Translations under genes and position numbers: made by a program
Shown here: one piece after another, positions 1 to 64,000 of the stretch
Layout: each line of letters begins with the position of its first letter
Numbering within the stretch: position 1 is the stretch's first letter
The notes under the pieces: generated by a model
What the model was told of the DNA's origin: nothing
Database searches by the model: none
Seen by the model: the letters and a program-made list of their open reading frames with translations, nothing else
From: Brytella acorum
GTDB taxonomy: Bacteria; Pseudomonadota; Alphaproteobacteria; Acetobacterales; Acetobacteraceae
Length of the DNA stretch: 64,000 bases
Direction: 5' to 3'
Assembly (NCBI RefSeq): GCF_029309905.1
Contig: NZ_JARBJP010000003.1
Coordinates: 186,001 to 250,000, forward strand

Positions 1-595
1 CGAGTCCGAGCGTCACAGGGTCGCCCCCCACGACAACCAGTCGGGTCGGCGGGACATGAGGCCGTGCGAAAACGCCCCGCGCCGGATCGACATCCCCACT
101 CTCCACCCAGGTGCGGCCGGATTTTCTTTCCGTCAGGACGGTGCAGATTTCGCGCCTCGCCCGCGCCTGCTCCCGCGCAAGGACATATCCGCCCAAATCC
201 ATCATGGGGCGCACGACGATGCCGATCCGGCCGCCGCAGCTCAACTGGATATCGATCGTCGGGCTGCCGGCGCCATAATCGAGATGTCGCACCCGTCCAT
301 CCGCCAGCGCCGCCAGGGCTTCACGGGCGACCTCCGCCTCGACGCACCCCCCCGACACGTAACCGACCACCGATCCATCGTCGGCAACGGCCATTTCGCT
401 TCCCAGCGGACGCGGGGAAGAACCGTCGATATCGGTGAGGGTGGCCAGAGCGACGCGACGTCCCGCCCGATGCCACCTGGCGAGGGTCGGCAGCAGATCG
501 TCCACAAGCCCATATTCGGGCCAGGCCGGCCACGCCGCCATCGGGGCGACGGCAAGCCCCTCGTCAGCATCCAGAGTAGCATCCATACGCTCCAT
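1..595 (-). CDS. xdhC: XdhC/CoxI-family molybdoenzyme maturation protein (3' end cut by window edge)
   Basis: XdhC-type proteins bind molybdenum cofactor and help sulfurate and insert it into xanthine-oxidase-family enzymes in the cytoplasm. About 198 residues are in the window. The N-terminal XdhC domain is clear: SSPRPLGSEMAV near residue 54, then GSVVGYVSGGCVEAEV. The start of the C-terminal Rossmann domain is seen as RLVVVGGDPVTLGL at the edge. The ATG at 595 gives the longest form; an in-frame ATG at 586 has GGAG only 3 nt upstream and is a weaker choice. It is divergent from the moeA operon. Because a molybdenum hydroxylase operon follows at 8.9-13.1 kb, that enzyme is a likely client (inference). 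The family assignment is firm; the exact client is not. Confidence 0.85.
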   Translation of the reverse strand, partial: MERMDATLDADEGLAVAPMAAWPAWPEYGLVDDLLPTLARWHRAGRRVALATLTDIDGSSPRPLGSEMAVADDGSVVGYVSGGCVEAEVAREALAALADGRVRHLDYGAGSPTIDIQLSCGGRIGIVVRPMMDLGGYVLAREQARARREICTVLTERKSGRTWVESGDVDPARGVFARPHVPPTRLVVVGGDPVTLGL

Positions 596-735
596 CCTAT
601 GGCCTGTGCCGCGTCTTTCCATCTCAATAAACCGCAATGCGTGCATTCCATTACGACACCCGGTGCCTATATAGGACGGACCGGGTCCATCCGGCCCATG
701 CCCACGACGAGATAAAGCAGGACAGCGAAAGCGCC
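596..735. promoter_or_regulatory. Divergent intergenic region xdhC / moeA
   Basis: This 140-bp gap must hold the promoters of both xdhC (left, minus) and the moeA-moaE operon (right, plus). A TATATA element at about 667-672, with a poor -35-like TTCCAT 16 nt upstream, is a possible moeA -10 region. I see no convincing ModE-type operator or Moco riboswitch. The promoter placement is a guess from composition. Confidence 0.3.
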
Positions 736-1944
736 ATGGACGGCCTCATCAGTGTCGCGCAGGCACAAGCCCTCATCGAAAGGCACACCCTGTTTTCGGG
801 ATCGGAAACCGTGCCTCTCGCGCTGGCGAGAGGTCGCGTTCTCGCGACGACGCTCCGCGCCGAGCGCGACCAGCCGCCTTATGACCGCGTGATGATGGAC
901 GGTATCGCCATCCGCGCCAGCGCCGCCCGCGCTTTCGAGACTCTCGGCACGCAACAGGCCGGCAGGCCGCCCCTGACGCTCGCGGGCGAAACCGATTGCC
1001 TTGCCGCGATGACGGGGGCCGTCCTGCCGACCGGCGCGGACACGGTCATTCCGATCGAGCGGCTCGTCGCGACAGAAAACGGATATCGCCTGGAAGACGA
1101 TTATGTCTTTCACGTCGGCCAGTTCGTCCATCGGCGCGGGGCGGATTGCCATAGGGACGACAACCTCCTCGAACCCGGCATCCGGCTCGACGCTCCGGCG
1201 CTGGCCGTGCTGGCATCGAACGGCGCCGCCCAGGTCGAAGTCGCGCGTCTGCCGAGCGTCGCCATTATTTCCACCGGCGACGAACTGGTGCCGGTGGAAG
1301 GCCCCGTTCGCGCATGGGAAATCCGTCGCTCCAATGAGCACGCCATCGCGGGCGCGCTTGCGGCGCGGGGTTTCACCTGTCTCGAAGCCCTCTGGGTCGG
1401 CGACGATATGGACGCGACGGTCGCTGTGCTGGAGCGCGCCCTCGCCGCGCATGACGTGCTGATCCTCAGCGGCGGCGTCTCCATGGGGGCGTTCGACCAT
1501 GTTCCCGCGGCTCTGGGCCGCCTCGGCGTGCAGCGCGTGTTCCACAAGATCGCGCAGCGCCCGGGCAAGCCGATGTGGTTCGGCACGGATGTCCAGGGGC
1601 GCCGCGTCTTCGCGCTCCCCGGCAATCCAGTCTCGGCCCTGACCTGCTGCGTGCGGTACGTCGTACCGTCGCTCCTCGCTTCGCTCGGCCTCGGCCCGCA
1701 TGAATCCGGTATGGCCCCGGTCACCGTGAGGCTGGACACGCCCGCCGATCGAATCCCGACACTCGCCCGGTTCGTACCCGTCCGCGTCCGGCATGACGCG
1801 TCCGGCGTCGTTCGCGCGATTCCCGCGCCCGTTCCGACCTCAGGCGATTTCAGCCATCTCGCCGCGACCGACGGATTCGTGGAACTGCCCCCCGGGCGCG
1901 AACCCGCCGAGACCGATATGGCGGCGCCCTTTCATGGCTGGTGA
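736..1944 (+). CDS. moeA: Molybdopterin molybdotransferase MoeA
   Basis: MoeA inserts molybdate into adenylylated molybdopterin, the last step of basic Moco synthesis. The 402-residue protein has the family layout: PPYDRVMMDGIAIR near the N terminus, the MoCF_biosynth block (IISTGDEL, then ILSGGVSMGAFDHV and GKPMWFG), FALPGNPVSALTC, and a C-terminal beta domain. The ATG at 736 is preferred over an in-frame upstream start at 637, because the family begins with a helix like GLISVAQAQALI and the extra residues are non-homologous. It is the first gene of a six-gene operon and overlaps moaA by 11 nt, so the two are probably translationally coupled. Confidence 0.95.
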   Translation: MDGLISVAQAQALIERHTLFSGSETVPLALARGRVLATTLRAERDQPPYDRVMMDGIAIRASAARAFETLGTQQAGRPPLTLAGETDCLAAMTGAVLPTGADTVIPIERLVATENGYRLEDDYVFHVGQFVHRRGADCHRDDNLLEPGIRLDAPALAVLASNGAAQVEVARLPSVAIISTGDELVPVEGPVRAWEIRRSNEHAIAGALAARGFTCLEALWVGDDMDATVAVLERALAAHDVLILSGGVSMGAFDHVPAALGRLGVQRVFHKIAQRPGKPMWFGTDVQGRRVFALPGNPVSALTCCVRYVVPSLLASLGLGPHESGMAPVTVRLDTPADRIPTLARFVPVRVRHDASGVVRAIPAPVPTSGDFSHLAATDGFVELPPGREPAETDMAAPFHGW

Positions 1945-2962
1945 CGTCATCCTTCCGGATCGGTTCGGACGGCCTTTGCGCGATCTGCGGATCTCGGTCA
2001 TGGACCGCTGCAATTTCCGCTGCCCATACTGCATGCCGGAGAGCACCTATCACGAGCACTTCCGCTTTCTGGACCCGAAAGAACGCCTGAATTTCGGCGA
2101 AATCGAGCGCGTGGCCCGGATCGCGGCGTCGCTCGGCGTCAGCAAACTGCGCCTGACCGGGGGCGAGCCGCTGCTGCGCCCTTCCCTGCCGGACCTGATC
2201 ACCCCGCTGATCGCCATTGCGGGCATCGACGACGTGGCGCTCACGACCAATGGCGTTCTCCTCGCGCGGCATGCTCACGCCCTGAAAGACGCGGGGCTAC
2301 ACCGCGTCACCGTCAGTCTCGACAGCGTCGATCCTATGGTTTTTGCACAACTCAGCGGCGGCCGCGCTCAGCTCGACGCTGTTTTGCAGGGAATCGAGGC
2401 GGCGCGAGACGCGCAATTTCCGGGCGGCGTCAAAATCAACGCCGTGATCCAGCGTGGCGTCAACGATGAGGGCGTTCTGGACCTGCTCGCCATGTTCCGC
2501 GAGACCGGTGTGGTCGTTCGCTTCATCGAATACATGGATGTCGGCAATCGCAACGGGTGGGTGCGTGACCAGGTCGTCACCTCCCGCGAACTGCATGACC
2601 GCATCGCCGCGCGCTGGCCCCTGGAAGCCATGGAGGCCCGCTACCGGGGCGAAGTCGCGACACGCTATCGCTATCGCGACGGCGCGGGCGAGATCGGCTT
2701 CATTTCATCGGTCAGCGCACCCTTCTGCGGCGACTGCTCGCGGGCGCGCCTGTCATCGGAAGGGCAGCTCTATACCTGCCTTTTCGCCACGACGGGCACG
2801 GATCTGAGGACGCTTCTGCGGGAAAGCGCCGATGATAAAGCCCTGCACGACATGCTCGCACGAATCTGGCGCGCGCGCGGCGACCGTTATAGTGAGGAGC
2901 GGGCCGCGCCGCGGGCGCCGCGCCCGCACGAAAAAATCGAGATGCATTATATAGGAGGCTGA
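1934..2962 (+). CDS. moaA: GTP 3',8-cyclase MoaA
   Basis: This radical-SAM enzyme converts GTP to 3',8-cyclo-GTP, the first step of molybdopterin synthesis. In 342 residues it shows the SAM cluster CX3CX2C at Cys26, Cys30 and Cys33 (CNFRCPYC), the LTGGEPLLRP motif, and the second [4Fe-4S] site CX2CX13C at Cys265, Cys268 and Cys282. The chain ends in Gly-Gly, as active MoaA does. The ATG at 1934 lies inside the end of moeA; the open frame continues upstream to 1793 but is then just the out-of-frame moeA sequence. The AGGAGG that encodes the last residues also serves as the ribosome binding site for moaC. Confidence 0.96.
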   Translation: MAGDVILPDRFGRPLRDLRISVMDRCNFRCPYCMPESTYHEHFRFLDPKERLNFGEIERVARIAASLGVSKLRLTGGEPLLRPSLPDLITPLIAIAGIDDVALTTNGVLLARHAHALKDAGLHRVTVSLDSVDPMVFAQLSGGRAQLDAVLQGIEAARDAQFPGGVKINAVIQRGVNDEGVLDLLAMFRETGVVVRFIEYMDVGNRNGWVRDQVVTSRELHDRIAARWPLEAMEARYRGEVATRYRYRDGAGEIGFISSVSAPFCGDCSRARLSSEGQLYTCLFATTGTDLRTLLRESADDKALHDMLARIWRARGDRYSEERAAPRAPRPHEKIEMHYIGG

Positions 2963-2963
2963 G

Positions 2964-3446
2964 ATGGCTTTGCTCACACATGTGGACGAGAACGGCCAGC
3001 AGCCCCGCATGGTCGATGTCAGCGACAAGTCGGTCACCGACCGCGAGGCCCATGCGCAGGCGCGCCTGCGCTTTCCGCCGGACGTTGCCCGGACCCTGAG
3101 CGACGCCGGGTTCATGACGCCCAAAGGCTCCGTCCTGACCGTCGCGCAGATCGCGGGCGTGATGGGCGTCAAGGCGACCTCCACGCTCATTCCGCTCTGC
3201 CATCCTCTTCCCCTGACGGGCTGTCGCGTCGAAATCCATATCGACGGCGACGAGGCCATCGTGGACTGCCGCGTGCGCTGCACAGGCAAAACGGGCGTGG
3301 AGATGGAGGCGCTGACAGGGGCCAGCATCGCGGCCCTGACGATCTACGACATGTGCAAGGCCCTCTCGCATGACATGGTCATTCATGAGGTGCGCCTTCT
3401 CGGCAAAGCGGGCGGCAAGCGCGATTTCGGAACGGTCGCCTCATGA
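2964..3446 (+). CDS. moaC: Cyclic pyranopterin monophosphate synthase MoaC
   Basis: MoaC rearranges 3',8-cyclo-GTP to cyclic pyranopterin monophosphate. The 160-residue protein carries the family signatures MVDVSDKSVTDREA, IPLCHPLPLTGC, GVEMEALTGAS and the terminal LLGKAGGKRDF. It starts 1 nt after the moaA stop, with AGGAGG 6 nt upstream of its ATG. It overlaps mobA by 4 nt (ATGA), which indicates coupled translation within the operon. Confidence 0.96.
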   Translation: MALLTHVDENGQQPRMVDVSDKSVTDREAHAQARLRFPPDVARTLSDAGFMTPKGSVLTVAQIAGVMGVKATSTLIPLCHPLPLTGCRVEIHIDGDEAIVDCRVRCTGKTGVEMEALTGASIAALTIYDMCKALSHDMVIHEVRLLGKAGGKRDFGTVAS

Positions 3447-4039
3447 GCCCGCTTTACGGCCTCGTGCTGGCGGGAGGCCGCAGCACGCGCATGGGTCAGG
3501 ACAAGGCCGGCCTTCTCTATGGAGACGCGCCGCAGCTCGAAGCGGCCTATCGGCGACTCCGCGCCGTCGTGGACAAGGCTTTCGTCTCAGTGCGTCAGGA
3601 CCAGCACGACGATCCGCTCCGCGCCGGATTTCCACAGATCGTCGATGCGCCCGACACTTCTGGTCCCGCGGCTGGCCTTCTCGCCGCTCACGCCGCCCGT
3701 CCCGACGCTGTATGGCTCGTCCTGGCCTGCGACCTGCCCCTGCTCGATGACGGCACGATCGAGAACCTGATCGCCGCACGGGATGGGACGCATATGGCCA
3801 TCGCGTATCGGAGCGAACATGACGGATTGCCCGAACCGCTTTGCACGTTGTGGGAGCCCGCCGGGCTTGAGGCCCTGAAGGCGCAGCTTGCGACCGGCAG
3901 GAACTGCCCGCGCAAATGCCTCATCAACAACGACACCCTCCTTCTGCCACCCCACATGCCGGGCGCACTGGACAACATCAACACGCCGCAGGAGCGCGAA
4001 GACGCCCTGCGTCGTCTGGAGACGACATGCCGCGCATAG
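3443..4039 (+). CDS. mobA: Molybdenum cofactor guanylyltransferase MobA
   Basis: MobA transfers GMP from GTP to Mo-molybdopterin, giving the MGD form used by DMSO-reductase-family enzymes. The 198-residue protein has the nucleotidyltransferase signature LVLAGGRSTRMGQDKA near residue 7, the ACDLPLLDD metal-binding motif, and NINTPQE near the C terminus. It sits between moaC and moaD with short overlaps on both sides. A second, MocA-like nucleotidyltransferase lies at 5080, so this locus probably serves both the guanine and cytosine dinucleotide branches (inference). A pair of cysteines around residues 153-158 is not a general family feature. Confidence 0.88.
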   Translation: MSPLYGLVLAGGRSTRMGQDKAGLLYGDAPQLEAAYRRLRAVVDKAFVSVRQDQHDDPLRAGFPQIVDAPDTSGPAAGLLAAHAARPDAVWLVLACDLPLLDDGTIENLIAARDGTHMAIAYRSEHDGLPEPLCTLWEPAGLEALKAQLATGRNCPRKCLINNDTLLLPPHMPGALDNINTPQEREDALRRLETTCRA

Positions 4040-4269
4040 ATCTCGAATATTTTGCCCAACTGGGCGAAGAAGCAGGCCGACGCCACGAAACGCGTGTCAC
4101 CGATGCCACGACGGCGGCGGCGCTCTATGACGAACTGCGCGGAGAATATGGCTTTTCTCTCGCCTCCGAACGCATGCGGGTCGCGATCAATACGGCCTTC
4201 AGGCCGTGGAACGAGACGCTCGCAGACGGGGACGTCGTCGTCTTCATTCCGCCGGTGACCGGCGGATGA
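4027..4269 (+). CDS. moaD: Molybdopterin synthase sulfur carrier subunit MoaD
   Basis: This is the small subunit of MPT synthase: a ubiquitin-like fold whose C-terminal Gly-Gly is thiocarboxylated to donate sulfur. The 80-residue protein ends PPVTGG and has the family segment VAINTAFRPWNETLADGDVV. The ATG at 4027 lies inside the end of mobA; longer in-frame extensions to 3916 read only the out-of-frame mobA sequence. It overlaps moaE by 4 nt. No MoeB-type activating enzyme is visible in the window, so that step must be encoded elsewhere. Confidence 0.93.
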   Translation: MPRIDLEYFAQLGEEAGRRHETRVTDATTAAALYDELRGEYGFSLASERMRVAINTAFRPWNETLADGDVVVFIPPVTGG

Positions 4270-4742
4270 GCCGCTTTCTGATGGCCGCCGCGCCGGTCGG
4301 TCTGGAAGCCTTGCGCGAGGAACTGCATCTGGCGCGCGCGGGCGGCTACTGCGCCTTCGAAGGATGGGTGCGCGAAACCAATGAGGGTCGCGAAGTCCGT
4401 GGCCTGGCTTACGAATCGTATGAACCGCTTGCTCTGACAGAAGGGCAGGCGATTCTCGACGAGGCGCACGAGCGATTCGAGATCAGCGAAGCCGTCGCCA
4501 TGCATCGCACCGGCTCGCTGAAGGTCGGGGATGTCGCCGTGTGGATCGGCGTGTCCGCGCCGCATCGCGACGCGGCGTTCCGGGCCTGCCGTTACATCAT
4601 CGACCAGATCAAGGCCCGTCTGCCGGTCTGGAAGAAAGAGCATTATTGCGATGGCGACACGCAATGGGTCGCGTGTCATCATACACATGGACTGGAAGAG
4701 AATTCCGGAGATGGTGAGTGCCATGGACATCACCATCCCTGA
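4266..4742 (+). CDS. moaE: Molybdopterin synthase catalytic subunit MoaE (His-rich tail)
   Basis: MoaE receives sulfur from MoaD to convert cyclic pyranopterin monophosphate to molybdopterin. In 158 residues it shows GYCAFEGWVRETNEG, YESYEPLA, the MHRTGSLKVGD segment, APHRDAAFRACRYIID and the active-site region with WKKEHYCDG. It ends with an unusual His-rich tail, including HHTHG and the last residues CHGHHHP, that could bind metal. The ATG at 4266 overlaps the moaD stop. It is the last gene of the operon, and the convergent mop gene ends 12 nt beyond. Confidence 0.93.
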   Translation: MSRFLMAAAPVGLEALREELHLARAGGYCAFEGWVRETNEGREVRGLAYESYEPLALTEGQAILDEAHERFEISEAVAMHRTGSLKVGDVAVWIGVSAPHRDAAFRACRYIIDQIKARLPVWKKEHYCDGDTQWVACHHTHGLEENSGDGECHGHHHP

Positions 4743-4754
4743 AAATAAACCGGA

Positions 4755-4964
4755 TCAGTCCTCGACGCCGATCATGACGCTCGAAGCCTTGATGATCGCA
4801 TAGGCGAACTGTCCGACTTTCAGGTCCAGATCGGCAACGGCTTCATTCGTCACGGCGCTCGTGATGATGGAACCGTTGACGTCGAGCCGGACATGCGACG
4901 TCGTCGCGCCTTTGACAATCTCGACAATCCGGCCTCTCAATTGGTTTCTCGCACTTATTTTCAT
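4755..4964 (-). CDS. mop: Mop / molbindin-type TOBE-domain protein
   Basis: Small molbindins store or buffer molybdate and oxyanions in the cytoplasm. The 69-residue protein is a single TOBE domain: MKISARNQLRGRIVEIVKGA, then HVRLDVNGSIITSAVTNEAV and AYAIIKASSVMIGVE, matching the Mop family in length and order. An AGAGGAA ribosome binding site precedes the ATG by about 6 nt. It is convergent with moaE and divergent from the fused mocA-tetR gene, which fits a molybdenum role. Whether it binds molybdate has to be inferred from the family. Confidence 0.9.
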   Translation of the reverse strand: MKISARNQLRGRIVEIVKGATTSHVRLDVNGSIITSAVTNEAVADLDLKVGQFAYAIIKASSVMIGVED

Positions 4965-5079
4965 AGTCTGTTCCTCTCAACCCAAAACGGGGCGATGCGC
5001 CTGTCGCGTCACCGGCCAGTCCTGCCCGCACCACCGTGATCCGGCCCCGGCCCAAGCCCCGCGAAGACCTTATTATCGC

Positions 5080-6309
5080 ATGACCCGCTTACCCGCTCAT
5101 AGTGCCGTCCTCCTCGCTGCTGGCGGGAGCGCCCGTCTCGGCCAGCCCAAGCAGGCGCTGACCGTCAACGGCGAGTCTCTCCTGCGCCGGACCGCACGGC
5201 TTCTTCTCGAGACCCGTCCACGCCGCCTGATCGTCGTGCTGAGCGATCCTCTGCTGGCAACGCAGCTTGAGGGGATGGATGTCGATATCCTCGAAAATCC
5301 AGACTGGAAGAGCGGTCTCGCCGCGTCTGTCCGTCTGGCCGCCGAAGCCCTCGCGGGCCGCCCCGAGCCGACGCTCTTCACGGGCGTCGATCAGTGTCGA
5401 CTGCAATCCATCCACCTCGACGCGCTTCTGGCGGCGGCGGACGGCGTTCACGACATCGCGTCGCGCTATGATCGCGAAAGCTTCGGCATTCCGGCTCTTG
5501 TGACACCACGCACGCTGGCGCTGGCGGGAACGCTGGAAGGCGATCGCGGCTTCGGACAGATCTGGAAAGACCACCAGGACCGCATCCGCTTCGTCGAAGC
5601 GCCGGAACTGGCCTTCGACCTCGACACCCCGACACAACTGCGCATGGCCGTCCGCAACCGCTGGATCGACGGGCGCAAGGCGACCGGGAAGGATGAGACG
5701 ACCGTCCTGACCCTCCGCGAGATCAAGCAATCCCGCGTCCGTGCGACCCTGATCGAACAGGCCATGCATCTCTTCGCGGAACGCGGCTACGACGATGTGA
5801 CGGTCGACGAGATTGCCGCGGCATCCGGCATCTCGCGGCGGACGCTCTTTCGCTATTTCCCCACCAAGGGCGACGTCGTTTTTGCGTGGACCGAGACCAT
5901 GACGGACGTGCTGCGGGAAATGGTGGCCCAGGCCTCACGCTCCGACCGCCCTGGCCCGGCGATGTGCCATGCTTTCGCAACCGTCATTGATCGCGTGGGG
6001 AATACGCCCGAAGAAGGCTTCGCCTTCGTGAAGCTCATCGAGCAGTCTCCGGCCCTGCGCCAGCACAGCCTGCGGAAATACGCGGCATGGGAAGAAAGCA
6101 TCATCGAGGCGTGGCGCGGCCACCTTCCGCAAGGTGAAAACAGATTCCTCGCTTCACGCGTGCTGGCGCGCTCCAGCATTGCCGCTTTTCGGTCCGCACT
6201 GGACGAATGGTTGCGCCAGGAGGGGCGCGAACCACTGCTGCCCCTTCTCCAGCGCGCCTTCGCTCTTCAGGAAACGATCCTGAGCGACACACGCAAAAGA
6301 ATTTCCTGA
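5080..6309 (+). CDS. Fused MocA-like molybdopterin nucleotidyltransferase + TetR-family regulator
   Basis: This is one uninterrupted 409-residue frame with two domains. Residues 8-188 are MocA-like: LLAAGGSARLGQPKQ at 11-25, TGVDQCRL around 101-108, and FDLDTPTQL at 179-187. MocA transfers CMP to Mo-molybdopterin to make the MCD cofactor of xanthine-oxidase-type enzymes. Residues 210-409 are TetR-like: ALIEQAMHLFAERGYDDVTV-type helix 1, then the HTH with AAASGISRRTLFRYFPTKGDV, and an all-helical ligand domain. The two are usually separate proteins. An in-frame Met189 (5644) has no Shine-Dalgarno, so a separate TetR start is not supported. The gene faces a TonB receptor and the Mo-enzyme operon, so control of those by cofactor state is plausible but unproven. 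I cannot exclude a sequencing error having joined two genes. Confidence 0.85.
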   Translation: MTRLPAHSAVLLAAGGSARLGQPKQALTVNGESLLRRTARLLLETRPRRLIVVLSDPLLATQLEGMDVDILENPDWKSGLAASVRLAAEALAGRPEPTLFTGVDQCRLQSIHLDALLAAADGVHDIASRYDRESFGIPALVTPRTLALAGTLEGDRGFGQIWKDHQDRIRFVEAPELAFDLDTPTQLRMAVRNRWIDGRKATGKDETTVLTLREIKQSRVRATLIEQAMHLFAERGYDDVTVDEIAAASGISRRTLFRYFPTKGDVVFAWTETMTDVLREMVAQASRSDRPGPAMCHAFATVIDRVGNTPEEGFAFVKLIEQSPALRQHSLRKYAAWEESIIEAWRGHLPQGENRFLASRVLARSSIAAFRSALDEWLRQEGREPLLPLLQRAFALQETILSDTRKRIS

Positions 6310-6344
6310 AGTGCCGTCATCACCGATTTGTGATTGTGGCACTT
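6309..6344. promoter_or_regulatory. Inverted repeat directly after mocA-tetR (operator or terminator)
   Basis: Arms AAGTGCC (6309-6315) and GGCACTT (6338-6344), plus inner ATCAC (6319-6323) and GTGAT (6330-6334), make a 36-nt near-palindrome with a 6-nt centre. It starts on the last base of the mocA-tetR stop codon. A T-rich stretch follows but no clean T run, so it could be a terminator or the operator of the TetR domain in front of the receptor gene. Confidence 0.5.
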
Positions 6345-6427
6345 TCTGACGAGTTTTTACGCATTTTATCGTTGGTTTTCAGCTTTCTGCGGAAATAAGA
6401 CCTGTCCGATTCAAGGAATTCGCACGC

Positions 6428-8746
6428 ATGCGGCTTTCTGGACAAAAATCCTTGGCACGTTCACAGGAAAAGGAAATTGACACCTTTTTGATTGTGGAGC
6501 CGAGCAGCGGGCCCGTGAAAACCAAACATCGCATTCTTCGACACTGTCTTCTGGCAACCGTCGTTCCCGTTATTCCCGCTGCTGTCGCCCAGACTGCGAC
6601 ACCGGCTCCCGTGACACCGGCCTCCATCAAGACTCCGCCCTCTTCCGCGCGTCACAGAGCGCCGGTCGGAAAGGCTTCCGCGCCCAAGGAAGAAACCGTC
6701 AAGGTCATAGGGCGCGTCGCCACGGGCACGACGGCCCAGTACAGCAAGAAGACGGCCGATCTCGGCCCGCTCGGCGACCGTCCCTCCGTTGACTCGCCAT
6801 TCTCGATCATGACGGTCACACATGACGTGATCGTCAACCAGCAGGCGCGCAATATCAACGATCTGGCGCGCTACATGCCGTCCGTTCAGCTTGAAGAGCG
6901 TGGTGATCCCAATACGAGCCGCCCCCAGTCGCGCGGCTTCGAATCCGACGTCATCGCCAATTCGCGCGTCGACGGGCTCAACATGGTCTCCACGACGCCC
7001 TATGCCGCCGAGCAGTTCGAGGACATGCAGGTCCTGAACGGCCTTGCGGGCGCCCTGTATGGGCCGCAGAATCCGGCGGGCACCTTCAGCTACTCCCTCA
7101 AACGCCCGACCGATCGCATGACCGAGCGCTTTACGGCGGGCGTGGATTCCATCGGCGCGCCGCTGGAGGCGCTGGATGCTTCCGGGCGCGTCGGTCATCA
7201 CGGCTGGTTCGGCTACCGCCTCAACCTGCTGAACCAGACGGGCGAGAGCTTCGTGCGCGACTCCCATCTGCGCCGCAATCTCGTCAGCGGTGATTTTGAT
7301 TTTCACATCTCGCCGAACACGGTCATCCAGGTCGATGCCAGCCAGTATACCTTCGCGCAGCGCGGCTATCCGGGCGGCTTCTCCTATAAGACCGGCATTC
7401 AACTGCCGAATGCGCCGGATCTGAGCCGCTACGGCTACGGCCAGTCGTACGAAGGTTTCAATATGGAAACCGATACGGCGCTGACGAAGATCATTCATCA
7501 TTTCAACAAGGACTGGACCCTGACGGCAGGTGGCCTTTACCAGAATGCCGCCCGTCAGGTCTTCACGACGACCAACACGCTGACCGACAGTCTCGGCAAC
7601 TACAAGACGAGCATCGCCGCAGCCGCGACCGCCAATGATTTCAAGGCGGGCAGCAACACGCTTTACGTGAACGGACGTTTCCACACCGGCCCGCTGCGCC
7701 ACGAAATCATGATCGGCAGCAATGGCTACATGATGGGGAACTACAACCCCACCAAGGGTGAGACCTTCGTCCTGGGGACCGGCAATATCGCCAATCCCAC
7801 GATTTTCGAGGGTAAGCAGCCGTACTATTCGGGCCACTACAAATCAGCCTCCGTTCTGGAGCAGTCGCTGATCGCCAGCGATACGATCTGGTTCGACAAG
7901 CACTGGGCAATCATGGGCACGCTGGGCTGGAGCTGGCTGAGCGAGCACAATTACAACGTTCATAGCGTGCAGACCTCCCAGTACAGGCGGTCCGCCGCCT
8001 TCAGCCCGATGACGAGCCTGATGTACAAGGTCTCCGAGAACCAGACGGCCTATTTCACCTGGGGCCGCTCGCTGGAAGCCGGTCCGATCGCGCCGAACAC
8101 CGTCACGAACGCCAACAGCGTCCTGGCGCCGCTGCGTTCGGAAGAATGGGAAGTCGGCTACAAATATCGCTTCGAGAACGGTCTGCAACTGAATGCCGCC
8201 GGTTTCCGCATGTCGCGCCCCTATGCCTATACGGACCCGACCACGAACACCTACGGCACGTTCGGCAACCAGCGCAATTACGGCGTGGAATTCCAGGCTT
8301 CCGGTGCGATCACCAGGGACATCAGCGTCCTTGGCGGCGTGACCTGGATGGACGCGCAGCTTGGCAGCACCGGAACCACGGCCACCTCGCACAAGGAGGT
8401 CGTCGGCGTGCCGCCGGTGCAGGCCAGCGCGCTTATCGACTATCACCCGGCATGGGCGAAAGGGGCGGCTGCGAACGCCGCCATCCATTATGTCGGGCGT
8501 CGCGCCGGAGATGTGGAAAACAAGACTTTCGCGGACTCCTACGTCACGCTCGATCTGGGCGTGCGCTACACGACACACGCCTACAAGACCCCCATCGCGT
8601 TTCGTTTCGGCGTCAACAACGTCGCGAACGAACGCTACTGGGCATCGGTTTATCCCAGCAGCGTGAACGGACTGAGTTCGGCCAACAACTCTGCCGTCGC
8701 CGGCCTGCCCCGGACCTATAGCTTCACGACGGAGATCGATTTCTGA
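6428..8746 (+). CDS. TonB-dependent outer-membrane receptor
   Basis: A TonB-dependent receptor of the siderophore-receptor type, importing a bound ligand across the outer membrane. Up to 772 residues: a signal region with LLATVVPVIPAAVAQ, a plug domain around SIMTVTHDVI, INDLARYMPSVQ and NGLAGALYGPQNPAG, then a 22-strand-type barrel ending in TTEIDF with the usual terminal Phe. The ATG at 6428 has AGGA 10 nt upstream but gives a long leader; a GTG at 6515 would begin directly at a normal signal peptide (KTKHRILRHCLLA). The gene lies between the MocA-TetR fusion and the Mo-dehydrogenase operon. The ligand is unknown; iron or a metal-chelate are both possible. Confidence 0.9.
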   Translation: MRLSGQKSLARSQEKEIDTFLIVEPSSGPVKTKHRILRHCLLATVVPVIPAAVAQTATPAPVTPASIKTPPSSARHRAPVGKASAPKEETVKVIGRVATGTTAQYSKKTADLGPLGDRPSVDSPFSIMTVTHDVIVNQQARNINDLARYMPSVQLEERGDPNTSRPQSRGFESDVIANSRVDGLNMVSTTPYAAEQFEDMQVLNGLAGALYGPQNPAGTFSYSLKRPTDRMTERFTAGVDSIGAPLEALDASGRVGHHGWFGYRLNLLNQTGESFVRDSHLRRNLVSGDFDFHISPNTVIQVDASQYTFAQRGYPGGFSYKTGIQLPNAPDLSRYGYGQSYEGFNMETDTALTKIIHHFNKDWTLTAGGLYQNAARQVFTTTNTLTDSLGNYKTSIAAAATANDFKAGSNTLYVNGRFHTGPLRHEIMIGSNGYMMGNYNPTKGETFVLGTGNIANPTIFEGKQPYYSGHYKSASVLEQSLIASDTIWFDKHWAIMGTLGWSWLSEHNYNVHSVQTSQYRRSAAFSPMTSLMYKVSENQTAYFTWGRSLEAGPIAPNTVTNANSVLAPLRSEEWEVGYKYRFENGLQLNAAGFRMSRPYAYTDPTTNTYGTFGNQRNYGVEFQASGAITRDISVLGGVTWMDAQLGSTGTTATSHKEVVGVPPVQASALIDYHPAWAKGAAANAAIHYVGRRAGDVENKTFADSYVTLDLGVRYTTHAYKTPIAFRFGVNNVANERYWASVYPSSVNGLSSANNSAVAGLPRTYSFTTEIDF

Positions 8747-8791
8747 TTATGATGTAAATGATTATTATTTTCATCTCATGAAAAGGGTGCT

Positions 8792-8809
8792 ATTCACGTA
8801 AACGTGAAT
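8792..8809. promoter_or_regulatory. Perfect palindrome upstream of the dehydrogenase operon
   Basis: ATTCACGTAAACGTGAAT has two exact 8-bp arms around AA. It lies about 100 bp before the cytochrome subunit start and 46 bp after the receptor stop. Size and symmetry fit an operator for a dimeric HTH regulator, for example the TetR domain encoded at 5080 (inference only). Confidence 0.55.
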
Positions 8810-8814
8810 CCGAT

Positions 8815-8839
8815 CGAATCAGCTTAACACGCTGATTCG
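8815..8839. terminator. Hairpin between receptor and dehydrogenase operon
   Basis: Exact 9-bp arms CGAATCAGC and GCTGATTCG enclose a 7-nt loop. It follows the receptor gene and could end its transcript, but no T run follows, so a regulatory hairpin or second operator is equally possible. Confidence 0.4.
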
Positions 8840-8911
8840 GCTTCGGGCCTTGTTCCATGTCAAAGCCACGCGCGATTGTATTTGCGCGAACGATCTGTCA
8901 TGTCGTGACAC

Positions 8912-10285
8912 ATGGTGACAGATTCTCCCGATAAGAAATCCGGTCGCTGGACAGTGATCAAGCGCGTCGCAGCGGCCGTGGTGGGTCTCGGTGTCCTCGG
9001 TGGTGGCGGATTCCTCGCATATGCGTGGTATCCCTCGATCGCGCCGATCACTCCGCCCCAGCCCTCCTCCTTCTCCCCTGACAAGATCAGGCGGGGCGCA
9101 CTGGTCGCGGCGGCCGGCTATTGCTCGGAATGCCACACGCGGCAGGATCTGGGCGGCGGTCCGGATCTCGCGGGCGACTACAAGATGGAAACGCCGTTCG
9201 GCGACCTCTTCTCGTCGAATATTACGCCTGATCCTGAAACCGGCATCGGCACCTGGTCGGAAGAAGCCTTCCGCCGCGCCATGTGGAAGGGCGTGGACCG
9301 CGAAGGGACGCAACTCTACCCGGCCTTCCCGTTTGATCATTTCACGCAGATGACCGCCGAGGACATCTCGGACCTCTATGCGTTCATCATGACGCGCCCC
9401 GCCGTGCATCTGAAACCGCGTGACAATACGATTCCGTTTCCGATCAACATTCGTCTGATCGGACAGGGCGCATGGAAGCTGCTGTATTTCACGCCGGGAC
9501 GCTACAAGCCGAACCCGCAGAAAGACGCGGAGTGGAACCGTGGCGCCTACCTCGCCGAAGGGGCCTCGCATTGCAGTTCGTGCCACACGCCGCGCGATTT
9601 CATGGGCGCGGAAAAGCAGAGCGCCAAATATGATGGCGCCGTTATTGACGGCTGGATCGCGCCGCCGCTGAACGCGCACAACCCGACGCCCACGGCCTGG
9701 ACCGAGGACGAACTGTTCGCCTATCTGCGCAACGGCGTCGCCCCGCTGCACGGCCCCGCCGGTGGCCCGATGTCGCCGGTTCCGCATACCTTCCTCTCGC
9801 AGTTGCCGGCATCCGACGTCCACGCCATCGCGCATTATTTCGCCGATCTGGACCATGCGGCCGAACGTCAGAGCGGGGACGCCGCCGCCGTCACGACGGC
9901 CATGCAGCGTTCGGGGACCGATCTGGTCGGCCCGACCGTCGATCCGGACGCGAAGCTCTATCAGGGCGCATGCGGCGCGTGTCACTACAACAGCGGCAAG
10001 GGACCGGTTCTGGGCCGCCCCGAACTCGCGCTCAACAACGCGCTGTGGCTGGACGAGCCAAACAACCTGTTCATGGTCATGCTGCACGGCCTGACGGCCG
10101 AAGAAGGTCAGAGCCACGTCGCAATGCCGAGTTTCTATACGGCGCTTGACGATCATGACATGGCCCGGATCGCCGCCTATCTGCGTCGCACGCGGACGAA
10201 CCGCCCCGCATGGAAAGATCTCGAAAAGAAGGCCGCCGAAGCGCGCGCCACCCTGAAAACCCCGCCCGTCAATGCTTCGCGATGA
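8912..10285 (+). CDS. Tri-haem cytochrome c subunit of membrane-bound Mo-dehydrogenase
   Basis: This periplasmic cytochrome c subunit passes electrons from the molybdenum/iron-sulfur subunits to ubiquinone in the membrane. The 457-residue protein has an N-terminal membrane anchor at about 14-40 and three CXXCH sites: Cys71-His75 (CSECH), Cys221-His225 (CSSCH) and Cys354-His358 (CGACH). This matches the cytochrome subunits of acetic acid bacterial alcohol and aldehyde dehydrogenases. It is first in a three-gene operon, followed 42 nt later by the [2Fe-2S] subunit. By family, the complex is an aldehyde dehydrogenase of the AldFGH/IorAB type; the substrate is not set by the sequence. Confidence 0.92.
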   Translation: MVTDSPDKKSGRWTVIKRVAAAVVGLGVLGGGGFLAYAWYPSIAPITPPQPSSFSPDKIRRGALVAAAGYCSECHTRQDLGGGPDLAGDYKMETPFGDLFSSNITPDPETGIGTWSEEAFRRAMWKGVDREGTQLYPAFPFDHFTQMTAEDISDLYAFIMTRPAVHLKPRDNTIPFPINIRLIGQGAWKLLYFTPGRYKPNPQKDAEWNRGAYLAEGASHCSSCHTPRDFMGAEKQSAKYDGAVIDGWIAPPLNAHNPTPTAWTEDELFAYLRNGVAPLHGPAGGPMSPVPHTFLSQLPASDVHAIAHYFADLDHAAERQSGDAAAVTTAMQRSGTDLVGPTVDPDAKLYQGACGACHYNSGKGPVLGRPELALNNALWLDEPNNLFMVMLHGLTAEEGQSHVAMPSFYTALDDHDMARIAAYLRRTRTNRPAWKDLEKKAAEARATLKTPPVNASR

Positions 10286-10327
10286 AACGCCGGGCACTGA
10301 CGAGCCGCGCAACGCAGGGGATAGGAC

Positions 10328-10813
10328 ATGACCATCAAGTTTGAAGTGAACGGGAAGCCGGTCGAGATCGACGCTCCCGCGGACACCCCCCTACTGTGGG
10401 TGCTGCGCGACGATCTGGATCTCACCGGCACGAAATTCGGTTGCGGCATCGGCGAATGCGGCGCCTGCACCGTACATGTCGGTGGACGTGCGACGCGTTC
10501 GTGCATCACGCCCATCTCCTCTCTCGAAGGCGCTTCGATCACCACCATCGAGGGCCTCGATCCGCAGGGCAATCACCCCGTGCAGGAGGCGTGGCGCAAC
10601 CAGCAGGTGCCGCAATGCGGCTACTGCCAGTCGGGCCAGATCATGCAGGCGGTGACGCTGCTGAACGATTTTCCCAATCCGACCGATGCCGATATCGACG
10701 GCGTCATGGGCGGTTCTCTGTGCCGCTGCATGACCTATATCCGCATTCGCAAGGCCATCAAGGAAGCCGCCGTGAACATGCCTGGCGGGGAGACGTCCAA
10801 TGGCCAGAATTGA
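10328..10813 (+). CDS. [2Fe-2S] small subunit of xanthine-oxidase-family dehydrogenase
   Basis: The 161-residue subunit carries two [2Fe-2S] clusters that link the Mo site to the cytochrome. The plant-type ferredoxin cluster ligands are Cys39, Cys44, Cys47 and Cys59 (KFGCGIGECGACTVH); the helical-domain cluster uses Cys97, Cys100, Cys132 and Cys134 (QCGYCQSGQ, LCRCMTY). There is no signal peptide, so export would ride on the Tat signal of the large subunit. It overlaps the large-subunit gene by 14 nt, so the two are coupled. Related to IorA and the AldF small subunits. Confidence 0.94.
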   Translation: MTIKFEVNGKPVEIDAPADTPLLWVLRDDLDLTGTKFGCGIGECGACTVHVGGRATRSCITPISSLEGASITTIEGLDPQGNHPVQEAWRNQQVPQCGYCQSGQIMQAVTLLNDFPNPTDADIDGVMGGSLCRCMTYIRIRKAIKEAAVNMPGGETSNGQN

Positions 10814-13112
10814 GCAGATCGCAGCCCGCCAGGACGGGCGCGCGGGCCTTTCGCGTCGCGGCTTCCTGCTGACGGCGGCGGGCGCGGGCTTTATGTTCGG
10901 CTTCGCCCGCAAGGCCGATGCCTCGCAGGTCTACCCGTCCAGCCTGCCCGGTGGCGGGATGTTCGAGCCGAACATCTGGTGCGCCATCGGCCCGGACGGC
11001 ACGGTCAATGTCAACGTGATCCGCGCGGAGATGGGCCAGCATGTCGGCACCGCTCTGGCGCGCATCATCGCCGACGAGATGGAAGCCGACTGGGACAAGG
11101 TGAAGATCACGCAGGTCGACACCGATCCGAAATGGGGCCTGATGGTCACCGGCGGTTCGTGGTCGGTCTGGATGACGTGGGACGTGTTCCGCCAGGCCGG
11201 AGCCGCCGCGCGCACCGTCATGATCGAGGAAGGCGCGAAGCTGCTCGGCACGACGCCTGCGGCGTGTTCGGCACATAACGGTGTCGTCACGGCCAACGGC
11301 AAGTCGATTTCCTATGGCGATATCGTGGCGCGCTCGAAGCCGACGCGCAGCTACACGCCCGAGGAGATGGCGAAGCTGCCGCTCAAGCCGGTCAGCGAAC
11401 GCCGCCTCATCGGCAAGCCGGTCGCCGCTCTCGATATTCCGTCCAAGACCACCGGCGCCGCCATTTATGGCATCGACGCGAAGCTCGAAGGGATGGTCTA
11501 TGGCCGTCCCAAGATGCCGCCGACGCGCTACGGCTCGAAGGTCGTTTCGGTGGATGACACGGACGCGAAGAAAGTTCCGGGCTATCTCCGCTATGTCGTG
11601 CTGGAAGATCCGTCCGAAACCGTTCCGGGCTGGGTCGTCGTTCTGGCCAAGACCTATCCTGCCGCCATTCGCGCGACCGATGCGCTGAAGGTCAACTGGA
11701 CGGCTGGCAAGACACATTCGGTCTCCGAAGCCCAGATTCTGGATCGCGGTCGTGAACTGATCGCCAAAAAAGAGGGCGGCACCTACGTCTTTGACGACAA
11801 GGGCACCGAAGATGCGCTTCACGCAGCGCATAATCTCATCGAGCGCGAATATATCTGCGCCTCGGTCGCGCATTATCAGCTCGAACCTCTCAATGCCCTG
11901 GCGCAGCAGGTGGGCGACACCTGGGAAATCCACACGGGCAACCAGTGGCAGTCCCTGTTCCTGCCCGTGATCGCCAAGGCGCTTCAGGTTCCGGACAGCA
12001 AGGTCATCATGCGGACCTATCTTCTGGGGGGCGGCTTCGGTCGCCGCCTGAACGGAGATTACGCAATTCCGGCGGCGCTCGTTTCCAAGGCCATCGGGGG
12101 CAAGCCGGTCAAGCTGATCCTGACGCGTTCCGACGACATGATGTTCGACTCCATTCGCTCGCCTTCAGTCCAGAAGGTGCAGGTCGGACTGAATGCGGAC
12201 GACAAAATTGTCGCCATGCGTCATGACGCGGCGGCTGGCTGGCCGACGGAAGTCATGGCGGCGCCGTTCATGTCCAAGGGCGCCGACGGTAAGCCTTATG
12301 ACCAGTTCGCCATCGCGGGCGCGGACCACTGGTACGACACCGGTCCGACGCAGATTCGCGCGATTTCAAACGATCTCGCCAAGGAAACCTTCCGTCCCGG
12401 ATGGCTGCGCTCGGTCAGTTCAGGCTGGACGCCCTGGGCGCTGGAATCCGCTCTTGATGAAGTCGCGCATGCCATAAAGCAGGACCCGGTCGCGTTCCGC
12501 CTCTCCCTGCTGACCGCGACCGGCCGTAATGCGGGTCAGGCACCGGACTCGACGGGCGGCGCCAAACGCCAGGCTGCCGTGCTGCAGCGCCTCGCCGACA
12601 AGATCGGCTGGGGCAAGACACAGCTTCCGGCCGATACGGCGCTGGGTGTCGCGACGACCTTCGGCCAGGAGCGCGGCATGCCGACCTGGACGGCGGCGGC
12701 GGCTCAGGTCCATGTCGACCGCAAGACCGGCGTGGTCACCTGCCAGAAACTCTGGCTGGTTCTCGATGCGGGCACGATCATCGATCCGGGCGGTGCGCTG
12801 GCCCAGACCGAAGGTGGTGCGCTCTGGGGCCTGAGCATGGCGCTGTTCGAAGGCACCGAGATCGAAAACGGCACGATCCGTGCGCGTAACCTGCACAACT
12901 ACACACCGGCGCGCATCGGGGACACGCCAGAGATGGATGTCGAGTTCATCGACAGCACCGAGAAGCCGATGGGGCTGGGTGAACCGGGCGTTACCGCGAT
13001 TGCGCCAGCCATCGGCAACGCGATCCACAATGCCGTCGGCGTTCGTCTGCGCAAGCTGCCGATTCGTCCGCAAGACGTGCTGGCCGCGCTGCGCGAGCAC
13101 CATACGAGCTGA
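10800..13112 (+). CDS. Molybdopterin-binding large subunit (IorB/aldehyde dehydrogenase type), Tat-exported
   Basis: The catalytic subunit of a molybdenum hydroxylase, probably oxidising aldehydes at the periplasmic face. The 770-residue protein starts with a twin-arginine signal (LSRRGFLLTAAGAGF, residues 18-32). It then shows the xanthine-oxidase-family cofactor segments, including LGGGFGRR near 409-416, and GLGEPGVTAIAPA, where Glu728 is the expected active-site base. With the cytochrome and [2Fe-2S] genes upstream it completes the complex. Enzymes of this type often use the MCD cofactor, which fits the neighbouring MocA-like and XdhC genes. It could also be an isoquinoline-oxidoreductase-like enzyme with another substrate. 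Confidence 0.93.
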   Translation: MARIEQIAARQDGRAGLSRRGFLLTAAGAGFMFGFARKADASQVYPSSLPGGGMFEPNIWCAIGPDGTVNVNVIRAEMGQHVGTALARIIADEMEADWDKVKITQVDTDPKWGLMVTGGSWSVWMTWDVFRQAGAAARTVMIEEGAKLLGTTPAACSAHNGVVTANGKSISYGDIVARSKPTRSYTPEEMAKLPLKPVSERRLIGKPVAALDIPSKTTGAAIYGIDAKLEGMVYGRPKMPPTRYGSKVVSVDDTDAKKVPGYLRYVVLEDPSETVPGWVVVLAKTYPAAIRATDALKVNWTAGKTHSVSEAQILDRGRELIAKKEGGTYVFDDKGTEDALHAAHNLIEREYICASVAHYQLEPLNALAQQVGDTWEIHTGNQWQSLFLPVIAKALQVPDSKVIMRTYLLGGGFGRRLNGDYAIPAALVSKAIGGKPVKLILTRSDDMMFDSIRSPSVQKVQVGLNADDKIVAMRHDAAAGWPTEVMAAPFMSKGADGKPYDQFAIAGADHWYDTGPTQIRAISNDLAKETFRPGWLRSVSSGWTPWALESALDEVAHAIKQDPVAFRLSLLTATGRNAGQAPDSTGGAKRQAAVLQRLADKIGWGKTQLPADTALGVATTFGQERGMPTWTAAAAQVHVDRKTGVVTCQKLWLVLDAGTIIDPGGALAQTEGGALWGLSMALFEGTEIENGTIRARNLHNYTPARIGDTPEMDVEFIDSTEKPMGLGEPGVTAIAPAIGNAIHNAVGVRLRKLPIRPQDVLAALREHHTS

Positions 13113-13134
13113 TCCCGGCTCTGACGGATGGGCT

Positions 13135-13174
13135 CGAAAAACCCCTGCCCTATGTTCGGGGCAGGGGTTTTTCG
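13135..13174. terminator. Strong bidirectional terminator
   Basis: A 16-bp perfect stem (CGAAAAACCCCTGCCC and its complement) with an 8-nt loop leaves a T5 run on either strand. It sits between the convergent dehydrogenase operon and selO and would end both transcripts. Confidence 0.9.
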
Positions 13175-13233
13175 TCTTTCTCTCTTCGCAGACCAAAGCG
13201 TGGCAAGACCTGCGCTCGCTTCGTGCGACAGCT

Positions 13234-14658
13234 TTACGTCCCGCAGAACGTTTCCCGGACACGCTCAGCCTGAGTGGGCGGCGTTTCATAATCGGCATCG
13301 TCACAAAAAGGCCGTGTGACAGCGGCAAGCATGGTTTCAAACGGCGCCATATCGCCTTTCTCCGCTGCGGCGATCACCGCTTCGATGCGGTGATTGCGCG
13401 GAATAACGGCCGGATTCACACGCCGCATACGGTCCAGAGCCGCATCCAGGCCGCCTTCCTCTTTGGCCAGCCGCGCCTCCCAACGCATGCGCCACGCCGC
13501 CAGCCCCTCGATGGCGTCCAGCGCCGCCGGAGCGACGCTCAGTTGACGGAAGCTCAGCGTGTAATCCGCATGGGCTTTCTCCAATCGATCGAGAAATTCG
13601 CTGACGAGGGAGAGATCGTTCTCGCGCTTCGTCAGAAGACCGAATTTCGCCTGCATCCGCGCCTCAAACGCGGCGGAGAACCGGGACGGAAATGCCAGCA
13701 GGACCGGCTTGATGACCGCGACGGCCCGATCGGAGTCCGGATCGATCAGAGGCAGCAGGCATTCCGCCAGTCGGGTGAGATTCCAAAACCCGATGTCGGG
13801 CTGGTTGGAAAAAGCATAACGGCCGGTCTGGTCGATCGAGCTGAAGACCTTGCGCCGGTCATATTCGTCAAGAAACGCGCAGGGTCCGTAATCAATGGTT
13901 TCACCGGAAATCGCCATGTTGTCGGTGTTCATGACGCCATGAACGAATCCCAGACTCATCCATTGCGAGATCAGCCGGGCCTGGGCGGAAACAACCGCGT
14001 CGAAAAAAGCGAGATATCGATCGTCACGATCGACAAGTTCAGGATAGTGCCGCTGAATGGCGAAATCCGCCAGAATACGCAGTCCGTCATGATCCTCACG
14101 AGCCGCGAAAAACTGGAATGTTCCGACGCGAAGATGGCTCGAGGCGACGCGAGCCAGCACCGCGCCGGGCTTCATGCGCTCCCTCACCACGCTTTCTCCG
14201 GTCGATACGGCGGCCAGAGCCCGCGTCGTGGGAACGCCCAGGGCGGCCATCGCCTCACTGACCAGATACTCTCTCAACACGGGCCCCAGCGCGGCGCGCC
14301 CGTCGCCCCGGCGGGAGTAAGGCGTCGGCCCCGATCCCTTCAGCTGGATCTCGTACGGCCGCCCTTCCCTATCGATGCCGTCTCCCAGAAGAAGCGCGCG
14401 CCCGTCACCGAGCTGGGGTACGAACTGGCCGAACTGATGTCCGGCGTAGGTTGTCGCCACAGGCTGCATGCCCTCCGGAAAGGCTGCCCCTGCCAGAAAC
14501 GCCGCCCCCGCTTCCGTTTCAAGCCACTCGACATCGAGCCCGAGCTGGCGCGCGAGATTCACGTTCAGCCGGAGCAGACGAGGCTCGCGCACGGGTTGCG
14601 CCACCATGGTCGCGAAGAAACGCGCGGGAAGCGAAGTATATTGATTGGCAAGGCGCAT
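13234..14658 (-). CDS. selO: Protein adenylyltransferase SelO (YdiU/UPF0061)
   Basis: SelO is a pseudokinase-fold enzyme that attaches AMP to Ser/Thr/Tyr of target proteins, linked to redox stress. The 474-residue protein has the family motifs ATTYAGHQFGQFVPQLGDGRA, EIQLKGSGPTPYSRRGDGRA, LREYLVSEAM and HGVMNTDNMAISGETIDYGPC. The last contains the metal-binding Asn/Asp residues. The ATG at 14658 has GGAG about 11 nt upstream and is preferred to an in-frame TTG at 14691. The bacterial form here shows no C-terminal selenocysteine site; it ends RETFCGT with a normal Cys. Confidence 0.93.
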   Translation of the reverse strand: MRLANQYTSLPARFFATMVAQPVREPRLLRLNVNLARQLGLDVEWLETEAGAAFLAGAAFPEGMQPVATTYAGHQFGQFVPQLGDGRALLLGDGIDREGRPYEIQLKGSGPTPYSRRGDGRAALGPVLREYLVSEAMAALGVPTTRALAAVSTGESVVRERMKPGAVLARVASSHLRVGTFQFFAAREDHDGLRILADFAIQRHYPELVDRDDRYLAFFDAVVSAQARLISQWMSLGFVHGVMNTDNMAISGETIDYGPCAFLDEYDRRKVFSSIDQTGRYAFSNQPDIGFWNLTRLAECLLPLIDPDSDRAVAVIKPVLLAFPSRFSAAFEARMQAKFGLLTKRENDLSLVSEFLDRLEKAHADYTLSFRQLSVAPAALDAIEGLAAWRMRWEARLAKEEGGLDAALDRMRRVNPAVIPRNHRIEAVIAAAEKGDMAPFETMLAAVTRPFCDDADYETPPTQAERVRETFCGT

Positions 14659-14757
14659 GGGGGACCGTCTCCGTCGGGTGCAAGGCGTCAACCAGCCCGC
14701 ACCTTCCAGTTCGCGATGCGATGGCCTCCCGTCAAGCGATGGTCGCCGTTTGCGCCG

Positions 14758-15489
14758 TCAATCCTTGATGATGCGGATGAAACCATTCGTCGTGCTGAGC
14801 ACGAGATGGTCCCGACCACTCCCTACAGTGCCTTTGACCTCGATGATCTTGCGCGGCGTGCCGGACTCTGTCTCCCATTCCGGACTGACCGTTGATGCCA
14901 GACCGAACGGCTGCTCGATTTTATAGGTCTCATGGGCGTTGCGCGTGAATGAGAGTCGTGCCTCGATCGTGCCGTCGAAATCCGCCGGGACATGAACGGT
15001 CACGTCGCCGCCCAGCGATGAGAGTTTTACGGACCGTGCCTGCTTCCCCGATTGCAACGTCGCCTGAATATCGCCGCCGAGCGTCGAAGCCGACACCGAG
15101 GCGTTCGTACCACCGACCTTGATGTCACCGCCTTTCGTCGAGAGTGCCAGCGCACCGGTCGACGATTGGACATCGATATCACCACCCATGGTGGACGCAC
15201 TGAGGGATGCCGTTACGGTTCCGACGGAGATATCACCGCCCATGGTGCTCAACGCGGACGATGCACCCGCCGAACCCAGATGAATATCGCCTCCCATGGT
15301 GGAGAGTTTGGCGCCATCGGGCGCGGATGGAACACTGATATCGTCCGACATCCGCGAGATCGCGACCGGCGCGCCATGGGCCATCGAAATTCCCGCGCAA
15401 ACGGCCAGAACGGCCGCCGACGCCACGGCCACACGCGGAGCGACGCGAGGGGCCACACGGCGAAAACGTTCAAACACAGATCCGCTCAT
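14758..15489 (-). CDS. DUF4097-type repeat protein, probably exported
   Basis: A 243-residue protein with an N-terminal hydrophobic export signal (about 20-40, cut near AHGA) and then six repeats of the form STMGGDI every 18 residues, with a 22-residue last spacing. Such DUF4097/head-GIN-like proteins form right-handed beta helices and are mostly uncharacterised. GGGAGG lies 8 nt before the ATG at 15489, which sets the start; two upstream in-frame starts (15513 ATG, 15519 TTG) lack a site. It lies between selO and ssb on the same strand. No function can be assigned. Confidence 0.75.
   Translation of the reverse strand: MSGSVFERFRRVAPRVAPRVAVASAAVLAVCAGISMAHGAPVAISRMSDDISVPSAPDGAKLSTMGGDIHLGSAGASSALSTMGGDISVGTVTASLSASTMGGDIDVQSSTGALALSTKGGDIKVGGTNASVSASTLGGDIQATLQSGKQARSVKLSSLGGDVTVHVPADFDGTIEARLSFTRNAHETYKIEQPFGLASTVSPEWETESGTPRKIIEVKGTVGSGRDHLVLSTTNGFIRIIKD
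14995..15303 (-). repeat. In-frame 54-bp tandem repeats
   Basis: Coding repeats at 18-residue spacing begin at residues 63, 81, 99, 117 and 135, with a sixth degenerate unit at 157. Each opens with STMGGDI or a close variant. The DNA copies share the core ATATCGCCTCCCATGGT or similar but have diverged at third positions, so this is an old repeat array. Confidence 0.85.
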
Positions 15490-15614
15490 CAATACTGCCT
15501 CCCAGAGGGTCATGCGCAATTACACGCTGAAAATATCCGAGCAAATATCGTGCCAACCCCAACATGGCGAAACAATTCCTGCGCGCGCGCCGCCCAATTT
15601 GGCCTGTGCCGCCA

Positions 15615-15655
15615 TTTTATGGTTTCAGGGACTACAGTCCCTTCAGGCCATAAAA
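15615..15655. repeat. 41-nt imperfect palindrome between ssb and the DUF4097 gene
   Basis: Outer arms TTTTATGG and CCATAAAA and inner arms AGGGACT/AGTCCCT around AC are exact, with a short unpaired bulge between. It directly abuts the ssb terminator. It may be a second terminator hairpin or a regulatory site for the gene starting at 15489. Confidence 0.5.
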
Positions 15656-15677
15656 AAGGCCGCCTCCCGGCGACCTT
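15652..15677 (-). terminator. Rho-independent terminator of ssb
   Basis: Read on the minus strand, a GC-rich stem (AAGG.CGCC / GGCG.CCTT with TCCC loop) is followed by six T. It lies 33 nt beyond the ssb stop. Confidence 0.85.
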
Positions 15678-15709
15678 CTGAAAGACTTGCTCCTCTCTGA
15701 GCGGGCGGC

Positions 15710-16225
15710 TCAGAACGGAATTTCATCATCGAGATCGCCGCCCGGCGCGTCCCAGCCACCACCACCCCCACGCGAGGGCGTCGGCGCTGATGATCCACCC
15801 CGTGTCGGAGCGCCAATCTGCTGGCGAGACGGCGCGCTTTCGTAACCACCGCCCCCTTCGGACTCGCCACCGCGTCCGCTATCGATCAACACCAGTTCTC
15901 CACGGAAGCGATCCAGGACGATTTCCGTCGTGTAGCGCTCCTGACCCGACTGATCCGTCCATTTCCGCGTCTGTAACTGACCTTCGAGATAGACTTTCCG
16001 ACCCTTGCGCAAAAAGCGCTCGGCGACATCCGCCAGACGGTCGTTGAAAATCACCACACGATGCCATTCCGTGCGCTCGCGTTTTTCGCCGGACTGTTTG
16101 TCGTTCCAACTCTCACTGGTCGCAATCGTCAGATTGACGATCTTCGCGCCGCTCTGGGCATTCCGCACTTCCGGATCCTTGCCGAGATTACCGACGAGAA
16201 TCACCTTGTTCACACTTCCTGCCAT
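15710..16225 (-). CDS. ssb: Single-stranded DNA-binding protein SSB
   Basis: SSB coats single-stranded DNA in replication, recombination and repair. The 171-residue protein has the OB fold at the N terminus ([20 protein letters not shown], then WHRVVIF and [11 protein letters not shown]), a Gly-rich linker, and the conserved acidic tip DLDDEIPF that binds partner proteins. The ATG at 16225 starts exactly at the family N terminus; an extension to 16276 would add non-homologous residues. A terminator follows at 15652. Confidence 0.97.
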
Positions 16226-16588
16226 CTGATTTGTGCTCTTCCATCCACTTGGTCCGGGCAGGCTGATAGCACCCACCGAATATGGGCGACGAGACTAAAG
16301 CATGCAGGCGATATGCGACAGCGGCATCTACAGGGATTGGCTCAGGAAGCATGCAAATCGCGCGGCCTCATGCAAAACCATTCTGGCGATCGATGATACC
16401 ATTCACTCAAATAACTGTTTTTCCTACGCTTTTCACGAACGCGAAAGCCGAGAGGGACAAAGGTCAAAAAAAAACGCATCGCCCTGTTGCCTTCAACCGC
16501 GAGCGCTGGTAGTTCCCCTCTCACCGAAGCGGTGGGGTCTGGAACGGCCTTGAAAACTTCGGTCGCAACGCTGCGTCAGGCAGTCGAA
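16226..16588. other. Intergenic region between ssb and tRNA-Asp
   Basis: This 363-bp stretch holds the ssb promoter (minus) and the tRNA promoter (plus). I see no gene I can support: the open frames here have no family resemblance and no ribosome binding site. A poly-A run occurs near 16467-16477. Confidence 0.5.
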
Positions 16589-16665
<77 letters not shown>

Positions 16666-16951
16666 TTTTCTCCTGAAAATCAGCCATGCTTTCAGTAGCC
16701 GTCATGCGCGGCGACGCTCGCCGGACGATCTGCGGATCGCACCGGCTTTTTCTGATTCCTGTCCGTCCGCGCGCCGATACACGAATTACCCACGGATTTC
16801 CGCATCATCCGGGTCGATCCCGCGCGATCCCAATGACATGAGAATGCAAATCAGTTCAGTTATCATATTGATCTTTAATGCATTTTTCTGTTTACAGGCC
16901 CTTCTTGAGGGGTATAGCTCTGCTCCTGACAGATTTTTCAGAAAAGCGAGA
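16666..16951. promoter_or_regulatory. Upstream region of bacterioferritin
   Basis: This 286-bp gap is AT-richer towards bfr. TGAGAATGCAAATCA (16839-16853) resembles a 7-1-7 Fur box in its left half (6 of 7) but poorly in its right half, so iron control is only a suggestion. No other gene is visible. Confidence 0.25.
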
Positions 16952-17446
16952 ATGAACATGCCCATCAAAGACCCGAAGGTCATCGAGTACCTGAACACAC
17001 AGCTGACGAACGAACTTACGGCGATCAATCAGTATTTTCTTCACGCACGCACGCTGCGCCACTGGGGCGTCACGCTGCTCGGCAAGAAAGAATACGCCGA
17101 ATCGATCGAGGAAATGCATCACGCCGACTGGCTGATCGAGCGCATTCTCTATCTCGGCGGCCTGCCCAACGTGCAGCGCCTGAACACGGTCCTGATCGGC
17201 CAGAACGTCAAAGAGATCCTGGAATGCGATCTCAAGCTGGAAGAAAAGGCGATCGGCGATCTGCGCGAAGGAATCGCCTATTGCGAGACGGTGCGTGACT
17301 TCGTCACCCGCGACCTGTTCGTGAAAATCCTTGAGAACGAGGAAGAGCACGAAGACTTCCTCGATCGTCAGTTCGACCTCATCAAGCAGATTGGCATCGA
17401 GCGTTACATCCAGCTCAATTCGGCTCCCGCACCCGATCAGGATTGA
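16952..17446 (+). CDS. bfr: Bacterioferritin
   Basis: Bacterioferritin forms a 24-subunit shell that oxidises and stores iron, with haem between subunits. The 164-residue protein has the ferroxidase ligands in NELTAINQYFLHAR, SIEEMHHADWLIERIL and ILENEEEHEDFLDRQ, the expected length, and a Met in the MHHADWLIERI context (the haem-ligand Met52 region). The ATG at 16952 is chosen for the purine-rich GCGAG upstream; ATG 16958 is an equal alternative. No bfd ferredoxin gene is adjacent. A hairpin follows at 17456. Confidence 0.95.
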   Translation: MNMPIKDPKVIEYLNTQLTNELTAINQYFLHARTLRHWGVTLLGKKEYAESIEEMHHADWLIERILYLGGLPNVQRLNTVLIGQNVKEILECDLKLEEKAIGDLREGIAYCETVRDFVTRDLFVKILENEEEHEDFLDRQFDLIKQIGIERYIQLNSAPAPDQD

Positions 17447-17455
17447 TTGCCCACG

Positions 17456-17482
17456 GGTGGAGACACGAGATTTGTCTCCACC
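17456..17482. terminator. Hairpin after bfr
   Basis: Exact 10-bp arms GGTGGAGACA and TGTCTCCACC enclose a 7-nt loop, 10 nt past the bfr stop. It lacks a T run, so it may need Rho or act as an mRNA-stabilising stem. Confidence 0.55.
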
Positions 17483-17595
17483 GTCCCTCGCCTGACTGAC
17501 ACAAAAACGCTACGTTTGGCCTTCTGGCTTGCGCCAAGAACCAGCGATGGCAATGAGGGATGTGGAATTTTTTTCGATCTGAACCGGTGAACCGC

Positions 17596-20085
17596 ATGCG
17601 CGTGGCTCACCGTCTGGGAAAGCATTCGCTTCTCCTTCCCGGCGTTCTTCTCGCCATCCTGTTCTTCGGTATCCCCGCTCTGGCTGCGGAAACCGGTACG
17701 GCGGCTCCCGCCGCACCCGCGATCTCCACCGACACGCCACTTTCGCGGCAGGAAGCACAGCAGCTTCTCCAAATTCTTGACGACCCTCAGCGGCGCGAGG
17801 CCTTTGCCCACACGCTTTCATTGATGGCGCGCGGACTACCGGTCGAAGGAAAGACCGCGACACCCCCCGCTTCGAAGACAGGCGCCACATCCGCAGCCAC
17901 GGCCCAACCGTTGTCGCCCACACAAGCCGACCAGGATATCGGCACGGGTCTGGTCAGTCTGCGGCATCAGATGCGCGGCAATCTTCGCAACTTCGCCGGC
18001 CTCTTTAGCGATCTCGCGCAAATCGGCCCCTGGGCGCGACACGAACTTTCGAATCCAACATCACGTCAGGCGCTTTTCGAGGCCTTTACAGGCGCGATCG
18101 GCACGGTGCTGGTCGGGCTGATCATCGAGCGCCTGCTGTTCATGGCGTTACGCAAGCCGCTTGAGCATCTGCGCGATCGGGCATCCCTCGACGAGAGCGG
18201 CCCCCAGCACGAAACAGAGAACAAAAACGTTGCAAGCGATGCCGCCTCGACGGACGACCCGCAACATAAACGGGTTGACGATCAGCGCCGTCAGGTTGCC
18301 GTGCTCCGTTTCCTCGCCCGCATCCCCTTCGTTATCGGGCACTTCGCACTGAAAGCCATTCCCGTTCTCGGCTTTCTGGGAATCGCGTATCTCGCCACGC
18401 TTCTGATGCCCTGGAGCGCCAAAGCAAATTCCGTGACGTTGACGCTCGCCTGCTCTTACGCAATCGCACGCGGACTCTATCTCGTGGTGGAGACGGCGCT
18501 GGCGCCGCGATCCCCCTCGATCCGTCTTTTGCCCGTTTCGAACCTGACGGCGCATACCATCGTGCGATGGTGGAACATCCTCGTTGCCGCGCCCGCAGTC
18601 ATCGTCTGTCTGTCCATGCTGGGCCAGGAATTCGACATGCCCGAAAACGGTACGGCGGCCATGATCCGCGGTGTGGTGCTCGTGGAGCACATTCTGATCG
18701 CCGCTTTCATCTGGCGCATCAGGCATATCGCGGCACGCGCCCTTCAGCCGGGCACCAGTACGGACGGAAAACCGTTCTGGGTTTTCGTCGGCGCAGTCGG
18801 GCGGCTCTGGTGGATTCCAGCGATGTTTCTCGATCTTTCGCTCTGGATCGTGTGGGCCGCCCACCTGCGTGGCGGATATATGTGGATTGTCAGCACGACC
18901 GGCATAACCGTCGGCATCCTGATCGCGTCCCGTGTCGTCGCCATCCTCGCCTATGGCTTGCAGGACCGACTCTTTCGCATCAGTCCGCAGATGGCTGAAC
19001 GTATCCCCGACCTTCAGGTTAGGGCGGATCGCTACTATCCGATTGTGAGAGCCATCCTCACGGGCAGTCTCGTCTTTCTGACGCTCCTCGCCCTGACACA
19101 GGCCTGGGGCCTGCCGACCGTCAGCTTCTTCCTTCATAATGGCCTTGGCTCGCGCCTGCTGGGCGCTGTCCTCACGATGATCGCGGCGGCAACGATCGCA
19201 GTCCTCATCTGGGAGAGTGTGAACACGTTGCTGAACAGGCAGATCAGCCATTTTCAGCTCGTCGATCAGGCTTCACGCGCCACCCGTCTGCGCACGGTTC
19301 TGCCGATCATCCGCACCGTGCTCCTTGCTCTCATCGTCACGATCGTGACCGTTACGACCCTGTCGCAGATCGGCATCAACGTGACACCTCTTCTGACCGG
19401 CGCGGGCATTATGGGCGCTGCCATCGCCTTTGGCTCGCAAAGCCTCGTAAAAGACTTCATCACCGGCTTCTTCATGCTGGTGGAAGACGCGATTCAGGTG
19501 GGCGACTGGGTCACGACAGGAGGCGTGTCCGGCACCGTCGAAAACCTGTCCATTCGTACGGTCAAGGTCCGCGACTTCAACGGCGACCTGCACATTATCC
19601 CGTTCTCGTCGGTGTCATCGATTGCCAACACCGCACGCGGCTACAACCAGCTTGTCATCAGGCAGCAGGTGGACCTCTCGGAAGATCCCTCGCGCGTCAA
19701 CGCGATCATGTCAAAAGCCATCGCCGACATGCGCCGGGACGACCTGTTCGGGCCCATGATCCTGTCGGACTACACAAACCTCGGTGTCGACTGCAGTGAT
19801 TCCAACGGATCAACGATCATCGGCGTGATCCGGACCGCACCCATGATGAAATGGAAAGTGCAGCGCGAATTCTATCGACGCATCGCCAATCCGTTCGCTC
19901 AGGCCGGAATCAAGTTCTACACGCCCACGGCCTATACGACGACGCCCCCGGATGGCCCCTTTCACATCGTGGCGGACGGGAAAACGGACGTGCCGTTACC
20001 AGAGCCGTCTTCATCGGAGCGTATGGAACCGCCCCTGGCGGACGAAGCCACGCTTAAGGCTCCGACCGCCAGAAACGGCACCTGA
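17596..20085 (+). CDS. Large MscS-family mechanosensitive ion channel
   Basis: Mechanosensitive channels open under membrane tension to release solutes at hypo-osmotic shock. The 829-residue protein has a signal peptide (LLLPGVLLAILFFGIPALA), an extended periplasmic/transmembrane part (helices around 180, 250, 290, 340, 380, 420 and 490), then the MscS core. In the core, TM3 is the glycine/alanine-rich GAGIMGAAIAFGSQSLVKDF, followed by FMLVEDAIQVGDWV and the cytoplasmic beta domain. This resembles the large YbiO/YjeP-type channels rather than short MscS. The ATG at 17596 starts the signal peptide; an in-frame start at 17560 adds 12 residues. It is monocistronic. Confidence 0.88.
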   Translation: MRVAHRLGKHSLLLPGVLLAILFFGIPALAAETGTAAPAAPAISTDTPLSRQEAQQLLQILDDPQRREAFAHTLSLMARGLPVEGKTATPPASKTGATSAATAQPLSPTQADQDIGTGLVSLRHQMRGNLRNFAGLFSDLAQIGPWARHELSNPTSRQALFEAFTGAIGTVLVGLIIERLLFMALRKPLEHLRDRASLDESGPQHETENKNVASDAASTDDPQHKRVDDQRRQVAVLRFLARIPFVIGHFALKAIPVLGFLGIAYLATLLMPWSAKANSVTLTLACSYAIARGLYLVVETALAPRSPSIRLLPVSNLTAHTIVRWWNILVAAPAVIVCLSMLGQEFDMPENGTAAMIRGVVLVEHILIAAFIWRIRHIAARALQPGTSTDGKPFWVFVGAVGRLWWIPAMFLDLSLWIVWAAHLRGGYMWIVSTTGITVGILIASRVVAILAYGLQDRLFRISPQMAERIPDLQVRADRYYPIVRAILTGSLVFLTLLALTQAWGLPTVSFFLHNGLGSRLLGAVLTMIAAATIAVLIWESVNTLLNRQISHFQLVDQASRATRLRTVLPIIRTVLLALIVTIVTVTTLSQIGINVTPLLTGAGIMGAAIAFGSQSLVKDFITGFFMLVEDAIQVGDWVTTGGVSGTVENLSIRTVKVRDFNGDLHIIPFSSVSSIANTARGYNQLVIRQQVDLSEDPSRVNAIMSKAIADMRRDDLFGPMILSDYTNLGVDCSDSNGSTIIGVIRTAPMMKWKVQREFYRRIANPFAQAGIKFYTPTAYTTTPPDGPFHIVADGKTDVPLPEPSSSERMEPPLADEATLKAPTARNGT

Positions 20086-20160
20086 AACGAACCGATCGTC
20101 CTGAAGGGCTGTTTTCAGTCCTGCGGACCAGAGGAACTGGCCGTCATCGTCACAGGGCCA

Positions 20161-20877
20161 TCAAGGAGACAGTTTCAGATCCGCCTTGAGCTCACGCGCA
20201 CTGGCTTCGACCTCGAAGCCGTCATGACCCGGTTGAAAGAGCGTGGCGGAGGCCAGATTGCCTGTAACCACAGGATCCAGACCGGCTGCCCGTACAAGCT
20301 CCGCGACGACCGCCACCGCAGCCGGATCGTCACCCGCGATCGGAACAGCCAGCAGCGGTGGCGCCCGATGGGCCTGGGTCCGAATGCTGCTCATATTGAT
20401 GGAATTCAGACCACGGACGACGCGCGCGTGCGGAAAATAACTCTGCGTCATAATTCCGGCGCCGTTTTTCTGCGCTGCGACGGCGGTGTCTCCGTCGCGC
20501 CAGACATACGGGTTCGTCGCGTCCAGAACAATCTTGCCCTTCAGAACGGGGTCCAGTTTCCGACCAAGACCTGGGAGCGCTCCGTAGGGCACCGCAAGCA
20601 GAATCACATCCCCGAAGAGAGCGGCCTGTTCCGGCGTTCCGGCGAGAGCGTCCACACCGATCTCACGGGCAACGTTCTGCGCCTCCTCCAGTGTCCATGC
20701 CGAAAACATCACTTTGAATCCCGCCTTGATCCAAAGCTGCCCCAACGTTCGCCCGACCTCCCCCGCTCCGATCGTTGCCAGTCTGTGCGGCGGCGAAGCC
20801 CTTCCACGCCCCGCATAAGCGCACGAGACCAGACTGCCAGCGCCGACCATCAGGCCGCGTCGCGTCAATTGAATCAT
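20161..20877 (-). CDS. NADP-binding oxidoreductase (F420-dependent NADP reductase-like) with Tat-like signal
   Basis: The 238-residue protein has a twin-arginine-type start ([13 protein letters not shown]), then a Rossmann fold with [29 protein letters not shown] and [12 protein letters not shown]. These are features of the NpdG/F420-dependent NADP reductase and NADP-oxidoreductase-coenzyme family. The chosen ATG at 20877 overlaps the cupin stop (ATGA); an in-frame ATG at 20889 has no better site. An NADP-binding fold with an export signal is unusual. The cofactor and substrate are unknown. Confidence 0.7.
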
Positions 20878-21467
20878 AAGATATGCCATTCTTTCGTAAC
20901 GGGTCCGCGAAGCCCCAGAACCGGATCTGTCGCAGGGAAAGGAAGCTTCAGCAATCGCGAGCGCTGCCCGGCGTCAGGGGCCTGGCGAACAATATCGAAT
21001 GCCTGTCCTGGCGGATAAGCACCCACCACCTCGAACGCCGCATCCGCACCTAAATTCATATGGCCCGTTCCGGCAGGGAGCAGGACAATATCCCCGGCCT
21101 TCACATCCACCGTCCGGCCGCCCGGCCCTCCCAGCATCAGACGCGCCGAACCGGCGGCGAATCCCAGAACCTCATGGCCGCGCGTATGATAATGATGAAA
21201 GGGATAGACGCCGTTACGCCACTGTGGAGGCCAGCCGTTTCGGACAAAGAGCTCTTCGAACCCTGAGGCCGGATCGTCGCCGCCGACGGCCAGGGCGTTT
21301 CGGTAAAGGATGACGGGCAGCCGGGCATTGTTCGGAACCCAGTCATTCTCTCTGAGTAGAAAACTTTCAATGTGGGCGGTCATGGATCCAGCACGTGCGC
21401 GCACTGCGCGTCCGCCGAATGCGAGGCCGAGGCCTGCAAGAAGCGAGTTGAAGAGGCGACGCTCCAT
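20874..21467 (-). CDS. Cupin-domain protein with twin-arginine-type signal
   Basis: The 197-residue protein starts [19 protein letters not shown], resembling a Tat signal. It then has a cupin barrel with the metal-ligand motif [16 protein letters not shown], and a second motif around [18 protein letters not shown]. The His-X-His and later His residues suggest a bound metal. The gene is coupled by a 4-nt overlap to the NADP-binding protein downstream, so the two probably act in one pathway. Function is not assignable; sugar-acid or small-molecule chemistry in the periplasm is a guess. Confidence 0.7.
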
Positions 21468-21520
21468 TGGACCTGATCCCGGCAGTGACTCATCTTTCCG
21501 TCAGTCTAACGCATTCGCGA

Positions 21521-21589
21521 TTTATTCGGGACATCGCTCACGCTCCTGTGAAGACAACCGCGCCATGCTTCAACCGGCTCCCGAATAAA
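21521..21589. repeat. Widely spaced 11-bp inverted repeat
   Basis: TTTATTCGGGA (21521-21531) and its exact complement TCCCGAATAAA (21579-21589) are 47 nt apart in the gap between the S53 gene terminator and the cupin promoter. It may be chance, a folded leader, or a relic of an inserted element. Confidence 0.4.
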
Positions 21590-21592
21590 AGA

Positions 21593-21622
21593 AAGCGCTG
21601 TCCGTCGAGACGGACAGCGCTT
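21593..21622 (-). terminator. Terminator of the S53 peptidase gene
   Basis: A 14-bp perfect stem (AAGCGCTGTCCGTC and complement) with a tight loop, followed on the minus strand by TTTCTTTTATT, lies 25 nt after the peptidase stop. Confidence 0.88.
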
Positions 21623-21646
21623 CAAGGTCGGCAACAGAATGGAAGA

Positions 21647-23578
21647 TCAAGGGTTCGTTGCGGTCTGCGGGGTGCCTGCGACGACGGCATTGGACGCACC
21701 GACCAGACGATAGACGACGGGCGTTCCAACGCCGACTGTATAATTATAGTATTTCCCGCGGGTATTGACGGGCTGGTTGTTGGTTACGACGCCATTATAG
21801 CCCGGAATGCTACGATGGTAGAAGGTCGTGGTCTTGGCGGGATTGTTCGAACCCGTCGCAGCCTGCGTCGCGCCAAGCGTGTAGAGATAGGTGTTCAGAT
21901 TGCCCATGCGTCCCGAGGTTTCCACGAGCAGCGCCACGACGCCTGCGAATTCCGGAGAAGCGACGCTGGTGCCGATCAAACCTTCGAAGCTGCCATTGAC
22001 GGCGACGGCCACGGCGGAACGATCCTGGTTGCCATTCCCGTTAAGAGCGCTATTGCCGCCGGTGCAGGGGTAAGAGGCGCCGCCGGGACAACCGCCGACC
22101 TGCATGCCGATGTCAGGCACCGCGCGATACTGCGTCGAGCCGGTATTGATACCGCCGAGGTTCTGGAAATCAGGTTTCGCGAAAATGGCTGAAACCCCTC
22201 CGCCCGCGCCCCAGCGGGCATTGGAAACGGTCGCCCCCACGCTATATGGATCTTCCGGCAGCAGCGGATCGCTGTAGGCGTTCTCGCGAACATACGTGGA
22301 ATCCAGACTGCCCGAGACCGCGCTGGTGACGACATTCGTACCGCCGACGGCCGTCACATCGGGATCGTTGGCCGGGGTCGAGACGCTCGGGACGTCCGTA
22401 CCATTCTGCCCCTCCAGAATGTAGTTGGTGTCCGGGCACTGGAGGCCGGACTCGTCGCCCGATGACGCAAGGAAAGTAATGCCCTGCGCGTTACCCTGAA
22501 CGAACAGTTCGTGCTCGACCTGCAATTCGCTCGTGTAATCGGTGCCTCCGTTATAGGCCGCCGTGTAGAAAAGCTCGCAATTTCCGAACGAGGACGAGAC
22601 CACATCCGCCTCGTTGTCCTCGATGACCTGCTGGTAGGCCGCGATGATATTGCTGTTGGAGAGGGAGGGCATCGAATACAGGATCACATGCGATCCAGGT
22701 GCGCCGGTAATCGCCTCCTGCACATCCAGCGAGGCCTCGCCCAACGCATTTCCGCTCAACGTCCCCCCACCGTTGATGGCCACGCGCTTATACAGCCTCG
22801 GATTTGCCGCCTGGCCGGAATTCTTCATGAAGTGCTCGTGATTGAACACGGCATCCACGTCGCTGTCATAGATGTCCGAAGCCATGACGATACCGACGGT
22901 CGCGCCCGTCCCATCAAGGCGGACCGACTTGCCACCCTTCGTGATCATCGTCTGATAGGAGGGATACTGATAGGCCTGTTTCAGGTCCCCGTACCAGTAG
23001 GGCCCACTGCCGCCATAGCGGTTCTTGGGATCGAGGATTTCCGCCGAAGTCACGCCAGTCTTGCGCGAGAAGATCTGCGCTTCATGCGGATCCTTGGCAA
23101 GACCGATCAGGATCGCGCCGGCCTTGCGCAGTTCCGGCGGCATCACCGGCACGGTCGTGGCGTAGGTATGAAGAGTGCCGCTGCGGCTGCGCCCTGTCGC
23201 CAGGGGAGCCTGGAGCGTCGCCCCGAGCCGGGACGCCGTGCCGGATACCGTCAGCATCCGACCGCGCGCCGTGACTGACAAGCCACGCGCCTGGAGAGCC
23301 GCGGTGACCGTTCCGATCGTCGCCGGATCCGCGCCGTACTGGGCATCCACCTGCTGAGGCGTCAGCCAGTGGTGATAAAGCGACGAATTCGGGTCCTGCT
23401 GTCTGGCAACCAGCGCCTCAAGTCCGGCCTTGTCGCGCAAGGGTAGCACAACGTTGAACGAAGCCGACGCGCTGGCCGCCAAAGGCGCCACCATCGTCAG
23501 CGGGACGGCGGACGCCGCCGGGATGGACGCGAGCCCTCCCAGAATCGTGCACCCCATAACAGCGAGACGTCTCATCAT
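21647..23578 (-). CDS. Secreted S53-family (sedolisin/pro-kumamolisin) serine-carboxyl peptidase
   Basis: S53 peptidases are acid-active endopeptidases with a Glu-Asp-Ser triad, made with a long activation propeptide. The 643-residue protein has a signal peptide (MMRRLAVMGCTILGGLASIPAASA), a pro-domain containing HHWLTPQQVDAQYG and LGATLQAPL, and the catalytic domain. In it Glu281 and Asp285 (GEASLDVQ), Asp375 (SSGDES) and Ser538 (IGTSVASPEFAG) fit the triad and oxyanion Asp. The ATG at 23578 has AAGGA 5 nt upstream; ATG 23575 is next to it. The type II secretion genes at 29-34.7 kb could export it (inference). Acid activity suits an acetic acid bacterium. Confidence 0.92.
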   Translation of the reverse strand: MMRRLAVMGCTILGGLASIPAASAVPLTMVAPLAASASASFNVVLPLRDKAGLEALVARQQDPNSSLYHHWLTPQQVDAQYGADPATIGTVTAALQARGLSVTARGRMLTVSGTASRLGATLQAPLATGRSRSGTLHTYATTVPVMPPELRKAGAILIGLAKDPHEAQIFSRKTGVTSAEILDPKNRYGGSGPYWYGDLKQAYQYPSYQTMITKGGKSVRLDGTGATVGIVMASDIYDSDVDAVFNHEHFMKNSGQAANPRLYKRVAINGGGTLSGNALGEASLDVQEAITGAPGSHVILYSMPSLSNSNIIAAYQQVIEDNEADVVSSSFGNCELFYTAAYNGGTDYTSELQVEHELFVQGNAQGITFLASSGDESGLQCPDTNYILEGQNGTDVPSVSTPANDPDVTAVGGTNVVTSAVSGSLDSTYVRENAYSDPLLPEDPYSVGATVSNARWGAGGGVSAIFAKPDFQNLGGINTGSTQYRAVPDIGMQVGGCPGGASYPCTGGNSALNGNGNQDRSAVAVAVNGSFEGLIGTSVASPEFAGVVALLVETSGRMGNLNTYLYTLGATQAATGSNNPAKTTTFYHRSIPGYNGVVTNNQPVNTRGKYYNYTVGVGTPVVYRLVGASNAVVAGTPQTATNP

Positions 23579-23728
23579 GTTCTTCCTTGAAATTCCGTAT
23601 AAGCCGCACATTTTTTGACATCCGACGACGCACCCGAACATCGGAGATTCATGCAGAAGAAAAACGTTCCTATATCATATCGGTTTTGACCACACCTCCA
23701 GCAAACAAGCCGGATGTCGCTCCCTTCT

Positions 23729-24655
23729 TCAGGGCGTCCATCCAAAACGGGGAAACATCCATCCCAGGCGCTCAAGAATGATCGCGTTCATGGCCTCGGG
23801 GATCGTCGCACGCCAATCACCGACCATACCTTTGCGCAGGAAGGCCTGTTTCGCCTCCATGCCGCGCGCGCGCCCCCCGGAGAGACGGGAAAATGCGCTC
23901 CGCTCGATGCATCCCGCTACAATCTCCGTCGTCGACGGCAGAGCGAGAAAACCAAAGACGTCCGCAAGCACATCAACCGTATTGGCATGCAGCCCCTCAT
24001 AGGTGATCGACAGGCACGACGACGGGTCCTGTTCCTGAAGCGAGAACAGCGTGCGCGCGCCCTTATCCATCGGCTCGAGCGAATGGCGGATGAAGCCTTC
24101 CATCCGTGCGGAGAGATCTTCGTCCGGCTGATGGCGCTGCACGAACATGTGCCACGAAGATGCCAGTACATCGCGCGGATCACGCGAAATCACGATCAGC
24201 TTCGCATTCGGAAACTGGCGTTTCAGGCGCGGAAACAAAAAAATGTTTTCCGGCGTTTTTTCTCCGATGGCGCGACAGGACGCGCCGCCATCGGGCCGCG
24301 TCGAAAGCTGGCGCTGCAACGCCATCAGAATGCCCGTCGCCAGCATCGCATCCACATCATCTTCCGTTGGCAGGGGATAACCGCCGGTATGGGCGAAAAG
24401 ATTGACGTTCTTCTCTTTAAGAGCCTCAACCCGTTTCTGTGACATGGCGGTCAGCGGATGCAGAATCTGCTGCCAGAACAGTCCCTCCCCCATGCAGGAA
24501 GCTTCAGGATGCCCGTCGATCAGGTGCTGGATCCACGTTGTCCCCGAGCGCGGCGCGCCGCCGACGAAAAAAAGCTGACGACGCGCCAGATCTCCCAGTG
24601 CCGCAAGGCGATCGGCCGCCGACAGAGCCGACGCTGTGTCCTGATGGACGGTCAT
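23729..24655 (-). CDS. Sulfotransferase
   Basis: Transfers sulfate from PAPS to a hydroxyl or amine of a glycan, lipid or protein. The 308-residue protein has the PAPS 5'-phosphosulfate loop APRSGTTW (34-41) and the 3'-phosphate motif SRDPRDVLASSWHMF. These are the two marks of the sulfotransferase family; the C-terminal half has the family loop LSGGRARGMEAKQAFLRKGMVGDW in part. The ATG at 24655 overlaps the stop of the upstream 1349-residue gene by 4 nt, so expression is coupled. The partner's glycosyltransferase domain suggests a sulfated surface glycan or glycoprotein. Confidence 0.9.
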   Translation of the reverse strand: MTVHQDTASALSAADRLAALGDLARRQLFFVGGAPRSGTTWIQHLIDGHPEASCMGEGLFWQQILHPLTAMSQKRVEALKEKNVNLFAHTGGYPLPTEDDVDAMLATGILMALQRQLSTRPDGGASCRAIGEKTPENIFLFPRLKRQFPNAKLIVISRDPRDVLASSWHMFVQRHQPDEDLSARMEGFIRHSLEPMDKGARTLFSLQEQDPSSCLSITYEGLHANTVDVLADVFGFLALPSTTEIVAGCIERSAFSRLSGGRARGMEAKQAFLRKGMVGDWRATIPEAMNAIILERLGWMFPRFGWTP

Positions 24656-27600
24656 TCCGCCGCGACGTCCCCGGCGGCTGCCACGCACCGCCCCTCGATC
24701 GCGACCGCCAGAGCGTCGCGCACAGCATCGGCGCTGAAATTTTCAACGATATAGGCCGCTCCGGCGCCCCCAGCCCGACGGAACAGTGCCTCATCGCCGT
24801 GCAGGGCCACGATCCGGTCCGCCAGATCCTGCGCGTTGTCGCCAACCCATTCCCGAAGGATCGCGGGAAGAGCCAGCCCCTCCGCGGCGATGCCCGTCAT
24901 GACACAGGGAACTCCCGCGGCCATGCTCTCAAGCACTTTCCCCTTGACGCCCGCGCCATATCGCAACGGCGCCACGCTCAGGCGCACGCACGCCCACAGA
25001 GCGTCGAGGTCAGAGACATGCCCCATGATCTCGACGCGAGCCTGCGCGATGTCCCGCACACGCTGCGTCATACCCGCGCCCACCAGAAGACAGCGTATGG
25101 ACGGATCTTTCCGCCAGACGAGGGGCATCACACATTCAACCAGCCAGCAGGCGGCATCTTCGTTCGGTTGATGGCCGTAATTGCCGAGGAACATGATCCC
25201 CGAACGGTCCGAAAATGGAATTTCCGGATCGGCCTGTAACGGACGATGCTCCCATGGGGTCTCGTAAACCCGCGCGGCAGGGACTGAACGACGCAGGATG
25301 TCCGCTTCGACCGACGAATGAGTCAGCACGGCGTCCGCCTGCCAGGCCGCCGTGAATTCTTCGAGACGCGTGCGATTGCTCAGTCCCAGAAGTTCAGGGC
25401 GGCTTTCCGCCTCGGCCTGACGGCTCAGACGCAGATGATGCAGATCCGCGACGCTGTAGAGAATGCGCGCGCGCGGCATCGTCTGACGCGCCAGTTTCAT
25501 GTAGGCGCCCGCAGTCGAAATGCGGTGCATATAGACGAGGTCGAAACAGCCGGCCTGACGACGGAGAACTTCTTCGACGGTTCCGTAGACCGGCGCGCCG
25601 CAGATGCTCACACCGAGGAGACGCAGGATGTCGATGTCAGCGCCGCTGATTGCGGCCCCGAACCCCTCGGTCGATACAAAACTGATCGCATAACCCAGCG
25701 CCTGCAAAGCACGGATATGCGAAAGCAGCGCGTTCGATCCAGCATCCCGCGAGGGCGTCGGGAAACGGTCATCGACGACGAGAGCACGGCGAGCGGGCAT
25801 CGGCAGGCTGGCGGCGACCGGACCCAACGCGCGCTTGCGACGCTGGCTGCGATGGCGGGTTTCACGCCCGGCCTCGGCGTCGGCCATCTGCTGCTTCACG
25901 CGCTCGGCCTGAGCGAGCATGAACTCCAGAGCACGGGCGCGATCATCCTGGCTCGCAAGAGCTGAAAAGACGCGTGAAATGCTGCCGGCGAACGCTTCAT
26001 TGAAGGAATTCGCGGGCTCGACCACCATCGGAGCCCCCAGAAGCGGACGACCGGAATTCTCCACGAAGGCCTGAATGACATAGCGCTGCATCGGATCGAG
26101 AACGCCGTCGATATCGAGTTCGAATCCGTAACGTCCGGTTCCAATGCCCGAAGCCATCAGATCCGGTCGCAGGGCATTGGCCACCACGCGGGACAGCAGT
26201 CGTCCATTGGCAAACAGTCGGACGGCGAGAGCCTGCATGTCCTGCTCGGGATTCCAGGCCCAGCCGGAAATCGTCTTATGCGTGGCGCAGTCCAGATATC
26301 CCTGGCTGGCGCCAAGAATCTCCGGTTCGGGCGCCTCCATCAGTATCCCGGTGGTCCCTCTGCCATTGGCGGCTGCGCTGGAAGCGTCAAGAAACACGGG
26401 CGATCCCAGAACATCGGCCTGATCGACCACGTTCTGAACCTGAATGACGTGACGCAGATGTGGATCCAGCCCCCCAGGGACCGCAAATTCGAAACCGTAC
26501 CAGCCATCCCCCTGCCCGGAGGCATGAAGATCCTGGCGGTAGGCATTCGCGTCCACTGTTCCGATCGTGCGGCCGTTGTCGAGAATACGCAGACGGACAC
26601 GATTCTGCGTCAGCGTATCGCGTGCCCATCCCCGGATCACATCATGGGAAACGATATCCAGATGCCCACGGAACGAGACTGGCCAGAGACCGACCGGTGA
26701 TGCTCCGGTCGAACGGGCACGGTTCAGCAGACGCTCACGCAGACTTTCCAGTTCCTCACCGTCTTCAAGGCGTGGCGCGCAATAGACAGCCGGACGGGTC
26801 TCGGCATCCGGATAGAGCCGATGATAATCCTCGATATTGTGGAACATGCTGCGGCTGCCGTCGTCGACAAAGCTTTCGGAAGGCGCTCCATCGGCGAGGA
26901 TGACATCGTGAGTTTCGAGTTCCAGATGAAAGTAATCCACGCTGTCGATGGACGCGGCCTGAACGATGCTCAGTCCGTTCACCAGCGATATGGCCGGCAC
27001 GAGCTTGCCGTCGATGAACATCGCATGCAGAGGCGAGACGAACAGGTCACGACAGGGTACATGCTCGGCGAGCGCGCCAGCCCGGATCATGACGGGGAGG
27101 ATTTCGGCGTCGCCCGCCGCCATCGCGGCCGTATAGGTCCGGCGTCCGATCCAGCGCAGCGGACGCGCCTCGCCAGAGGCCGTCACCAGCGAATCGCCGA
27201 TGTTGAGATCCTCGACCGCGATTTCGCCTTGCTGGGTCATGATCCGTGTGCCACGGCAGTAACACGGCGTTCCATCGACCGTCAGGACGAGCGATCCGTC
27301 GGCGACGTCTTTGGAAAGGTGAAAATACAGGCCCTGATAATCGCCGGCGAGACTGACCGTATTCGTCACATCGCCCGCCTGAATGGTCAGGATATCCGTG
27401 CTGCCATCGAACGTCGCCGTAGCACCGGACACATAGGTCAGGGCGTCGAAATCGATCTTTCCTGACGCAAGAAGATGGGTATTGTTCGCCTGACCGCCAG
27501 CGGAAATAACCTCCATGCCACCCGATGAAATGACGACATCATCGGCCTCACCGCCCGACGACACGACGACATAGCCGCCAGCGGAAACGGCTGTGGCAGT

Positions 27601-28701
27601 GACCGCACCGCCTGCGGAGGCAATGATCATCCCGCCGGACAGTACCGTATCGCCGAGGCTCTGGGCGCCCGAGGACACGATTACCCAGCCATTGTCCTCA
27701 ATCGTCGCGCCTGAACCGAAACCACCGCTCTCGAGTGCCATCGTGCCGTTGGAGGTGACGATCATATCAAGTGCCGCGCCACCCGAAGACACCGTGACCA
27801 GGCCGCCGTCCTCGATCGTAGCGCCCTGCACGGCGCCGAGCGACAGCACATACATCTCTCCGCCCGACTGCACATCCGTCGCGGACGCCAGTCCCCCACC
27901 CGATACGATCTGCGCGGCGGCGGATCCAACCGTGGTGCCGAGCGCGACGCCTCCGGCGGAGATTGTCTGGAAAGCGAAAGAATTCAGAACGGCGTCAGAC
28001 GCTTTACCCATAACGACGCCGGAGGCGCCGGAAAGAAACTGAGTGGCGCTGGCGAAGCCGCCGCTGGAAACAACTTCAAGGCCACCGGCGGAAACGATCG
28101 TTGCGGTCCCGAAACCACCCGAATCCACAACGAGCGTGCCGCCCGACTGAACCTGCGCCTCGGTCACGACGCTGCCTGAAGAGGCCGTCAGAGTGCCCGA
28201 AACCTTGTCCATGAGGGTCTGCGCGCCAAATAAGACCGTGACCGCTCCACCGCCCTCAATCACGGTATCGGAAGCAAGACCTCCGCCTTCGATCAGGAGA
28301 CTGCCACCGGAGTGGATATCCGCAGCCGACGCGAACCCCCCTGAGGAAACCGAGAGCAGACCACCATTTTCAATAATCGCGGACTGCGCGACACCGTTCG
28401 AATTGACGTAAAGCTGTCCGCCCGACTGCACATCGGTCGCGGAGGCGGCTCCGCCTCCGGAAACATACTGGGCAGCACCGGAACCAACTTTGGTGCCGAT
28501 CGCCATACCGTTGGCGAAAACGGTTTCGGACGCCGATGCCATGAGCGTGGTGTGGGAAGCCATGCCATACACGGCGTCACTCGCATGCGCTTCAATGGTC
28601 GCATCCACAATCGAACCACCAGCCAAAACGACGAGGCTGTCACCTCCGGCAATATCCTGTCCGCTTAGGCTCTGGCCCGAACTGACGACCCGGTCACTCA
28701 T
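24652..28701 (-). CDS. Multidomain protein: beta-repeats + Hint + two repeated modules + GT4 glycosyltransferase
   Basis: A 1349-residue protein with no signal peptide. Residues 1-410 are AIDA/autotransporter-type repeats with a recurrent VxSGG core about every 20 residues. Residues 480-630 are a Hint (hedgehog/intein) domain: nucleophile region CYCRGTRIMT at 480-489, VEDLNIGDSLV, and SPLHAMF (556-562) for the B-block. Residues 675-772 and 800-896 are two copies of one module (GWARD/GWAWN, then YGFEF/YGFEL, then HVIQVQN/YVIQAFV). Residues 972-1349 resemble a GT4 glycosyltransferase (FLGNYGHQPNEDAACWL, VAPLRYGAGVKGKVLESMAAG). Hint domains can cleave themselves, so the repeat part could be released. 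It is coupled to the sulfotransferase downstream. The targets are unknown. Confidence 0.85.
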   Translation of the reverse strand: MSDRVVSSGQSLSGQDIAGGDSLVVLAGGSIVDATIEAHASDAVYGMASHTTLMASASETVFANGMAIGTKVGSGAAQYVSGGGAASATDVQSGGQLYVNSNGVAQSAIIENGGLLSVSSGGFASAADIHSGGSLLIEGGGLASDTVIEGGGAVTVLFGAQTLMDKVSGTLTASSGSVVTEAQVQSGGTLVVDSGGFGTATIVSAGGLEVVSSGGFASATQFLSGASGVVMGKASDAVLNSFAFQTISAGGVALGTTVGSAAAQIVSGGGLASATDVQSGGEMYVLSLGAVQGATIEDGGLVTVSSGGAALDMIVTSNGTMALESGGFGSGATIEDNGWVIVSSGAQSLGDTVLSGGMIIASAGGAVTATAVSAGGYVVVSSGGEADDVVISSGGMEVISAGGQANNTHLLASGKIDFDALTYVSGATATFDGSTDILTIQAGDVTNTVSLAGDYQGLYFHLSKDVADGSLVLTVDGTPCYCRGTRIMTQQGEIAVEDLNIGDSLVTASGEARPLRWIGRRTYTAAMAAGDAEILPVMIRAGALAEHVPCRDLFVSPLHAMFIDGKLVPAISLVNGLSIVQAASIDSVDYFHLELETHDVILADGAPSESFVDDGSRSMFHNIEDYHRLYPDAETRPAVYCAPRLEDGEELESLRERLLNRARSTGASPVGLWPVSFRGHLDIVSHDVIRGWARDTLTQNRVRLRILDNGRTIGTVDANAYRQDLHASGQGDGWYGFEFAVPGGLDPHLRHVIQVQNVVDQADVLGSPVFLDASSAAANGRGTTGILMEAPEPEILGASQGYLDCATHKTISGWAWNPEQDMQALAVRLFANGRLLSRVVANALRPDLMASGIGTGRYGFELDIDGVLDPMQRYVIQAFVENSGRPLLGAPMVVEPANSFNEAFAGSISRVFSALASQDDRARALEFMLAQAERVKQQMADAEAGRETRHRSQRRKRALGPVAASLPMPARRALVVDDRFPTPSRDAGSNALLSHIRALQALGYAISFVSTEGFGAAISGADIDILRLLGVSICGAPVYGTVEEVLRRQAGCFDLVYMHRISTAGAYMKLARQTMPRARILYSVADLHHLRLSRQAEAESRPELLGLSNRTRLEEFTAAWQADAVLTHSSVEADILRRSVPAARVYETPWEHRPLQADPEIPFSDRSGIMFLGNYGHQPNEDAACWLVECVMPLVWRKDPSIRCLLVGAGMTQRVRDIAQARVEIMGHVSDLDALWACVRLSVAPLRYGAGVKGKVLESMAAGVPCVMTGIAAEGLALPAILREWVGDNAQDLADRIVALHGDEALFRRAGGAGAAYIVENFSADAVRDALAVAIEGRCVAAAGDVAAE
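27472..28494 (-). repeat. SGG-rich beta-repeat array in the Hint-GT gene
   Basis: The first third of the gene encodes about 17 units of about 20 residues with the pattern SGGxxxVxSGGxAxxTxVxSGG. Units at about residues 70-150 and 255-340 are especially alike (both carry GTKVGS/GTTVGS then SATDVQSGG), pointing to duplication of a block of several units. Confidence 0.8.
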
Positions 28702-28980
28702 GTCTGCCTCTCGCTCTCAACCACAATATGATATGATACGATATCAAAATGTTGTGAATACACACGACCTGTTGCGATAAATCCCGATCATTGCACTACA
28801 AACTGGAAAACGAGACTTGGGGCACTTACCTGTCCGACCTGACGCCGCGAGCTACCGAAGAAAAGCGCCGCTCCACGAAGTCTCGCGTTCCTTTAAAAAC
28901 TGTAACAAGTGAATTTCATTCACGCAACGTCATTTTTTAGCAAAGAAAATAGATGAAATCTTTCAAAACGACCGATTATA
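28702..28980. other. Intergenic region upstream of the Hint-GT gene
   Basis: This 279-bp gap follows the gspJ stop on the same strand. It contains GATAT-N6-ATATC (28730-28745) close to the start of the Hint-GT gene and a small palindrome GTGAATTTCATTCAC at 28909-28923. AT-rich parts near 28930-28980 could hold a promoter. I see no further gene. Confidence 0.4.
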
Positions 28981-29610
28981 TCAGTCGCGCTCCCAGCGGT
29001 GGCCCGTGATAATATTGATCGCAATATCGGGCTGAATGAAAGGCCCCACCCCCTCGATATGCAATCGAACGGCCATAACAGGCAGCCCGTCGGGACAATG
29101 CGCCAACCAGTGGCCGTCACGCATCTGATAACGAAACGTCACGGTATCGACGTGATCCAGCAGAACGGCCTCGCGATAGGGTTCTTCACCTGCGAGGGCC
29201 TCGCCGCTGATCCACGGGCGCCATCGCATGACGAGCCGATGCGCCCTGTCGCGCCCTATCGTCACTTCCACAGGTTGCGGCTCACTTTTTTGCGAAAGCG
29301 ATACGACGCGTGGCCCGGGCCGCGATCCCGGATCGAGCGAAGAGACGAACAGGAAACGATCCTCACCGCAGAAAACAGGCGCGTCGACCTCCGGATCGCC
29401 AATCTGCGCTCTGGCGATCAGACGTCGCAAGGCGGCTTCCGCCGTCACCTGCTGTTCCAGCGCGGCGGAGCCCGCGACCTGCCGTTTCCAGGCTGCCAGC
29501 CCAAGATGCAGCCCTTCCCACAAGGCCAGTTGCAGGAGCGAAAAGACCACGAGAACGACGAGCACCTCCAGCAGCGTGAAGCCGCCATCCCCGGAGGTCT
29601 CGTGTTTCAT
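28981..29610 (-). CDS. gspJ: Type II secretion minor pseudopilin GspJ
   Basis: A minor pseudopilin at the tip of the type II secretion pseudopilus. The 209-residue protein has the prepilin cleavage site GG/FTLLEVLVVLVVFSLLQLAL near residue 10 and a family-typical GspJ C-terminal domain (FRYQMRDGHWL). Its ATG at 29610 overlaps the gspI stop by 4 nt. It is the last of the gspE-F-H-I-J operon on the minus strand; no gspK follows, as GspJ is normally accompanied by GspK. Confidence 0.82.
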   Translation of the reverse strand: MKHETSGDGGFTLLEVLVVLVVFSLLQLALWEGLHLGLAAWKRQVAGSAALEQQVTAEAALRRLIARAQIGDPEVDAPVFCGEDRFLFVSSLDPGSRPGPRVVSLSQKSEPQPVEVTIGRDRAHRLVMRWRPWISGEALAGEEPYREAVLLDHVDTVTFRYQMRDGHWLAHCPDGLPVMAVRLHIEGVGPFIQPDIAINIITGHRWERD

Positions 29611-30020
29611 GATCGACCATCCTCGCGCAAAGGGGCCGCGCGGAGCGTGGATAATACAAGCTTGCCCCGCCCATCGTGCCAGGTCACATGGACCGTAATC
29701 CTGAAGAGCGTTCCGGCTACGGCGTCGGGCGTATCGGATTGTTCGATGGGCACATCCGTTTCATGCCAATGGAATCCGCCCGCTTCTTCCCCCCCCCTCT
29801 CACCGGGCTGAAATGCCGGACGCGCCCGGGCGAGCGCCAGACGGGACCGGGCGACGCTGAGCGCCCGCTCATGCATCGCCGCGTCATGGACGGCGAAAAG
29901 CCCTTCTCCCGAGACCTCGAACATCACGATGAGCGCCACCCCCGCGATCACAAGCGCCACGAGCGTTTCAAGCAGGGTAAAGCCCTGCTCGTCCCGCGAT
30001 GGATCGACGCTAGTGTTCAT
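29607..30020 (-). CDS. gspI: Type II secretion minor pseudopilin GspI
   Basis: The 137-residue protein has a prepilin signal QG/FTLLETLVALVIAGVAL near residue 13 and a short soluble domain (ALSVARSRLALARARP), which fits GspI. The ATG at 30020 lies inside the end of gspH (11-nt overlap); the open frame upstream to 30245 reads only antisense-free gspH sequence in another frame. It is coupled to gspJ at its 3' end. Confidence 0.8.
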   Translation of the reverse strand: MNTSVDPSRDEQGFTLLETLVALVIAGVALIVMFEVSGEGLFAVHDAAMHERALSVARSRLALARARPAFQPGERGGEEAGGFHWHETDVPIEQSDTPDAVAGTLFRITVHVTWHDGRGKLVLSTLRAAPLREDGRS

Positions 30021-30456
30021 CGATCGAGACCCTGCCGGTGATGGGGTCGAAGCGCACACTCCCACGATGCGCACCACAGGTGAGCGACAGAACCTGGCGC
30101 GAAAACAGCCCGTCGGGACCCGCGAGGAATCGCACCTCCCTTGTCGTATCCGATTCGCCGTCCGACGCCAGAGTGACACAGCGCGGAAGGGATTCCCGGA
30201 CGGAATCAGGGCCCTCCGCGCTGACGACGTGATGCGCGGGATCAATCCCGAGCCGGACCGGACGCTGCGTCACGACCGCGGACTCCCGCGCCGCCCTCGC
30301 GATACGCGCCACGGTTCCCAACGCGCCGCGAAGATCCGTGGTGTCGCTCCTCCACGCCCGACCATGCGCCAGCAGAGCCAGCGCGAGTCCCAGAATGGCG
30401 AGAACCACCAGAATTTCCAGCAGCGAAAACCCGTCTTCCGCACGTCGCCCGGTCAT
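30010..30456 (-). CDS. gspH: Type II secretion minor pseudopilin GspH
   Basis: The 148-residue protein has the prepilin site DG/FSLLEILVVLAILGLAL near residue 9, and a GspH-like C-terminal half (VRLGIDPAHHVV, FDPITGRVSI). It overlaps gspF by 4 nt. It might be considered GspG, but it lacks the calcium-binding and length features of the major pseudopilin, so GspH is preferred. No GspG is encoded in the window. Confidence 0.75.
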   Translation of the reverse strand: MTGRRAEDGFSLLEILVVLAILGLALALLAHGRAWRSDTTDLRGALGTVARIARAARESAVVTQRPVRLGIDPAHHVVSAEGPDSVRESLPRCVTLASDGESDTTREVRFLAGPDGLFSRQVLSLTCGAHRGSVRFDPITGRVSIDEH

Positions 30457-31700
30457 GCCGCGAGATCGTTCAGACTGAGCATGGCCATGAGCAGCGCCGT
30501 CACGATCAGGGCAACGATGCCGCCCATGACGATCGTGATGACCGGAACCAGAAGCGCGACCAGCCTGTCCGTCGCGAGGCGGGCCTGCTCCTCGTGAATA
30601 TCGGCGGCTTTCAGCGCCAGCATCGACAGGCGGGCTGTTTCCTCGCCGAGATGAAGAAGTTCGGTCGTCGCGCGGGGGAAGACGCCGGTCGCCGCCAGCG
30701 GAGCGGCCAGACCGTCGCCTTCGCGCGCGGCGGCCAGCGCTTTTTCCAGCGCGGCTTTTCCGGCTTCGTTCTCCACGACTCCGAGCGTCATCTGCACGGC
30801 CTGAATCAGGGCGACGCCGTTTCCCGTCAACGTGCCCAGCGTGCGCGTCATCCGGCCAGCCATCACATCCGTGCAGATCGCACCCAGAACCGGCAGCCGC
30901 AGGAGCAGCCCGTCCATTTTCCGCCGAACGGCCAGAGAGCGCAGCGCAGTCCGGCCACAGACGAAAGCGACCAGCCCCACGCCGAGAATGAGCAGCCCGT
31001 CATTCTTGAGAAAGTCTCCCGCCGCGATGACCCCTCGTGTCAGCGGCGGCAGCCGGGCACCGTTTTCGGCAAACAGGGTCACGAATTGCGGCAGGATTTC
31101 CGTGAGCAGAAACACCGTCGCCACACAGGAGGCGACGGCCAGCAGCGCGGGATACACCATGGCGGAACGAATTTCGGAGGTCTGCCGGGCCTGACGCTCC
31201 AGATAGCGCGACAGTTCGTCCATGACGGTCGCCAGCGTGCCGCCCGCTTCGCCGGCACGCACCAGACCGACATACAGGCGCGAGAAGCTCTCCGGATGAC
31301 GACCAAGCGCGTCGGCGAGCGTGCCGCCTTCACGGACCGCGTCGCGGATCTGGCCGATGACGGCACGGGGAGCCTTGCGCGTCGTGACGTCCATCATGTA
31401 GCGCAGCGCACGGTCCAGATCGTGGGCGGCGCCCAGCATCATCGAAAGCTTGCGCGTGAAATCCACGAGATCCGCGTGTCGCAGCGCTTTGCGGCGTCCC
31501 AGAGACGCGCCGAAAATCCGCACGAACAGGGATGCTGCGACGGAACGTTTCGCAGCCTCTTCATCGGCCGGCGTCACCCGCAGAACGAACAGGCCGTCAC
31601 GTTGCAGCCTCAGCGCGACGTCGGCCTCAGACGGCAGGTCCACCCGCCCGTCAACGGTCGCGCCATCCGCGCCCATGCCGACATAATCGTAAAGCGGCAC
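30453..31700 (-). CDS. gspF: Type II secretion inner-membrane platform protein GspF
   Basis: GspF is the multi-span inner-membrane platform that works with the GspE ATPase. The 415-residue protein has two T2SSF domains, each with a helix-rich cytoplasmic part and hydrophobic segments (around 175-200, 220-240 and 385-410). Family motifs include FTRKLSMMLGAAHDLDRAL and LRLPVLGAI. The start is a GTG at 31700, just 6 nt after the gspE stop, with a GAGGG site. The MPLYDYVGMG N terminus matches the family. Confidence 0.9.
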   Translation of the reverse strand: MPLYDYVGMGADGATVDGRVDLPSEADVALRLQRDGLFVLRVTPADEEAAKRSVAASLFVRIFGASLGRRKALRHADLVDFTRKLSMMLGAAHDLDRALRYMMDVTTRKAPRAVIGQIRDAVREGGTLADALGRHPESFSRLYVGLVRAGEAGGTLATVMDELSRYLERQARQTSEIRSAMVYPALLAVASCVATVFLLTEILPQFVTLFAENGARLPPLTRGVIAAGDFLKNDGLLILGVGLVAFVCGRTALRSLAVRRKMDGLLLRLPVLGAICTDVMAGRMTRTLGTLTGNGVALIQAVQMTLGVVENEAGKAALEKALAAAREGDGLAAPLAATGVFPRATTELLHLGEETARLSMLALKAADIHEEQARLATDRLVALLVPVITIVMGGIVALIVTALLMAMLSLNDLAA

Positions 31701-31706
31701 GCGTTG

Positions 31707-33422
31707 CTATCCCTCGCCCCGCGCCGCGCGCAGGACTTCGTCGAGGGCCGTCTCACCGGCCAGGCAAGCCTTCAGCCCGGCAGAGAACATGGTCTCCATT
31801 CCGGCGGCGATGGCGGCGCGCTCGATCTCCGCGTCGCTCGCCTGCGCGAAGATCAGCTTGACGATGTCGGGCGTCGGGACGAGGAATTCCGCGATGGCCT
31901 GTCGTCCCCGATAGCCCGTGTGATGGCAGGACGGGCAGCCGCTCGGCTGCCAGAATCCTTCGCCCTCTTTCGGCGCGAGATCGAAGCGAGCCGCCAGCGT
32001 CGCGCTGTTCGGGTCCGGCACGCGACAGGAGGGACACAGTCTGCGCACGAGACGCTGGGCGAGCACGCCGCGCAGGACGGCGCTGAGCAGATAATCTTCC
32101 AGCCCCATGTCGCGCATGCGCGTGACCGCCGCGGCTGCGGAATTGGTGTGGAGCGTGGACAACACGAGATGGCCGGTCAGTGCCGCCTGGGCCGCGATCT
32201 GCGCGGTTTCGAGATCACGGATTTCGCCCACCATGATGACATCGGGGTCCTGACGCAGGATCGAGCGCAGCAGGGATGCGAATGTCAGGCCGATCTGCGG
32301 TTTGACCTGAAGCTGGTTGATCCCCTCGAGCTGATATTCCACCGGATCCTCGATGGTAATGATCTTGCGCGACACCGTGTTGATGCCGCTCAGCCCCGCA
32401 TAGAGCGTCGTCGTCTTGCCGCTGCCGGTCGGCCCCGTGACGAGAACGATCCCGTTCGGCTCGTCGAGCGCCATGCGCAGCCTCTCGATGATCGAAGTCG
32501 ACAGACCCAGACTGTCATAATCGAAGGTGACCGCGCTGCGATCGAGAATACGCATGACGATGCTTTCGCCGTGCATCGACGGCACTGTGGAGACGCGGAT
32601 ATCGACGTCGTGCCCGCGCACGGCGAGATTGATGCGCCCGTCCTGCGGCAGGCGCCGCTCCGCGATATCGAGGCGCGCCATGATCTTGATGCGCGAAATG
32701 ACCGCCGCCGCCACGCGCGCCGGATGCGTTTCCGCCTCGCTCAGAACGCCATCATAACGATAGCGGATGCGCAGATGGTTTTCGAAGGGCTCGACGTGAA
32801 TATCGGAGGCGCGCGTCTCCACGGCCTGGGACACCATCTGGTTCACCAGGCGGATAATGGGCGCTTCGGACGCCAGATCCTTCAGCCGGTCCGCGTCCTC
32901 GTCCACATCGCCGCCATGGCGCAGGTCGGATATTTCCTGCTCTTCGCGCGGCCATAACCGCTGTAACGCCGCCTCAAGTTCGATGGGCACCGCCACCATC
33001 GGCTCCACCGTCAGGCCGGTCGCAAGCTCGATCGCCCGGCGCACGAAGGCGTCGAGCGGATTGACCATGGCGAGATGCAGGATGCCGCCCTCAACACCCA
33101 ACGGCAGGCACCGCGCATGACGCAGAAACGCCACCGACAGATATTCCGGCAAAACCGGCTCATCGACCGCTGCCAGCGCGTCCGGCGGCACGAGAGGATC
33201 ACGGGTAAAGGCCGCATAGCTCGTCGCAAGCGCGCGTTCACTGAGCAGGCCGAGTTGCAGCAGAACGCCTTCCAGCGGCTGGCCGGTTTCCTCGGAAACG
33301 CGGCGCGCGCGTTCCATGGCCCGCGCCTCGCAATTTCCCTGCGCGATCAGGAAGCCCGCGAAGGCTTCGCTTTCAGAGACGGCCATCGTGCCAGTCGCGT
33401 TCTCGGCCTCCGGCCCGTTCAT
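31707..33422 (-). CDS. gspE: Type II secretion ATPase GspE
   Basis: GspE is the cytoplasmic hexameric ATPase driving pseudopilus assembly. The 571-residue protein shows N1/N2 domains, Walker A in VLVTGPTGSGKTTTLYAG, the Asp box IITIEDPVEYQ, Walker B in PDVIMVGEIRD, the His box, and the zinc four-Cys motif (CPSC and CPSC in RRLCPSCR and GCPSCHHTGYRGR). The ATG at 33422 has AGGTGA 6 nt upstream and is preferred over ATG 33452 and a much longer frame to 34133 that reads non-coding sequence. It is first in the operon and divergent from gspO. Confidence 0.93.
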   Translation of the reverse strand: MNGPEAENATGTMAVSESEAFAGFLIAQGNCEARAMERARRVSEETGQPLEGVLLQLGLLSERALATSYAAFTRDPLVPPDALAAVDEPVLPEYLSVAFLRHARCLPLGVEGGILHLAMVNPLDAFVRRAIELATGLTVEPMVAVPIELEAALQRLWPREEQEISDLRHGGDVDEDADRLKDLASEAPIIRLVNQMVSQAVETRASDIHVEPFENHLRIRYRYDGVLSEAETHPARVAAAVISRIKIMARLDIAERRLPQDGRINLAVRGHDVDIRVSTVPSMHGESIVMRILDRSAVTFDYDSLGLSTSIIERLRMALDEPNGIVLVTGPTGSGKTTTLYAGLSGINTVSRKIITIEDPVEYQLEGINQLQVKPQIGLTFASLLRSILRQDPDVIMVGEIRDLETAQIAAQAALTGHLVLSTLHTNSAAAAVTRMRDMGLEDYLLSAVLRGVLAQRLVRRLCPSCRVPDPNSATLAARFDLAPKEGEGFWQPSGCPSCHHTGYRGRQAIAEFLVPTPDIVKLIFAQASDAEIERAAIAAGMETMFSAGLKACLAGETALDEVLRAARGEG

Positions 33423-33531
33423 CGCGTCACCTGTTTCCGCGTCACGAATCATTTCGATCGTGTTTCGCCGGAACACTCTGCCCAACGGGCATTCCCTTGC
33501 CAAGACGCGACCCCGATGCGACGCTTGGAGG

Positions 33532-34287
33532 ATGCTCCCCGCCGCCCTGTCTGCCACGTTTCTGCCGATCGGACTTCTCGCCGCCTCCCCGTTCATCGGG
33601 AGTTTTCTCGGGACGATCATCCAGCGGCTGCCGGAAGGCCGAAACTGGACGACGGCGCGGTCATGCTGCGAACACTGCAAAACCACGCTGGGCAGCCGCG
33701 ATCTCGTGCCGGTGGTGAGCTTCGCCGTGCAGCGGGGCCGATGCCGATATTGCCATTGCGCAATCGATCCGTTCCACCTGGCTGTCGAAATCGCGGCGGC
33801 CCTGGTGGCGCTGGCCGCGTGGCTCGTCCATGGCGACGATCCTCCGGCCATGGCGCTTGCCTGCCTGCTCGGGTGGTGGCTGCTGGCGCTCGGCTGGATC
33901 GACCTGCGCACCATGCGTCTGCCGGATGCGCTGACGCTCCCTCTGATCGGAGCCGGAATTCTCCATGGCGGGCTGAACGGGCACGCGCTCGCGGCCCTCA
34001 TCGGTGCGTCTCTCACCTGGGCGACGATCGAACTGATCCGCGTCGCCTTCCTGAAATTCCGGAACAGGGCGGCGCTGGGCGGCGGGGACGTCAAGCTGCT
34101 CGCGGCCATCGGCGCATGGAACGCCCCGGACATGATCGGGCGGATCGTGCTCCTCGCCTGTGTTGGCGGTTTTCTGTGCTATGGCGTCATGGTCCTGCGC
34201 GGAAAAACGGGCGCCCTATGGTCGAGAGCCATTCCGTTCGGGCCTTTTCTGGCTGCGGCCTTTTTTCTTTGCTGGCTGATCTCATGA
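33532..34287 (+). CDS. gspO: Prepilin peptidase / N-methyltransferase GspO (PilD)
   Basis: Cleaves prepilin leaders at the inner membrane and methylates the new N terminus. The 251-residue polytopic protein has the zinc-binding CX2C pairs (CCEHC and CRYC) and the two active-site aspartates of the A24 family: Asp124 in GWIDLRTMRLPD and Asp186 in LGGGDVKLLAAIG. The GGAGG motif directly abuts the ATG at 33532, an unusually short spacing. The preferred start is the only ATG in a suitable place. It is divergent from gspE and overlaps the next gene by 4 nt. Confidence 0.9.
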   Translation: MLPAALSATFLPIGLLAASPFIGSFLGTIIQRLPEGRNWTTARSCCEHCKTTLGSRDLVPVVSFAVQRGRCRYCHCAIDPFHLAVEIAAALVALAAWLVHGDDPPAMALACLLGWWLLALGWIDLRTMRLPDALTLPLIGAGILHGGLNGHALAALIGASLTWATIELIRVAFLKFRNRAALGGGDVKLLAAIGAWNAPDMIGRIVLLACVGGFLCYGVMVLRGKTGALWSRAIPFGPFLAAAFFLCWLIS

Positions 34288-34676
34288 TCCGAAGACCGAC
34301 AAGCCGCGCGCTGATTCTGTGTGCGGGTCTCCAGAGCGCATTCTGCACGGCAGCGCACGCCGCCCGGCCTTTGGCGGCGCCGGACGAACTTCTCGACCGC
34401 CCCCTTTTCAGCCCGACCCGGCGCGCCGCGCCCCATGCGGCTGCGACAGGCCCCGCGGACGAGACGCCGGTGCTGACCGGCATCATCCGGACGCCGCACG
34501 CAACGCTGGCCGTTTTTCAAACCCATGATGGTTCGCAGCCGCGCCCGCAGGCGTCCGGCAGCCGGATCGGCGACTGGACGCTTCGCAGCGTCGATTCCCG
34601 AACGGCTGTGCTCGAACGCGATGGCAGAATCCTCGCCCTGCACCCGCTCTTTGCGCCGGAGACGCCGAAACCCTGA
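34284..34676 (+). CDS. GspC/GspN-like type II secretion protein (short)
   Basis: A 130-residue exported protein with a signal peptide (ALILCAGLQSAFCTAAHA), then a homology-region-like domain: ELLDRPLFSPTRR, VLTGIIRTPHATLAVFQ and GDWTLRSVDSRTAVLERDGR. The pattern resembles the HR domain of GspC/GspN, which links inner membrane to secretin. It starts in the gspO stop (ATGA), so it belongs to that transcript. It is shorter than usual GspC and lacks a PDZ domain. Confidence 0.6.
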   Translation: MIRRPTSRALILCAGLQSAFCTAAHAARPLAAPDELLDRPLFSPTRRAAPHAAATGPADETPVLTGIIRTPHATLAVFQTHDGSQPRPQASGSRIGDWTLRSVDSRTAVLERDGRILALHPLFAPETPKP

Positions 34677-34697
34677 AATCGGGCAAGGCGGTCGGCT

Positions 34698-34988
34698 TCA
34701 GACACCGCATGATGATCTCCGCGGCAACAAACGTGACGCGCCGACCGGTGCGTGTCGTTTGCGCCGCTGGCGGACGCGGGCCGGATTCAGATGCTCCCGC
34801 CACGCATACGCACGACCGTGCAGGCGCGCCGCAATCGCCCTCGTTGCGGCCTTCCCTCGTGCCTGTCCGCCCCTGGCACCTGTCCGCCCCTGGTTCCGGC
34901 GCAGCCAGTCCGGCAGCGTCGGAACCGGGTCGAGATCATCGAGAACATGGCGCCCATCGCCGAGATAGAAGCGCACATCCTGTCGCAT
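34698..34988 (-). pseudogene. Decayed xanthine dehydrogenase small subunit (xdhA) fragment
   Basis: An open frame of 96 residues starts as XdhA does: VRFYLGDGRHVLDDLDPVPT, then DWLRRNQGRTG. It then leaves the family frame at a 17-nt tandem duplication. If one copy is removed, the frame reads GRTGTREGRNEGDCGA, the [2Fe-2S] loop of XdhA (normally EGCNEGDCGAC), with a first Cys changed to Arg. A second shift restores CTVVRMRGGS before a stop. The rest of xdhA and xdhB are absent. This is a clear remnant, not a functional gene; xdhC survives at the window's left end. Confidence 0.8.
34862..34893. repeat. 17-bp tandem duplication inside the xdhA remnant
   Basis: CCTGTCCGCCCCTGG occurs at 34862-34876 and again at 34879-34893, spaced 17 nt. 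The duplication shifts the reading frame of the remnant and probably inactivated or followed inactivation of the gene. Confidence 0.85.
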
Positions 34989-35149
34989 TCGCGTCTCCGT
35001 CTCACGACGTTTCGTCTCGCGTCACAGCACGACGAACTCTGGGACAGGAATATTCCAACAAATCCGGCACTTTTTCATCGACGGGAGCCTTGTTTCCGCC
35101 CCGATCTGCGCCTATGGCTCTCGCCACGTTACATCTGAAGAGGAACGAC

Positions 35150-35428
35150 ATGAAGTCCACCGACCTGATCGACCGTATCGCCGCCGCCACGGGCAGCACG
35201 AAGGCCGACGCCAAGACCGCGCTGGACACGGTCTTCGCAAGCATCGTCGAAGCCGCCACGCAGGGCGACGAAGTTTCCATACCGGGCTTTGGCAAATTCC
35301 AGGTCCGCAGCACGGCGGCGCGCCAGGGCCGCAACCCGAAAACGGGTGAGACCATCGAGATCGCCGCTTCCAAGAAGCTCGCATTCTCGCCGGCCAAGCA
35401 CGTCAAGGACGCACTGACCGTCAAGTAA
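35150..35428 (+). CDS. hup: HU-family DNA-binding protein
   Basis: HU bends and compacts DNA as a small dimer. The 92-residue protein has the family pattern KSTDLIDRIAAATGSTKADA, VSIPGFGKFQVR and the basic beta-arm RQGRNPKTGETIEI, at normal length. The ATG at 35150 has GAGGAA 6 nt upstream; longer in-frame starts to 34709 read the remnant region and are rejected. A strong terminator follows. IHF would normally have a different arm, so HU is preferred. Confidence 0.95.
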   Translation: MKSTDLIDRIAAATGSTKADAKTALDTVFASIVEAATQGDEVSIPGFGKFQVRSTAARQGRNPKTGETIEIAASKKLAFSPAKHVKDALTVK

Positions 35429-35450
35429 GTCCTTCGGGAACTTGCCAGCG

Positions 35451-35489
35451 AAAAGGCGTCGCCGCGTTGATCGCGTGCGGCGCCTTTTT
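35451..35489 (+). terminator. Terminator of the HU gene
   Basis: A GC-rich stem from AAAAGGCG to CGCCTTTTT with an imperfect middle (GCCGCG/CGCG.GCGGC) and a T5 run lies 23 nt past the stop. Confidence 0.88.
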
Positions 35490-35717
35490 CGTTTTCGCCC
35501 GTGCGCGATGGCTGCGAAGACGCGACCATGCGGCTGCGCCTCACGACGATGACGGGAGCTTGTCGGACAGCCGACGCGGGCCGAGCGCCGAGCGATCATG
35601 CGAAGCGACGCAGACCTGCCAGCGCCCGTCCGGAACATGATCGGCTCTCCGTGACCAGGGCCTCGATCGCTTCCTCCTTCCCGTCACCCCGCGCGCGGTG
35701 CTAACAACAATACCGAT
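35490..35717. other. Intergenic region between HU and the YqhA-type gene
   Basis: No gene is supported in these 228 bp; the open frames on the minus strand have no family resemblance or site. The part near 35700 would hold the promoter of the next gene. Confidence 0.4.
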
Positions 35718-36251
35718 ATGAAACGATACGAACACTCTCTGGAACGCCTGTTCTTCAACACCCGCTGGGTCGTGGCGCCGCTCTATTTCGGGCTGGTCGC
35801 GGGACTGATCCTTATCCCGGTCAAGTTCTTCCAGACCATATGGACATTGTGGCGGCATTTCTTCGCGCTGGACTTCGACGACCTGTTCGTCGGCGTGCTC
35901 GACCTGATCGACCTCGTGCTGCTGGCGAATCTGGTTCTGATCGTCATGTTCGCGGGTTATGAGAACTTCGTCTCACGCCTCGACGTGCGCGAGCACGCTG
36001 ACTATCCCAAATGGATCGGCCACGTCACTTTCGGCGATATCAAAATCAAGCTGATGGCGTCGATCGTCGCCATGTCCGCGATCCATGTGCTGGCGGACTT
36101 CATCCGTGTGGGTGAAATTCCGAACCGGGTACTCGCCTGGAGCGTCGGCATTCACCTCGCTTTCGTGGCGTCCGGCGTTTTGATGGCGATCATGGATCGC
36201 ATCATGGGCGCCGGTGAAGACGACGAGGACAAAGCGTCCGACGCCCACTGA
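35718..36251 (+). CDS. YqhA/UPF0114-family inner-membrane protein
   Basis: A 177-residue membrane protein of the UPF0114 family, whose function is unknown. It has four hydrophobic segments (about 18-35, 62-85, 110-128 and 140-160), the family segments ERLFFNTRWVVAPLYFGL, FAGYENFVSRLD and GDIKIKLMASIVAMSAIHVL, and an acidic C-terminal tail. The ATG at 35718 matches the family N terminus. It is convergent with the methionine sulfoxide reductase gene, with 21 nt between stops. Confidence 0.88.
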   Translation: MKRYEHSLERLFFNTRWVVAPLYFGLVAGLILIPVKFFQTIWTLWRHFFALDFDDLFVGVLDLIDLVLLANLVLIVMFAGYENFVSRLDVREHADYPKWIGHVTFGDIKIKLMASIVAMSAIHVLADFIRVGEIPNRVLAWSVGIHLAFVASGVLMAIMDRIMGAGEDDEDKASDAH

Positions 36252-36272
36252 GGGACGTCGCGACAGCGAGTC

Positions 36273-36746
36273 TCAGTTCGCCTTTCCGGAGCGCGCGACA
36301 CAGCGCGCGACGGCTTCCATCACCACCTGCTCCCGCGCCGAAAAACGCCCCCTGAGCGGGCTGTCGATGTCCAGCACGCCGATCAGCGTATCGCCATCCA
36401 GAACCGGCACGACGATTTCCGAAGCCGAAGCCGCGTCGCAGGCGATATGTCCGGGAAACGCATGGACGTCCTCGACCACGATCGTCTCCCGCTTCGCCGC
36501 CGCCGTGCCGCATACGCCTTTGCCGAGCGGAATCCGTGTGCAGGCCAGCCGCCCCTGGAAGGGACCGAGCACGAGTTCACCGTCCTTGAGCAGATAGAAA
36601 CCCGCCCAGTTCAGGTCCGGCACCGCCTCGAAAATCATGGCGGACGCATTGGCCATGTTGGCGATCAGATCCCGTTCCGTTCCGATGACGGACTCCACGG
36701 CATCCACCAGTTCGTCCATCGTTAGGCGCTGTTGCGGCGCGGTCAT
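36273..36746 (-). CDS. Free methionine-(R)-sulfoxide reductase (GAF domain)
   Basis: Reduces free Met-R-sulfoxide in the cytoplasm using thioredoxin. The 157-residue GAF-fold protein has the three family cysteines at 69, 79 and 103 (RLACTRIPLGKGVCGTAA and HIACDAASASEIVVP), and the segment ANMANASAMIFEAVPDLNWAGFYL typical of fRMsr/YebR. The ATG at 36746 fits the family start. It is 34 nt upstream of the oxidoreductase that follows on the same strand, so the two may be co-transcribed, both linked to sulfur/redox stress. Confidence 0.93.
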   Translation of the reverse strand: MTAPQQRLTMDELVDAVESVIGTERDLIANMANASAMIFEAVPDLNWAGFYLLKDGELVLGPFQGRLACTRIPLGKGVCGTAAAKRETIVVEDVHAFPGHIACDAASASEIVVPVLDGDTLIGVLDIDSPLRGRFSAREQVVMEAVARCVARSGKAN

Positions 36747-36780
36747 GCTTCATCCCTTCAAAAACAGTCGCGTCCGGGCG

Positions 36781-38358
36781 TTACGCCTTCACCTTCGGCT
36801 TGACCATGATCTCACGGCCGCGCAGCATGAAATCCCAGTACAGCAACGGCATGATCTTTTCCTTGAGGAACCACGCCAGCCACGTCGGCTTCTGTCCGTC
36901 CAACAGCCATTTCGGGAGCGTTGGCGTCAGGGCCCCGTTATAGGCGAACTCCGCCAGCACGATTTTGCCGCGCTCGACGGTCAGCGGACAGGCGCCGTAG
37001 CCGTCATATTCCGCGCCGACAGCCCTGTGGTCCAGCGTCGCGGCCACATTATAGGCCACGACGGGCGCCTGCTTGCGCACGGCGGCGGCCGTCTTCGCAT
37101 TCGATGTGCCCGCGCAGTCTCCCAGCGCAAAAACGTTCGCGTATGCCGTATGACGCAATGTCGTCGGATCAACGCTGACCCAGCCAGCGGCATCGGCGAG
37201 CTTGCTGTCACGCACGACATCCGGGGGAGCCTGGGGCGGCACGACATGCAGCATGTCGAATTTGCGTTCAATCGTCTCGGTGCCGCTATCGGTCGTTTTC
37301 TCGAACGTCGCGATCCTGCTGGCGCCATCGACCTTGACGAGCCTGGTCTTCGGATTGAACGCAATATTGTAGCGCCTGATGTACGCCATCAGGGCGGGCA
37401 CGAACGCCGCGACGCCGAACAGGCCGGGTGTGCAGGTATCGAATTCGACCGAGATGGCGTCTTTCACGCCGCGACGGCGCCATGCGTCGCATGACAGATA
37501 AGCCGCCTTCTGGGGGGCTCCGGCGCATTTGATCGGCATGGGCGGCTGCGTGAAGATCGCCGTGCCGCTGTTGAGGCCCTGCACGAGTTTCCACGTGTAG
37601 GGCGCGAGATCATAGCGGTAGTTCGACGTCACGCCGTTCTTTCCCAGCGTGTCCACCAGCCCTTCGATGCCAGCCCAGTCCAGCTTGATGCCGAGAGCCA
37701 CCACAAGGGTCGTGTATTCGACGCTCGAACCATCTCCGAGCCGCACCTGATTATGCTCCGGATCGAACCCCGTCACGGTCTCGCGGATCCAGTTCGCGGC
37801 CTGGGGGATGAGCGTGACTTCGGAGCGGCGCGTCTGCTCGGGCGTGAAAACGCCCGCGCCCACGAGCGTCCATCCGGGCTGATAGTAATGTTCGGTCGCG
37901 GGATCGATAATGGCGACGGTCGTGCCTGGACGCCGTTTCAGCAGGCTGGCCGCTGTCGCGATGCCCGCGGCGCCGCCGCCCGCGATCACGACGTCAAACC
38001 GGCGTGTCTCCGACTTCACGCTTTCGGATTTCCGGGCGAGTTCATAGAGCATGCTGGCGCGCGCGCCGCTGCGGCAATAGGCCAGAATCTTGCCCTGGAT
38101 CGTGTCGAGCGCGCGGCGCATGGCGTGCACGCTCTCCGGGCTCGGCGTCACGCCGGACTTCACCGGGATCGACACAAAGGCGAGGCCGAGCGCTTCGGCT
38201 TCGACACCGATCTCCGCCGCGCTGGGCTGCCCGGCCTCCTCGTTGTCGGGACGCACGCAGATGATTCCGGCGATACCGGCTTGCTGGATCTTCGGCAGGT
38301 CGTCTTTCGTGACCTGACCGGATGTCGCGAAGCGATCGTCGAGGAATTTGAACGTCAT
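36781..38358 (-). CDS. DUF442 sulfurtransferase-like domain fused to sulfide:quinone oxidoreductase-like flavoprotein
   Basis: Residues 1-115 form a DUF442/TIGR01244-type domain with the active loop YCRSGARASML (Cys in a CxxxxR loop). Residues 122-525 are an SQR-type FAD enzyme: FDVVIAGGGAAGIATAAS dinucleotide fold, YQPGWTLVGAG, PIKCAGAPQKAAYLS with one catalytic Cys, and NVFALGDCAGTSNAKTAAAV, the C-terminal FAD motif. SQR oxidises sulfide and passes electrons to quinone; the attached domain may handle persulfide. The ATG at 38358 has GGAGG about 8 nt upstream; an in-frame start to 38499 is rejected. I do not see an SQR Cys128 equivalent, so persulfide chemistry may differ. Confidence 0.85.
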   Translation of the reverse strand: MTFKFLDDRFATSGQVTKDDLPKIQQAGIAGIICVRPDNEEAGQPSAAEIGVEAEALGLAFVSIPVKSGVTPSPESVHAMRRALDTIQGKILAYCRSGARASMLYELARKSESVKSETRRFDVVIAGGGAAGIATAASLLKRRPGTTVAIIDPATEHYYQPGWTLVGAGVFTPEQTRRSEVTLIPQAANWIRETVTGFDPEHNQVRLGDGSSVEYTTLVVALGIKLDWAGIEGLVDTLGKNGVTSNYRYDLAPYTWKLVQGLNSGTAIFTQPPMPIKCAGAPQKAAYLSCDAWRRRGVKDAISVEFDTCTPGLFGVAAFVPALMAYIRRYNIAFNPKTRLVKVDGASRIATFEKTTDSGTETIERKFDMLHVVPPQAPPDVVRDSKLADAAGWVSVDPTTLRHTAYANVFALGDCAGTSNAKTAAAVRKQAPVVAYNVAATLDHRAVGAEYDGYGACPLTVERGKIVLAEFAYNGALTPTLPKWLLDGQKPTWLAWFLKEKIMPLLYWDFMLRGREIMVKPKVKA

Positions 38359-38444
38359 GATGCGGCGCCTCCAATCATCAGATGGATGCCCGAATGCCGC
38401 ACGACCGACCGTTGACGGCAGATCTGACAGGTCAACATCCGGGT

Positions 38445-38467
38445 TTCTTTCATTTTTTATGAAAGAA
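38445..38467. promoter_or_regulatory. Perfect 9-bp palindrome upstream of the SQR fusion gene
   Basis: TTCTTTCAT and ATGAAAGAA flank TTTTT, 87 bp before the SQR start. This is a strong operator candidate for a dimeric repressor such as an ArsR-type sulfide sensor (BigR/SqrR), as found upstream of related genes in Alphaproteobacteria. The regulator gene is not in the window. Confidence 0.6.
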
Positions 38468-38596
38468 TGAATGTTTTGGGGATAAGTTCCAACATGCACT
38501 CTGTCAAGTCACAGTACGGACAGAGGAGAGAGGCCTGAGGATCGCCCCTTCCCGCCTGCCAAGCCTCCCGAAACGGTTCATACTTTATGAAATTAT

Positions 38597-39766
38597 TTAA
38601 TCGTTGGCATGGCAGAGGGCTCGCAGACGATCCAGAGCCGCCCTGAGAACCTCCGGTTTCTTGCAGAACGCGAAACGCACCAGATGACGTGGCGGTGGCG
38701 GCCCTTCCGGATCATAAAATGCCGAGACGGGGATCGCGGCGACCCGCGCTTCACGAACCATATCACGACAGAACGTCACGTCATCGCGACCCGCGGCGTG
38801 CTGACGAATATCGGCAACCACGAAATAGCTGCCATCGGCGGGCAGGGTCGGAAATCCAAGGGCGTGCAACCCATGCGCCAACAGGTCCCGACGCATCTTC
38901 ATGCCCTCAGCCAGTTCCCGAAAGTAGGATTCATCCATCGAAAGCCCGACCGCCACCGCGCGTTGCAGATTGGGTGGCGTCGCGAAAACCAGAAGTTGGT
39001 GGGCCTTGGCCACAAGTGCAGTCAACGCCGCAGAGGCGGTCACGTAACCCACCTTCCAGCCCGTCAGGGAAAAGCTCTTTCCGGCACTTCCGATGCGCAT
39101 GCAGCGATCCCGCATGTCCGGCAGCGTCATGAGCGGTATGTGCGGAACGTCAAATGTCAGGTGCTCATAGACCTCGTCACAGATCGCAAAAACGTCATGT
39201 TCGCGAACGAGGCCCGCTATGAGCTCCAGTTCCTCGCGGGAAAAGACTTTGCCAGCCGGGTTCATGGGGGAATTGACGAGAATGGCTTTGGTGCGCGGAC
39301 CGAAGGCCGCACGCAATTCGTCCGGATCCAGACGCCATTCCGGAGGATGGAGCCGCACGCAGCGGGCCGTGGCGCCGATCATGCGCAGGACCGGCAGATA
39401 CGTGTCGTAAAGCGGCTCGATCAGGACGACCTCGTCTCCCGATTCGACCACCGCCATCAGACAGGCGGCGATGGCTTCCGTCGCGCCCGAAGTGACAAGG
39501 ACTTCGCGCGCCGGATCGACATCGAGACCATAACGGCGATTGCTTCGGGCCACGGCTTGCCGCAGTTCCGGCAGACCCATCAGCGGCGCATACTGATTGC
39601 GATAATCGCGCAGCGCCTCGACGGCCGCATCGATGAGCAGGCCCGGCCCTTCGGTATCCGGAAATCCTTGCCCCAGATTGATGGCGTCATGCTCTGCGGC
39701 CAGTTGGGACATCACCGTGAAGATGGTCGTCGGCAGACTGGCCAGAAACGCATTGGGTGATTTCAT
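38597..39766 (-). CDS. PLP-dependent class I/II aminotransferase
   Basis: A 389-residue fold-type I aminotransferase of the methionine/kynurenine type (YbdL/KAT family). Motifs: INLGQGFPDTEGP, TSGATEAIAACLMA, NSPMNPAGKVFSREEL, CDEVYEHLTFD, and the PLP Lys230 in SAGKSFSLTGWKVGYV. Substrate could be methionine, glutamine or kynurenine; the sequence does not decide. It is divergent from glnA. The ATG at 39766 matches the family start. Confidence 0.9.
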   Translation of the reverse strand: MKSPNAFLASLPTTIFTVMSQLAAEHDAINLGQGFPDTEGPGLLIDAAVEALRDYRNQYAPLMGLPELRQAVARSNRRYGLDVDPAREVLVTSGATEAIAACLMAVVESGDEVVLIEPLYDTYLPVLRMIGATARCVRLHPPEWRLDPDELRAAFGPRTKAILVNSPMNPAGKVFSREELELIAGLVREHDVFAICDEVYEHLTFDVPHIPLMTLPDMRDRCMRIGSAGKSFSLTGWKVGYVTASAALTALVAKAHQLLVFATPPNLQRAVAVGLSMDESYFRELAEGMKMRRDLLAHGLHALGFPTLPADGSYFVVADIRQHAAGRDDVTFCRDMVREARVAAIPVSAFYDPEGPPPPRHLVRFAFCKKPEVLRAALDRLRALCHAND

Positions 39767-39788
39767 TTTTTTCCCTCGCGCAGATCAC

Positions 39789-39815
39789 GACGCCACACTC
39801 GGCGATCGTGGCGTC
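39789..39815. promoter_or_regulatory. Inverted repeat between aminotransferase and glnA
   Basis: GACGCCAC (39789-39796) and GTGGCGTC (39808-39815) are exact 8-bp arms 11 nt apart, 22 nt before the aminotransferase start and in the shared promoter region with glnA. A nitrogen-related operator is possible. I see no sigma-54 site. Confidence 0.45.
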
Positions 39816-40039
39816 TTCATATCCAAAGGACAAAGACAAAGCACCCCGGCGCACCACCCGGCAAGCCTCGCGCTGCGAACCCTGCCCGAACCATAACTTT
39901 TTGTCAGGGTGTGCATACTTTTGACTTCGCCAGTCCACACGCCCTCGACAAGGCTCCATGCGTCCCTTAATCGTTTTGCAGCCGATCAATCTCGGCCTTT
40001 CAGGCGAACCATGTGACAGGCAGAACAGGTAGTCGACAG

Positions 40040-41566
40040 ATGGCCAAAAAAGCGACCCCAGCCAAAGCTCCGGCGACGGCGAAACCCTCCCCCCGCGCAC
40101 CAAAAGCCGCACCAAAAACCATAGCGAAACCGACGACGGGGCTGCCCGCTCCGGATGCCGCTGCCGTCGCGCGCGTTTTCGAGCTGATCCAGGAGCACGC
40201 CGTCGATCTCATCGACCTCCGCTTCACGGATCCGAAGGGCAAGTGGCACCATATGACCCAGTGGGTCACGACCATCGAGGAAGAAACCTTCACGGAAGGT
40301 TTCATGTTCGACGGCTCGTCGATCCAGGGATGGAAGGCCATCAACGAGTCCGACATGGTGATGCTGCCGGACCCCTCAACCGCTGTCATGGACCCGTTCT
40401 CGGCCAAGCCGCAGCTCATCCTGATCTGCGACATCGTCGATCCGAAGACAGGCACCTATTACAACCGCGACCCGCGTTCGACGGCCAAACTGGCCGAGGC
40501 CTATCTCAGCAACGCCGGTTTCGGCGACGTCGCCTTCTTCGGGCCGGAAGCCGAGTTCTTCATTTTCGATAACGTCAAGTTCGGCACCGGCCCCAATTTC
40601 GGCATCTACCAGCTCGACAGCATCGAAGGCCCCGGCTCGTCCATGATGGACTATCCGGAAGGCAATATGGGCCATCGTCCCGGCGTGAAAGGCGGCTACG
40701 TGCCTGTCGCGCCCGTTGACGTCGAGGGCGACCTACGCGCCGAAATGCTCTCTACGATGGGCGAAATGGGCCTGCCGATCGAGAAGCATCACCATGAAGT
40801 CGCACAGTCCCAGCACGAGCTGGGCACGAAATTCGCGACGCTGGTGAAGTCGGCCGATTTCATGCAGATCTACAAATACTGCGTGCACAACGTCGCCCAT
40901 TCCTACGGCAAGACGGCCACGTTCATGCCCAAGCCGATTTATGGCGACAACGGTTCGGGCATGCATGTCCATCAGTCGATCTGGCGCGACGGCAAGCCTG
41001 CTTTCGCAGGCGACAAATATGCCAACCTGTCGGAAGAGGCGCTGTTCTACATCGGCGGCATCATCAAGCATGCCAAGGCGCTAAATGCCTTCACCAACCC
41101 CTCGACGAACTCCTACAAGCGCCTGATCCCGGGCTTCGAGGCTCCTGTTCTGCTCGCCTATTCGGCAGCGAACCGTTCCGCTTCATGTCGCATTCCGCAC
41201 GCGACGAATCCCAAGGCGAAGCGCGTTGAAGTCCGTTTCCCGGACCCGACGGCCAACCCGTACCTGGCCTTCTCAGCAATGCTGATGGCGGGGCTCGACG
41301 GCATCCGCAACAAGATCCATCCGGGCGAAGCCATGGACAAGGATCTCTACGAACTGCCCAAAGAAGAACTCGAGAAGATCCCGACCGTTTGCGGCTCGCT
41401 TCGTGAGGCGCTTGAGTCTCTCGCCGCCGACCATGCCTTCCTTCTCGAAGGCGACGTCTTCACCAAGGACCAGATCGAGAGCTACATCGCGATCAAGTGG
41501 AACGAGGTCTACAAATTCGAACACACGCCGCATCCGGCGGAGTTTGAAATGTATTACTCGGTCTGA
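40040..41566 (+). CDS. glnA: Glutamine synthetase type I with an Ala/Lys/Pro-rich N-terminal extension
   Basis: GS makes glutamine from glutamate, ammonia and ATP in a dodecamer. The 508-residue protein has the family motifs [54 protein letters not shown] and the adenylylation region MDKDLYELP. The first 40 residues ([20 protein letters not shown] and on) are an unusual Ala/Lys/Pro-rich tail before the normal start near [20 protein letters not shown]. The ATG at 40040 lacks a strong site, so a later start is possible, but no ATG occurs until after the core begins. The usual glnB partner is not adjacent. A terminator follows at 41576. Confidence 0.95.
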
Positions 41567-41575
41567 CCGGGAAAG

Positions 41576-41601
41576 AACCGGCCGAAAGGCCGGTTTTTTT
41601 A
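41576..41601 (+). terminator. Terminator of glnA
   Basis: Perfect stem AACCGGCC/GGCCGGTT with GAAA loop and a T run of seven, 10 nt past the glnA stop. Confidence 0.93.
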
Positions 41602-41914
41602 TGCGTGCCCCTACAGCGTATCGCCAGTCCAGCAGGGCGCTGATCAGGGCGCATCGAACGGCGACGATGTCAAAAAGCGGCAGCGAGCATGCAACCCGAC
41701 ACATTTGAAATGGCAAGGTGCCTCGGCGTTCCTTGACGAATGCGGCTTGCGTCGGAAACAACAACGCCTGCCGCGAGGCAGGCGCTGGTCGCAATCAGAC
41801 GAGAACCATATCCGTTCGCAGGGTCTCACGGATATGGCTTCCCATCGTTGTCCTGTCATGCATCTTCACCCGACCGAATAAGTCCATCCAGCCGGGTGAT
41901 GCTCTGGACTGATA
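41602..41914. other. Intergenic region between glnA and the second Hint gene
   Basis: 313 bp without a supported gene. A GC hairpin CGCCTGCC-N4-GGCAGGCG at about 41766-41785 lies 3' of the Hint gene on the minus strand and is followed there by TTGTTGTTT, a possible terminator. Short open frames on both strands have no recognisable product. Confidence 0.45.
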
Positions 41915-43357
41915 TCAAGCGTAAACTGCGACAGGTTCCGGCCGCGCCTCGGCTTCGAGATACGGTCCCGCCGCAAGAACTTCAATCGCGAGAAGACCGA
42001 CGCTGCCGGGCGCCCGATCGCCAAGGGATACCCAGGCATCGCCGTTCGTCCAGCGACAGGGTGTCCCCTCGACGACATCCCAACCGCGCGCCTGCGGTTC
42101 CTGCAGATGCCGATCCAGCGTCGACGCCTCGCCTGAATCGAAGAGCGTGATCTCTCCCACCAGCACGCCGAGTTGGCGTCGATCGTTCAGGAACGGCCCG
42201 GTCACGTCACTTGGGCGGCTGGTCCGCGAGACGATACGCACGGTCTCGATGCCCGGCGCGATCGTGAACATCACACGATTGCCGGCCTCGCGGGTCCGGA
42301 GAATGACCTGCCCCTGATCCGTTACGAGGTGCATGTCCGCGTCCTGCGTCGTGAGAACAGGCGCATCGATCGCTTCCAGACCGGCTTCGACGGCCCGGTT
42401 CTCGATCCGGCGATAAAGCGGCTCAACCGCGTCGCGTTCCACCACGAGCGGCGCGGCCGCGTCATCCGCCCACGAGCGGCGCGGGCCAGCGCTCAGCCTC
42501 ACCACGACATTATGATTCTGGCTCATGGCATCGCGATTGCCCGTATCGAGATAGCTCTCGGTCAGCATCCCATCCGCCATGATGATCGAGTGTTCGCGCG
42601 TCTCGACGTGGAAGTAGTCGTAAGCCGATACGGAACGATCGTAGAAAACAGAACGCCCGTTGACGAGCATGCGGGCCGGCACAAAGCCGCCGTCAAAGAA
42701 AAAGCAATGCTCCGGCGTCACCAGAAGATCCTTGTAAGGCACGCCTTCCGAGATCGCGTTGACCAGAATGCGGATCGGATATCCCGCTTCGTCATCAGGC
42801 AGGCCAGCGCGAACCTTTACATGACCTTTGCCCGCCCATACGACCGACCGCGACTGCGCGCGACCTTCGACATACGCCACGACCTCATCCCCGATCGCCA
42901 GCTCCTGAATTGCAACGTCGCCCGAGGGCGTGCGAATCATGGCATTTTCGAGAAAACAGATCGGGTGGCAGCCATGATGATGATGCGCCGGGCAGCAATG
43001 CTCGTGATGGTGGTGGTGATATCCGAAGGGATTGCCCTTGATGCTGATCGTGATGCAGTGACGGCCATCCGATATCTCGATCGTGGTGAAGCCGTTTCTG
43101 TAAATGACGTCGAAATAGGAGTTTTTGTTCCCGTGACCGTTCAAGGTATATATCGAGAAATTATTCGACAGCAATTCTGAAATATTCAATGTGAAAGACG
43201 ACTTGATATTATTCAGATCGACGGAAATACTTCCGCCGGAATGCCCGACCCTGGCTGTCGCCGATCCTGACGAAAACGCCGATATATCAACCGTATTTCC
43301 ATGATCTATTGTATAAGACCGCACATCTCCAGAAGACTTTCCATTATCATATGCCAT
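41915..43357 (-). CDS. Hint-domain protein with His/Cys-rich run before the nucleophile
   Basis: A 480-residue protein with no signal peptide. Residues 1-110 are a Ser/Asn-rich repeat-like region. Residues 113-134 are His/Cys-rich (YHHHHHEHCCP, then HHHHGCHPIC). The Hint domain starts at Cys134 in CFLENAMIRTPSGDVAI, with the B-block TPEHC (214-218) carrying the TxxH motif, and MADGMLTESYLDTG ends it near 270. Residues 300-480 are of unknown fold. Hint domains self-process like inteins or hedgehog. A likely metal-binding run adjacent to the nucleophile suggests metal control. The first ~350 bp and upstream DNA are AT-rich against the window, hinting at acquisition. Confidence 0.85.
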   Translation of the reverse strand: MAYDNGKSSGDVRSYTIDHGNTVDISAFSSGSATARVGHSGGSISVDLNNIKSSFTLNISELLSNNFSIYTLNGHGNKNSYFDVIYRNGFTTIEISDGRHCITISIKGNPFGYHHHHHEHCCPAHHHHGCHPICFLENAMIRTPSGDVAIQELAIGDEVVAYVEGRAQSRSVVWAGKGHVKVRAGLPDDEAGYPIRILVNAISEGVPYKDLLVTPEHCFFFDGGFVPARMLVNGRSVFYDRSVSAYDYFHVETREHSIIMADGMLTESYLDTGNRDAMSQNHNVVVRLSAGPRRSWADDAAAPLVVERDAVEPLYRRIENRAVEAGLEAIDAPVLTTQDADMHLVTDQGQVILRTREAGNRVMFTIAPGIETVRIVSRTSRPSDVTGPFLNDRRQLGVLVGEITLFDSGEASTLDRHLQEPQARGWDVVEGTPCRWTNGDAWVSLGDRAPGSVGLLAIEVLAAGPYLEAEARPEPVAVYA

Positions 43358-43377
43358 ATTACGACCCTATCCAGATA

Positions 43378-43500
43378 CAGGTTTGGATTAACCTGCTGGA
43401 GGATAGGTTTAATTTTATAAATATTGTCGTTAATAAATCGTTATTAGTTAATAATCTGTTAATATATCATTAAATACCGTTATTAACGATATTTCAAATG
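43378..43500. promoter_or_regulatory. AT-rich promoter region with palindromes before the Hint gene
   Basis: GTTAATAA occurs at 43429 and 43447 and GTTAATAT at 43458. TTATTAGTTAATAA (43441-43454) and CGTTATTAACG (43478-43488) are perfect palindromes. This is far more AT-rich than the surroundings, and may bind a nucleoid silencer or a specific repressor of the minus-strand Hint gene. Confidence 0.5.
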
Positions 43501-43540
43501 TTTATTCCAAGTGTTCTGCCAGATTCCCTTACAGGGAAGA

Positions 43541-43572
43541 AGAAAGGCTGCGCCGCAATTCCGACACAGCCT
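43541..43572 (-). terminator. Probable terminator of the saccharopine-dehydrogenase-like gene
   Basis: On the minus strand AGGCTG and CAGCCT pair across a 16-nt middle that can pair further, followed by TTTCTTCTT. It is 23 nt beyond the gene's stop. Confidence 0.6.
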
Positions 43573-43594
43573 CCGCTCCCTCATCCCCTGTTCA

Positions 43595-44668
43595 TCAACC
43601 GTGGTAGACGCCGCCGAAGCGGTTGGCGAGAAAGGCGTCCAACGCGATGTCTTCCTGACGCACGAAGCCTTTCGCGGGAATTTTCCCTTCAGACAACAGA
43701 TCAAGCACGGCGCAGATCGATCCCGCCGTCGTAAGCTGGATGGCCGTGCGCGGCGCGCCCATGAAATCCTGCGCGGGAATCGTGCGTGCCAGTGTCTCCT
43801 GCTGCAAACGGTTGCCGCGTTGTCCGGTCACGGTCACGAAAATCACGACGACATCCTGCGGGGTCGTCGGAAGGGCATGCGTGAAGATGTCATGGAGAAT
43901 ATGCCGCCGCTCCGACAGGCGCAGATCGGAGAGCAATACCTTCATGATCGCGGCATGGCCCGGGTAGCGCATGGTACGGTAGTTCAGTTCGCGGACCTGT
44001 CCTTCATACGTCTCGCACAACGAACCGAGACCGCCGGACGTATTGAAGGCTTCGTAGGCGACACCGTCCACGCCAAGCGTTTCGTAGCCATCCATGGCCG
44101 GAACCAGAACGTGCCTGCCATTCACGATGGCTTCGCACGGTTCGATATACTCATTGATGAGGCCGTCCGTGCTCCAGGTCAGGTTGTAACCCAGAGCATT
44201 GGCCGGAAAGCGCGGTAACGCCCCGACACGCAGCCTTATGGTATCGAGGCTGTCGAAACGGCTCGCGATGTCATGAGCCGCAATCGAGACGAAGCCGGGC
44301 GCCAGCCCACATTGCGGAATGAACGCCGTCGAAGCCCCTTCGGCGAGGGTGCGCACGGCCTTGGTGGACGCCACGTCTTCCGTCAGATCAAGGTAATGCA
44401 CACCGGCATCCGCGGCGGCTTTGGCGATCACGCGCGTCAGATGGAACGGTGCTGCGGACAGCACGGCGAACTGACCGCGCAGATCGCCCGCAGTCAGTTC
44501 GGAGGCGATGTCGACCGGCTTGCGGACGATCTCGGAGGCCAGGTCGAGAGACTGCAGATGCGCGGCGTCCCGGTCGAGCAACGTGACCCTGTAGTCACCT
44601 GTTCCATGGAGAAACGACGCGATGGTCGCTCCGATCTTGCCCGCACCGACAACCGTGATCTGACGCAT
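43595..44668 (-). CDS. Saccharopine dehydrogenase-family oxidoreductase
   Basis: A 357-residue NAD(P)-dependent protein of the saccharopine dehydrogenase/LysDH-like family: Rossmann start QITVVGAGKIGATIASFLHG, TLLDRDAAHLQSLD, and the family segments AGVHYLDLTEDVA and FIPQCGLAPGFVSIAAHDI. Function is probably amino acid catabolism or biosynthesis (lysine-type). The ATG at 44668 has AAGGG 7 nt upstream; ATG 44674 directly abuts it and is less likely. It is divergent from an AsnC regulator, which suggests amino acid control. Confidence 0.85.
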   Translation of the reverse strand: MRQITVVGAGKIGATIASFLHGTGDYRVTLLDRDAAHLQSLDLASEIVRKPVDIASELTAGDLRGQFAVLSAAPFHLTRVIAKAAADAGVHYLDLTEDVASTKAVRTLAEGASTAFIPQCGLAPGFVSIAAHDIASRFDSLDTIRLRVGALPRFPANALGYNLTWSTDGLINEYIEPCEAIVNGRHVLVPAMDGYETLGVDGVAYEAFNTSGGLGSLCETYEGQVRELNYRTMRYPGHAAIMKVLLSDLRLSERRHILHDIFTHALPTTPQDVVVIFVTVTGQRGNRLQQETLARTIPAQDFMGAPRTAIQLTTAGSICAVLDLLSEGKIPAKGFVRQEDIALDAFLANRFGGVYHG

Positions 44669-44786
44669 ATTCATTCCCTTCAAGTTGAGACGCCTATGTT
44701 CGGGTCTCGAAACGACGAGGCTCAACCGGCAGATCGACGGCTCACGCGGTTTTCTTCCGGCAAAGCGTCAGGTAGTTTCGCGTTCC

Positions 44787-45215
44787 ATGACCGATGATCC
44801 GACCGACCGTGCCCTGCTCGATCTGCTACGCCGTAACGCGCGGCTGCCTGCGGCGACTCTGGCGCGTCGGCTCGGCATGTCACGCACGACCCTTCAGGGC
44901 CGGATGGACCGGCTCGAGCGTCAGGGCGCGATTCTGGGCTACACCATCAGCGAGCCCGCCAGCAGCGATCCTGTGCGGGCCTTCGTGATGATCACCATCA
45001 ATGCGCGTCGGGCCGCGCAGATCGAGCGCGACCTGCGTGGCGTCGAGGGGCTGCGCGAACTCCACGCCGTGAGCGGGCCGTCTGATCTGATCGGCCAGCT
45101 GGGTGCCGACAGCCCCGAGAGCCTCGATCAAGTCATAGACACCATCGGCACGATCGAGGGGGTGGAGAGGACGCATTCCGCCATGATCCTTTCCACCAAA
45201 CTCGGCCGCAACTGA
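44787..45215 (+). CDS. Lrp/AsnC-family transcriptional regulator
   Basis: Feast/famine regulators bind an amino acid in the C-terminal RAM domain. The 142-residue protein has an N-terminal HTH (DRALLDLLRRNARLPAATLA, then GMSRTTLQGRMDRLERQGAI) and the RAM fold (FVMITINARRAAQIERDL, LHAVSGPSDLIGQL), at usual length. The ATG at 44787 fits the family start; upstream in-frame sequence to 44685 is non-homologous. It is divergent from the saccharopine-dehydrogenase-like gene across 118 bp, and likely controls it. Confidence 0.92.
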   Translation: MTDDPTDRALLDLLRRNARLPAATLARRLGMSRTTLQGRMDRLERQGAILGYTISEPASSDPVRAFVMITINARRAAQIERDLRGVEGLRELHAVSGPSDLIGQLGADSPESLDQVIDTIGTIEGVERTHSAMILSTKLGRN

Positions 45216-45243
45216 AGCCCCTCAACCGAAGGAACATCCATTC

Positions 45244-45735
45244 ATGTCCAAGCCTGCCGCGCCGGGCGCCACACCCGCGACGACCTTCATGGACAAGGAA
45301 CACATCGCCTACACCCTCCACGCGCATGACTACGACGCCGACGCCTCCGCCAAAGGCCTCCAGGCCGCCGAAGCCCTCGGCGCGCCACCGGCGCAGGTGT
45401 TCAAAACCCTCATGGTACTGATCGACAGGACGCGTCCGGCCTGCGTCATCATTCCGTCCGACAGGCGGCTGATGCTCAAGAAGGTCGCCGCCCTTCAGGG
45501 TGGGAAATCCGCCGCCATGATGCTCCCCGCCGATGCCGAACGCCTCACCGCCTTCAAGACGGGCGGCATCAGCCCCTTCGGCCAGAAAAAGCGTTCCCCG
45601 ACGATCCTCGATGCGAGCGCGCTCGAACAGGAGCGCATTTACGTCAATGCCGGACGACGCGGCCAGCAATGCCGTATCGATCCCCGTGTCGCCTCGGCGC
45701 AATGCGGCTGGCTTGTCGAGGCCGTCGCGGAATAG
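45244..45735 (+). CDS. ybaK: Cys-tRNA(Pro)/Cys-tRNA(Cys) deacylase YbaK
   Basis: YbaK hydrolyses mischarged Cys-tRNA(Pro), a proofreading step after prolyl-tRNA synthetase. The 163-residue protein shows the YbaK/EbsC fold: GAPPAQVFKTLMV, PSDRRLMLKKVA, GGKSAAMM and TGGISPFGQKKR, and has the usual length. It lies 28 nt after the AsnC gene on the same strand, so they may share a transcript. Confidence 0.9.
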   Translation: MSKPAAPGATPATTFMDKEHIAYTLHAHDYDADASAKGLQAAEALGAPPAQVFKTLMVLIDRTRPACVIIPSDRRLMLKKVAALQGGKSAAMMLPADAERLTAFKTGGISPFGQKKRSPTILDASALEQERIYVNAGRRGQQCRIDPRVASAQCGWLVEAVAE

Positions 45736-45794
45736 TACTGCGCACCGTCCATCCCGTTGATGCCAGCTCCCGGCACAACCGCGCAGGAGCGCCC

Positions 45795-46565
45795 GTGCCG
45801 ACAGATCCGAACGCTTCCGCAAGACAGGACCCGCCACCGCCACGCGCCGCGTTTCCGTGGAAGGGAATCGGCGCCATCTTGCTCCTGGCGCTCGTTCTGC
45901 TTCTGGCTCACCATTTTCCTCTGGTGAAGGCGCTGGAGCAGGCGGCGGCGCGCTGGCGCAACGATCCGCTCGCGCCACTTTATTTTCTGCTGGCCGGCAC
46001 TGTGTTCAGCGCCGTCGGCCTCCCGCGACAGGCGCTCTGCCTGCTGGCCGGAAGTCTGTTCGGCGTTCTGGCAGGTCTGGCTCTGGCGACGGCCACAACC
46101 CTGGCGGGAAGCCTGATCGGCTTCGCATGGGCGCGATACGGCTCCCGCACGTCCATGACGACACGGCCTCTCGCACCACGCGGAAAATTCGGCGCCCGGC
46201 TGGCTCCCTTCCACACGGCGCTCGTCCACGCCCCTTTCCGCTCCATTCTCATCCTGCGCCTCATGCCGGTCGGTTCAGCGCTGTTCGTCACGGTCGCGGC
46301 TGGCGTTTTTCGTACCCCGGTCGCCGCCTTCCTGATGGCGACGCTGATCGGCGCGCTGCCGCAGAATCTCGTCTTCGTGCTCATGGGAGCAGGCGCGCGC
46401 ATCGGCCAGTTCACCCAGCTCGCACTTGGCGTCATACTCTTCGGCGCTTCGACCGCCCTCGGCCTTCTTCTTCTGCGTCATATCCGGCAGATTACGCCTG
46501 AACTCGCCGCGGCCATCGGCACCGCGTCAGACGGACCGAAGGGCGATGACACGAAAATACCTTGA
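45795..46565 (+). CDS. TVP38/TMEM64 (SNARE-associated/DedA-like) membrane protein
   Basis: A 256-residue polytopic membrane protein of the TVP38/DedA-superfamily. It has hydrophobic segments at about 25-45, 65-95, 165-185 and 200-225, and the family stretch LPRQALCLLAGSLFGVLAG, followed by LRLMPVGSALFVTVAAGVF. Function in bacteria is unclear (lipid scrambling or envelope integrity has been proposed for the wider group). The start is a GTG at 45795 with AGGAG 6 nt upstream; an in-frame extension to 45669 would overlap ybaK. Confidence 0.85.
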   Translation: MPTDPNASARQDPPPPRAAFPWKGIGAILLLALVLLLAHHFPLVKALEQAAARWRNDPLAPLYFLLAGTVFSAVGLPRQALCLLAGSLFGVLAGLALATATTLAGSLIGFAWARYGSRTSMTTRPLAPRGKFGARLAPFHTALVHAPFRSILILRLMPVGSALFVTVAAGVFRTPVAAFLMATLIGALPQNLVFVLMGAGARIGQFTQLALGVILFGASTALGLLLLRHIRQITPELAAAIGTASDGPKGDDTKIP

Positions 46566-46739
46566 ACTTAAATCAAAAAGTTAATTGAAAATCTGAGTTT
46601 CTCAGTTATCTGACGAAACCATAGCCTCGTCGGACGAACCTTGCTCGCTCCGGATGAAACCCCAGGCCGCACGCCCGTCAGAACCCGTGACGGAACACAT
46701 GCTACGCTTTATCATGCCTTTTTCAACAGGAGCGCCTGG

Positions 46740-48080
46740 ATGGCTTCTCCCGACGGAACCACTATGATTGCAACCGGACCCGCACCGGTCGCAGGACGCA
46801 GGGACGATTCCTTTGTCCTGCCGACTTGGCTGCCGCTGCTTCTCGGCGTTCTGACAGCTGTCGGACCCATCTCCACCGACATTTATCTGCCGGCGTTTCC
46901 CGAACTCGAGAAATCGCTTCACGCTTCGGCGGGAAGCGCCAGCCTCACCCTGTCGACCTGGATGGTCGGACTTGCGGTGGGTCAGATCACCATGGGTCCG
47001 CTGTCAGACCGCTTCGGTCGACGGCTGCCGATGCTGTTCGGCATGATCGTGTACACGCTCGGCAGCGTCGGGTGCGCCATATCCACGAACATGACCGAGA
47101 TGTGCGTCTTCCGGCTGATCGCCGCCGTCGCGGCCTCAGCCAGCATTGTCATCCCCAGTGCGTGCGTGCGCGACATCGCGACGGGTAACGCCGCCGCGCG
47201 CCTCATGTCCAAGCTGGTGCTGATTCAGGGCGTAGTGCCGATCCTTGCTCCCATGCTGGGCGGGATGGCCCTCGACTATATAAGCTGGCGCGCCATCTTC
47301 TGGGTTGCAGCGGGATATGGCGCGATCTGCGTTCTTCTGCTTCTGCGTGTCTTCCCCGAAACCCTCCCGCCTGACTCACGGCGCGAAGTCCACCCGGTCA
47401 CGCTGGTGTCTCGCTATGTGACCATCGCCAGCGATCGCAGCTTCATCACCAACGCCCTGATCTGGGGTTTCAGTGGTTTTCTGTCGTTTTCCTACCTGAC
47501 AGCCGCTCCCACGATTTTCGAGCACATCTTCGGTTTTACGCCCGCCCATTACGGCATGTTGTTCGGCGTGTTCGCGGTCTGCATGATCGGCGCGTCGCAG
47601 ATCAATGCGGCGCTGGTAGGACGTCTCAGCGCGGGCCGTATGCTGGGTGCTGGTCTCGTGCTCTGCGTGGCCGGCGGCGCCGCCCTGTTCGCGACCTCTC
47701 TTTACGCTGGCAGTCATCCCGACCCGGAAACGCACGCCATCCAGCAGATCATGCTTCTGCCCATGGTCGGCTGCATGATGATCACGCTTGGATGTACGGG
47801 AATCATTGGTCCTAACGCCATGGTCGGCGCCCTTTCAAATCAGCCCTATTATGCCGGTTCCGCTGCGGCTTTTGCTGGAACGCTGCAATATATGCTCGGC
47901 TCACTGGCCAGTACCGCGATCGGCATGCTGCCGGCGAACTCCACGCTCCCCATGGCTTCCCTCATGCTCGCCGGCGCGCTCTTGATGTCTCTGTGCGCTG
48001 TCTTCCGCCCCCCGCTACACCCAGAGGTCGTCCAGGCCATGAGTGACCTGCACGCGGTTCGGGAGGAGAAACGGACATGA
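46740..48080 (+). CDS. Bcr/CflA-type MFS drug exporter
   Basis: A 12-helix major facilitator exporting small molecules. The 446-residue protein has the Bcr/CflA signature: AVGPISTDIYLPAFPELEK, the loop MGPLSDRFGRRLPMLFG (motif A), and ACVRDIATGNAAARLMS. Likely substrates are drugs or amino acids by family, but none can be assigned. The ATG at 46740 has AGGAG 7 nt upstream. The stop overlaps the start of a receiver-domain gene (ATGA), an unusual pairing. Confidence 0.9.
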   Translation: MASPDGTTMIATGPAPVAGRRDDSFVLPTWLPLLLGVLTAVGPISTDIYLPAFPELEKSLHASAGSASLTLSTWMVGLAVGQITMGPLSDRFGRRLPMLFGMIVYTLGSVGCAISTNMTEMCVFRLIAAVAASASIVIPSACVRDIATGNAAARLMSKLVLIQGVVPILAPMLGGMALDYISWRAIFWVAAGYGAICVLLLLRVFPETLPPDSRREVHPVTLVSRYVTIASDRSFITNALIWGFSGFLSFSYLTAAPTIFEHIFGFTPAHYGMLFGVFAVCMIGASQINAALVGRLSAGRMLGAGLVLCVAGGAALFATSLYAGSHPDPETHAIQQIMLLPMVGCMMITLGCTGIIGPNAMVGALSNQPYYAGSAAAFAGTLQYMLGSLASTAIGMLPANSTLPMASLMLAGALLMSLCAVFRPPLHPEVVQAMSDLHAVREEKRT

Positions 48081-48445
48081 CAGGACCCGTTCTTCTCGTC
48101 GAGGACGATCCGGCCATCACGCTGATTGTCGAAACTGTACTGAAAGCGGCAGGCTACGACGTCCACGCGGCCCGTCACGCACAGGAAGCTCTGGATTTTA
48201 CGACGAGGACGACTCCCGTCCTGCTCATCTCGGACCTCAATCTTCCCGGAGGAGCCAACGGCGCGACGCTCGCCACAACGCTGCGAGCCACCCTGCCCAG
48301 TCTTCCGGTCGTGCTCATCTCCGGCGAATTCGGGGAGAATGCCTTTCTGCCGGACGCGCCACCCGGCACGGCATACCTTGCCAAGCCGTTCCGTCGGGCC
48401 AGCCTGACGGAGGCGATCGCCCATGCCCGTGACTACGCCCCTTAA
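48077..48445 (+). CDS. Stand-alone CheY-like receiver protein
   Basis: A 122-residue receiver domain without an output domain. Acidic pocket residues Glu9-Asp10-Asp11, the phospho-acceptor Asp53 (ISDLNLP), Ser82 (LISGE) and Lys103 (AKPFR) are all present, so it can be phosphorylated by a kinase. No kinase gene is adjacent. Its ATG overlaps the stop of the exporter gene upstream by 4 nt, so translation is coupled. Role unknown. Confidence 0.88.
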   Translation: MTGPVLLVEDDPAITLIVETVLKAAGYDVHAARHAQEALDFTTRTTPVLLISDLNLPGGANGATLATTLRATLPSLPVVLISGEFGENAFLPDAPPGTAYLAKPFRRASLTEAIAHARDYAP

Positions 48446-48547
48446 GCTGCGCATCCGCGCATGGTTTTCAGACATTGTTTGCCATCGCCATACGAACAGG
48501 TTACAGCCCGAACCCGTCTTCCCAACCGCTTGACGGACCCCCTATCG

Positions 48548-49099
48548 ATGGCGCCCCAAACGCAGCCGGTCGAACAGCCGGAATTCGACCTTCGCAACTA
48601 CATCCGGAATATCCCTGACTTTCCGAAGCCGGGTATCCTCTTCCATGACATTTCGCCGCTCCTCCGCAATGCCGACGCCTGGCAGGTCGCAACCGGTCGC
48701 CTGGCTCGGGTCATCGCGCCCTGGCAGCCCGACATCCTCGCCGGTATCGAGAGCCGTGGCTTCCTGACAGCGGCACCGCTTGCCCAGCGTCTGGGATGTG
48801 GCTTCGTCATGCTGCGCAAGCCCGGCAAACTGCCCGGCGAAACGGTTTCCCTGGATTACGGCCTCGAATATGGCCACGACACCCTGCAAATTCAGGTCGA
48901 TGCCATCAAGCCCGGACAACGCGTGGTCATTCTCGACGACCTGCTCGCGACCGGAGGAACCCTGGCGGCCTCCGTCCAGCTTCTGCGCAACGTCGGTGCC
49001 GAAGTCGTAGGCTGCTCCGTGATGATTGAACTGACGGGGCTTCACGGGCGCGATAAGCTCGACATCCCTCTTCACAGCCTGATCCATTACGAGTTCTAG
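48548..49099 (+). CDS. apt: Adenine phosphoribosyltransferase
   Basis: Salvages adenine to AMP with PRPP. The 183-residue protein has [46 protein letters not shown] and the PRPP-binding loop [16 protein letters not shown] at 126-141, all standard for Apt. The ATG at 48548 gives the normal N terminus; an upstream in-frame start at 48461 is rejected. It is followed 20 nt later by a nitroreductase gene on the same strand. Confidence 0.95.
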
Positions 49100-49119
49100 G
49101 CCACGTCCACCAAGGAATA

Positions 49120-49959
49120 ATGATGTCCATGACGCCGGAAACACCCTCTTTCCTTTCCGGCCTCTGGCAGGCCCGCTACCGGGACGGATCATCTTCCCGG
49201 CTCATCGACAATCCGGTTGTCCGGACTTTGCTCAGTCATCGCTCCGTCCGGCATTATCTTCCTCACCCCCTGCCTGAAAATACGCTGGAGACGCTCGTTG
49301 CCGCTGCACAATCCGCAGCCACGTCCAGCAATCTTCAGGCCTGGAGCGTGATCGCCGTCGAGGATCAGGAGCGCCGCGACCGTCTGGCCTATCTCGCAGG
49401 CAATCAGGCCCATATCGCTGCGGCCCCGCTCTTTCTCGTCTGGGTCGCCGACCTGTCCCGCCTGGGACGCATGGCCTCACGGGCGGACAGCCCCCGTGAA
49501 GCTCTGGACTATACCGAGATGTTCATCGTGGCTGCTGTGGACGCGACGCTCGCGGCGCAGAACGCCGTCATCGCCGCTGAGAGCCTCGGGCTCGGCACCG
49601 TCTATATCGGCGGCTTGCGGAATCATCCTGTCGAGGTCGCCAAAGAGTTGGACCTTCCTCCCGGCGCGTTTTCGATTTTCGGCCTGTGTGTCGGCCACCC
49701 AGATCCGACGAAGCCCGCTTCCGTCAAACCTCGCCTGCCACAGGAGGCGATCCTGCACAGAGAGCGCTACGACGCGGCACATGAGGACGCCCGGATTGCC
49801 CGCTACGACGTCGACGCCAACGGCTTCCAGATCGAACGAGGTCTGAAACCGCGGGCGTGGTCGAGCACCATGCTCCGACGTATCGGCTCGCTTGCCGGGT
49901 TAAGCGGACGTGACGTCATGAAAGAAGCCCTGAAAAAACTTGGTTTCTCACTACGCTGA
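49120..49959 (+). CDS. NfsA-like nitroreductase / NADPH-dependent oxidoreductase
   Basis: A 279-residue FMN-dependent nitroreductase-family enzyme. Motifs: SHRSVRHYLPHPLPENTLETLVAAAQSA (in part), AATSSNLQAWSVIAV, ESLGLGTVYIGGLRNHP and FGLCVGHPD, which fit the NfsA group. It reduces quinones or nitro-compounds with NADPH; natural substrate unknown. AAGGA lies upstream of two adjacent ATGs, 49120 and 49123. It is convergent with a small membrane-protein gene. Confidence 0.87.
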   Translation: MMSMTPETPSFLSGLWQARYRDGSSSRLIDNPVVRTLLSHRSVRHYLPHPLPENTLETLVAAAQSAATSSNLQAWSVIAVEDQERRDRLAYLAGNQAHIAAAPLFLVWVADLSRLGRMASRADSPREALDYTEMFIVAAVDATLAAQNAVIAAESLGLGTVYIGGLRNHPVEVAKELDLPPGAFSIFGLCVGHPDPTKPASVKPRLPQEAILHRERYDAAHEDARIARYDVDANGFQIERGLKPRAWSSTMLRRIGSLAGLSGRDVMKEALKKLGFSLR

Positions 49960-50002
49960 AACCGCGTTCCGCCTCGTTTCACACGGTCGGAATCAAAAAG
50001 GC

Positions 50003-50035
50003 CACAAGGCATGAGAAGGATTCCCATGCCTTGTG
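50003..50035. terminator. Bidirectional hairpin after the nitroreductase
   Basis: Exact 11-bp arms CACAAGGCATG and CATGCCTTGTG around an 11-nt loop, 43 nt past the stop. It sits between convergent genes (49120+ and 50114-) and may end both. On the minus strand GGCCTTTTT follows. Confidence 0.6.
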
Positions 50036-50113
50036 AACCCGCGTCAGCGTCAGAATCTGTTGTGGAGGCAAGCCTGATCAGGCCAGTGAATCCCGGCCTG
50101 ATCGGAGGATGCC

Positions 50114-50293
50114 TCACCCGCCGCTGACAGCCTTCCCCACAAAAAGAGCGAACAGAAGAAAAACGACGAACAGGACGATCGCGATGAAGAAGAGGATCTT
50201 CGCCAGACCCGCCGAAGCCGCGGAAATTCCGGTGAAACCGAAAAGTCCGGCAATAAGAGATATGACTAGAAAAAAAATGGCCAGTTTCAGCAT
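50114..50293 (-). CDS. UPF0391/DUF1328-family small membrane protein
   Basis: A 59-residue protein with two hydrophobic helices and the family pattern [20 protein letters not shown], then [20 protein letters not shown] and a short tail. It belongs to the UPF0391 (DUF1328) family, function unknown, often stress-linked. The ATG at 50293 fits the family start exactly. It lies 57 nt downstream of the next small gene on the same strand. Confidence 0.85.
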
Positions 50294-50350
50294 GGCTTGT
50301 ATCCTGGGTTGAAGTGCGATGACGTCGAAACGTCTCGTTTTGGATCCGGT

Positions 50351-50581
50351 TCAGCGACGCAGGCGCCGCCCCAGAAAAATTCCGGACAGGATCGCCACGA
50401 CCAGGAATACCACGGGCTGATCCGCCGTTAGATCAGCCGCCGCGCCAGAGATCCCGGATACCACATTGCGGACTGAGGCCTGGAAGAACCGTATTTTCGC
50501 ACAAACGATCGTATCGCCCGCGCCTGCCTGCAAAGGTCGGATATCCGCCTCCAGTTCTCCCCTCAGATCTTCCGCCATCAT
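50351..50581 (-). CDS. Small protein with C-terminal membrane anchor (YqjD/DUF883-like)
   Basis: A 76-residue protein with an N-terminal soluble helix (MMAEDLRGELEADIRPLQAG), a Ser/Ala-rich middle, and a C-terminal membrane helix PVVFLVVAILSGIFLGRRLRR. The Arg-rich end after a helix is seen in YqjD/ElaB (DUF883) proteins that anchor ribosomes at the membrane, but similarity is weak. GGGGAG sits 5 nt before the ATG at 50581; an in-frame start to 50686 is rejected. Confidence 0.55.
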   Translation of the reverse strand: MMAEDLRGELEADIRPLQAGAGDTIVCAKIRFFQASVRNVVSGISGAAADLTADQPVVFLVVAILSGIFLGRRLRR

Positions 50582-50668
50582 CTTCACTCCCCTTTGGATG
50601 ATCGATGTCACTATGCGTTCCGCCAGTTGGGGAGAAACACTCCCATATCTGGTCTCAGTTCCCGAAAA

Positions 50669-50696
50669 CAAAAAAGCCGGCCCCAAGGACCGGCTT
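50669..50696 (-). terminator. Terminator of the ribosomal cluster after rplQ
   Basis: On the minus strand AAGCCGG and CCGGCTT pair across a 9-nt loop, followed by a run of T. It lies 32 nt after rplQ. Confidence 0.85.
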
Positions 50697-50727
50697 CTCC
50701 GCCATTCGCGTCAAGATGACAGGAATA

Positions 50728-51153
50728 TCAGGCTGCGAGGGGTTCTTCACCCGTCACGTTCTGGACCGGACCACTATCCTTGCCCTTGGCGTCCTGATCG
50801 CGCTCGACCATCTCGATGACAGCCATATCGGCGTTGTCGCCATAGCGAACACCTGCCTTCAGCACGCGCGTGTAACCGCCTGAACGGCTCTTGTAGCGCT
50901 CGGCGACCGCCGAGAAGAGCTTCGAGACGATGGTCTCGTCGCGCAGTTCAGCGAAAGCCTGACGGCGCGCATGCAGCGTACCGCGCTTTCCGAGCGTGAT
51001 CAGCTTCTCCACGAGCGGACGAAGTTCTTTCGCCTTGGGCAGTGTCGTTGTGATCTGCTCGTGCTTGATGAGCGCGACGGCCATGTTGCGGAACATGGCT
51101 GCGCGGTGGGTAGAGGTAACATTGAGCTTACGCCCGGCAACACCATGACGCAT
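50728..51153 (-). CDS. rplQ: 50S ribosomal protein L17
   Basis: L17 binds 23S rRNA near the exit tunnel. The 141-residue protein has [41 protein letters not shown] and [22 protein letters not shown], then a variable acidic tail. It is last in the alpha operon, 31 nt after rpoA, and is followed by a terminator. Confidence 0.97.
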
Positions 51154-51184
51154 GGTCGTTCTTCCTTTCTATACGAAACTGGCC

Positions 51185-52204
51185 TCAGAACGTCTCGTCG
51201 AGACGCTTGGCCAGTTCCTCAATGTTCTCGGGCGGCCATGCCGGCACATTCATGCCAAGCGACAGACCCATGGAAGTCAGGACTTCCTTGATTTCATTCA
51301 GAGATTTGCGTCCAAAATTCGGCGTACGCAGCATCTCCTGCTCAGACTTCTGAACCAGATCGCCGATGTAGACGATATTGTCGTTCTTCAGGCAGTTCGC
51401 ACTGCGGACCGAGAGTTCGAGCTCATCGACCTTGCGCAGGAGATTGCGATTGAACGGCAGATCGTCATGCGGCTCTTCCTGACGGACCGGACGCGGTTCG
51501 TCGAAGTTGATGAAGAGCTGGAGCTGGTCCTGAAGGATACGAGCCGCAAGCGCGAGCGCATCTTCAGGCGTGACGGCACCATTGGTCTCGACCGTCAGCA
51601 ACAGCTTGTCATAGTCAGTGACCTGACCGACGCGCGTCGGCTCGACCTTGTAGGAGACGCGACGAACCGGTGAGTAGATCGCATCAATCGGAATAAGACC
51701 GATCGGCGCATCCTCGGGACGGTTCGCGGCGGCCGGAACGTAGCCTTTACCGGTGTTGACCGTCAGTTCCATGCTCAGCTTCACGCCGTCATCGAGCGTG
51801 CAGATGACGAGATCCGGATTGGTGATCTCGATATCGTGGCCTGCCTGGATCTGGCTGGCGCGCACTTCCCCAGGCCCTGTCGCCGTCAGGATCATGCGCT
51901 TCGGGCCCTCGCCATGCATGCGCAGGGCAAGCTGCTTGATGTTCAGCACGATATCCGTGACGTCTTCGCGGACACCCGGAACCGACGAGAACTCATGCAG
52001 AACGCCGTCGATCTGGATCGCGGTCACAGCCGCGCCCTGAAGCGAAGAAAGCAGAACGCGACGGATCGCGTTGCCGAGGGTCAAACCAAAGCCGCGCTCA
52101 AGGGGCTCCGCGACGACGGTAGCCGTCTTGGACGGCTCGGCGCCGGGCTCGACTTCCAGCTTCTCCGGCTTGATGAGCGACTGCCAGTTTTTCTGGAGAA
52201 CCAA
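51185..52204 (-). CDS. rpoA: RNA polymerase alpha subunit (TTG start)
   Basis: RpoA assembles RNA polymerase and contacts activators through its C-terminal domain. The 339-residue protein has the N-terminal dimer domain ([33 protein letters not shown]) and the C-terminal domain ([35 protein letters not shown]). The start is a TTG at 52204: the in-frame codons upstream meet a stop after six, no later ATG is available before the core, and AAGG lies 8 nt upstream. This agrees with the alphaproteobacterial V/ALQKNWQ start. Confidence 0.97.
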
Positions 52205-52360
52205 TGTCGTGGCCTTTCAAACAACGCGTTCCACCGGGACCCGAAGGAACGAAGGCCGCATCAATCATGCGGCCAATCGAAGCACGAAGATGCACCCGGG
52301 CAACAGCCCGAGAACATCCCGATACCATCGTGCCTGACCTAGATCAGACACGACCCGCGA

Positions 52361-52753
52361 TCAAACGCGACGGCGTTTACGCGGGCGGCAGCCGTTATGC
52401 GGGACCGGCGTCATGTCACGGATCGACGTAATCGAAAAGCCGACGGCCTGAAGGGCACGCAGCGCGCTCTCACGTCCCGAACCCGGACCGGACACTTCGA
52501 TCTCCAAAGTCTCCATGCCATGCTCGCGCGCCTTGCGGCCCGCGTCCTCGGCAGCGACCTGAGCGGCATAAGGCGTGGACTTCCGCGAGCCCTTGAAGCC
52601 CTGCGCACCCGCCGAAGACCACGCGATGGCGTTGCCCTGCGCGTCAGCGATGGTGATCATCGTGTTGTTGAACGTGGAGAGCACATGCGCCACGCCTGAG
52701 ATAATGTTCTTGCGCTCTTTTTTGCGGATGCGCGGTGCTGCGGCCTTGGCCAT
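52361..52753 (-). CDS. rpsK: 30S ribosomal protein S11
   Basis: S11 sits at the 30S platform next to the mRNA path. The 130-residue protein has the expected [42 protein letters not shown] and the C-terminal [18 protein letters not shown]. It lies between rpsM and rpoA in the alpha operon, with 156 nt before rpoA. Confidence 0.97.
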
Positions 52754-52788
52754 CGTGAGGTCGTCCTAAATCTGTCGTGGGAGCGGGA

Positions 52789-53166
52789 TTAGCGCGTCGC
52801 TTTCTTCTTACCGGCAATCGCGACAGCCTTACCCTTGCGGGTACGTGCATTCGTATGCGTACGCTGGCCGCGAACCGGCAGACCGCGACGATGACGCAGA
52901 CCGCGATAGCAGCCCAGATCCATCAGACGCTTGATGTTCATCGCCGTTTCACGACGAAGATCACCTTCCACACGATAGTCGCCATCAATCAGTTCACGGA
53001 TCTTCGTGATCTCGTCGTCGCTCAGTTCATTGACGCGCTTGGCATCAGGAATTTCAAGCTTCTGGCAGATCTTCTCAGCTGTCGACGGACCAATACCGTA
53101 GATGTAGCTGAGGGCGATCACCACCCGCTTGTTGGTCGGAATATTCACGCCGGCAATACGCGCCAC
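52789..53166 (-). CDS. rpsM: 30S ribosomal protein S13
   Basis: S13 is in the 30S head and bridges to the 50S subunit. The 125-residue protein has [34 protein letters not shown] and [21 protein letters not shown]. It starts with GTG at 53166, which gives the usual ARIAGV N terminus with GGAG 8 nt upstream; a GTG at 53175 is less well spaced. It is first in the alpha operon, behind its own promoter. Confidence 0.96.
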
Positions 53167-53353
53167 GCCACTCACTCCCCACCCGGCACAGTGTGACGGG
53201 GTCTTTTGCTAAAGTTCGTCCGAAAATTCCGGACACACTCGTGTTTCTTTTTCTCCGGCCCAAGCCAGATCAAAATGTTGCCGCGAAATGCCTCCGCCCC
53301 GATTCTGTCGGTCGGTCAGAGACTTCAGCGCGACGCCTATGTCGAGGGCGCGC

Positions 53354-53381
53354 AATATAACGGCACCCCCATTTGAGTCAA
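53354..53381 (-). promoter_or_regulatory. Sigma-70-type promoter for rpsM-rpsK-rpoA-rplQ
   Basis: Read on the minus strand, TTGACT (-35, 53381-53376) and TATATT (-10, 53359-53354) are 16 nt apart, about 190 nt before rpsM. This is a near-consensus promoter within the cluster, right after the adk hairpin. Confidence 0.7.
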
Positions 53382-53390
53382 ACAAAACTG

Positions 53391-53406
53391 ATCACTTTTT
53401 CGTGAT
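53391..53406 (-). terminator. Weak hairpin after adk
   Basis: ATCAC and GTGAT pair across six bases, 11 nt past the adk stop. On the minus strand it is followed by AGTTTTGTTT, so it may partly terminate the spc operon before the rpsM promoter. Confidence 0.5.
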
Positions 53407-53416
53407 ATCAACTTGA

Positions 53417-54085
53417 TCAATCGATCGGCTGCGCGCCCTGGTGTTCGAGATACCGATCGATCGCGCCCGTAACTTCCCCTATCGGAGCCATACCGTCGAT
53501 ACGAACCAGGCGATGCGCCTTTTCATAATACGGCAGGATCGGCGTCGTCTGCCGGTGGTAGACCGCCAGACGCTTCGCGACCGTCTCGGGATTGTCGTCA
53601 GGCCTGCGGATGAAATCGTGACTTCCACAGATGTCGCACACGCCCGGAACATGCGTAGGCTTCAGCGTATCGTGATAGCTCGCGCCGCATTTCGCACATG
53701 TGTACCGACCGGCGATGCGTTCGGTCAGAACTTTTTCATCCACTTCCAGAAGCAGAACAGCGTCGATGCGTTTGCCGCGCGCCGCGAGCATCGTGTCCAG
53801 CGCCTCGGCCTGGGACTCAGTGCGAGGAAAGCCATCCAAGATGAAACCCCGCGCGCAGTCAGCTTTCTGAATGCGCGCTTCGATCATCGTGATCATGATT
53901 TCATCGGGAAGAAACTCGCCACGCGCCATGATGGCGCCAGCGCGCTTTCCGATATCAGACCCGGCCGCGACTTCCGCTCGCAGCATGTCGCCCGTCGACA
54001 CCTGGACAAATCCATAGCGTGCCTCGAGGCGTTTCGCCTGCGTTCCCTTGCCAGCACCCGGAGCGCCCAGAAGAATGATATTCAC
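53417..54085 (-). CDS. adk: Adenylate kinase
   Basis: Interconverts AMP + ATP and 2 ADP. The 222-residue protein has the P-loop MNIILLGAPGAGKGTQAKRL, FILDGFPRTESQAEAL, and a zinc-type LID with CAKC and CDIC cysteine pairs (residues about 136-139 and 159-162). It starts with a GTG at 54085 that overlaps the secY stop (GTGA), so it is coupled to secY. Confidence 0.96.
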   Translation of the reverse strand: MNIILLGAPGAGKGTQAKRLEARYGFVQVSTGDMLRAEVAAGSDIGKRAGAIMARGEFLPDEIMITMIEARIQKADCARGFILDGFPRTESQAEALDTMLAARGKRIDAVLLLEVDEKVLTERIAGRYTCAKCGASYHDTLKPTHVPGVCDICGSHDFIRRPDDNPETVAKRLAVYHRQTTPILPYYEKAHRLVRIDGMAPIGEVTGAIDRYLEHQGAQPID

Positions 54086-55482
54086 GAGGGCCTCCGGTCA
54101 CGTGGCATGCGCGCGCTGGGCAAGCGCTGCCCACTGCCAGCGCGGCCGGTCCGATTTCTCTGTTTGCGTATCAGCCCCTGATAACGATGAGCAACGAGAT
54201 GCGACTGGACCTGCGTGATGGTGTCGATCGTTACCGAGACGATGATGATCAGACTCGTACCACCAAAATAGAACGGCACGTTGTAGTGGCTGATCAGGAT
54301 CTGCGGCAGCAGGCAAACGGCCACCAGATAAAGCGCGCCGATCGTCGTCAGGCGAGACAGGATACGATCGAAATAGCTGGCCGTATTTGCGCCCGGCCGG
54401 ATGCCCGGAATGAAGCCGCCCTGCTTACGCAGATTTTCGGCGGTCTCCTCGGGATTGAACGTTATCGCAGCATAGAAATACGAGAAAAACAGAATCATCG
54501 CCGCATAGAACAGCATATAAAGCGGCTGCCCCTGCCCGAGTTCCTGGCCAAGAAACGAGAGCCAGCCGGGCATTGATTTCCCGTTCATGAATCCCGAAAC
54601 GGTGACAGGAATCAATAGCACGGAAGATGCGAAGATGGGCGGAATCACGCCAGCCGTGTTGACCTTCAGCGGCATATGCGTGGAATCGCCACCATAGACA
54701 CGATTGCCGACCTGCCGCTTGGGATACTGAATCACCACGCGACGCTGCGCCATTTCCATAAACACGATGAACGCGATCGTCAGCGCTGCGAGGACCAGGA
54801 AGATCAGCACGAAAACCGGAGAGAGCGCCCCGGTATAGCCGAGCTGAAACAGGCTCACGAGTGCATTCGGCAGATTTGCGACGATGCCGGCAAAAATAAT
54901 CAGCGATATCCCGTTACCAACGCCACGGGCCGTGATCTGCTCGCCAAGCCACATCAGGAACATTGTCCCGCCGACGAGCGTCACAACGCAGGAAATAAGG
55001 AAAAATGCCCCTGGAGCGACGACGGCCGAAGCACCGCTGCTCGTCATGTTCTCCAGCCCGACGGCGATACCGTATGCCTGGAACAACGCGATAAAGACCG
55101 TCAGGTAACGCGTGTATTGATTGAGCTTCTTGCGTCCCTGCTCGCCTTCCTTCTTCAACGCTTCCAACGAAGGAAGTGCTGTCGAGAGCAACTGCACGAT
55201 AATGGATGCGCTGATATAGGGCATGATGTTCAACGCGAACACCGTCATGCGACCGAGAGCGCCGCCGGTGAACATGTCGAACATGCCCAGGATGCCGCCC
55301 TGATGCTGGGCCAGAAGCTGTCCCATAACCGTCGCATCCACACCCGGCACAGGGATGTAGGTGCCAAGCCGGTAGACGATGAGGGCTCCGAGCGTGAACC
55401 AGATACGCTTCTTGAGCTCTGTCGCCTTCGCAAACGAACTCATATTGAGATTGGCGGCGAGCTGCTCCGCAGACGAGGCCAT
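54082..55482 (-). CDS. secY: Preprotein translocase subunit SecY
   Basis: SecY forms the Sec translocation pore in the inner membrane. The 466-residue protein has ten hydrophobic segments and the family motifs RLGTYIPVPGVD, GIMPYISASI-like IMPYISASIIVQLL, and QYPKRQVGNRVYGGDSTHMPLKVNTAG in part. It lies between rplO and adk as usual in the spc operon, and its C-terminal tail is longer and Arg-rich. Confidence 0.96.
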   Translation of the reverse strand: MASSAEQLAANLNMSSFAKATELKKRIWFTLGALIVYRLGTYIPVPGVDATVMGQLLAQHQGGILGMFDMFTGGALGRMTVFALNIMPYISASIIVQLLSTALPSLEALKKEGEQGRKKLNQYTRYLTVFIALFQAYGIAVGLENMTSSGASAVVAPGAFFLISCVVTLVGGTMFLMWLGEQITARGVGNGISLIIFAGIVANLPNALVSLFQLGYTGALSPVFVLIFLVLAALTIAFIVFMEMAQRRVVIQYPKRQVGNRVYGGDSTHMPLKVNTAGVIPPIFASSVLLIPVTVSGFMNGKSMPGWLSFLGQELGQGQPLYMLFYAAMILFFSYFYAAITFNPEETAENLRKQGGFIPGIRPGANTASYFDRILSRLTTIGALYLVAVCLLPQILISHYNVPFYFGGTSLIIIVSVTIDTITQVQSHLVAHRYQGLIRKQRNRTGRAGSGQRLPSARMPRDRRPS

Positions 55483-55589
55483 CTACTGGTCCTTTCACAA
55501 AAACAGCGCCGCCGCGCGGGCGCGGGACGCTGTCCAGTTCAACAGTGACGCCCGCCCGATGTAAAGCGCGCGTCGTGTCGCATTCAGGA

Positions 55590-56078
55590 TCAGGCTGCCG
55601 GAGCGGCCTCTTCCTTAGTCACGGTCACCTTCACCGAACCGCCAGCCTTTTCCACCGCGGCAACCGCCGCGGCAGAAGCGCCGGAGACCTCGATCGAAAC
55701 CTTGTGGGTCAGAGCACCGGAGGCGAGCAGACGGACACCGGCATATTTACCAGTCCCGATCAGACCCGCTGCGGCCAGCGCCTTCTCGTCAACAACCACA
55801 TCGGCCTTGAGCTTGCCATCAGCGATCGCCTTCTCAATCTTCGTCAGGTTCACGGGAGCGTAAACCTTGCGGAAGATGTTCTTGAAGCCGCGCTTCGGCA
55901 TACGGCGATACAGCGGAAGCTGGCCACCCTCAAAACCATTGAGAGATACGCCTTCGCGCGCCTTCTGCCCCTTAACGCCGCGACCGGAAGTCTTGCCCTT
56001 ACCGGACCCGATTCCGCGACCAAGGCGTTTCTTGCGATAATGAGAACCCTCATTATCACGAATTTCATTGAGCTTCAT
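55590..56078 (-). CDS. rplO: 50S ribosomal protein L15
   Basis: L15 is an internal 50S assembly protein. The 162-residue protein has [42 protein letters not shown] and [18 protein letters not shown]. It follows rpmD with 1 nt between, and precedes secY by 107 nt. Confidence 0.97.
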
Positions 56079-56079
56079 G

Positions 56080-56268
56080 TTAGTCCTCCACCTTCACAAG
56101 GTGGGCGATCTTACGGATCATGCCACGAACCGAAGGTGTATCCTCCAGCTCACGCACACTGCCGATACCGCGCAGGCCGAGCCCCACAAGCGTCTGCTTC
56201 TGCGAGGCGACCTTACCGATCCCCGAGGCGATCTGTTTGATGCGGACGGTGTTCTTAGCGTCAGCCAT
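56080..56268 (-). CDS. rpmD: 50S ribosomal protein L30
   Basis: A 62-residue protein with the L30 pattern [20 protein letters not shown] and [21 protein letters not shown]. The ATG at 56268 overlaps the rpsE stop by 8 nt; longer in-frame starts are rejected. Confidence 0.96.
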
Positions 56269-56842
56269 GAGCGGCCTCCACATGTTCCTCGATCGCAGTC
56301 TCGCGCTTGCCGAACAACTCAGAAGCCTTCTTGCCACGACGATTCGCCACGGCGCGCGGGCTGCTGCAATGCTGAAGAGCGTCAAAGGTCGCCTTCACCA
56401 TGTTGTGCGGGTTACGCGTTCCGAGCGACTTGGCAACGACATCGCTGACACCCAGCGATTCAAACACCGCGCGCATCGGACCACCGGCGATGATACCCGT
56501 TCCGGCTTCGGCCGCACGCACAACGACCTTGCCAGCACCGAAATGCCCGTACGTGTCGTGATGCAGCGTGCGCCCCTCTTTCATCGGAACACGGATCATC
56601 GTGCGCTTCGCACGCTCGGTGGCCTTACGGATCGCCTCGGGAACTTCACGAGCCTTGCCAGCTCCGAAGCCCACACGCCCCTTCTGGTCACCGACGACAA
56701 CCAGCGCGGCAAAAGCGAAACGACGTCCACCCTTGACCACCTTGGCGACACGGTTGATCGTTACCAGCTTGTCGACCAGGTCGTCCTGTTCGCGGTCACG
56801 ATCGCGACCACCACGGCCGCCTTCTCTTGGCTCTCGTGCCAT
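56261..56842 (-). CDS. rpsE: 30S ribosomal protein S5
   Basis: S5 helps mRNA helicase activity and fidelity at the 30S entry. The 193-residue protein has [39 protein letters not shown] and AGPMRAVFE-like [20 protein letters not shown]. Its N terminus is Arg/Gly/Glu-rich ([18 protein letters not shown]), as in other Alphaproteobacteria. The ATG at 56842 is chosen; an in-frame start to 56977 lies in rplR. Confidence 0.97.
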
Positions 56843-56855
56843 GTGTGATCTCTCC

Positions 56856-57218
56856 TTAGAACGCAAGCCCGCCCTCGCGGGCAGCTTCCGCCAGGGCCTT
56901 AACCCTACCGTGATACAGATACGAACCGCGATCGAAGACGACCTTATCGACGCCCGCTGCTTTGGCGCGTTCGGCAATAAGCTTGCCGATCACCGAAGCC
57001 GCATCGACGTTCGCGCCCGTCTTTCCAGCCGAACGAAGATCTTTCTCCAGCGTCGACGCGCTTGCAAGCGTAACGCCTGCGGCGTCGTCGATCACCTGAG
57101 CATAGATGTTCTTGCCAGAGCGGAAGACCGACAAACGCGGCCGGCCACCGCTCTTGCGGCGAAGCTGGAAGCGCAGCCGCTGACGGCGACGCTCCTGCAA
57201 ACCCTGCTGCGTAGCCAT
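56856..57218 (-). CDS. rplR: 50S ribosomal protein L18
   Basis: L18 binds 5S rRNA. The 120-residue protein has [41 protein letters not shown] and [20 protein letters not shown]. Its ATG overlaps the rplF stop by 1 nt. Confidence 0.97.
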
Positions 57219-57754
57219 TATTTCTTCTTGCCTTCCTTACGACGGAGCACTTCGGTCTCGTAACGCACACCCTTGCCCTTGTAGGGCTCCGGCTTGCGGA
57301 AATTACGAATGTCGAGCGCAACCTGACCCACACGCTGCTTGTCGTTACCTTCGACGGTGATCGAGGTGGGACGCGGCGTCGTGATCTTGACGTCAGCCGG
57401 GATCGGATAAACGACGTCGTGCGAAAAACCGAGGTTCATTACGAGATTCGAACCCTGGACTGACGCACGGAAACCCGTTCCCTGAATCTCGAGCGTCTTG
57501 GAGAAGCCCTCCGAAACACCCTTGATGAGATTGGCGATCAGAGCGCGCGTCGTGCCCCACATCGTCCAGTTTTCGCTCGAGCGATTGCCGACAGGCTTCA
57601 CCGCGACCGAGCCGTCCTCGACCTTCGCCTCGACAAGACGCGAAAGCGGAATGCTGAGCGAGCCGCGCTTGCCCTTGACCGTCAGGGAACCATCAGCGAT
57701 CGCGACGTCCACACCAGCCGGAATGGCAACGGGATATTTACCAACACGTGACAT
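57218..57754 (-). CDS. rplF: 50S ribosomal protein L6
   Basis: L6 lies at the base of the L7/L12 stalk near the factor site. The 178-residue protein has [50 protein letters not shown] and [21 protein letters not shown]. The ATG at 57754 fits; longer in-frame sequence to 57871 belongs to the rpsH region. Confidence 0.97.
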
Positions 57755-57764
57755 GAGTCTCTCC

Positions 57765-58163
57765 TCAGAACACGCGGCAGAGGACTTCGCCGCCAACATT
57801 GGCGGCGCGAGCCTCGATGTCCGAAAGGACACCACGCGGGGTTGAGAGGATCGACACGCCAAGCCCGGCATAGACGCGCGGCAATTCCTTGATCTTGGAA
57901 TAAACGCGACGCCCGGGCTTGGAGACGCGATGGATTTCCTTGATCACCGGCTGGCCGTCGGCATATTTCAGCTCGATGCGCAGCTGCGAGATGCCCTTGC
58001 GGAGCTCCTCGGTCTGGTAACCACGGATATAACCTTCGCGACGCAGAGCCTCGAGAACGTTGGCGCGCAGCTTGGAAGCCGGTGCGATGCATGCCGCATG
58101 ACGCGCACGCTGCGCGTTGCGGATGCGGGTGAGCATATCACCCAGCGGATCAGAAAGAGACAT
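57765..58163 (-). CDS. rpsH: 30S ribosomal protein S8
   Basis: S8 binds central-domain 16S rRNA; in many bacteria it also represses the spc operon. The 132-residue protein has [39 protein letters not shown] and [21 protein letters not shown]. It lies between rpsN and rplF. Confidence 0.97.
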
Positions 58164-58174
58164 ATACTACCGCC

Positions 58175-58480
58175 TTACCAGCTCGACTTGACCATACCGG
58201 GGATGTGGCCGTTGGAGGCCAGATCGCGCAGCGCTATACGGCACAGCTCGAACTTCCGGTAATTGGCGCGGGAGCGACCCGTCAGCTTGCAGCGCAGCCG
58301 AACCCGTACCGCAGCACCGTTACGGGGCAGTTCCGCCAGCTTGATGGAAGCCTCGAAACGCTCCTCTACGGGGCGATCACGATCCTTGATGATATCTTTC
58401 AACGCGGTCCGCTTCGCCTTATCGCGCTTCGCCATATAGGCGCGCTTGGCGTTACGGTTCACGGCGGAGACTTTTGCCAT
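58175..58480 (-). CDS. rpsN: 30S ribosomal protein S14
   Basis: S14 is in the 30S head. The 101-residue protein is the zinc-free long form: [21 protein letters not shown] at the start, [20 protein letters not shown] and the C-terminal [16 protein letters not shown]. The ATG at 58480 is chosen over a start 6 nt upstream. Confidence 0.96.
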
Positions 58481-58595
58481 GTTCAATATTCTCCCGGAAC
58501 CTGTCGGGCCAATCCCAACGGTTTTCCAAACAGCGTGTCTGTATAGGAGGCCGACCTTCGCTTGGAAAGCGAAAAAGCCGGCTCAACCTCCGAAA

Positions 58596-59159
58596 TCAAG
58601 CCTGGAACGGCAGATCAAACGCCTTGAGCAGCGCCTTGGCCTCGGCATCCGTCTTCGCACTCGTCACGAAGATGATATCCATACCGCGAACCGAATCGAC
58701 CTTATCGTAATCGATTTCAGGGAAAACGATCTGCTCCTTGATGCCCATGGCAAAATTGCCGCGACCATCAAAGCCCTTGTTGCCCGGCAAGCCACGGAAG
58801 TCGCGGATACGGGGCATCGCGATCGTCACGAGACGATCGAGAAACTCATACATCCGCTGACGACGCAGCGTGACCTTACAGCCGATCGGCAGACCCTCGC
58901 GGATCTTGAAACCTGCGATCGCCTTGCGGGCCAGCGTTTTCACCGGCTTCTGACCGGAGATCGCCGCCATTTCGGCCACGGCCGCATCGAGCTTCTTCTG
59001 ATCGCCCGCCGCTTCGCCGACGCCCATGTTCAGCACGATCTTCTCGAGCTTGGGCACCTGCATCGGGTTCTTGTAGTCGAATTCCTTCGTGAGCTGCTCG
59101 CGAAGAATATCCTTGTACCGCTGATGGAGACGCGGAACGTTGCGTGTCATATCGCTCAT
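58596..59159 (-). CDS. rplE: 50S ribosomal protein L5
   Basis: L5 contacts 5S rRNA and P-site tRNA. The 187-residue protein has [53 protein letters not shown] and [21 protein letters not shown]. The ATG at 59159 has GAGG about 8 nt upstream; ATG 59150 is in frame. 115 nt separate it from rpsN. Confidence 0.97.
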
Positions 59160-59169
59160 TGTCGCCCCC

Positions 59170-59490
59170 TCAGCCTTCGATGACTTCGCCGGTCACCTTG
59201 GCGACGCGGACCTTGTGACCATTCTCGAGAACACGAAAACCGACGCGTGTCGGCTTGCCGCTCTTGGGATCGACCAGTTTCAGATTCGAGAGATGCACGG
59301 GCATCTCCTTGGCAACGATGCCACCGTCCTGATTGGTACGGCTGGGCTTCGTATGACGCTTCGCCACCGCGACGCCGCGAACGACGGCCTTCTCGGCCTG
59401 CGGCAGGACGGACAGTACCTCACCGCGCGTTCCACGCGCGGCTCCGGAAATGACCAGAACCTGGTCGCCCTTCTTGATACGTGCAGCCAT
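59170..59490 (-). CDS. rplX: 50S ribosomal protein L24
   Basis: L24 nucleates 50S assembly. The 106-residue protein has [41 protein letters not shown] and the typical MPVHLSNL. It shares one base with the rplN stop region and precedes rplE by 10 nt. Confidence 0.97.
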
Positions 59491-59858
59491 TACAGTACCT
59501 CCGGCGCCAGCGAGATGATTTTCATGAACTTGCGCGCGCGCAGTTCACGAACAACCGGTCCAAAGATACGGGTGCCAATCGGCTCCTGCTGCTTGTTGAT
59601 TAGCACTGCCGCGTTCCGGTCGAAACGGATGGCCGAACCGTCAGCGCGACGCACGGGATAAGAAGTACGAACGATCACCGCCTGGTGAACATCGCCCTTC
59701 TTAACCTTACCGCGGGGAATCGCTTCCTTGACGGACACGACGATCACGTCGCCGACCGAGGCGGTCTTCCGCTTGGAACCGCCCAGCACCTTGATGCACT
59801 GCACCTGACGCGCGCCGGAATTGTCGGCCACGTCGAGGTTGGTCTCGGGATGGATCAT
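59490..59858 (-). CDS. rplN: 50S ribosomal protein L14
   Basis: L14 is at the 50S interface and contacts 16S rRNA. The 122-residue protein has [41 protein letters not shown] and [20 protein letters not shown], all standard. Confidence 0.97.
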
Positions 59859-59872
59859 TCCTCAGTCCCCTT

Positions 59873-60148
59873 TCAGACGGAAACCGGGTCGGCCGCGGCG
59901 GGGCCGAAAGGGGCACCGTTACGCGTAATCACCGTCCAGGTCTTCCGCTTGGAAATCGGCATGCACTCTTCAATGCGCACCATATCGCCAATCTTGCATT
60001 CATTCAGTTCATCATGGGCCGCATACTTCTTCGACCGGCGAATGAACTTCTTATAGAGCGGGTGCATGACACGACGATCGACAAGGACGGTCACCGTCTT
60101 GTCCATCTTGTCGCTGGTCACTCGCCCGTTCAGGACGCGCTTCGGCAT
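59873..60148 (-). CDS. rpsQ: 30S ribosomal protein S17
   Basis: S17 is a primary 16S rRNA-binding protein. The 91-residue protein has [40 protein letters not shown] and [19 protein letters not shown], with a short alphaproteobacterial C-terminal extension. Confidence 0.97.
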
Positions 60149-60161
60149 CGCCCGTTACCTC

Positions 60162-60395
60162 TCAGGACTTTGTGGCGGACGTTTTTGCGCCCGCACTGTT
60201 CTTGGACTGGTGGACCACCGTTTTGATACGGGCGATCGCTCGACGCAGGATGCGAACACGCCCCTGCCCTTCGGACTGGCCGGTCGCGGCCTGAAACCGA
60301 AGGTTAAGCTGTTCGCGCTTCAGATCCTGAAGCAGCGTCTTGAGTTCATCACCGCTCTTCGCGCGAAGATCGGCAACCTTATAAGCGTCAGCCAT
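60162..60395 (-). CDS. rpmC: 50S ribosomal protein L29
   Basis: L29 surrounds the nascent-chain exit. The 77-residue protein has VADLRAKSGDELKTLLQDLK, QLNLRFQAATGQSEGQGRVR and an Ala/Lys/Ser C-terminal tail. The ATG at 60395 is chosen; in-frame sequence to 60527 lies in rplP. Confidence 0.96.
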   Translation of the reverse strand: MADAYKVADLRAKSGDELKTLLQDLKREQLNLRFQAATGQSEGQGRVRILRRAIARIKTVVHQSKNSAGAKTSATKS

Positions 60396-60396
60396 A

Positions 60397-60813
60397 TCAC
60401 GCCTCCCCGATGCGGGTGATGAACTTCGTCTTAATCGGCAGCTTCGCGGCGCCCAGAGCCAGAGCCTCGCGCGCCACTTCCGGCGGCACACCTTCGATTT
60501 CGAAAAGAATGCGGCCGGGCTTGACACGCGCCACCCAGAACTCAGGCGAACCCTTGCCGGAGCCCATGCGCACTTCGGCAGGCTTGGTCGAGACGGGCAA
60601 ATCCGGGAAAATCCGGATCCACACGCGACCTGCGCGCTTCATGGCACGCGTAATCGCACGACGCGATGCCTCGATCTGGCGTGCTGTAACACGCTCGGGC
60701 TCAAGGGCCTTCAGGCCGAACGCGCCGAAGTTCAGCGTCGTCCCACCCTTGGCCAACCCATGGATACGGCCCTTATGAGCCTTGCGAAACTTCGTCCGCT
60801 TCGGGGAAAGCAT
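60397..60813 (-). CDS. rplP: 50S ribosomal protein L16
   Basis: L16 organises the A-site of the 50S subunit. The 138-residue protein has [39 protein letters not shown] and [20 protein letters not shown]. The ATG at 60813 has AGGA 8 nt upstream and is preferred over ATG 60828. Confidence 0.97.
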
Positions 60814-60855
60814 AGTCTCTATCCTCATGCGCCTCGCGGCGCGTCATCTCTCAAC

Positions 60856-61533
60856 TCAGCGCTGCGGCGCCTGCTCAGCGGCACGGCGATCCTGGGCCAA
60901 CGGATCCTGAGCAAGGATTTCACCCTTGAAGATCCAGACCTTCACACCGCATGTGCCGTACGTCGTCTTGGCGGTCGCTGTACCGTAATCGATGTCAGCG
61001 CGCAATGTATGAAGCGGAACGCGACCTTCGCGATACCATTCCACACGCGCGATTTCCGCACCGCCGAGACGACCGGAGCAATTGATCCGGATCCCCTGGG
61101 CCCCAAGACGCATCGCCGACTGAACAGAACGCTTCATGGCGCGACGGAATGCAACGCGGCGCTCGAGCTGCTGTGCGATGCTCTCGGCGACGAGCGTAGC
61201 GTCGATCTCCGGCTTGCGGATTTCAACGATATTCAGCGCGACATCAGCCTTGGCCATGCGGCTGAGATCCTTGCGCAGTGCATCGATGTCCTGGCCCTTC
61301 TTGCCGATCACGACGCCCGGACGGGCGGCGTAGATCGTCACACGGGGCTTCTTTGCCGGACGCTCGATGACAACGCGAGAAACGCCAGCACCGGAGAGCT
61401 TCCGACGCAGATAAGCGCGCAGCTTCAGGTCTTCATGCAGAAGCTTGGAATAGTCGGTTTCGGCGTACCAACGACTATCCCAGGTGCGATTGATCCCGAG
61501 CCGCAGCCCGATCGGATTGACTTTATGTCCCAT
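60856..61533 (-). CDS. rpsC: 30S ribosomal protein S3
   Basis: S3 forms part of the mRNA entry helicase. The 225-residue protein has [20 protein letters not shown], a KH domain ([20 protein letters not shown]) and [20 protein letters not shown]. The ATG at 61533 gives the conserved start; a longer frame to 61617 lies in rplV. Confidence 0.97.
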
Positions 61534-61534
61534 A

Positions 61535-61969
61535 TCAGGCTGCCTTCTGCTCAGCTGCATCCTGGGCCTTGCGGCCCTTCGGCGCGGGCGCCTCTTCCGC
61601 GGCGCGCTCGGCGACAACGATCTTCAGATGACTGAAGAACTTCTCGATGCGAGCGGAACGTCCGCGACCACGTGCATGAAAGCGCTTCATCACGATCGAC
61701 TTGCCCACTTCGGCCGTCTTGACGACCAGTTGGTCGACATCGAGCTGATGGTTGTTCTCGGCGTTGGCGACCGCGCTCTCGAGGGTCTTACGAACCTGCT
61801 GAGCAATACGGCGACGCGAAAACGTCAAAGCCGCGATCGCCTTATCGGCGGGCTGATTGCGAATCATCGCCGCCACCAGATTCAGCTTGCGCGGGCTGAC
61901 CCGAAGGTTGCGCGCAACCGCCAGCGCCTCGGTGTCCGCCAACGTGCGGATATGCTTCGGCTTGCTCAT
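61535..61969 (-). CDS. rplV: 50S ribosomal protein L22
   Basis: L22 lines the exit tunnel and is a macrolide-resistance site. The 144-residue protein has [41 protein letters not shown] and [19 protein letters not shown], with a Glu/Ala-rich tail. Confidence 0.97.
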
Positions 61970-61971
61970 GA

Positions 61972-62250
61972 TCAGCCTCGCTTCGACTTCTTGTCGGCGC
62001 CATGACCATGGAAGGTCCGCGTCGGCGAAAATTCGCCGAACTTGTGACCCACCATGTTTTCTGACACCTGCACCGGCAGAAACTTGTGCCCGTTATAAAC
62101 GCCGAACGTCAGACCGACGAACTGCGGCAGAATGGTCGAGCGACGCGACCAGATCTTGATCACCTCGTTGCGGCCCGAAGCCCGCGCGGCTTCGGCCTTG
62201 CCGAACAAAAACCCGTCAACGAACGGGCCCTTCCAGACGGAACGTGCCAT
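61972..62250 (-). CDS. rpsS: 30S ribosomal protein S19
   Basis: S19 is at the 30S head near the A-site finger. The 92-residue protein has [36 protein letters not shown] and [21 protein letters not shown]. Confidence 0.97.
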
Positions 62251-62266
62251 CTCTAATTGCCCCCTC

Positions 62267-63097
62267 TTACTTGCCGGTCTTGCGGCGACGGATGATCAGG
62301 CTATCCGTCTTCTTGTTGGTACGAGTCTTCGCGCCCTTGGTCGGCTTGCCCCACGGCGTCACCGGATGACGGCCACCCGAGGTACGGCCCTCACCACCAC
62401 CATGCGGGTGATCGACCGGGTTCATGACGACGCCGCGGTTATGCGGGCGACGTCCGAGCCAGCGGTTACGACCGGCCTTGCCAAGATGCTGGTTCATGTT
62501 GTCCGGGTTCGAAACCGCGCCAACCGTCGCCATGCATTCGCCACGAACGACGCGCAGCTCGCCGGACTGCAACTTGATCTGGGCATAGCCCGAATCCTTG
62601 CCGACCAGCTGACCATAAGTGCCGGCCGAGCGCGCCATCTTGCCACCAGCGCCCTGCTTCAGCTCGATGTTGTGCACGATCGTGCCGACAGGCATCGAGC
62701 CAAGCGGCATCGCATTGCCCGGCTTCACGTCGGTACGCTCACCGGCGATGACGCGATCACCGACCTGGAGGCGCTGCGGAGCCAGAATGTAGGCCAGTTC
62801 GCTGTCATCATACTTGATGAGAGCGATGAAAGCCGTACGGTTCGGATCGTATTCGAGACGCTCGACGGTTGCGCCGACATCAAACTTGCGACGCTTGAAA
62901 TCGACATAACGATACGACTGCTTGTGACCACCGCCACGGAAGAACGAGGTGGTGCGGCCGTGATTGTTGCGGCCGCCCGTCTTGTTCTTTCCCTCGGTCA
63001 GCGTCTTGATCGGCTTGCCCTTGTAGAGCTCGCTGCGATCAATCAGCACCGTGTTGCGCGTGCTCGGCGTCGTGGGACTAAAGTGCTTCAGTGCCAT
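62267..63097 (-). CDS. rplB: 50S ribosomal protein L2
   Basis: L2 is needed for subunit joining and peptidyl transfer. The 276-residue protein has [39 protein letters not shown] and [20 protein letters not shown], which carries the conserved histidine. Confidence 0.97.
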
Positions 63098-63113
63098 GGT
63101 AATCTATCCCGCG

Positions 63114-63455
63114 TCAGGCCAGCTTCGCCGTCAGGTCAATGGACTGACCTTCGGCAAGCTGAACATACGCCTTCTTGTAATCCGAGCGGCGACCACGGCG
63201 GCCCTTGACCACCTTGTTCTTGCCCTTCTGGATCAACGTGTTCACGGCAAGGACCTTGACGCCGAACAACGTCTCGACCGCAACCTTGATCTCCGGCTTG
63301 GCCGCGTTTTTCGAGACCTTGAAGACCACTTGGTTACGTTCGGAAAGCAGCGTCGCCTTCTCCGTAATCACTGGAGCGCGAATGATGTCGAACATCGCTT
63401 CGCGCGACATGCGTTCCGCCTTGACGCGGCGCGCAAGCACGTTTTCCGCCGTCAT
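63114..63455 (-). CDS. rplW: 50S ribosomal protein L23
   Basis: L23 binds the signal recognition particle and trigger factor at the exit. The 113-residue protein has [40 protein letters not shown] and [20 protein letters not shown]. The ATG at 63455 overlaps the rplD stop by 4 nt. An in-frame ATG at 63410 would give the more usual short start, with AAGG 9 nt upstream, so the extra 15 residues are uncertain. Confidence 0.94.
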
Positions 63456-64000
63456 GCCAGGCGCTCCTTCAAACCCTCGAGCCCGGCGCGCGTCAGCACC
63501 AGCACGTCGTGGTTGAGAATGTCATAGACGTTCGCGCCAATCGTCGGCAGGACGTCAATCTTCGGAAGATTACGGACCGCACGGCCGAAACCCTCGTCTA
63601 CGGACGCATCGACGATCAACGCCGAGTTCCAACCCAGAACGCGCAGCTTATCCGCAGCTTCACGGGTCTTCGAAATTCCCGAAGCGCTCTCGAGCACGAC
63701 AAGCTTGCCCTCCTGCGCCTTCATCGCAAGCGCGGAGACCAAACCCAGTCGACGCACTTTCTTGGGCAGATCATAGCCGTGATCGCGAACGACCGGTCCA
63801 TGAACCACACCACCGGTGCGATACTGCGGCGCACGGAGCGAACCCTGACGAGCCGAACCTGTGCCTTTCTGCTTGTAAGGCTTCTTGGTCGTGCCAGAAA
63901 CCTCACCCATGCCCTTCGTCGAATGCGTACCGGCACGGCGCTTCGCCAACTGCCAGTGAACAACGCGAGCCATGATGTCACTACGCGGCGTCACCGCGAA
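63452..64000 (-). CDS. rplD: 50S ribosomal protein L4 (5' end beyond window)
   Basis: L4 lines the exit tunnel and can repress the S10 operon. In-window sequence runs from [20 protein letters not shown] to the C-terminal [14 protein letters not shown], with the family core [20 protein letters not shown] and [20 protein letters not shown]. The frame is open through base 64000 and matches the middle of L4 there, so the real start lies past the window edge. GTG 63994 is in frame but should not be taken as the start. Confidence 0.96.

Follow-up and report, generated by a model that had tools for sequence, protein, structure and literature searches.

Hint domains that cut their own chain and adhesins that are glycosylated in the cytosol have each been described in separate systems. 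For the BIL types, a Hint domain with Cys1 and a TxxH motif that lacks the C-terminal His-Asn is described as consistent with N-terminal thioester chemistry (PMC7765530). The Hedgehog domain as described fits the same chemistry with the same residues, and Asp303 is given as its Hedgehog-specific base (PMC9163320). On the glycosylation side, TibC-type BAHT enzymes are reported to heptosylate serines in the passengers of AIDA-I and TibA (PMC4358343). In the 64,000-nucleotide stretch of the Brytella acorum genome analyzed here (the window), one gene joins these elements in a single chain as one unit; the parts are known, and their combination is genuine and recurs. In the open literature, searched with preprints and most subscription papers outside its coverage, we found no published account of this architecture.

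The fusion open reading frame (ORF) begins with ATG and continues for 1,349 codons without an internal stop. An earlier note, made from the sequence alone, had placed AIDA-type repeats, a Hint domain, two copies of a further module, and a GT4 glycosyltransferase (GT) in one chain and had proposed a domain search of each segment; Pfam, NCBIfam, and comparison with relatives bear this arrangement out (Table 1). Hint_2 (PF13403) scored 154.2 bits against a curated cutoff of 28.4, placing the domain within that family. PF13692 reached 75.8 bits against a cutoff of 27, which together with the GT-B fold places the C-terminal domain in GT4; Glyco_trans_1_4 matched at residues 1167 to 1300 (E = 5.5e-21). 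In the N-terminal part, PF16168 (AIDA) matched six stretches (E = 2e-20) and TIGR04415 (O_hepto_targRPT) matched 10 (E = 6.6e-38). The NCBIfam title of TIGR04415 marks these repeats as heptosylation targets, and at 128.5 bits against a cutoff of 30, the fusion carries the target repeats of a BAHT substrate. As the earlier note had remarked, no signal-peptide-like start was detected by a crude hydrophobicity scan (used in place of a dedicated signal-peptide predictor), and the five most hydrophobic 19-residue windows begin at residues 567, 1016, and 1260 to 1264. No autotransporter beta-barrel family was matched in Pfam, and the C terminus is occupied by GT4. Without a detected barrel or a signal-like N terminus, the fusion does not fit the definition of an AIDA-type autotransporter (T5aSS).

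Table 1. Coordinates of the fusion and associated features, numbered by position in the window
Feature	Residues	Position	Strand	Basis
Sulfotransferase (Sulfotransfer_3)		23729..24655	-	Pfam; in-frame ATG overlaps fusion TGA (ATGA)
AIDA repeats-Hint_2-GWA-GWA-GT4 fusion protein, 1349 aa	1-1349	24652..28701	-	ORF, domains, recurrence
N-terminal cargo, AIDA-type/TIGR04415 strand-loop-strand repeats	1-440	27382..28701	-	Pfam, NCBIfam, hydrophobicity scan
Hint_2 domain	478-613	26863..27270	-	Pfam, E = 4.1e-45
Cys480, Hint nucleophile (Cys1)	480	27262..27264	-	Invariant in 31/31 fusions, alignment A1
SPLH, block B S/TxxH	556-559	27025..27036	-	Ser and His invariant, 31/31 fusions
Hint C-terminal extension with conserved CAPR	about 626-666	26704..26826	-	Alignments
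GWA module 1	about 702-775	26377..26598	-	Recurrence in relatives
GWA module 2	about 826-904	25990..26226	-	Recurrence in relatives; fold model
GT4 glycosyltransferase domain	about 972-1331	24709..25788	-	Profiles; fold
Second Hint_2 protein, 480 aa, LADG C-terminal module, without GT		41915..43357	-	Domain searches

The Hint-GWA-GWA-GT4 unit is not unique to this genome; it proved to be a recurring module of the Acetobacteraceae that is also encoded as two adjacent genes. With residues 468 to 1349 as the query against 397 genomes of the family, a single continuous alignment from Hint to GT was obtained in at least 30, the source genome included. An initial scan of the relatives' contigs with the single fusion protein as the query gave no match. 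A further scan of genome contigs, with the best 80 of 575 relatives retained, recovered the fused form from Gluconobacter, Acetobacter, Acidisoma, and Tanticharoenia; the two-gene arrangement occurred in Asaia, Roseomonas, Neokomagataea, Acidisoma, and Acetobacter. The gene break in most split relatives sits between GWA modules 1 and 2; locus L134 has it immediately behind the extension of the Hint domain, and L133 has it behind the second GWA module. The two frames of split forms overlap or stand within about 100 bases of each other. Cargos ahead of the Hint domain were diverse. In ORFs of 4,317 and 4,637 aa, AIDA matches stretch across about 3,800 residues at most, and an Exo_endo_phos nuclease was the cargo in each of the four fusions scanned from a group that lacks AIDA (L109, L110, L112, and L113). 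A VWD-bearing giant is the cargo of split form L120, and the N-terminal part of the AIDA-less fusions L101, L103, L115, and L124 matched no Pfam family. Since the Hint-GT unit also carries nuclease cargo, the repeats are not its sole partner.

The Hint domain of the fusion has both motifs by which the superfamily is recognized, Cys1 and the block B S/TxxH. Of the two cysteines that the earlier note had proposed to mutate, Cys480 is the Hint nucleophile: Cys480, Ser556, and His559 are invariant in the 31 fusions of alignment A1, and Cys482 is frequently substituted in relatives (CFL, CYL). Because 90 of the 930 columns in this alignment are invariant, such invariance says little by itself. Across 53 distinct fused ORFs, Cys1 and S/TxxH were intact in all 49 whose Hint domain is preceded by 100 or more residues of open frame but in just one of the four with a shorter front (Fisher P = 1.7e-4, with rows that are not phylogenetically independent and two of the four short-front ORFs being sisters). 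The residues were lost in the Tanticharoenia fusion L183 and in two LADG fusions; the intact short-front copy (L130) overlaps the preceding Hint-GT ORF in a different frame. This contrast indicates that the Hint residues are maintained where cargo is available to cut. In alignment A2, inspected by eye, the intein C-terminal His-Asn and nucleophile are absent, and GAPSES stands there instead. Judged by these motifs, the fusion is not a splicing intein, and because the C-terminal block is missing, only N-terminal cleavage would be expected. The Hint profile of the relatives matched BIL structure 2lwy (E = 4.4e-5) and the PI-SceI intein 1gpp (E = 0.0038), in both cases over the first block only.

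The modules behind the Hint domain, for which we coined the names GWA and LADG, link it to glycosyltransferases. GWA modules recur in relatives and are also present with GTs that have no Hint domain; neither of the two in the fusion matched a Pfam family. Module 2 modeled alone had a mean pLDDT of 91. A Foldseek search with the GWA model gave no match with E < 0.001, and the best candidates for a named fold, the Nir2 C-terminal domain and Ig/FN3-like chains (Z up to 6.8), were too weak to adopt. The LADG module forms the C-terminal end of other Hint_2 proteins, among them the second one in the window, which is related to the fusion but lies outside the operon. LADG was also found in a GT2 glycosyltransferase (L059), which carries both GWA and LADG modules and overlaps a GT4 frame. 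In a quick 55-row GT tree with SH-aLRT support only, six changes were required between fused and split forms, and the starred branches impose at least three changes for the split label. In a 52-row tree, the 25 rows of GWA-type fused and split GTs were compatible with one clade (AU P = 0.68), and adding the Hint-LADG-GT4 fusions L068 and L235 to it was rejected (AU P = 0.0026), for groups defined after viewing a tree. These comparisons suggest a second, separate fusion of Hint_2 with the GT4 family, via LADG as another C-terminal module.

The family of the fused GT4 is broad, and its members without Hint are often GT2-GT4 enzymes. The best structural match of the GT part was TarM (7qd7; Z = 30.5, root mean square deviation 3.1, 344 aligned residues), and SdgB and GtfC were within the best 50 Foldseek rows for the fusion model; Foldseek and VIA searches with this whole-protein model probed the GT part only. 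Because many other GT4 enzymes score nearly equally, a function shared with TarM, SdgB, or GtfC does not follow, and TarM as the best match assigns the fused GT4 no function. TIGR03087 was also detected (E = 1.7e-26), yet at 93.3 bits against a curated cutoff of 316.65, so the fusion is not a member of the PEP-CTERM/XrtA GTs.

Genes for sugar modification accompany the fusion. In the source genome, one BAHT gene was found above the cutoff (573.8 bits versus 200) at G000:C3:292307-293467, outside the window and not adjoining the fusion. In hand counts over 31 fetched fused genomes (relatives, and so not independent in the Fisher test), BAHT was present in 12 of 12 with AIDA repeats in the fusion versus 7 of 19 without, with E = 1e-3 as the AIDA threshold (a threshold of 1e-5 missed AIDA in G372, one of the 12); in the family overall, 117 of 397 genomes have BAHT. 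Given the non-AIDA cargos and the 12 of 31 fetched fused genomes that lack BAHT, heptosylation is not the general role of the GT unit. Among 20 BAHT loci picked and fetched, an AIDA or Hint ORF adjoins the BAHT gene in nine and was not detected beside it in 11. BAHT directly precedes the fusion in L102 and L170 and is a divergent neighbor in L116; in L100 the order is fusion, sulfotransferase, BAHT, and then directly a second AIDA-Hint gene. In six distinct genomes (the window, G080, G240, G376, Gluconobacter sphaericus, and Tanticharoenia), the gene directly after the fusion encodes a sulfotransferase; G. sphaericus (L170) and G240 (L102) show the complete run of BAHT, AIDA/Hint/GWA/GT, and sulfotransferase. 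In a seventh genome, G381 (L163), the sulfotransferase comes after a GT-less run of BAHT and AIDA-Hint, with a short LADG frame in between; the assignment was made by Pfam for four of the seven. Fusion and sulfotransferase meet at ATGA in the window and L100 and at TAATG in L104 and L170. Beyond the sulfotransferase lies a pro-kumamolisin/S8 peptidase gene.

We also considered how the product might leave the cell, and none of the three secretion routes examined fits all carriers of the fusion. On the same strand, about 280 bases upstream of the fusion, are two pseudopilin-like genes, gspF, and gspE (28981-34133), and gspK lies about 5 kb from the BAHT gene of the source genome; gspD and gspG are farther out, at distances of up to 11 kb. 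In this genome T2SS genes thus lie near the fusion and, at a looser distance, near the BAHT gene, an arrangement that looked striking and made T2SS a candidate exporter. Of 26 fused genomes, however, just 13 have a clear GspD relative (E < 1e-100); the six members of group g79 show at most a fragment of 35 residues, and the other fetched fusion loci carry no gspE or gspF genes. The ORF beside the source-genome BAHT that was considered as gspD is DsbD by Pfam, and the L069 neighborhood, where T2SS E/F genes stand beside a GT, belongs to a GT2-GT4 protein of another family without Hint. An HlyD-ABC-FtsX-TolC set lies upstream of an AIDA-Hint gene in the source genome (L142/L135) and, in G078 (L132/L144), upstream of a Hint gene, but a search of 29 genomes detected FtsX relatives in just 9. 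PrtD-like ABC genes, which served as the T1SS test, occurred in 26 of 26 genomes, none above the cutoff, and also in 13 of 14 control genomes, so their presence does not discriminate.

The reading that we favor, tentatively and as a whole at somewhat below an even chance, is that the fusion makes a glycosylated surface cargo that is released by its Hint domain. Residues 1 to 479 would form an AIDA-type beta-helical surface protein. In the cytosol, prior to release, the BAHT encoded elsewhere in the genome would add heptose to repeat serines, and the fused GT4 would add further sugar, with the GWA modules keeping it beside its substrate; the sulfotransferase would probably sulfate the glycan or the protein. 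An N-S acyl shift at Cys480, with SPLH, would then yield a thioester from which the cargo is freed from Hint-GWA-GWA-GT4, so that the GT is retained while the repeats go on to be exported. The earlier note had proposed an autoprocessed, self-glycosylating surface product. The Hint residues, kept in 49 of 49 cargo-bearing ORFs, and the BAHT and sulfotransferase company support an auto-processed product linked to glycosylation, with cleavage as its predicted step. Self-glycosylation becomes one option only: the first sugar on the AIDA-type repeats is more likely added in trans by BAHT of the same genome than by GT4.

Several other explanations were weighed against this model. That assembly or read-through merely fused two genes gains something from the split forms, of which L119, L122, and L123 have one in-frame stop between the parts, and from the stop inside seven of the 30 continuous alignments listed. 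The other 23 are free of internal stops, giving at least 23 such genomes of 397, and fusions occur in named Gluconobacter and Acetobacter strains. This recurrence across family genomes refutes an artifact, to which we give next to no weight, and clears the frameshift that the earlier note had raised. It is rather improbable that the Hint domain is inert, a folding or docking domain in a fusion that displays its GT on the surface or remains cytosolic. A proline precedes Cys1 in 28 of 31 fusions, which speaks for an inert domain and against the favored model; proline in this position is not known to promote the N-S acyl shift. Against inertness, the Hint residues persist in every cargo-bearing fusion and are lost in three of the four without cargo.

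Cleavage could also occur while GT4 targets a surface polysaccharide, the fusion merely coordinating the making of both products; we consider this unlikely, if a serious contender. Joining of GT2 to GT4 is usual in polysaccharide synthesis, and the Hint-free relatives of the GT are long proteins, of which all three scanned (L063, L069, and L207) combine the two; the GWA- and LADG-bearing GT2 protein of L059, with its overlapping GT4 frame, points the same way. The GT gene is nonetheless repeatedly fused to, or directly adjoins, the cargo-Hint gene, and the BAHT and sulfotransferase neighbors suggest the AIDA protein as the target. A long shot is a Hog-like reaction, in which a hydroxyl of a glycan bound or built by the GWA-GT4 part would attack the Cys480 thioester and leave the cargo C terminus ester linked to a surface polysaccharide. 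The motifs permit N-terminal thioester chemistry only, the parts after the Hint domain are shared with glycosyltransferases (GWA with Hint-free GTs, LADG with a GT2 protein), and one C-terminal unit follows varied cargos, all of which would suit such coupling. However, the GT lies outside the chain in split forms, and coupling is impossible for L183 and the two Hint-LADG-GT4 fusions because their Hint residues are lost. Marginally less probable again is the generalization that Hint-GWA-GWA-GT4 is a Hog counterpart that would cut diverse exported Acetobacteraceae cargos and pass their C termini to a putative sugar acceptor bound or built by GT4. If true, the Hog-like reading would give protein-glycan conjugates.

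Under the favored model of a modified and released cargo, the Hint-GT unit may modify and release surface proteins, and this gives a testable answer on the role of the Acetobacteraceae Hint_2 proteins. The unit recurs, with cargos of great size and diverse kind, across a bacterial family that has uses in food and materials. It offers a new place to seek heptosylated or sulfated surface proteins and might serve as a natural tool for coupling proteins to sugars.

Among known systems, TarM, SdgB, and GtfC, which are stand-alone enzymes of teichoic acid or adhesin glycosylation, have the GT-B fold in common with the fused GT4 but differ from it at about 8 to 13% identity. The AIDA-I/TibA autotransporters with their BAHT enzymes (TibC, AAH) resemble the fusion in having AIDA-type repeats classed as heptosylation targets and a BAHT in the same genome, in some relatives as the adjoining gene; in the fusion, by contrast, Hint and GT4 occupy the C terminus and a sulfotransferase gene stands behind. 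The BIL (B-type) and Hedgehog Hog-Hint domains are alike with the fusion in Cys1 and S/TxxH, the missing His-Asn block, a predicted N-terminal cleavage, and variable upstream cargo. Unlike Hedgehog Hog, the fusion, whose Hint activity is predicted, carries GWA and GT4 after the Hint domain in place of the sterol region.

Type II secretion (T2SS) genes of the Brytella acorum genome fall into two clusters. The cluster adjoining the fusion gene contains E, F and pseudopilins; in the second, K lies ~5 kb from the gene for the heptosyltransferase BAHT, and beyond it come D and G at distances of up to 11 kb from the same gene. A single BAHT gene was above the cut-off in this genome. On contig C1 (L142, L135), a same-strand transport gene set precedes an AIDA-Hint gene (1213 aa) without GT, and in the related genome G078 (L132/L144) a similar HlyD/ABC/FtsX/TolC set was observed upstream of a split Hint/GT pair.

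Coordinates of features in the window and elsewhere in its genome (G000; contigs C1 and C3)
Feature	Position	Content
T2SS cluster (E, F, pseudopilins)	window 28981-34133	
T2SS cluster (K, D, G)	G000:C3:298636-304889	
Transport set	G000:C1:66980-84951	HlyD, ABC ATPase, four MacB/FtsX-type permeases, TolC
HU-type protein	window 34709-35428	additional N-terminal region (~145 residues) before DNA-binding domain
Single ORF	window 36781-38499	BLH-phosphatase domain, pyridine nucleotide-disulphide oxidoreductase
Second Hint_2 protein	window 41915-43357	His-rich stretch N-terminal to Hint; C-terminal LADG

The LADG module of the second Hint_2 protein (LADG and GWA are our names for modules after Hint) was also found in a GT2 glycosyltransferase. 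In L119, L122 and L123, one in-frame stop codon separates the cargo-Hint frame from the GT frame. In four other loci (L109, L110, L112 and L113), Hint-GWA-GWA-GT4 carries an Exo_endo_phos nuclease-like domain as its cargo, which suggests that it is a general cargo unit.
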